From an uncultured Oscillospiraceae bacterium (lineage in GTDB: Bacteria > Bacillota > Clostridia > Oscillospirales > Oscillospiraceae), in the NCBI GenBank assembly GCA_934574095.1, contig CAKTMW010000032.1, positions 1-20,533 of the forward strand: DNA of 20,533 nucleotides. Direction: 5' to 3'. The position numbers and the translations under genes were made by a program. The notes beneath the pieces were generated by a model, which did not search any database, was not told the DNA's origin, and saw only the letters and a program-made list of their open reading frames with translations. Positions 1 to 20,533 of this stretch are shown here, in pieces (position 1 is the first letter of the stretch; each line of letters opens with the position of its first letter).

Positions 1-224
1 TGAATGGGGCCGTTGATGGGGCCGGCGCCGGCGATGGAGGAGAAGTGATGGCCCATCAGCACAGGAGCCTTGGCAGGGCAGTAGTCCTTGCCGTCTTCCA
101 TAGTATGAGCGGGAGTAGGACGGGAGTTGTCGACGCCCCACTTCTTGGCCAGCCAGCCGCCGTAGAAGATATAACCTACGACCAGAACTGCACAGCCGAT
201 GATAAGGAACAAAGCAGCATTCAT
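1..224 (-). CDS. cstA: Carbon starvation protein CstA, N-terminal part (partial)
   Basis: This is the first 74 codons of a CstA-family transporter that continues beyond the left edge. CstA proteins are polytopic inner-membrane carriers for peptides or pyruvate, induced when carbon is short. The translation starts with a hydrophobic segment (about residues 3-21), followed by the family's conserved stretches KKWGVDNSRPTPAHTMEDG, PAKAPVLMGHHFSSIAGAGP and INGP, so the assignment is firm. The ATG at 224 is preceded by AAGGAGAG at good spacing. Its ATG overlaps the TGA of the upstream 179-aa gene by 4 nt (ATGA), which suggests translational coupling in one operon. Transcription probably starts at the promoter at 902-930. 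Whether the substrate is pyruvate or peptides cannot be told from this fragment. Confidence 0.93.
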   Translation of the reverse strand, partial: MNAALFLIIGCAVLVVGYIFYGGWLAKKWGVDNSRPTPAHTMEDGKDYCPAKAPVLMGHHFSSIAGAGPINGPI

Positions 225-760
225 AAAGCTCTCTCCTTTCTGAACAAGATTTTCTTTTGCTTATGAAACAGGCCTTGATGAAAGACCTGCGCTGCACTGT
301 GTCCGCTACGGTTGGTGCTGACCTTTTCCTCCGGCAGCTCCACCATCGCGGTATGGAAATCCATCCAGCCCCAATAGGACATCTTGAAACTCTTGTACAG
401 TTTGCACCGCTTCAGCGCCTTCTTGGCGTCCTCGTCGCAGCTGTCACATACGAACAGGGCTGTGATGTAGGTGTACATGTGGTTGGGGCCGGGTTTGATA
501 CGGGCCATGCCCTCGTCATAGGCCAGCTTTTCGCACTGGTCATAGATCTCTTTCGTCAGGTGGGGCACATTGAACAGGTACACATACTCAAAGCTGTTGG
601 CTTCCCAAAGCTTGGCTTTTTTCGACAGCACGTATTTCGAGGATTCCGCATAAAAATCCATCTGCGCCGCCAGCGGCTTCCGGTGCTCCTCGCACAGCCG
701 CACGTCAAATTCACCGCTGTAAATATCACACAAACGGTTCACAGCTTCTTCACGCGTCAT
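221..760 (-). CDS. Uncharacterised 179-aa soluble protein, co-operonic with cstA
   Basis: I do not recognise a named family. The protein has no signal peptide or membrane segment, so it is probably cytoplasmic. It is rich in aromatic and charged residues, with blocks such as SKKAKLWEANSFEYVYLF (about 46-63) and MSYWGWMDF (127-135), and carries Cys105-x2-Cys108. The last 20 or so residues are basic (HKQKKILFRKERAL). The ATG at 760 has an AAAGGAC ribosome binding site. Its stop overlaps the cstA start, so it is almost certainly made together with CstA; I infer a role linked to that transporter, such as an accessory or regulatory subunit. This rests on context only. The longer opposite-strand reading frame over 257-823 is a shadow: it has no ribosome binding site and no recognisable composition. 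Confidence 0.75.
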   Translation of the reverse strand: MTREEAVNRLCDIYSGEFDVRLCEEHRKPLAAQMDFYAESSKYVLSKKAKLWEANSFEYVYLFNVPHLTKEIYDQCEKLAYDEGMARIKPGPNHMYTYITALFVCDSCDEDAKKALKRCKLYKSFKMSYWGWMDFHTAMVELPEEKVSTNRSGHSAAQVFHQGLFHKQKKILFRKERAL

Positions 761-809
761 GGTTCCACCGTCCTTTCCACATGCGCGGCGACAACGCTTC
801 TTTCATTTC

Positions 810-831
810 TTTCGCGATTTTAAGCGCGAAA
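810..831 (-). other. Small hairpin in the cstA-operon leader
   Basis: TTTCGCG (810-816) and CGCGAAA (825-831) form a 7-bp inverted repeat around an 8-nt loop inside the transcribed leader. No T-run follows on the minus strand, so it is not an obvious terminator. It could be an mRNA structure or a protein-binding palindrome. Confidence 0.4.
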
Positions 832-864
832 AGAATACAGGGGAAAAGTTGATTTTTTCCTCCA

Positions 865-878
865 CGGAAACGTTATCG
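865..878. promoter_or_regulatory. Possible CcpA (cre-like) site downstream of the cstA-operon promoter
   Basis: The 14-mer CGGAAACGTTATCG matches the catabolite-responsive element core (TGNAANCGNWNNCW) except at its two outer bases. It sits roughly 17-30 bp downstream of the predicted start site, a position where CcpA acts as a roadblock. Carbon-catabolite control of a carbon-starvation gene makes sense, but the match is imperfect. Confidence 0.35.
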
Positions 879-901
879 CAACATCAAAATTTACGTTTCA
901 T

Positions 902-930
902 ACTATACGCTAGTTGTTTTTGAATTTCAA
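902..930 (-). promoter_or_regulatory. Sigma-A promoter of the 179-aa gene/cstA operon
   Basis: On the minus strand TTGAAA (925-930) and TATAGT (902-907) are separated by exactly 17 bp in an AT-rich gap. The start site would lie near 895, giving a leader of about 135 nt before the ATG at 760. That leader contains a cre-like site (865-878) and a small hairpin (810-831). Confidence 0.65.
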
Positions 931-990
931 GACGGCAAAATTCACAATAATTTAACGAATTCTTTATGTAAATTTTCTGTTAAGACCATA

Positions 991-1019
991 TTGAATCCAT
1001 AAAGATTCTGTGATAAGAT
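991..1019 (+). promoter_or_regulatory. Promoter for a short leader or small RNA
   Basis: TTGAAT (991-996) and TAAGAT (1014-1019) are separated by 17 bp. The predicted start near 1026 lies only about 65 nt before the end of the strong terminator at 1053-1088, with no reading frame between. Confidence 0.45.
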
Positions 1020-1025
1020 AGACTC

Positions 1026-1090
1026 GTATCACCGCCCATGGCGGAAACAGGCAAAACGCACCGTGAAACGTATTTCACGGTGCGTTTTTA
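1026..1090 (+). ncRNA. Candidate small RNA or attenuator leader (about 65 nt)
   Basis: A plausible transcript from the promoter at 991-1019 would contain two hairpins and no coding frame: CCGCC-CAT-GGCGG at 1032-1044, then the 16-bp terminator stem at 1053-1088. It may be a stand-alone small RNA, or an attenuated leader of the operon starting at 1226, 135 bp further on. I do not recognise a known RNA family. Expression is not shown by sequence alone. Confidence 0.35.
1053..1088 (+). terminator. Strong intrinsic terminator (perfect 16-bp stem)
   Basis: AAAACGCACCGTGAAA (1053-1068) pairs perfectly with 1073-1088 around a CGTA loop, and the right arm ends in TTTTT. The A/T ends are symmetric, so it could also work on the minus strand, but no minus-strand gene lies just upstream. 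It separates the cstA-operon promoter from the operon at 1226. Confidence 0.8.
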
Positions 1091-1115
1091 TACATATATC
1101 GCCAATCTGCCGGAT

Positions 1116-1143
1116 GTCAACAAAATTAACGCTATTTGTTGAC
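1116..1143. promoter_or_regulatory. Operator-like inverted repeat overlapping the -35 box
   Basis: GTCAACAAA (1116-1124) and TTTGTTGAC (1135-1143) are perfect 9-bp arms around a 10-bp spacer. The right arm covers most of the TTGACC -35 element at 1139-1144, which is the geometry expected of a dimeric repressor site. I cannot name the regulator. Confidence 0.5.
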
Positions 1144-1168
1144 CTGGACTGGTGTTGTGTAGTAAAAT
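1139..1168 (+). promoter_or_regulatory. Sigma-A promoter of the SPFH/zinc-ribbon/TPM operon
   Basis: TTGACC (1139-1144) and TAAAAT (1163-1168) are separated by 18 bp. The start would fall near 1175, about 50 nt before the ATG at 1226. The overlapping inverted repeat at 1116-1143 suggests control by a repressor or activator. Confidence 0.55.
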
Positions 1169-1225
1169 AAGAGCATATGGAAAACACCCCATGGGAAAAC
1201 GACATATTGATAAAGGAGAAAGATT

Positions 1226-2500
1226 ATGGGACTTATTAAAGCGGCATTGGGCAGCGTGGGCGGCGTGATGGCCGACCAGTGGAAAGAGTACTTTTATTGC
1301 GAGTCACTGCCTGAGAACGTCATGGCTATTAAGGGTCAGAAGCGCACCTCCGGCCGCTCCAGCAATACCAAGGGAAGCGACAACGTGATCTCCAACGGCA
1401 GCGTCATCGCCGTGGCCGATGGTCAGTGCATGATGATCGTGGATCAGGGTCGCATCATCGAGGTCTGCGCCGAGCCGGGCGAGTTTACTTATGACATGTC
1501 CACCGAGCCGTCCCTGTTCACCGGCGAGCTGAAGGGCAGCATCCGCGCCGTCATCGACAGCATGACCAACCGCTTCACCTTCGGCGGCGAGGCTCCCAAG
1601 GATCAGCGAGTGTACTATTTTAATACCAAAGAGCTGATGGGCAACAAGTACGGCACCCCCAGCCCCGTGCCCTTCCGGGTGGTGGATCAGCGTGCCGGTA
1701 TCGACATTGACGTGGGCATCCGCTGCTTCGGCGAGTACAGCTATCACATCACCAACCCCGTCCTGTTCTATACCAACGTCTGCGGCAACGTCAGCGAGGC
1801 CTATACCCGCGACAAGCTGGACAATCAGCTGAAAACCGAGCTGCTGACCGCCCTCCAGCCCGCCTTCGCCAGGATCGGCGAGAACGGTATCCGCTACTCC
1901 CAGCTGCCCGGCCACACCATGGAGCTGGCCGACGCGCTGAACGAGGTGCTCAGCAAGAAGTGGCGTGACCTCCGCGGCATCGAGATCGTGTCCTTCGGTG
2001 TGTCCAGTGTCACCGCCGACGAGGAAGACGAGAAGATGCTCAAGGAGCTGCAGCGCAACGCGGCCTTTATGGACCCCACCCGCGCGGCGGCCCACCTGGT
2101 GGGCAGCCAGGGCGACGCCATGAAGATGGCGGCCAGCAATCAGGGCGGCGCGGCCATGGCCTTCATGGGCATGAACATGGCCGGTCAGGCCGGCGGCATG
2201 AACGCCCAGAGCCTGTACGCCATGGGTCAGCAGCAGGCGGCCCAGCAGCCCGCTCCCGCGGCAGCCAACGGCTGGACGTGCAGCTGCGGCCACGGCGGCA
2301 ACACCGGCAAGTTCTGCGCCGAGTGCGGCCAGCCCAAGCCCGCCCCCGCCGGCGAGTGGAAGTGCGCCTGCGGCGCGGTGAACACCGGTAAGTTCTGCTC
2401 CGAGTGCGGTCAGCCGAAGCCTGCCGCCGAGTGGACCTGCTCCTGCGGCAGCGTCAACAAGGGTAAGTTCTGCGCCAACTGCGGCAATCCCCGGCCCTGA
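1226..2500 (+). CDS. SPFH-domain protein with three C-terminal zinc ribbons (YdjI-like)
   Basis: A 424-aa cytoplasmic, membrane-associated protein. Residues about 20-265 form an SPFH/band-7-type domain of the YdjI ('virion core protein') subfamily, followed by an Ala/Met/Gln/Gly-rich linker (about 285-348). Three tandem zinc ribbons close the protein: Cys352/354/364/367, Cys380/382/391/394 and Cys405/407/416/419, each C-x-C-x(8-9)-C-x2-C. In Bacillus subtilis, YdjI works with YdjG and YdjH to bring a PspA-family protein to the membrane; here homologues of both partners lie downstream. The ATG has an AAGGAG site 8 nt upstream. There is no signal peptide. It is the first gene of a four-gene operon ending at the 5091-5122 terminator. 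The SPFH assignment is by motif style and context; the zinc ribbons are directly visible. Confidence 0.85.
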   Translation: MGLIKAALGSVGGVMADQWKEYFYCESLPENVMAIKGQKRTSGRSSNTKGSDNVISNGSVIAVADGQCMMIVDQGRIIEVCAEPGEFTYDMSTEPSLFTGELKGSIRAVIDSMTNRFTFGGEAPKDQRVYYFNTKELMGNKYGTPSPVPFRVVDQRAGIDIDVGIRCFGEYSYHITNPVLFYTNVCGNVSEAYTRDKLDNQLKTELLTALQPAFARIGENGIRYSQLPGHTMELADALNEVLSKKWRDLRGIEIVSFGVSSVTADEEDEKMLKELQRNAAFMDPTRAAAHLVGSQGDAMKMAASNQGGAAMAFMGMNMAGQAGGMNAQSLYAMGQQQAAQQPAPAAANGWTCSCGHGGNTGKFCAECGQPKPAPAGEWKCACGAVNTGKFCSECGQPKPAAEWTCSCGSVNKGKFCANCGNPRP

Positions 2501-2539
2501 GGTACGTGACAGCAACAACGGAGAAATGAGGAAAAGACT

Positions 2540-3103
2540 ATGCAGTATGTAGACTATTACGATTACTATTATGAGTACAGCACCCCGGTCTACGCCAGCC
2601 CGGTGGTCAGCATCGCCTCCCTGGCGCTGAGCGTACTGCTGATCGTGGCCATGTGGGTCCTGTTCAAAAAGGCCGGCAAACCCGGCTGGGCCTCCATCGT
2701 GCCGTTCTACAACATCTATGTGATGTACGAGATCACCTGGGGCAGCGGCTGGCGCTTCCTGATGCTGCTGATCCCTTTCTACAACATCATTCTGGGCATC
2801 CAGACGCAGGTGAAGCTGGCCAAGGCCTTCGGCAAGGGCGGCGGTTTCGCCGTGGGCCTCATCTTCCTGCCCTATGTGTTCGAGCCCATTCTGGCCTTCA
2901 GCGACGCTGCCTATCTGGGTGTTCCCGGCAAGAACGGTGCCTATCAGCAGTCCCAGCGCGAGGGCTACGCCCCCAACGCCGACAGCTATCAGCAGAATAC
3001 CTACCAGCAGCCGGAGCCGGAGTTCCGGGTGACCTTCTGTCCCAACTGCGGCGCCAAGGTCAACGGCGGCAAATTCTGCGAAAACTGCGGCAAGCCCCTG
3101 TAA
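2540..3103 (+). CDS. DUF5684-type membrane protein with C-terminal zinc ribbon
   Basis: A 187-aa membrane protein. A Tyr/Asp-rich N-terminus (1-18) is followed by hydrophobic segments at about 22-43, 52-65, 72-88 and 103-121. The blocks KKAGKPGWASIVPFYNIYVM, IPFYNIILGI, LAKAFGKGGGFAVGLIFLP and the following P-I-L-AF-DAAY are hallmarks of DUF5684, a family often mislabelled signal peptidase I. It has no Ser/Lys catalytic pair. A Gln/Tyr-rich linker (134-162) leads to a zinc ribbon with Cys167, Cys170, Cys180 and Cys183, resembling the ribbons of the SPFH protein upstream. The GAGGAAAAG site precedes the ATG, and the gene starts 39 nt after the SPFH stop. Function is unknown; I infer a membrane anchor or partner for the operon's complex. 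Confidence 0.8.
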   Translation: MQYVDYYDYYYEYSTPVYASPVVSIASLALSVLLIVAMWVLFKKAGKPGWASIVPFYNIYVMYEITWGSGWRFLMLLIPFYNIILGIQTQVKLAKAFGKGGGFAVGLIFLPYVFEPILAFSDAAYLGVPGKNGAYQQSQREGYAPNADSYQQNTYQQPEPEFRVTFCPNCGAKVNGGKFCENCGKPL

Positions 3104-3136
3104 CACAGGGAAGAGAGAAAAATCGGGAGGAAAATT

Positions 3137-4276
3137 ATGGCATCCCAAATTACCAACTATAAGTGTCCGGCCTGCACGGGCCCCCTGCACTTCGTGGGGG
3201 CCTCCGGCAAGCTGGAGTGCGATTTCTGCGGCGGCAAGTACGATGTGGCGGAGATCGAAGCCCTGTATGCCGAAAAAGAGGCCAAGGCCGTCGAGGCCAC
3301 CGGGCAGGCCAACGCCAAGGCGGAGCAGAACCGCAAGAAATTAGAGGAGATGGAGGCCCAGGGCTGGGACACCTCATCCCTCAGCAGCGACTGGGGCAAG
3401 GACGCCAACGGCATGAAGGCCTACAACTGCCCCAGCTGCGGCGCGGAGCTGATCTGCGACGAATCCACCGCCGCCACCTCCTGCCCTTATTGCGGCAACC
3501 CCTCCGTGGTGCCGGGGCAGTTCAGCGGCGCGCTGAAGCCGGACTACGTTATTCCCTTCAAGCTCAGCAAGGACGATGCCATCGCCGCCCTGAAAAAGCA
3601 CTACAAGGGCAAGCCCTTCCTGCCCAAGGCCTTCACCAAGGGCAACCACATCCAGGAGATCAAGGGCGTGTACGTCCCCTTCTGGATGTTCGACGGCCGG
3701 GCCGAGGGTCACGTGGAGTACGAGGGTCTGATCTCCCACGTCCACACCGAGGGCGACTACGAGGTCACCACCACCGAGCATTACGACGTGCGCCGCGGCG
3801 GCGATATCGCCTTTGAAAAGGTGCCGGTGGACGCCTCCAGCAAAATGCCCGACGACCACATGGACTCCATCGAGCCCTACAATTACAAGGATCTCAAGCC
3901 CTTCTCCACCGCATATCTGCCGGGCTTTCTGGCGGATAAGTACGACGTGTCCGTGGCGGGCAGTCAGGAGCGGGCCGACAGCCGCTGCACCGCGTCTCTG
4001 GAGGCGGCGCTGCGCCGCACGGCCAACATGTACGACACCTGCGTCCCGCTGAATCAGGATATCCGCCTGAAGCGGGGCAAGGTGCACTACGCGCTGCTGC
4101 CCGTCTGGATGCTGCACACCAAGTGGAACGGCAAGGATTTCCTGTTCGCCATGAACGGCCAGACCGGCCGTCTGGTGGGCGACCTGCCTACTGATATGGG
4201 CAAGTTCTGGACCACGTTCGCGGCCATCGCCATACCGGTGACGGCGCTGGCGACGCTGATCCTGCATATTCTGTAA
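3137..4276 (+). CDS. Double zinc-ribbon, tail-anchored membrane protein (YdjG-like)
   Basis: A 379-aa protein with two zinc ribbons, Cys10/13-Cys28/31 and Cys98/101-Cys116/119, separated by a charged, probably helical stretch (about 37-75). The middle region (about 125-345) contains the conserved-looking blocks KPDYVIPFKLSKDDA and IKGVYVPFWMFDGRAEGH, then KVHYALLPVWMLHTKW, as in YdjG and related TFIIB-type zinc-ribbon proteins. One membrane segment at the extreme C-terminus (about 357-379) suggests tail anchoring with the body in the cytoplasm. A GGGAGG site lies 6 nt before the ATG. It sits between the DUF5684 and TPM genes. Similarity to YdjG is judged by architecture and neighbours, so the family match is likely but not proven. 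Confidence 0.8.
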   Translation: MASQITNYKCPACTGPLHFVGASGKLECDFCGGKYDVAEIEALYAEKEAKAVEATGQANAKAEQNRKKLEEMEAQGWDTSSLSSDWGKDANGMKAYNCPSCGAELICDESTAATSCPYCGNPSVVPGQFSGALKPDYVIPFKLSKDDAIAALKKHYKGKPFLPKAFTKGNHIQEIKGVYVPFWMFDGRAEGHVEYEGLISHVHTEGDYEVTTTEHYDVRRGGDIAFEKVPVDASSKMPDDHMDSIEPYNYKDLKPFSTAYLPGFLADKYDVSVAGSQERADSRCTASLEAALRRTANMYDTCVPLNQDIRLKRGKVHYALLPVWMLHTKWNGKDFLFAMNGQTGRLVGDLPTDMGKFWTTFAAIAIPVTALATLILHIL

Positions 4277-4291
4277 GGGAGGGTCGAGAGG

Positions 4292-5074
4292 ATGAAAAAG
4301 AAATTTTTGACCCTTTTGCTGGCGCTGATGATGGCGCTGGCGCTGACCGTCCCCGCCTGGGCGGAGCAGCAGCCCGGCGATGCCTTTGTCTATGACATGG
4401 CGGGCCTTCTGTCCGAGGAGGACGACGCCTATCTGGAGGCGCTGGCCAGCCAGATATCCTGGGAGCATAACTGCGCTGTGTATATCGTCACCGTGGAGGA
4501 TTATGAGGAGTACGACAGCGATATCCACTACGCGGTGGTGTCCTTCTATGACAACAACAGCCTTGGCATCGGCGAAAACCGCGAGGGTATCCTGCTGATG
4601 CTGAGTATGTACGACCGCAGCTATGACCTGTATGTCCGGGACGGCGGCATTGCCCAGTACGCCGTCAGCGGCTATGGCCGTCACAAGATGACCGATGTCT
4701 TTCTGGATAACTTCGCCGACGACGACTGGCGGGGCGGCTTCGAGGATTACCTGTTCGCCTGCGACGAATACCTGACGCTGGCGGAGCAGGGGACGCCTGT
4801 GAAGAAGTCACTGACCAGTTCTCTGCTGCCCGGTCTTGCCATCGGCATCGGCGTGGCGCTGGTCATCTGCATGAGCCTGAAGGGTATGATGAAGTCCGTC
4901 CGCAGAAGCGCCCGCGCCGACATCTATGTGACCGAGGAGGGGCTGAACCTGACGGAGCAGTTTGACCGCTATACCCACACCACCGAGACCCGCCGCAAGA
5001 TCGAGAAGGATCATGATTCCGGCAGCAGCGATCACTCCGGCGGCGGCGGTTCCAGCACCAGTGGACATTTCTGA
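4292..5074 (+). CDS. TPM-domain membrane protein (YdjH-like)
   Basis: A 260-aa exported membrane protein. Residues 1-24 are a signal peptide with a likely AWA|EQ cleavage site. A TPM (TPM_phosphatase) domain covers about 29-166, with VYDMAGLLSEEDDAYLEAL at its start and the central NREGILLMLSMYDRSYDLYV strand region. A membrane segment follows at about 177-197, then a cytoplasmic basic region and a Gly/Ser-rich tail ending GGGGSSTSGHF, a typical TPM ending. The domain would face outside the membrane. It starts 15 nt after the YdjG-like stop with GGGAGG/GAGAGG upstream, and is the last gene before the terminator. In B. subtilis the TPM protein YdjH lies beside YdjG and YdjI. Enzymatic activity of bacterial TPM domains is unsettled, so I claim none. 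Confidence 0.85.
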   Translation: MKKKFLTLLLALMMALALTVPAWAEQQPGDAFVYDMAGLLSEEDDAYLEALASQISWEHNCAVYIVTVEDYEEYDSDIHYAVVSFYDNNSLGIGENREGILLMLSMYDRSYDLYVRDGGIAQYAVSGYGRHKMTDVFLDNFADDDWRGGFEDYLFACDEYLTLAEQGTPVKKSLTSSLLPGLAIGIGVALVICMSLKGMMKSVRRSARADIYVTEEGLNLTEQFDRYTHTTETRRKIEKDHDSGSSDHSGGGGSSTSGHF

Positions 5075-5090
5075 TATAATGCACATATCA

Positions 5091-5122
5091 AGAAAAACGG
5101 CCCGAATACGGGTCGTTTTTCT
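5091..5122 (+). terminator. Intrinsic terminator of the SPFH/TPM operon
   Basis: AGAAAAACGGCCCG (5091-5104) pairs with 5109-5122 around an AATA loop with a single G-U wobble; the right arm contains TTTTT. It lies 17 nt after the TPM stop codon. Confidence 0.8.
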
Positions 5123-5129
5123 GATTTAA

Positions 5130-5190
5130 TTGGTACATAAACGGCCTTTATGGGTGCGTTTTTGGTACATAAAAGGCGGTTATTGGTACA
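5130..5190. repeat. Three phased TTGGTACA direct repeats
   Basis: The octamer TTGGTACA occurs at 5130-5137, 5162-5169 and 5183-5190; the first two copies extend to TTGGTACATAAA. Offsets are 32 and 21 bp, close to three and two helical turns. The repeats lie between the 3' ends of two convergent genes, where operators are not expected. Function unknown. Confidence 0.6.
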
Positions 5191-5193
5191 AAA

Positions 5194-5232
5194 AATTTCC
5201 ACAAAGCGAATTATTACCATTTTATGGAAATT
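5194..5232 (-). terminator. Weak possible terminator of the LysR gene
   Basis: AATTTCCA (5194-5201) and TGGAAATT (5225-5232) form an AT-rich 8-bp stem with a 23-nt loop, 16 nt after the LysR stop. On the minus strand it is followed by a T-run. The stem is weak and the loop long. Confidence 0.3.
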
Positions 5233-5248
5233 CTTTGCGCGATGATCG

Positions 5249-6133
5249 TCATCGGTCCCCGTTCTCCGCCACCCAGCTCCGGACGTAGTCCACAAACCGG
5301 CGGGTGGAGGCGGACAGGGTCTTTTCGTCCTTCACACCGATGCCGATGCTGCGGTGAAAGGTCATGGGCGGACGGCAGGCGGTGACGGGGTAGGGGCTGT
5401 GGCGCACCATCAGCTCCGGCAGCAGGCTGATGCCCAGCCCTTTGGACACCATGGAGAGGATAGTGCGGTCCTCGCGGGCGGTGTACTTCACCTGGGGGCG
5501 GACGCCCATCTTGTCCAGGGCCGCCACGATTTCGTAGTCCTCGCCCTCCTCCAGGCGGATGAAGGGCTCCGACGCCAGGGCTTCCAGCGGGAAGGGGTCG
5601 CTGTCTGCCAGCGGGTGGTTGGGGGGGACGATGACCTGCAACTGGTCCTGATGCAGGGGAAAGGCCCGCAGGTGCTTCACCGACGGCAGGCGGAGGAAGC
5701 CGCAGTCCACCGTGCCACGCAATATCCACTCTTCGATCTGGTCATAGAAATCGCCGGTGACCACCTCGAACTCAATGTTGGGATAGAGCTGGCCGAAGCT
5801 CTGGAGGATAGAGGGCAGCCAGTGGACCGACACGCTGGTAAAGGTGGCGACCTTCACCAGACCGGCGTCAACGCCCTTCAGGCTGGCGGCGGACTGCATC
5901 AACGCGTGATGAGCGGCGCAGAGCTTCTCAATTTGGGGCAGCAGGGCGCGGCCGTCGGAGGTCAGCGCCACGCCGCCCCGGTTGCGGCTGAGGAGCTTCA
6001 CGCCCAGCTCATCCTCCAGCGCCTGCACCGCGTGGCTGACGCCGGACTGGGTGAAGTTCAGGGCCTGGGCCGCTTTGGAGAAGTTGCCGCACTGGGCCGT
6101 TTTCAGGAAAATCTGGTATTTGGAGATGCTCAT
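5249..6133 (-). CDS. LysR-family transcriptional regulator
   Basis: A 294-aa protein of normal LysR length. The N-terminal winged helix-turn-helix covers about residues 1-60, with the typical GNFSKAAQALNFTQSGVSHA helix pair followed by LEDELGVKLLSRN and a LT-x-DG turn. Residues about 90-294 are the periplasmic-binding-like effector domain (VKVATFTSVSVHWLPSIL, then the VIVPPNHPLA block and SKGLGISLLPELMV). The ATG at 6133 is preceded by GAGGCGG. It has its own promoter (6167-6196) and is divergent from the 83-aa zinc-ribbon gene at 6339. LysR proteins often control the divergent neighbour, so that gene is the first candidate target. The effector cannot be predicted. Confidence 0.92.
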   Translation of the reverse strand: MSISKYQIFLKTAQCGNFSKAAQALNFTQSGVSHAVQALEDELGVKLLSRNRGGVALTSDGRALLPQIEKLCAAHHALMQSAASLKGVDAGLVKVATFTSVSVHWLPSILQSFGQLYPNIEFEVVTGDFYDQIEEWILRGTVDCGFLRLPSVKHLRAFPLHQDQLQVIVPPNHPLADSDPFPLEALASEPFIRLEEGEDYEIVAALDKMGVRPQVKYTAREDRTILSMVSKGLGISLLPELMVRHSPYPVTACRPPMTFHRSIGIGVKDEKTLSASTRRFVDYVRSWVAENGDR

Positions 6134-6166
6134 GCCGCCGCCTCGCTTCTCTGGGATAGTAACACG

Positions 6167-6196
6167 ATTATAGCATACTTTTTCTCATAGTTGCAA
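6167..6196 (-). promoter_or_regulatory. Promoter of the LysR gene
   Basis: On the minus strand TTGCAA (6191-6196) and a consensus TATAAT (6167-6172) are 18 bp apart, with TGC just before the -10 (extended -10). The start would lie near 6160, giving a leader of under 30 nt. Confidence 0.65.
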
Positions 6197-6210
6197 GTAC
6201 AATTATGCGT

Positions 6211-6239
6211 TTTACAAATGTTATAAGTTATGCTATGAT
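6211..6239 (+). promoter_or_regulatory. Promoter of the 83-aa zinc-ribbon gene
   Basis: TTTACA (6211-6216) and TATGAT (6234-6239) are 17 bp apart. It is back-to-back with the LysR promoter, and the spacer contains the small palindrome ATAAGTTAT (6223-6231), a possible regulator contact. The leader of about 90 nt is A-rich and ends in AAGGAGG. Confidence 0.6.
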
Positions 6240-6338
6240 AGGGACAGTGAAACGAGACGCGTCGAAAAACACAGCAAAAAACAGTGAATAGCAGTAAAAT
6301 GCAACAAAACACGGAATTTTCAAGGAGGTATATGAATT

Positions 6339-6590
6339 ATGGCACTGGTAACGAAGACGATCCGCTGCGCGGCTTGCGGCAGCAGCGCTGTCACTTTTGA
6401 TGGAAAGAACTACATCTGCGCGGAGTGCGGCGCCCGCAGTGAGCAGGCGATGCCCGCCGCCGACCTGGCGGCGGTGAACCGCATCGTGGCCCTGGGCGGC
6501 GACAGCGAGGAGCTTGCCCGCCTGCGCAAGCAGTACAAGAATCTGGATATCACCAGCTGGTCCAGCGAGAACCGCTTGCAGGTGAAGTAA
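6339..6590 (+). CDS. Small zinc-ribbon protein (83 aa), function unknown
   Basis: The protein has a four-cysteine zinc ribbon, Cys10/13 and Cys27/30 (IRCAACGSSAVTFDGKNYIC), followed by a short helical region rich in Ala, Glu and Arg (about 36-66) with no membrane segment. The AAGGAGG site at 6322-6328 serves the ATG at 6339; the nearer ATG at 6332 opens a 22-codon frame that stops early and is not preferred. It has its own promoter and a strong hairpin behind it, so it is a single-gene unit. The ribbon resembles the first ribbon of the YdjG-like protein at 3137, which may point to a shared origin. I cannot assign a function; it may bind protein or nucleic acid. Confidence 0.75.
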   Translation: MALVTKTIRCAACGSSAVTFDGKNYICAECGARSEQAMPAADLAAVNRIVALGGDSEELARLRKQYKNLDITSWSSENRLQVK

Positions 6591-6621
6591 AAAACGTACC
6601 CTCTTTCTTTTCAATAAGCGG

Positions 6622-6654
6622 AAGGCCCGGCGCGTGTTCTGCGCGCCGGGCCTT
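6622..6654 (+). terminator. GC-rich hairpin after the zinc-ribbon gene
   Basis: AAGGCCCGGCGCG (6622-6634) pairs perfectly with 6642-6654 around TGTTCTG. The tail is short in T (right arm ends CCTTTC), so termination may be incomplete, but position and stem strength favour a terminator. Confidence 0.65.
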
Positions 6655-6707
6655 TCGTCGGTCAGAAGGGGAGTGTGAAAATTTTGGCAGGAAACGGAAA
6701 ATTCCTC

Positions 6708-6736
6708 TTGCAATTCTTTACACGATGCCGTACAAT
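6708..6736 (+). promoter_or_regulatory. Promoter of the riboswitch-controlled surface-protein gene
   Basis: TTGCAA (6708-6713) and TACAAT (6731-6736) are 17 bp apart. The start near 6743 lies just before the riboswitch and about 395 nt before the coding start. Confidence 0.65.
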
Positions 6737-6744
6737 ACAGGTAA

Positions 6745-6900
6745 CAAGTTCATAGAAGCAGGACGACGTGCCGGTCTTTCGGGACTGGCGGCGGAATGGG
6801 GTGAGATGCCCCGCGAGAAGGTCACTGTGATGCCCGCTGAGACGGGATAAGTCAGATACGTGATGCGCCGCTCCTGGGCTTTCGCCATTCCCGAAGCCGA
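6745..6900 (+). promoter_or_regulatory. Cobalamin (B12) riboswitch
   Basis: The leader shows the ordered conserved elements of the cobalamin riboswitch: GGAAT followed by a GGGG/CCCC stem closing the GGTGAGAT loop (6798-6812), GAAGGTCACTGTGA (6817-6830), a CCCG/CGGG hairpin (6833-6846), and ATAAGTCAGATACGTG (6847-6862), the B12-box region. A further stem GGCTTTCG/CGAAGCC follows near 6877-6899. Two U-tailed terminators come immediately after, so B12 binding would be expected to stop transcription. Outer paired regions are approximate. The aptamer subtype (adenosyl- or aquo/methylcobalamin) was not determined. Confidence 0.82.
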
Positions 6901-6918
6901 AGCATGAAGTGCTGTTTG

Positions 6919-6952
6919 CGCACGGTCTGCTTTGGCCGTGCGTTTTGTTTTT
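6919..6952 (+). terminator. Riboswitch expression platform: first terminator
   Basis: CGCACGGTC (6919-6927) pairs with GGCCGTGCG (6934-6942), with one G-U wobble and a TGCTTT loop, followed by TTTTGTTTTT. It lies 20 nt after the riboswitch core. Confidence 0.75.
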
Positions 6953-6985
6953 GCGCATGGCCGGGATTGGCTGTGCGCATTTTTT
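6952..6985 (+). terminator. Second tandem terminator in the surface-protein leader
   Basis: TGCGCATGGCC (6952-6962) pairs with GGCTGTGCGCA (6969-6979), with two wobble pairs and a GGGATT loop, followed by TTTTTTATTTT. It begins where the T-tail of the first terminator ends. Confidence 0.7.
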
Positions 6986-7138
6986 ATTTTGCAAGCCGAA
7001 CGGCATTACGCCGTTGTGTTTTCCATAGAGGCGGGGGAAGGATTTGCCGGTCCTCCCCCCGCCGCACCTCAAAAACCCAAGGCCACGCGGCCTTTTCAGA
7101 TAGAGAAAAATCACACAAGAGAAAGGAAGATCACACGA
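6986..7138 (+). other. Untranslated leader with three further hairpins
   Basis: No convincing gene lies here. Three stems are visible: AACGGC/GCCGTT (6999-7015, then GTGTTTT), a 13-bp GC-rich stem with one mismatch (7030-7042 with 7051-7063), and AAGGCC/GGCCTT (7079-7094, then TT). The third precedes the GAAAGGAAG ribosome binding site. The frame upstream of 7139 stays open by chance back to 6932, but it would have to be translated through the second terminator and these hairpins. Confidence 0.55.
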
Positions 7139-10100
7139 ATGAAGAAACGAATCGCGGCATTGCTGCTGGCGCTGGTGATGGCATTCAGCCTGATCCCCGC
7201 TACGGTATTCGCCGAAGAGGACCATACCAACCAGGTCCATGTCATCGTGGAGAACACCACATTTACCAAGGCACAGGAGGGTGGCAAGGCGCCTGCCTGG
7301 ATGGGTACGTTGGTAGATGAGTGGGTGGCGCTGACGGGGAGCTCCACTATGATGTCCTGTGTCAAGGCGGCACTGGACGCGGAGAGCATCTCCTCGGTTG
7401 GTGTGGAGGACACCTATATCTCCAGCATCAACGGGCTGGCGGCCAATGACGGCGGCTCTATGTCCGGCTGGATGGGTACGCTGAACGACTGGTTCACCAA
7501 CGTAGGCTTTGCCTCTATTACAGAGGCAAGCGGCATGCTGACTGCCGGTGACGAGATCCGCATCATGTATACGAGCAACGGCTATGGCGCGGATCTGGGC
7601 GGCAGCTGGGACAACAACGACAAGACAGTGAAGGCGCTGACCTTCTCCGCCGGTACGTTGGACAAGGAGTTTAACAAGGATACCCATGAATACACCCTGA
7701 CCGTTCCTGCGGATGTGACCGCTGTAAAGGTGACGCCCACCGCCAGCAACAAGAACTTCCAGGTGCGCACCAGTGTGGGCAAGATCGAATACAAGCGTAC
7801 CGCCATGGTGCCTGTGGAAAATGATACAGTTATCACCGTCAAGTGCGGCGACCCCAGTTGGCCCAGCATGAACGACAACGATGGTGAGGCGCAGATATAT
7901 ACTATTACCGTAAAGACGGAGGGCGAAACGCCTGTGACGCCCCCGGCAGACGCCCAGAACGTGACGTTCAAGGGCCTGCACGACGCGCAGCTAAAATATC
8001 TGAAGGTCTATCGCGTGGGCGACGAGACCACCAACCTGCTGAAGGGCTTGGATCGGATCGCTGACGGCTACAAGTATAAGTATGAGACGAAGCTGTCTCC
8101 GGGCGAATATCTGGTGAAGGGCTATGACGAGCATGACGACTTCAACGGCAGCCTGGTGCTGACGGTGAAGGAAGGCGAGAATGTTTTCCATCTGGCCCGA
8201 TTCTATGAAATCTATGCCAGCAACAGCGGCTGGGTCAAGGATACGGATTATACTATTTCGGTAAAGGTCAAGGATGCAGAGGGCAATGATCTCAAGGCAG
8301 AGACCGGAACGGCTACCAGTTGGGGCAACACCAGCACATCCTGTCTCTATATGCCGGGCGGTACGGTCACCATAACGCTGACCCCCATTGGCGAAAAGGC
8401 GGAGGGCTATCTGCCCTATGAAGAGACTGTAATCACAAAAGCCGACGACAGCGCGAAGAGCTTTGGCAAGGAGATTCCCAAGGCGTCCGCAGTGACCGTT
8501 CACGCGCCTGCCGGTTCGACCATCAGCGCCGGTGTATTCCACAACTACTGGACGTATGAGTTTGTAGAAGCGACGTCGGAGACAAAGGGCAACGAGGGCG
8601 TTACCGGTGTGTACACGCTTCCTGTCGTTCCCAGTACCGACGGTTATTTGAACTACCACAACCACTTTGTGCGGGTGCAGCATCCTGACGGCGTGACCTA
8701 TTGGACCTTCGGCAAATGGAATGAGGCCACCGAGATCACCGTTACAAAGGATGATCTGCACATCGGCGACAGCAGCTTTACCAAGAGCAGTGTGATCGAC
8801 GATTTCAGCAGAAGCAAGTATGATCTGGGCAGCATCTATCTGAATATCAACTCTCAGGGCTACAAGAACATGGCAGTTGGCGAGACGTTTACGCTCAATA
8901 CGTTCCGTAACTGGCAGGCTATTGAGAGCTATATGAATGCAAAGATCGCACTGCCTGATGTACACTACCGTGTTGTTGATGTGAACGGCAACGACAGCAA
9001 TGTGCTGGCCATTACTCCCGATGCCAACAACAGCGGTCTGGCCACTGTTACCGCCAAGCAGGCGGGCACCGCCATTGTGCTGGTGACCTATGACGCCATG
9101 ACTCATGCGCAGGGCTATGCGGGAACGGACCTTTCCGCCATCTGGCCGGAGTTTACCGGTGTGTTTGTGGTGACGGTGGGCCAGGACGGCACCGGTATTC
9201 AGACCAATATGACCATGGAGCGTCCGACCTCCAAGGCAACGACGCTGGACGCTGAGCATGATATCCTGTTCTACCTGGGCAGCAAGGGTGCGTCTTACAG
9301 CTTCAAGCCGGAGGACGGCTGCACGGTAACGGTGGCCCGCTCCACCGTAGGCAGCGCCATGAGCTTTAACGGCTTTACCGCCGACGGCGTCTCTGTGGCG
9401 GCGGACGGCACTGTGACCGTCAAGGGACTGACCACCGGGCGGCACATTATCCGGGTGGAGAAGAACGGCGTGGCGGCCTATCAGGTGGTCACGGCCCGCG
9501 GCGTCAGCTATGACCTGCTGGACGCCGACGGCAAGAAGCTGGCCGATGACGCCGAGCTGAAGCCCGGCGATACGGTGAAGATCCAGTTCCGCGGCCTGGT
9601 GAACCCCATTGAAAAGATGGCGGGCGTCTATAACCGTGTGCCTCTTATCCTTATGGTGGGCGAGGACGGTACGAAGTATATCAGCGGCAAAGCAGGTATT
9701 TCGGGTGTATATACGTTTAGCAGCGACCCGGCATTGCAGCAGATCACCATTACGATACCGGAGAGCGTGACCGGAATAACCTATAAGGTGTCTGGCGCGA
9801 TTCAGGCAGGTAAGGCGTTTGGCTTGGTTACCGGCGCACACCGCGGAGCGGCCTATAACGTAGGAAGCGGTAGCTATACGTCAACCGTGGGAGATATTCT
9901 GTCCCAGCTGCCGGAGGTCGCCTTGAAGCTGGTGGGCTATAACGAAATCCAGGCCCCGGTGGACAAGGTGGAGGATATGATCGACGCCATCGGCACCGTG
10001 TCCAAGGACAGCGGCAAGGCGCTGGCCGCCGCCCGTGCGGCTTACAACGCCCTGAACGATGAGCAGAAGGCGCTGGTGCCCGAAGAGGTGCTGAAGGCCC

Positions 10101-10354
10101 TGGAGAAGGCCGAGGCGGACTACGCCAAGCTGCTGAACGACAGCAAGTATGAGCCCAATCCTCTGAAGCCCGGCAACAACAGCTCTGCCAAGAACCCCTA
10201 TCAGAAGGATAATAAGACCGATACCAAGGCCGACAGCAAGGACGTGAAGTCCGGCAATACCGGCGACGCTGGCATCGCCCTGTACGTGGGCATGGGCCTG
10301 CTGGCCGCAATGGGCGGCGCGGTGGTCATCGGCCGCAAAAAGAAAGCAAACTGA
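7139..10354 (+). CDS. Large surface protein with DUF4430 (transcobalamin-like) domain, putative B12-capture protein
   Basis: A 1071-aa exported, wall-anchored protein. Residues 1-25 are a signal peptide (AWMG... follows after VFA|EE). About 33-147 is a DUF4430 domain, the fold of the transcobalamin C-terminal domain, with ISSINGLAANDGG, WMGTLNDWF and LTAGDEIRIMYT. A cadherin-like beta-sandwich follows (about 160-261), then several beta-rich, Ig-like regions including one at about 575-660, and a helical FIVAR-like stretch (about 947-997, ARAAYNALNDEQKALV). The C-terminus has SGNTGD (1038-1043), a hydrophobic helix and RKKKAN, a variant sortase signal. ATG 7139 is chosen for its GAAAGGAAG site and the signal peptide; the upstream open frame is leader. 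The B12 riboswitch supports a role in cobalamin capture at the surface; ligand binding is inferred. Confidence 0.85.
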   Translation: MKKRIAALLLALVMAFSLIPATVFAEEDHTNQVHVIVENTTFTKAQEGGKAPAWMGTLVDEWVALTGSSTMMSCVKAALDAESISSVGVEDTYISSINGLAANDGGSMSGWMGTLNDWFTNVGFASITEASGMLTAGDEIRIMYTSNGYGADLGGSWDNNDKTVKALTFSAGTLDKEFNKDTHEYTLTVPADVTAVKVTPTASNKNFQVRTSVGKIEYKRTAMVPVENDTVITVKCGDPSWPSMNDNDGEAQIYTITVKTEGETPVTPPADAQNVTFKGLHDAQLKYLKVYRVGDETTNLLKGLDRIADGYKYKYETKLSPGEYLVKGYDEHDDFNGSLVLTVKEGENVFHLARFYEIYASNSGWVKDTDYTISVKVKDAEGNDLKAETGTATSWGNTSTSCLYMPGGTVTITLTPIGEKAEGYLPYEETVITKADDSAKSFGKEIPKASAVTVHAPAGSTISAGVFHNYWTYEFVEATSETKGNEGVTGVYTLPVVPSTDGYLNYHNHFVRVQHPDGVTYWTFGKWNEATEITVTKDDLHIGDSSFTKSSVIDDFSRSKYDLGSIYLNINSQGYKNMAVGETFTLNTFRNWQAIESYMNAKIALPDVHYRVVDVNGNDSNVLAITPDANNSGLATVTAKQAGTAIVLVTYDAMTHAQGYAGTDLSAIWPEFTGVFVVTVGQDGTGIQTNMTMERPTSKATTLDAEHDILFYLGSKGASYSFKPEDGCTVTVARSTVGSAMSFNGFTADGVSVAADGTVTVKGLTTGRHIIRVEKNGVAAYQVVTARGVSYDLLDADGKKLADDAELKPGDTVKIQFRGLVNPIEKMAGVYNRVPLILMVGEDGTKYISGKAGISGVYTFSSDPALQQITITIPESVTGITYKVSGAIQAGKAFGLVTGAHRGAAYNVGSGSYTSTVGDILSQLPEVALKLVGYNEIQAPVDKVEDMIDAIGTVSKDSGKALAAARAAYNALNDEQKALVPEEVLKALEKAEADYAKLLNDSKYEPNPLKPGNNSSAKNPYQKDNKTDTKADSKDVKSGNTGDAGIALYVGMGLLAAMGGAVVIGRKKKAN

Positions 10355-10372
10355 AAGACATCTTCCCCCTTT

Positions 10373-10416
10373 GACGAAGGCGGAGGCGCGTGACGCGTCT
10401 CCGCTTTCGTCGTTTT
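10373..10416 (+). terminator. Terminator of the surface-protein gene
   Basis: An 18-bp stem (10373-10390 with 10394-10411, two G-U wobbles, TGA loop) is followed by GTTTT. It starts 19 nt after the stop codon. Confidence 0.8.
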
Positions 10417-10417
10417 C

Positions 10418-10451
10418 GGGCGCATAGGGACTTCCCGTGGGCGCATAGCCT
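10418..10451 (+). promoter_or_regulatory. Direct repeat and possible sigma-E-type promoter of sigK
   Basis: GGGCGCATAG occurs at 10418-10427 and 10439-10448, offset 21 bp (two helical turns). The two CATAG cores are spaced much like the -35 and -10 of a sporulation sigma-E promoter (ATA-rich -35, CATA at -10). No sigma-A promoter is visible in the gap. The match is weak. Confidence 0.25.
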
Positions 10452-10472
10452 TGAGGGAAAGGAGGGGTGGCT

Positions 10473-11165
10473 ATGCTGAACGCGGCGTTGCTGCTGCTGT
10501 GCCAGGGGATGTTTTGGTCGCTGCACCTGGCGGGGAGCGGCGGGTCGTTTCCCCGGCCGCTGTCGGCGGAGGAGGAGCGGGCCTGCCTGGAACGGTGCGC
10601 CCAGGGCGACCTGGACGCCCGCAATACGTTGGTGGAGCGGAATTTGAGGCTGGTGGCACATATCATGAAAAAATACTACACCCAGGCGGAGGACCAGGAG
10701 GACCTGATCTCCATCGGAACCATCGGGCTCATCAAGGCGGTGAATACCTTTAAGCCGGATAAGGGCATCCGGCTGGCCACGTATGCCAGCCGGTGTATTG
10801 AGAATGAGATACTTATGTACTTCCGGCGGACGAGGAAGTTACAGGGGGAGGTGTCCCTTAACGAGGCCATCGAGACCGACGGCGACGGGGCGGAGCTGTC
10901 CATCGGCGATGTGGTGGGCAAGAGCGACACCATGCTGGAGGATTTGCAGGAGAAGGACGACCGGGCGCTGGTGCGGCGGCTGGTGGCGGAGCGGCTGACG
11001 GAACGGGAGGCCGATGTGATCCGCCGCCGCTACGGACTGGAGGGGCGGACGCCCCAGACTCAGCGGCAGGTGGCGGCGGCGTACAAAATCAGCAGAAGTT
11101 ATGTTTCCAGAATCGAGAAGAAGGCGCTGGGAAAGCTGGAGGAGGCCCTGCGGGAGTATTGGTGA
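10473..11165 (+). CDS. sigK: RNA polymerase sporulation sigma factor, pro-sigma-K
   Basis: A 230-aa sigma-70 family factor that directs late mother-cell transcription during sporulation. A hydrophobic N-terminal pro-sequence (about residues 1-22) precedes SFPRPLS; in B. subtilis this segment is removed by the SpoIVFB protease. Region 2 is clear (NTLVERNLRLVAHIMKKYY, then EDLISIGTIGLIKAVNTF and LATYASRCIENEIL), and region 4 ends with ISRSYVSRIEKKALGKLEEA. The gene is one uninterrupted frame, with no skin-type element. The ATG at 10473 lies 7 nt after AGGAGG; the in-frame GTG at 10467 is too close to that site. It is convergent with polC and shares its terminator. SigK is preferred over the related SigE because of the short pro-sequence and close match to SigK blocks. 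Confidence 0.92.
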   Translation: MLNAALLLLCQGMFWSLHLAGSGGSFPRPLSAEEERACLERCAQGDLDARNTLVERNLRLVAHIMKKYYTQAEDQEDLISIGTIGLIKAVNTFKPDKGIRLATYASRCIENEILMYFRRTRKLQGEVSLNEAIETDGDGAELSIGDVVGKSDTMLEDLQEKDDRALVRRLVAERLTEREADVIRRRYGLEGRTPQTQRQVAAAYKISRSYVSRIEKKALGKLEEALREYW

Positions 11166-11171
11166 GAAGAA

Positions 11172-11201
11172 AAAAGAGGATGCCGGGAGGCATCCTCTTT
11201 T
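11172..11201. terminator. Bidirectional terminator between sigK and polC
   Basis: AAAAGAGGATGCC (11172-11184) pairs perfectly with GGCATCCTCTTTT (11189-11201) around GGGA. The A/T ends make it usable on both strands. It is 6 nt after the sigK stop and 4 nt from the polC stop. Confidence 0.85.
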
Positions 11202-11205
11202 GGCG

Positions 11206-14200
11206 TCAGAACAGGCTGACCTGGCTGGTTTCCGCCATGCCGGCGAAGGCGCCCAGGGCTTTCAGCTGTTCGATGTGGGTCTTACTGAGCTTGTTGCAGG
11301 TCAGGGAGAACTCCTCAATGGAGATGAACTCCTTGCCCTGGCGCTGCTCCAAGGTGGCCAGGGCCGCCGCCTCGCCCAGGCCGTGTACCGACACGAAGGG
11401 CGGCAGCAGGGCGTCGTCGCCGATGATACGGAAGTGAGTGGCGTCGGACTCGTAGATATTGATGGTATCGAAGTGGAAGCCCCGGAGATAGAACTCGTAG
11501 CAGACCTCCAGCGTCACCATCAGGTTTTGCTCCACATCGGTGGCGTCCTTGTTGTTTTCAATCTCTTTGATCTTCCGCTTGACGGCCTCCAGGCCGGCGC
11601 AGCAGAACTCGGCGTCGAAGGCCTTGGCCCGGATGGAGAAGAAGGTGGCATAGAAGGCCAGGGGCTTATGGACCTTGAACCAGGCGATGCGGAAGGCCAT
11701 CATAACGTAGGCCACGGCGTGGGCCTTGGGGAACAGATAACCGATCTTGGCCAGGGAGTCGATGTACCAGTCGGGGACGTTGTGATCCCGCATGGCCTCC
11801 TCCCAGCCCTCGGAAAAGCCGCCCTTCTTCACCTTGCCCTTACGGACAGCCTCCATGATCTTGAAGCTCATCTTGGGATCCAGCCCCATGGAGATCAGGT
11901 ACAGCATGATATCGTCGCGGCAGCCCACCGTTTCCAGAACCGTGGCCGTACCGCTGACGATCAGGTCGCGGGCGTTGCCCAGCCACACGTCGGTGCCGTG
12001 GGAGAAGCCCGACAGACGCACCAGCGTATTAAAGTTGTCCGGCTGGGTGTCCACCAGCATCTGGCGGGTGAACCGGGTGTTGAACTCCGGGATCGCCACA
12101 GCGCCGGTGGGCCCCAGAATTTCATCATTCTCATACCCCAGAACCTTGGAGGAGATGAAGATGGACATGGTGTCCGGATCGTCCAGGGGAATCTGACGGG
12201 CGTTGACGCCGGTCAGGTCCTCCATGTACTTGATCATGGTGGGGTCATCGTGACCCAGCATGTCCAGCTTCAGCAGGTTGTCCTCCATGCAGTGGTATTC
12301 AAAATGGGTGGTGACGGTGTCGCTGTTGGCGTCGTCGGCGGGGTGCTGCACGGCGGTGAAGTCCTCCACGTCCATGTCGTCGGGCACCACCACCAGACCG
12401 CCGGGGTGTTGGCCGGTGGTGCGGCGCACACCCACGCAGCCCTGGGTCAGACGGTTCATCTCGGCATTGGAGGCGGTCTCGCCCTTTTCCTCCAGATACT
12501 TCTTCACCATGCCGAAGGCGGTCTTTTCTGCCAGCGTACCGATGGTGCCGGCCCGGAACACCTGAGTGCTGCCGAACATCTCAATGGCGTGACGGTGGGC
12601 GCGGGCCTGATACTCGCCGGAGAAGTTCAGGTCGATATCCGGCACCTTGCCGCCGCCGTAGCCCAGGAAGGTCTCAAAGGGGATGTCGAAGCCGTCCTTG
12701 TTGAGCTTTGTGCCGCATTTTGGGCAGGTCTTGTCGGGCATATCCGCGCCGCAGCCATACTGGGGGCCCTGCTGGAACTCCACGTACTGGCAGTTGGAAC
12801 AGTAGTAGTGGGGCGGGAGGGAGTTCACCTCGGTGATGCCGGACATATAGGCCACCAGAGAGGAACCCACAGAACCTCGTGAGCCCACCAGATAGCCGTT
12901 TTCCAGGCTCCGCTGCACCAGCTTCTGGGCGGACATATACACCACGTCGTACTTGCCCAGAATGCTGCCCAGCTCCACATTCAGCCGGTCCACGATCAGC
13001 TGGGGGGGATTTTCGCCGTACATGGCGTGGCACTTGGACCAGACCCTGTCGTTGAGTTCCTGCTCGGAGTTTTCCAGGCGGGGCGGGAACAGCTGTCCCG
13101 GCGGCAGGAGCTCAATCTCCTCCACCAGGTCGGCAATATGACGGGGGTTGGTGATGACCACCTCACGGGCTTTCTCCTCACCCAAATAGGAGAATTCCTT
13201 CAGCATCTCGTCGGTGGTCTTGAAATAGATGGGCAGGGGGGCGTCAGCGTCGGAAAATTTTTTGCTGGCCAGGAGGATGTGGCGGTACACCTCATCCTCC
13301 GGCTCCTGAAAATGCACGTCGCCGGTGGCGCATACGGGCTTGCCCAGCTCTTCGCCCAGCTTTACAATGGTGCGGTTGAAGTCCCGCAGCTCCTCTACCG
13401 ACTGGACGTCGCCGTTGCGCAGCATGAACATATTGTTGCATACCGGCTGAATTTCCAGATAGTCGTAAAAGCTGGCGATGCGCTTCAGCTCCGCCCACTC
13501 CCGGTGATCGGCCACGGCGCGGAACAGTTCGCCCGCCTCGCAGGCCGAGCCGATGATGAGACCCTCACGGTGGGCCGCCAGCTCCGTCTTGGGGATGGTG
13601 GGCACACGGTGGAAGTATTGCAGGTTGGAGGCGGTGATGAGCTGGTACAGGTGCTTCAACCCCAGTTTGTTCTTGGCCAGGATGATGATGTGCTTGGGAA
13701 AGCGGTTGGACTTGCCGGTCTGGGGGCGGAGCTTGGCCATTTCGTTGTTGATCTGCTGGATGCGGTCGATGTGCAGCTGGTCGCGCATCTTCTGGAAGAA
13801 GGGCACCAGCATATAGGCCACCATCCCCGCGTCGTCGCTGGCGCGATGGTGGTTGAAGGCGGGCAGGTCCAGATAGTCCGCCACGATGTCCAGCTTGTAC
13901 TTGTGGAGCTCCGGCAGCAGATTCTGGGCCAGAATGAGAGAGTCGATATACGTGGGATCGAAGGGCAGCCCTACCTTTTCGCAGCCCGCCCGGATGAAGC
14001 TGATATCGAAGGGGGCGTTGTGGGCCGCCAGCGGGCGGCCGTCCACGAATTTCAAAAAGGCCGTCAGGGCGTCCTTCAAAGAGGGGGCATCCGCCAGCAT
14101 GGCGTCGGTAATGCCCGTCAGACCGATAATCTCCGGCGTCAGGCGGCGCTGGGGATTGACGAAGGTCTGGAACGTGTCGGTGATCTGGCCGTTTTTCAGC

Positions 14201-15150
14201 ACCACCGCACCGATCTCGGTGATGGCCTCAGTGGTGACTTTCAATCCGGTGGTCTCGATATCGAAGCAGACGATCTCGTCGTCAAAGAGCTGATCCTGAC
14301 CGCCGTGGACAGCCACCCGGTCATCCAGGTTATTGACGAAGTACCCCTCGATGCCGTAGAGGATTTTGATCTTGCCTTTGGCGGTGTGCCAGGCGTCGGG
14401 GAAGGATTGCGCCACGCCGTGGTCGGTGATGGCGATGGCGGGGTGGCCCCAGTCGATGGCCTGCTTGATGACCGACGCGGTGTCGGTCAGGGCGTCCATG
14501 TTGGACATGCGGGTGTGGAGATGCAGCTCCACCCGCTTTTCCGGGTTGGTGTCTTTGCGGCCCTCATGGCCGATCTTGGTGATGTTCAGGGGGCGCAGCT
14601 GGATGTCCTTGCCGTCCCGTGTCAGCTCTACGATGCCCTGGACCCGCAGCCACATACCGGCGTTGATCTGGCCGGTCAGGGGTTTGGCCTCGGCCTCCTC
14701 CATGTATTTGCGGACGGTGACGCTGCCGTGATAGTCGGTCATGTCAAAGGTCAGGCACCACAGGCCGGGGCGGCGGGTCTCGTACAGCTCGGTGGCAAAA
14801 ACCTTGCCCTCCAGCACGATGGCGCCCATCTTGGGATTCAGGTCCACCATGGGGATGGCCTTGCCCTTGATGGGCTTGCCCATCAGCACCTCTTTGGCCT
14901 TTTTGCCGGGGCGGATGGTGTGGGTCACGATGCGCAGCTGACGCAGGTCGTATTCCTTCATCAGCAGTTGGCGCACGGTCTCCACCGCCGCGTCCGGCAG
15001 CGTTTCGCCGGTTTGCAGCTCCAAGTCCATGGACCGCTCGGCCCGGTTCAGTACACCGCCGGTCACCGCCGCGTCATGCAGCAGCAGCCGCAGCTCACGG
15101 GGCGGCACAAACCGGTCAAAAAAATCAAAAAACGGTATTCTGTCCGTCAT
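11206..15150 (-). CDS. polC: DNA polymerase III PolC-type, catalytic subunit with 3'-5' exonuclease
   Basis: The replicative polymerase of low-GC Gram-positives, 1314 aa. Order: a short N-terminal domain (1-100), OB fold (about 108-193), PHP domain (HLHT 210-213, TDHG 242-245) interrupted by a DEDDh exonuclease (Asp297, Glu299, Asp382, His435, Asp440), then the polymerase core. A Cys4 zinc site (Cys784/787, Cys809/812) precedes the catalytic PDIDLNF (837-843; Asp838, Asp840). The C-terminus ends SQVSLF, a beta-clamp binding motif like that of B. subtilis PolC. All catalytic residues are present. The protein is about 120 residues shorter than B. subtilis PolC (1437 aa), the loss lying before the OB fold. 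The ATG at 15150 follows AAAGGACG. It lies downstream of ispG but behind a 274-bp gap with repeats, so it may have its own promoter. Confidence 0.96.
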   Translation of the reverse strand: MTDRIPFFDFFDRFVPPRELRLLLHDAAVTGGVLNRAERSMDLELQTGETLPDAAVETVRQLLMKEYDLRQLRIVTHTIRPGKKAKEVLMGKPIKGKAIPMVDLNPKMGAIVLEGKVFATELYETRRPGLWCLTFDMTDYHGSVTVRKYMEEAEAKPLTGQINAGMWLRVQGIVELTRDGKDIQLRPLNITKIGHEGRKDTNPEKRVELHLHTRMSNMDALTDTASVIKQAIDWGHPAIAITDHGVAQSFPDAWHTAKGKIKILYGIEGYFVNNLDDRVAVHGGQDQLFDDEIVCFDIETTGLKVTTEAITEIGAVVLKNGQITDTFQTFVNPQRRLTPEIIGLTGITDAMLADAPSLKDALTAFLKFVDGRPLAAHNAPFDISFIRAGCEKVGLPFDPTYIDSLILAQNLLPELHKYKLDIVADYLDLPAFNHHRASDDAGMVAYMLVPFFQKMRDQLHIDRIQQINNEMAKLRPQTGKSNRFPKHIIILAKNKLGLKHLYQLITASNLQYFHRVPTIPKTELAAHREGLIIGSACEAGELFRAVADHREWAELKRIASFYDYLEIQPVCNNMFMLRNGDVQSVEELRDFNRTIVKLGEELGKPVCATGDVHFQEPEDEVYRHILLASKKFSDADAPLPIYFKTTDEMLKEFSYLGEEKAREVVITNPRHIADLVEEIELLPPGQLFPPRLENSEQELNDRVWSKCHAMYGENPPQLIVDRLNVELGSILGKYDVVYMSAQKLVQRSLENGYLVGSRGSVGSSLVAYMSGITEVNSLPPHYYCSNCQYVEFQQGPQYGCGADMPDKTCPKCGTKLNKDGFDIPFETFLGYGGGKVPDIDLNFSGEYQARAHRHAIEMFGSTQVFRAGTIGTLAEKTAFGMVKKYLEEKGETASNAEMNRLTQGCVGVRRTTGQHPGGLVVVPDDMDVEDFTAVQHPADDANSDTVTTHFEYHCMEDNLLKLDMLGHDDPTMIKYMEDLTGVNARQIPLDDPDTMSIFISSKVLGYENDEILGPTGAVAIPEFNTRFTRQMLVDTQPDNFNTLVRLSGFSHGTDVWLGNARDLIVSGTATVLETVGCRDDIMLYLISMGLDPKMSFKIMEAVRKGKVKKGGFSEGWEEAMRDHNVPDWYIDSLAKIGYLFPKAHAVAYVMMAFRIAWFKVHKPLAFYATFFSIRAKAFDAEFCCAGLEAVKRKIKEIENNKDATDVEQNLMVTLEVCYEFYLRGFHFDTINIYESDATHFRIIGDDALLPPFVSVHGLGEAAALATLEQRQGKEFISIEEFSLTCNKLSKTHIEQLKALGAFAGMAETSQVSLF

Positions 15151-15424
15151 AATCTCGTCCTTTTCTCTACGTGGTGGGTGGGGGGGTGATGTGTTATCGG
15201 TGCTCGTTTCGTAGGGGTCGGGGCGTTAAGAAAACATGCCAGTGGCATATTTTTAGCCTCCGATCGCGGTGGCTATGCCGCCGCAGCATCCATCTTAGTT
15301 TACACCGCACTATCTTTTAGTTTGTAGGGGCCGACGACTCTGTCGGCCCGCAAGGAAATGCTGCGGGCATCGTCGGGGGCGGGCAGAGTCGTCCGCCCCT
15401 ACGCACATTCTACCGCTGGCTCTT
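15151..15424. other. Intergenic region between ispG and polC
   Basis: No gene is supported. It holds the palindromic element at 15324-15402 and, nearer polC, a GTAGGGG half-arm at 15211-15217. A small hairpin ATGCC-AGT-GGCAT (15236-15248) flanked by AAAA and TTTT could weakly terminate minus-strand transcripts arriving from ispG. I found no convincing sigma-A promoter for polC. Confidence 0.5.
15324..15402. repeat. GTAGGGG-flanked palindromic repeat (REP-like)
   Basis: The arm GTAGGGGCCGACGACTCTG (15324-15342) is repeated inverted at 15384-15402 with one change. Between them CCCGC and GCGGG pair again, so the unit folds as a long branched hairpin. The outer GTAGGGG/CCCCTAC ends resemble the GTAGGG/CCCTAC of the element at 19638-19712. 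There is no coding content. Confidence 0.65.
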
Positions 15425-16462
15425 TTACAATCGCTCGATCTCCGCCATCAGGGCGTCCACCAGCTTGTCCTGAGGCACCTTGTACAAAATCTCGCCCTTG
15501 CGGAACAGCAAGCCCTCGCCGTCGCCGCCGGCAATGCCCACATCGGCGCTCCGGGCCTCGCCGGGGCCGTTGACGGCGCAGCCCATCACCGCCACGGTGA
15601 TGGGTTTCGTGCAGCCTTGCAGCCGCCGTTCCACCTCGCGGGCGATGGGGATCATGTCATACTTCGTCCTGCCGCAGGTGGGGCAGGAGATCAGGTCGGG
15701 CCCGGACTTCCGGATGCCCGCCGCCTGCAAAATCTTTTTGGCGGCGATGACCTCCTCTACCGGATCGGCGGTGAGACTGACGCGAATGGTATCGCCCACC
15801 CCCTGACACAGCAGTCCGCCGATGCCGATGGCGGATTTCAGCACGCCCATTTCCGGCGTGCCCGCCTCGGTAACGCCAAGGTGCAGGGGATAGTCCGTCT
15901 CGCGGGACAGCAGGCTGTACGCCGCCATGTTGGTGGGCACGTGGGAGCACTTCACCGACAGGCAGATATCGTCAAAGCCGCAGTCGTTCAAAAGCTGCAC
16001 GTGCCCCATGGCGCTGTCCACCAGCGCCTGCGCCGTCACGCCGCCGTACTTCGCCAGCAGCGGCTTTTCCAGTGAGCCGCCGTTGACGCCGATGCGGATG
16101 GGGATGCGGTGCTCCCGGCAGGTCTCCGCCACCGCCCGCACCCGCTCATGGGAGCCGATGTTGCCGGGGTTGATGCGAATTTTGTCCACGTCCTCGGCGG
16201 CGCACCGCAGCGCCAGCCGGTAGTCAAAGTGGATATCCGCCACCAGCGGGATATGGATAGCCTTTTTGATGGCACCGATGGCGGCGGCGGCCTCCATGGT
16301 GGGCACAGCCACCCGAATGATCTGGCAGCCTGCCTGCTCCAGACGCAAAATCTGCGCCACGGTGGCGGCCACATTCTCGGTGGCGGTGTTGCACATGGAC
16401 TGGATGGTCACGGGCGCGCCGCCGCCGATGACCACGCCGCCGATGTTCATTTGTCTGCTCAT
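15425..16462 (-). CDS. ispG: 4-hydroxy-3-methylbut-2-en-1-yl diphosphate synthase
   Basis: IspG (GcpE), 345 aa, converts methylerythritol cyclodiphosphate to HMBPP in the MEP isoprenoid pathway. It contains a TIM-barrel N-terminal half (SMCNTATENV, then PLVADIHFDYRLAL, KIRINPGNIG and RIGVNGGSLE) and a C-terminal Fe-S domain. The expected cluster ligands are present: Cys260 and Cys263 (SCPTCGRTKYD), Cys295 and Glu302 (MGCAVNGPGEA). Length fits the bacterial short form. The ATG at 16462 has GGAAGGG upstream; the second Met at residue 5 is a less likely start. The gene begins 14 nt after the rseP stop, and is the last gene of the frr-to-ispG cluster. Dxr, two genes upstream, catalyses an earlier step. 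Confidence 0.96.
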   Translation of the reverse strand: MSRQMNIGGVVIGGGAPVTIQSMCNTATENVAATVAQILRLEQAGCQIIRVAVPTMEAAAAIGAIKKAIHIPLVADIHFDYRLALRCAAEDVDKIRINPGNIGSHERVRAVAETCREHRIPIRIGVNGGSLEKPLLAKYGGVTAQALVDSAMGHVQLLNDCGFDDICLSVKCSHVPTNMAAYSLLSRETDYPLHLGVTEAGTPEMGVLKSAIGIGGLLCQGVGDTIRVSLTADPVEEVIAAKKILQAAGIRKSGPDLISCPTCGRTKYDMIPIAREVERRLQGCTKPITVAVMGCAVNGPGEARSADVGIAGGDGEGLLFRKGEILYKVPQDKLVDALMAEIERL

Positions 16463-16476
16463 GGTCAGCCCTTCCT

Positions 16477-17547
16477 TCAGCTAAACAGCTTCCACACGTC
16501 GCTGAACGTCACCAGCGCCATCAGCGCCAGCAGCAGCACCAGCCCCGCAAAGTGGATATAGTTCTCGTATTTCAGGGGAATTTGCTTCTTGATGACCGCC
16601 ATGGAGACGGCGTTCACCAGCAGGAAGAAAATCTTGCCGCCGTCCAGCGCCGGAAGCGGTAGCAGGTTCATCACCGCCAGATTCACGGCGATCAGCGCCG
16701 CCAGATAGGCGATATCGGCAATGGCGTCGCGGACGGTGGCGGCGGATTCGCCCACCTCCGTCATGGTGGAGACGATGCCCACGGGACCGCTGAGGTCCCG
16801 AACGCCTGCCTGACCTGTCACCAGCATTTTCAGGCTCAGCCGTACCAGGCGGACAAAGTCCAGAGAGTTGTTCCAGCTGTTTCGGATGCGGTCACCCACG
16901 GTGGCCTCCTTTACGCCGAAGAACATACCGTAGCCGGTGTAGGGCTTGCCGTTCTGGTCGGTGTACTCCCGCTTATCCATGGAAAAGTCCTTCAGCGTCA
17001 CCTTTTCGCCGTCACGCCGCACCACCAGATCGAAGGTGCCGTCCTTGTTCAGCCCCAGCAGCAGTCCTACGTCGGAGTACATATACACCCGCTCGCCATC
17101 GATGGACAGCAGTTTGTCGCCTACCTGCAAACCACTCTCGCCCTGTAACGGGCAGCCATCGGCAAAGGCGGTGATGGTGGGGTCATAGAACGCTTTCGCG
17201 CCGCTGTACAGGATCACCAAAATCAGCAGTCCCGTGACGAAGTTCATGAAGGCTCCGGCGGCGAAGATCACCAGCTTGGCCCAGAAGCCCTGCCGGTACA
17301 GGGCGTGGGGATCGTCGGAGTCCTCGTCCTCTCCCTCCATGGCGCAGAAGCCGCCGCAGGGGATGGCCCGCAGGGCGTACAGCGTCTCGCCCTTCTGCTT
17401 TTTCCACAACGCGGGGCCCATGCCGATGGAGAATTCGTTGACGGTCACGCCGCAGGCCTTGGCCGCCAGAAAGTGACCCAGCTCGTGGACGGCGATGAGA
17501 ATGCCGAAGATGAGGATGGCCACCAGAATATACACAATGGTCGTCAT
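16477..17547 (-). CDS. rseP: Site-2 intramembrane zinc metalloprotease RseP
   Basis: A 356-aa membrane protease of the RseP/RasP family, which cleaves anti-sigma factors and signal-peptide remnants inside the membrane. The zinc motif HELGH is at residues 21-25 in the first membrane segment, and the third ligand lies in NLLPLPALDGG (LDG 301-303). One PDZ domain sits between (about 145-215, GLQVGDKLLSIDGERV), and further membrane segments lie at about 92-115, 265-300 and 330-350. The ATG at 17547 is chosen because AAAGGAAC precedes it and the hydrophobic segment begins there; the frame is open 26 codons further upstream but without support. It starts 13 nt after the dxr stop and is followed by ispG. 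Its substrate here is not shown. Confidence 0.94.
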   Translation of the reverse strand: MTTIVYILVAILIFGILIAVHELGHFLAAKACGVTVNEFSIGMGPALWKKQKGETLYALRAIPCGGFCAMEGEDEDSDDPHALYRQGFWAKLVIFAAGAFMNFVTGLLILVILYSGAKAFYDPTITAFADGCPLQGESGLQVGDKLLSIDGERVYMYSDVGLLLGLNKDGTFDLVVRRDGEKVTLKDFSMDKREYTDQNGKPYTGYGMFFGVKEATVGDRIRNSWNNSLDFVRLVRLSLKMLVTGQAGVRDLSGPVGIVSTMTEVGESAATVRDAIADIAYLAALIAVNLAVMNLLPLPALDGGKIFFLLVNAVSMAVIKKQIPLKYENYIHFAGLVLLLALMALVTFSDVWKLFS

Positions 17548-17560
17548 AATTTCCGTTCCT

Positions 17561-18712
17561 TTATCGTGACAGTACCGCCCGGACAGCCTCGCGCGCCAGA
17601 CGGTCTGCTTCCAGTATATCCGCAAGGCTTGGCCGGTATTTCACCGTTGCCCGATCCAATGCCGTTTCCACGGCGCAGTGAATGCCGTTGAAGCCGGTCT
17701 CGCCCCGCAGAAAGGCCCAGACCGCCTCCTCGTTGGCGGCGTTCAAGGTGGCGCAGGCGGTACCGCCCTCTTTGGCGCACCGGCGGGCCAGCGCGAAGCA
17801 GCGGAAGGCCGTTTCGTCGATTGCGTCAAAGGTCAGCGCCCCGCACTTCAGCAGGTCGAGGGGCTCCTCCGGCGACGCTGCCCGCTCCGGCCACGTCATG
17901 GCGTAGCGGATGGGCAGCTTCATGTCCGGCGTGCCCAGCTGAGCCAGCAGCGCCCCGTCCCGGAACTCCACCAGCGAGTGGATGACGCTCTGCCGGTGGA
18001 TCACCGCGTCCACCTGCTCCAGCGGCAGGCCGTACAGCCGCATGGCCTCGATGACCTCCAGCCCCTTGTTCATCAGGGTAGCGGAGTCAATGGTGATCTT
18101 GGCGCCCATGCTCCAGTTAGGGTGCTTGAGCGCGTCCGCCGGCGTCATATGCTCCAGCGCCTCATAGTGTTTGCCGAAGAAGGGCCCGCCGGAGCAGGTC
18201 AGAATCAGGCGTTTGATCTCCCGGCGGTCGGCGCAGCCCTGCAAACACTGAAAGATGGCGGAATGCTCGCTGTCCACCGGCACGATGTCCGCGCCGTACT
18301 CCCGCGCCGTCGCCATCACCAGCTCACCGGCGCACACCAGCGTCTCCTTGTTGGCAAGGGCGATGCGCCGCCCCAGACGGATGGCCGCCAGCGTAGGCGC
18401 CAGTCCCACGCTGCCTACCACGGCGGTGACCACGGTGTCGGCTTCCTCCGCCTGTGCCGCCGCCAGGAGACCCTCAGGCCCCGCCAGCACCTCAATATCC
18501 GTGTCCTGCAGACGCTGCCGCAGTTCGTCCGCCGCTGCGGCGTCATAAAGCACCGCAAGGCGCGGGGAGAACTCCCGCGCCTGCGCCTCTATCAGGTCCA
18601 CGCTGCTGCCGGCGGCCAGGGCGGCCACCCGCAGCTTCAATTCCCGGACCACCTCCAGCGTCTGCCGCCCGATAGATCCGGTGCTGCCCAATAGGGCAAT
18701 GGTTTTCGTCAT
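17561..18712 (-). CDS. dxr: 1-deoxy-D-xylulose 5-phosphate reductoisomerase
   Basis: Dxr (IspC), 383 aa, makes methylerythritol 4-phosphate from DXP with NADPH, the committed step of the MEP pathway. The NADPH loop GSTGSIGRQTLEVV is at 9-22, and ANKETLVCAGEL follows at 120-131. Metal ligands are Asp147 and Glu149 (PVDSEHSAIFQCL) and Glu219 (TLMNKGLEVIEAM). The substrate loop HPNWSMGAKITIDSA (197-211) and IHRQSVIHSLVEF are intact. The ATG at 18712 has GAGGAAACC upstream; the long open frame before it overlaps cdsA in another frame and is not coding. The gene starts 23 nt after the cdsA stop. Together with ispG it indicates that isoprenoids are made by the MEP route. Confidence 0.96.
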   Translation of the reverse strand: MTKTIALLGSTGSIGRQTLEVVRELKLRVAALAAGSSVDLIEAQAREFSPRLAVLYDAAAADELRQRLQDTDIEVLAGPEGLLAAAQAEEADTVVTAVVGSVGLAPTLAAIRLGRRIALANKETLVCAGELVMATAREYGADIVPVDSEHSAIFQCLQGCADRREIKRLILTCSGGPFFGKHYEALEHMTPADALKHPNWSMGAKITIDSATLMNKGLEVIEAMRLYGLPLEQVDAVIHRQSVIHSLVEFRDGALLAQLGTPDMKLPIRYAMTWPERAASPEEPLDLLKCGALTFDAIDETAFRCFALARRCAKEGGTACATLNAANEEAVWAFLRGETGFNGIHCAVETALDRATVKYRPSLADILEADRLAREAVRAVLSR

Positions 18713-18735
18713 GATGGTTTCCTCGATACAGGGTC

Positions 18736-19572
18736 TTAGTACAGGGTAATGCTCTGGATGATCAGCCATACCAGGGGGGAGGCGAAGATCACGCTGTCGA
18801 ACCGGTCCAGTACACCGCCGTGGCCGGGCAGCAGACGGCCATAGTCCTTGACGCCGCACTCCCGCTTGATGGCGGAGAAACTGAGATCGCCCAGCTGGCC
18901 CAATACCGCGCCAGCCAGACCCAGCACCAGACACCAGCCGATGTTCAGCTGTACCTCCGTTACCAGGAAGAAGATGATGCGGAAGATGACCATGCCCAGC
19001 ATACCGCCCAGCAGGCCGCCGATGGAGCCCTCCACCGTCTTTTTGGGGCTGACGGCGGGGGCCAGCTTATGCTTGCCCAGGGCCATCCCGGCGAAGAGGG
19101 CCGCCGAGTCGGAGCAGAAGGCTGCCACCAGCGGGATCATCACCAGACCGCCGCCGTGCTCCATGAGCCGCAGCGCCATCAGGCAGCTGAAAGCCAGAGG
19201 GATGGCGATGCCCGCCATCAGGATGGTGCACACGTCCCGGAAGGCCAGCGCACGGGGCGTACCGTATTCCACCACCACGCTGACGAACAGCGTAATAAGC
19301 CATGCCGCCAGCAGCCAGGTCATCAGGGCGGCAGCGCCTGTCTGGCCGATGCCGGAGAGGTAGGCCCGCAGGATCACGGTGATGCCCATAATGGCGGCCA
19401 GGCCCCACCAGCGGCGGCACAGGTCCTTATGGCAGGCGGCCGCCAGCAGTTCATGAGCGCCCACGGCGCACAGTGCGCATAAGAGCAGCGCCGTAGCCCA
19501 ATCCGGCGCGATAATCAAAACAAACAGCAGCAGCGGGATACCCACCACCGCCACGAGAATTCTTTGTAACAT
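18736..19572 (-). CDS. cdsA: Phosphatidate cytidylyltransferase (CDP-diglyceride synthase)
   Basis: CdsA, 278 aa, makes CDP-diacylglycerol from phosphatidic acid and CTP at the membrane, the branch point for phospholipids. The protein is hydrophobic throughout, with about eight membrane segments, and its C-terminal part carries the family signature SAIKRECGVKDYGRLLPGHG followed by GVLDRFD (233-259). The SPKKTVEGSIGG block (about 175-186) is also typical. The ATG at 19572 follows AAGGAGC. Upstream, 165 bp with two palindromes separates it from uppS; downstream dxr follows at 23 nt. Confidence 0.95.
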   Translation of the reverse strand: MLQRILVAVVGIPLLLFVLIIAPDWATALLLCALCAVGAHELLAAACHKDLCRRWWGLAAIMGITVILRAYLSGIGQTGAAALMTWLLAAWLITLFVSVVVEYGTPRALAFRDVCTILMAGIAIPLAFSCLMALRLMEHGGGLVMIPLVAAFCSDSAALFAGMALGKHKLAPAVSPKKTVEGSIGGLLGGMLGMVIFRIIFFLVTEVQLNIGWCLVLGLAGAVLGQLGDLSFSAIKRECGVKDYGRLLPGHGGVLDRFDSVIFASPLVWLIIQSITLY

Positions 19573-19637
19573 AGTGGCTCCTTGTTATGTAAGGGTTAGG
19601 GGAAAGGGGGATACGATAGTGCACCGCGTGATTGCGC

Positions 19638-19712
19638 GGCGGCATGTGGTCATGCCGCCCTACAGGTGTCTATCGGTGATGCTTTCGTAGGGCGGGGTGA
19701 TCACACCCCGCC
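19638..19712. repeat. Paired palindromes with inverted GTAGGG ends, between uppS and cdsA
   Basis: Two perfect 9-bp hairpins, GGCGGCATG-TGGT-CATGCCGCC (19638-19659) and GGCGGGGTG-ATCA-CACCCCGCC (19691-19712), flank an inverted CCCTAC (19658-19663) and GTAGGG (19687-19692). No T-run follows on the minus strand, so it is not a clear terminator. The layout resembles REP-type elements and shares its ends with the repeat at 15324. It occupies an otherwise short operon gap. Confidence 0.65.
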
Positions 19713-19737
19713 GGAATACGCAACGCCCGTCGATACC

Positions 19738-20469
19738 CTACGCCTTTACCCCGCCAAATCTTCTGTCGCGGTGCTGGTAGTCGATGATGGCCTTGTCCAG
19801 ATCACGGCGCTGGAAATCGGGCCACAGGGTGTCGCAGAAATAAAACTCGCTGTAGGCGCACTGCCAGAGGAGGAAGTTGCTCAGCCGCAGTTCGCCGCTG
19901 GGGCGGATGATCAGGTCCGGGTCGGGGATACCGGCGGACCACAGGTGGCGGCTGAAATTCTCCTCCGTCCAGTCCTCGCCAGCTTCGGCGCACAGGCGGG
20001 CGGCCCGCAGGATCTCCGCCCGGCCGCCGTAGTTCAGGCAGATGTTGGCCTGGAAGCCCTGATAATGGGTGGAGATGGCGTTGGTCTCGGCAATCATCTG
20101 CTGTAATTTAGGGGACAGGCCCGCCACGTCGCCCAGCACCCGCAGGCGGATGAGGTCCCGCTCCATGGTGTCGATGGCCTCCTGCAGATACTGCTCTAAA
20201 AGGCTCATCAGCACGTCCACCTCGTCCTTGGGACGCTTCCAGTTTTCCGTGGAGAAGGCGTAGATGGTCAGGTAGTCGATGCCCAGCTCCTGACAATAGG
20301 TGGCGATATCCCGGAACACCTCGGCGCCTACCTTATGGCCGGCAGTGCGCGGAAGCCCACGCTTCTTTGCCCAACGACCGTTGCCGTCCATAATGATAGC
20401 GATATGGCGGGGCAGGCGGCCCATGTCCACCTGTCCCGCCGTTTCATGCTTTTTCTGGAACAGGCCCAT
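19738..20469 (-). CDS. uppS: Undecaprenyl diphosphate synthase (cis-prenyltransferase)
   Basis: UppS, 243 aa, extends farnesyl diphosphate with isopentenyl units to C55-PP, the lipid carrier of peptidoglycan synthesis. The IAIIMDGNGRWAKKRG motif (23-38) holds the catalytic Asp28, YAFSTENWKRP is present, and the C-terminal signature RPSGELRLSNFLLWQ (189-203) followed by AYSEFYF is complete. The ATG at 20469 shares its A with the TGA of frr, so translation is probably coupled; the nearest AAGGAA is 14 nt upstream within frr. It uses the isoprenoid units made by the downstream dxr and ispG pathway. Confidence 0.96.
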   Translation of the reverse strand: MGLFQKKHETAGQVDMGRLPRHIAIIMDGNGRWAKKRGLPRTAGHKVGAEVFRDIATYCQELGIDYLTIYAFSTENWKRPKDEVDVLMSLLEQYLQEAIDTMERDLIRLRVLGDVAGLSPKLQQMIAETNAISTHYQGFQANICLNYGGRAEILRAARLCAEAGEDWTEENFSRHLWSAGIPDPDLIIRPSGELRLSNFLLWQCAYSEFYFCDTLWPDFQRRDLDKAIIDYQHRDRRFGGVKA

Positions 20470-20533
20470 CAGACGGACATCAGTTCCTTTTCCTTGTTTT
20501 CCAGCAGCTTATCCAGTTCCTTGCAGCTGTCGT
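20469..20533 (-). CDS. frr: Ribosome recycling factor, C-terminal end (partial)
   Basis: The last 21 codons read DSCKELDKLLENKEKELMSV before TGA at 20469. This helical end, with the final ELMSV, matches the C-terminus of ribosome recycling factor, and frr is the usual neighbour upstream of uppS in Clostridia. The rest of the gene lies beyond the right edge. Confidence 0.85.
   Translation of the reverse strand, partial: DSCKELDKLLENKEKELMSV

Follow-up and report, generated by a model that had tools for sequence, protein, structure and literature searches.

Transcobalamin-like scavengers of vitamin B12 were predicted in Gram-positive (low-GC) bacteria by Burroughs et al. in 2007. Passages of that report (PMC1796856) describe SLBB beta-grasp proteins that are, like the protein studied here, secreted, often wall-anchored and predicted to scavenge B12, in systems where a toroid stands before or after the beta-grasp domain and where the operon also encodes another SLBB protein along with CbiO/CbiQ. 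Its main text makes no mention of riboswitches, ECF or energy coupling. The equation of these SLBB proteins with Pfam DUF4430 (PF14478) is made in the present analysis. For the human carrier, parts of PMC5599065 report that isolated transcobalamin (TC) beta binds cobalamin and that separately made TC alpha and beta assemble in vitro only with cobalamin. In Bacteroides, sections of PMC6143338 present BtuG as a surface protein that captures B12, the role proposed here, and as a lipoprotein acting with BtuB, unlike the protein of this locus. Compact cobalamin riboswitches, classes IIa and IIb, have already been described (portions of PMC11477304).

The window, by which we mean the whole stretch of 20,533 nucleotides analyzed here, comes from an uncultured Oscillospiraceae bacterium and encodes a 1071-aa surface protein behind a cobalamin-riboswitch-like leader that occupies 6759-6985 overall (Table 1). 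The original prediction, made from the sequence alone, held that a cobalamin riboswitch with a terminator controls this protein, and that the protein captures cobalamin through its DUF4430 domain and hands it to a transporter encoded elsewhere. To the systems predicted in 2007 our analysis adds predicted riboswitch control, a link to CbrT, a blind spot of Rfam and an orphan form that is beta-only and preceded by a compact aptamer.

Table 1. Coordinates of the leader elements, the gene and its encoded domains in the window
Feature	Position	Strand	Basis
Promoter-like site TTGCAA-17-TACAAT	6708..6736	+	consensus scan, 9/12 matches
Compact aptamer, cobalamin-riboswitch-like; outer arms 6759-6763 / 6872-6876	6759..6876	+	arm pairing
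Conserved aptamer core	6791..6861	+	R1 covariance model (window sequence left out), 85.8 bits at E 3.9e-23
Core, closing stem and P5-like stem	6791-6793/6859-6861; 6798-6801/6809-6812	+	pairs counted on A5
Core, CTG/CAG pairing and P7-like hairpin	6825-6827/6853-6855; 6833-6836/6843-6846	+	pairs counted on A5
Hairpin with loop CCATTCC, immediately 3' of the aptamer	6877..6898	+	local fold
Intrinsic-terminator-like hairpin (6952-6979) and TTTTTT	6952..6985	+	scan, 12 pairs; fold
CDS, secreted surface protein, 1071 aa	7139..10354	+	ORF, ATG at 7139, stop ending at 10354
Signal peptide, residues about 1-25	7139..7213	+	translation by inspection
DUF4430 / transcobalamin-beta-like domain, residues 26-165 as modelled	7214..7633	+	Pfam, AlphaFold, fold matches
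Cadherin-like beta-sandwich, residues 166-259	7634..7915	+	PF12733, E 5.4e-9
LPXTG-like cell-wall anchor, residues 1040-1069	10256..10345	+	TIGR01167

The leader RNA

The consensus scan found one promoter-like site against 0.1 expected in shuffles, and terminator-like sites numbered four against 1.2 expected (6500-7200, both strands). At the place of the terminator anticipated downstream of the aptamer there is a terminator-like hairpin followed by a T-run, and folding also yields a longer nested hairpin that starts at 6917 and has its 3' arm in common with it. The leader as a whole folds with a z of -3.9 relative to shuffles. Across seven elements from six genomes the outer arms pair at 34/35 positions, against 82/210 for arms taken from two different elements. 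In the window, by inspection, the CCATTCC loop has its complement in GGAATGG (6794-6800), and the two are possible kissing or switching partners. The helix names of the core (P5-like, P7-like) are assigned by analogy.

A GGTG..CC hairpin and the CACTGTGA and GTCAG.TAC boxes are shared with the cobalamin riboswitches of Rfam clan CL00101 (RF00174, RF01482), from which the window element differs in its compact aptamer, its short P7-like hairpin and its scores under Rfam gathering. Scanning the whole window at gathering gave no Rfam match. In a permissive scan of 6600-7150 the best match was RF01482 (AdoCbl) at 6766-6916, with 16.3 bits against a gathering score of 50 (E 2.1); RF00174, the family that the original prediction had named as the check, does not appear in that list, which gives the best clan member only.

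A covariance model, R1, was made from an alignment of four leaders that come from three other genomes (G005, which supplied both L005 and L114, and those of L110 and L113), leaving the window out. Three of the four were chosen with a pattern drawn partly from the window, and R1 is thus not blind to the window sequence. With E values up to 10 allowed, the aptamer core is all that it matches in the window. Two loci retrieved by protein only, L005 and L072, have the same RNA element ahead of genes of this family, and stem counts reveal compensatory changes around a strongly conserved core. Rfam cobalamin riboswitches above gathering accompany 8/20 R1 loci and are missing from the other 12; like the window, L115, L116, L117, L118 and L133 fall below Rfam gathering. 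Homology and covariation show the leader to be, as judged from sequence, a relative of the cobalamin riboswitches, and its compact aptamer is predicted to bind cobalamin. The predicted riboswitch thus stands as an R1-defined element lying inside the span first indicated, while its expected recognition by Rfam fails.

The surface protein

The prediction of a secreted, wall-anchored, DUF4430-bearing protein is borne out by the reading frame, by Pfam and by TIGR01167, and the signal peptide by inspection. DUF4430 matches residues 69-145 (E 2.1e-9, 38.2 bits against a cut-off of 23.8); the C-terminal anchor exceeds the curated cut-off of TIGR01167 (18.8 bits against 15.9), and Pfam anchor PF00746 stays under its own (15.4 against 20). 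Among 7990 candidates scored, 3352 homologues were found at E <= 1e-3.

Residues 26-165 were modelled by AlphaFold with a pLDDT of 89.4. All of the first 15 Foldseek rows and the first 14 VIA rows for this model are transcobalamin, haptocorrin or intrinsic factor, with a Foldseek E-value below 0.001 for one match only. When the DUF4430 domain was compared with the PDB by sequence and by profile, transcobalamin was not among the matches, so the link to it rests on fold and Pfam. The model supports the predicted identity of DUF4430 with the transcobalamin beta fold. Short strands follow its helix, and they may correspond to the B12-contacting beta-hairpin insert that is expected there in transcobalamin-like SLBB proteins. 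The fold of BtuG is a different one.

Human transcobalamin, intrinsic factor and haptocorrin differ from the window protein in possessing a toroid: none was found in this protein or in other window ORFs of at least 100 aa. The alpha half is thus absent, as first noted; the accompanying worry that binding might need a partner is eased by the TC-beta data excerpted from PMC5599065 and by the toroids of related loci described below. The reported lack of an adjacent transporter gene also holds for the nine neighbouring ORFs scanned and, by inspection, for genes beyond 15150; the scanned neighbours include no S, T or ATPase gene of the ECF-CbrT type.

Related loci

Riboswitch, toroid and CbrT-like genes are linked in relatives of the window gene. 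A cobalamin-type riboswitch match lies just upstream in 41/79 related loci and was undetected within 1 kb in the other 38; RF00174 matches number 37, of which 6 score under gathering. With an HMM made for the present analysis, a toroid was found in 51/79 loci, in the same ORF in 39. One protein that combines DUF4430 with a toroid, L031, is from R. bromii. The relatives' beta domain, compared with that of human B12 carriers, is mostly N-terminal to the toroid and sits within large surface proteins.

EcfT-like or ABC ATPase genes follow downstream in 28 of the 50 loci with room for them, and an ECF-like gene is missing from the next three genes in 22. The linked S components had the ECF-CbrT entry 6fnp_A (PDB 6FNP, PMC5997447) as best match in 4/4 cases tested. 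These genes share operons with transcobalamin-like surface proteins, in contrast to the window gene. Genome G005, the source of L005, whose protein is 64% identical to the window protein over the domain, carries, on a contig other than that of L005, an operon of the order DUF4430-EcfT-ATPase-S. By way of these relatives, the proposed hand-over to a transporter encoded elsewhere gains support at the sequence level.

Discussion

We consider it probable that the locus encodes a riboswitch-repressed surface protein predicted to capture corrinoids for a transporter elsewhere, its most likely purpose being the capture of scarce B12 for uptake by a bacterium related to gut Clostridia. At low cellular corrinoid, transcription would read through the leader; when corrinoid is ample, cobalamin would occupy the compact aptamer and transcription would stop at the terminator. 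The protein would be exported and retained at the cell wall, where its N-terminal beta-grasp domain may bind cobalamin or related corrinoids, either by itself or as one side of a clamp whose toroid (alpha) partner has its gene at another place. The corrinoid would then pass to an ECF-CbrT-type or BtuFCD transporter, which we infer to be present in this organism. Several results weigh against this reading: the leader and 12/20 R1 loci lack an Rfam cobalamin match at gathering, as do 6 of the 37 RF00174 matches in related loci; the window ORFs scanned yielded neither toroid nor transporter; the PDB searches missed transcobalamin and one Foldseek E-value only was below 0.001; and a riboswitch was undetected in 38/79 related loci, an ECF-like gene in 22/50. 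SLBB domains may have other ligands, and the protein's main function could lie in residues 260-1040.

It is unlikely that the domain has a different ligand, such as cobinamide, another cobamide, a precursor of corrinoids or cobalt, and that the riboswitch only places the gene in a corrinoid regulon. SLBB domains are thought to take diverse ligands, a reviewer's point carried in PMC1796856; cobalamin riboswitches respond to corrinoids broadly, in the portions of PMC9600662 concerned; and TC-beta also binds cobinamide, according to part of PMC5599065. Against this, the nearest folds in the first VIA rows are all B12 carriers, and the four S components tested from DUF4430 operons match CbrT best. 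Since CbrT transports both cobalamin and cobinamide (a section of PMC5997447), this alternative differs from corrinoid capture mainly by the exact corrinoid.

A leader that had decayed, or that was some other structured RNA altogether, with expression independent of corrinoids, is suggested by its low Rfam score and by the L005 leader, which reaches a z of -1.3 only and is equalled by 19/200 shuffles; we judge it very improbable, given the compensatory changes around the conserved core, the Rfam-grade cobalamin riboswitches that R1 also retrieves and, by position, a compact element upstream of a BtuF-type gene in genome G401. Least likely is an adhesin or structural wall protein with a vestigial beta-grasp module and B12 control as a cue to gut location: the large multidomain ectodomain with its cadherin-like and uncharacterised regions and wall anchor, the beta-only architecture and the scanned neighbours' lack of a transporter would fit, but the GWMGTLNDWFT run of the DUF4430 domain is invariant in 17/17 aligned homologues and longer relatives of the protein have the toroid as well.

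Corrinoid capture may, more tentatively, be part of something larger, an idea we hold as possible rather than probable: a riboswitch-governed, two-jaw B12 trap in gut Clostridia, in which wall-borne beta and toroid proteins, as one chain or from separate genes, would close round one corrinoid like human transcobalamin and deliver it to CbrT. The beta-only protein of the window would then be one free jaw, and animal B12 carriers would have been domesticated from part of a bacterial system for uptake that still works in the gut and competes with the host; transfer of B12-carrier domains from bacteria to animals was already proposed in 2007 (passages of PMC1796856).

If the proposed capture is correct, Gram-positive gut bacteria would have a counterpart to BtuG of Bacteroides, capturing B12 at the cell surface and made from the fold of the host's intrinsic factor. 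The 2007 prediction would become a testable system, in which regulation tells when the protein is made and the CbrT link the vitamin's destination, and the compact aptamer would suggest that corrinoid regulons are undercounted by Rfam-based surveys in this bacterial group.

Methods

Loci related to the window gene were collected by scanning contigs with two peptide patterns of its DUF4430 domain, and the best 80 of 92 places, comprising 79 distinct loci, were retained. RF00174 was searched in 73 genomes (38 + 35) holding these loci, and strands were taken from the genome searches (sequence comparison by contig orientation counts 18). For the compact leader element, a search pattern was derived from the window, L005 and L072 elements, and is hence not independent of the window. 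The covariance model of the aptamer core (R1) was built from L005 and L114, both from genome G005, together with L110 and L113, excluding the window. Transporter linkage was assessed in the 50 loci, from the best 80 of 92 places, with at least 2 kb of sequence after the cluster, calling ATPases by motif.

Coordinates of the features discussed
Feature	Sequence	Position	Strand
SPFH, DUF5684, Trm112p-like and TPM-domain genes, four in a row	Window	1226-5074	
Leader with compact aptamer and terminator-like hairpin	Window	6759-6985	
R1 match	Window	6791-6861	
Surface protein gene (1071 aa)	Window	7139-10354	+
DUF4430 domain	Window protein	residues 69-145	
Cadherin-like domain	Window protein	residues 166-259	
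First tandem RF00174 element	L007	4515-4706	
Second tandem RF00174 element	L007	5549-5737	
Third tandem RF00174 element	L007	6580-6768	
Second compact riboswitch-like element of G005	L207	12801-12870	reverse

Results and discussion

The original prediction of a B12 riboswitch leading a wall-anchored DUF4430 protein was judged right as to what the feature is. Its literal test, an RF00174 match to the leader, failed, with nothing found at Rfam gathering; in a permissive scan showing the best match per clan, the cobalamin-family match listed was RF01482 (16.3 bits). The leader carries, by motif, the cobalamin boxes, and the same compact element lies upstream of the same gene family in L005 and L072, two loci picked by protein similarity alone. 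Across 391 genomes of the class, the pattern matched five places in four genomes, L005 itself among them, and its backward-read control gave none among the matches listed. R1 recovered the window core with 85.8 bits (E 3.9e-23) and no other window match up to E 10. Double-sided changes occur in 5 of 14 R1 pairs, a level equaled by 1 of 500 shuffles in an alignment of only four sequences with relatedness uncontrolled; the count of further pair types, likewise uncontrolled for relatedness, was not unusual (186/500 shuffles). Outer-stem positions pair in 34 of 35 cases within seven elements versus 82 of 210 across elements, and the folding z is -3.9 for the window leader versus only -1.3 for that of L005.

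Over the same 391 genomes R1 yielded 22 matches in 18 genomes. Of the 22 loci, 20 were given to Rfam, and eight of these coincide with RF00174 or RF01482 matches above the gathering score; the 12 without such overlap include the five closest in form (L115-L118 and L133), and part of the remainder may be chance matches. DUF4430 or toroid proteins start within the 1.5-kb flank downstream of 6 of the 22 matches, counting one protein-picked locus (L115) and one model member (L117), versus upstream of one (L121). The L116 element precedes a BtuF-type gene (PF01497, E 5.3e-32), after which come genes read by eye as a permease and an ATPase, and L131, which has an Rfam match over gathering, lies upstream of a protein similar by eye to the BtuF type. 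Downstream of several matches there is a different kind of gene or none that is clear. Those at L123 and L130 lie upstream of proteins resembling, by eye, oligopeptide/nickel-type substrate-binding proteins, for which cobalt or corrinoid uptake is possible. L111/L118 (G212) shows a compact core with an insertion of ~120 bases at the P7-like position and no clear gene within the stretch.

Among the 79 loci, coordinates place a same-strand RF00174 match between -200 and 1000 bases of a DUF4430 or toroid ORF in at least 38, among the matches listed. Exact sequence comparison, run on these 38 regions and two others, located 36 of the 38 in their loci (not those of L049 and L069) and found the L044 element also in L031, so that at least 37 of the 79 loci carry RF00174, six of them below gathering (L031, L034, L039, L043, L044 and L066). 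With R1 adding L004, L005 (a model member), L054 and L072, a riboswitch-type match is present in at least 41 of 79. Among the matches listed, the coordinate count of 38 falls to 7 and 4 when the interval is shifted 5 and 7 kb upstream, to 1-4 when it is shifted downstream, and to 8 on the opposite strand; counts of 21 and 13 remain at shifts of 1.5 and 3 kb, and we attribute these to operons that hold several such genes. L007 contains three tandem RF00174 elements and a gene order of two short DUF4430-like ORFs followed by the long ones, suggesting repeated duplication of riboswitch and gene part.

The window protein carries a signal peptide, read by eye, and a C-terminal LPXTG-like anchor above the NCBIfam cut-off and below that of Pfam. 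Its homologues number 3352 among 7990 candidates scored. Six were scanned with Pfam: PF00432 is over its cut-off (26.5) in P0009 and P0065, under it in P0035 (26.2) and P0020 (21.9), and absent from the other two. Our own HMM detects the toroid in 51 of the 79 loci (best 80 of 92), in the same ORF in 39 and in another in 12. In a model of a Ruminococcus bromii DUF4430-toroid protein (pLDDT 83.3), the toroid resembles many alpha/alpha toroids, transcobalamin and intrinsic factor included; because terpene cyclases and transferases score equally well or better, the toroid alone is not diagnostic.

The original observation of no transporter gene beside the window gene held among the nine neighbors scanned: seven have a Pfam match (SPFH protein, DUF5684, Trm112p-like protein, TPM protein, LysR regulator, sigma factor and PolC-type polymerase), and none of the seven is B12-related. 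Cysteine-rich, zinc-ribbon-like stretches are apparent by eye in the SPFH, DUF5684 and Trm112p-like proteins.

In the 50 related loci with sufficient sequence, the next three genes after the cluster include an EcfT-like protein or ABC ATPase in 28 (both in 18) and neither in 22; before the cluster such a gene occurs in 1 of 78 loci, with room not equalized between sides. By Pfam, L042 and L037 each have CbiQ/EcfT, a double ABC ATPase and an ECF S component, and L025 has a double ATPase and an S component, its two T-like proteins having no Pfam match. All four S components compared with the PDB matched 6fnp_A best (E 1.5e-7, 3.5e-8, 9.3e-10 and 3e-5). PMC5997447 describes 6FNP as ECF-CbrT, an importer of cobalamin and cobinamide, and from chain length and match we infer that this chain is CbrT itself. 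Thirteen chosen genomes all encode a B12-binding enzyme domain, 8 a PF01497 protein and 12 a CbrT-like S component, the exception being G401, where a riboswitch precedes BtuF.

Transcobalamin-like SLBB proteins of low-GC Gram-positives were already described by Burroughs et al. 2007 (PMC1796856), who reported signal peptides and anchors in them along with fusions to a toroid, noted a second SLBB protein as well as CbiO/CbiQ genes, and proposed B12 scavenging and transfer to animals; the terms riboswitch, ECF and energy-coupling are absent from the main text of that paper. Among the papers listed by a literature search, with most subscription papers outside its scope, no link was evident between DUF4430 or bacterial transcobalamin-like proteins and either cobalamin riboswitches or CbrT, and term searches for transcobalamin and DUF4430 within PMC11477304, PMC8123684 and PMC6593275 gave no match.

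In G005, the source of L005, a DUF4430-EcfT-ATPase-S-EcfT operon, in which no R1 element was found, lies on a contig separate from the riboswitch-led surface gene. In L207, from this genome as well, the compact element is followed by a gene for a surface protein of 2477 aa lacking any DUF4430 or toroid match, and then by one for a protein of 763 aa that contains two DUF4430 stretches. By analogy with G005, we propose that surface gene and transporter operon may be similarly split in the window organism. The function originally put forward for the window gene, capture of cobalamin and its delivery to a transporter encoded elsewhere, is probably correct, with binding, switching and hand-over all predicted.
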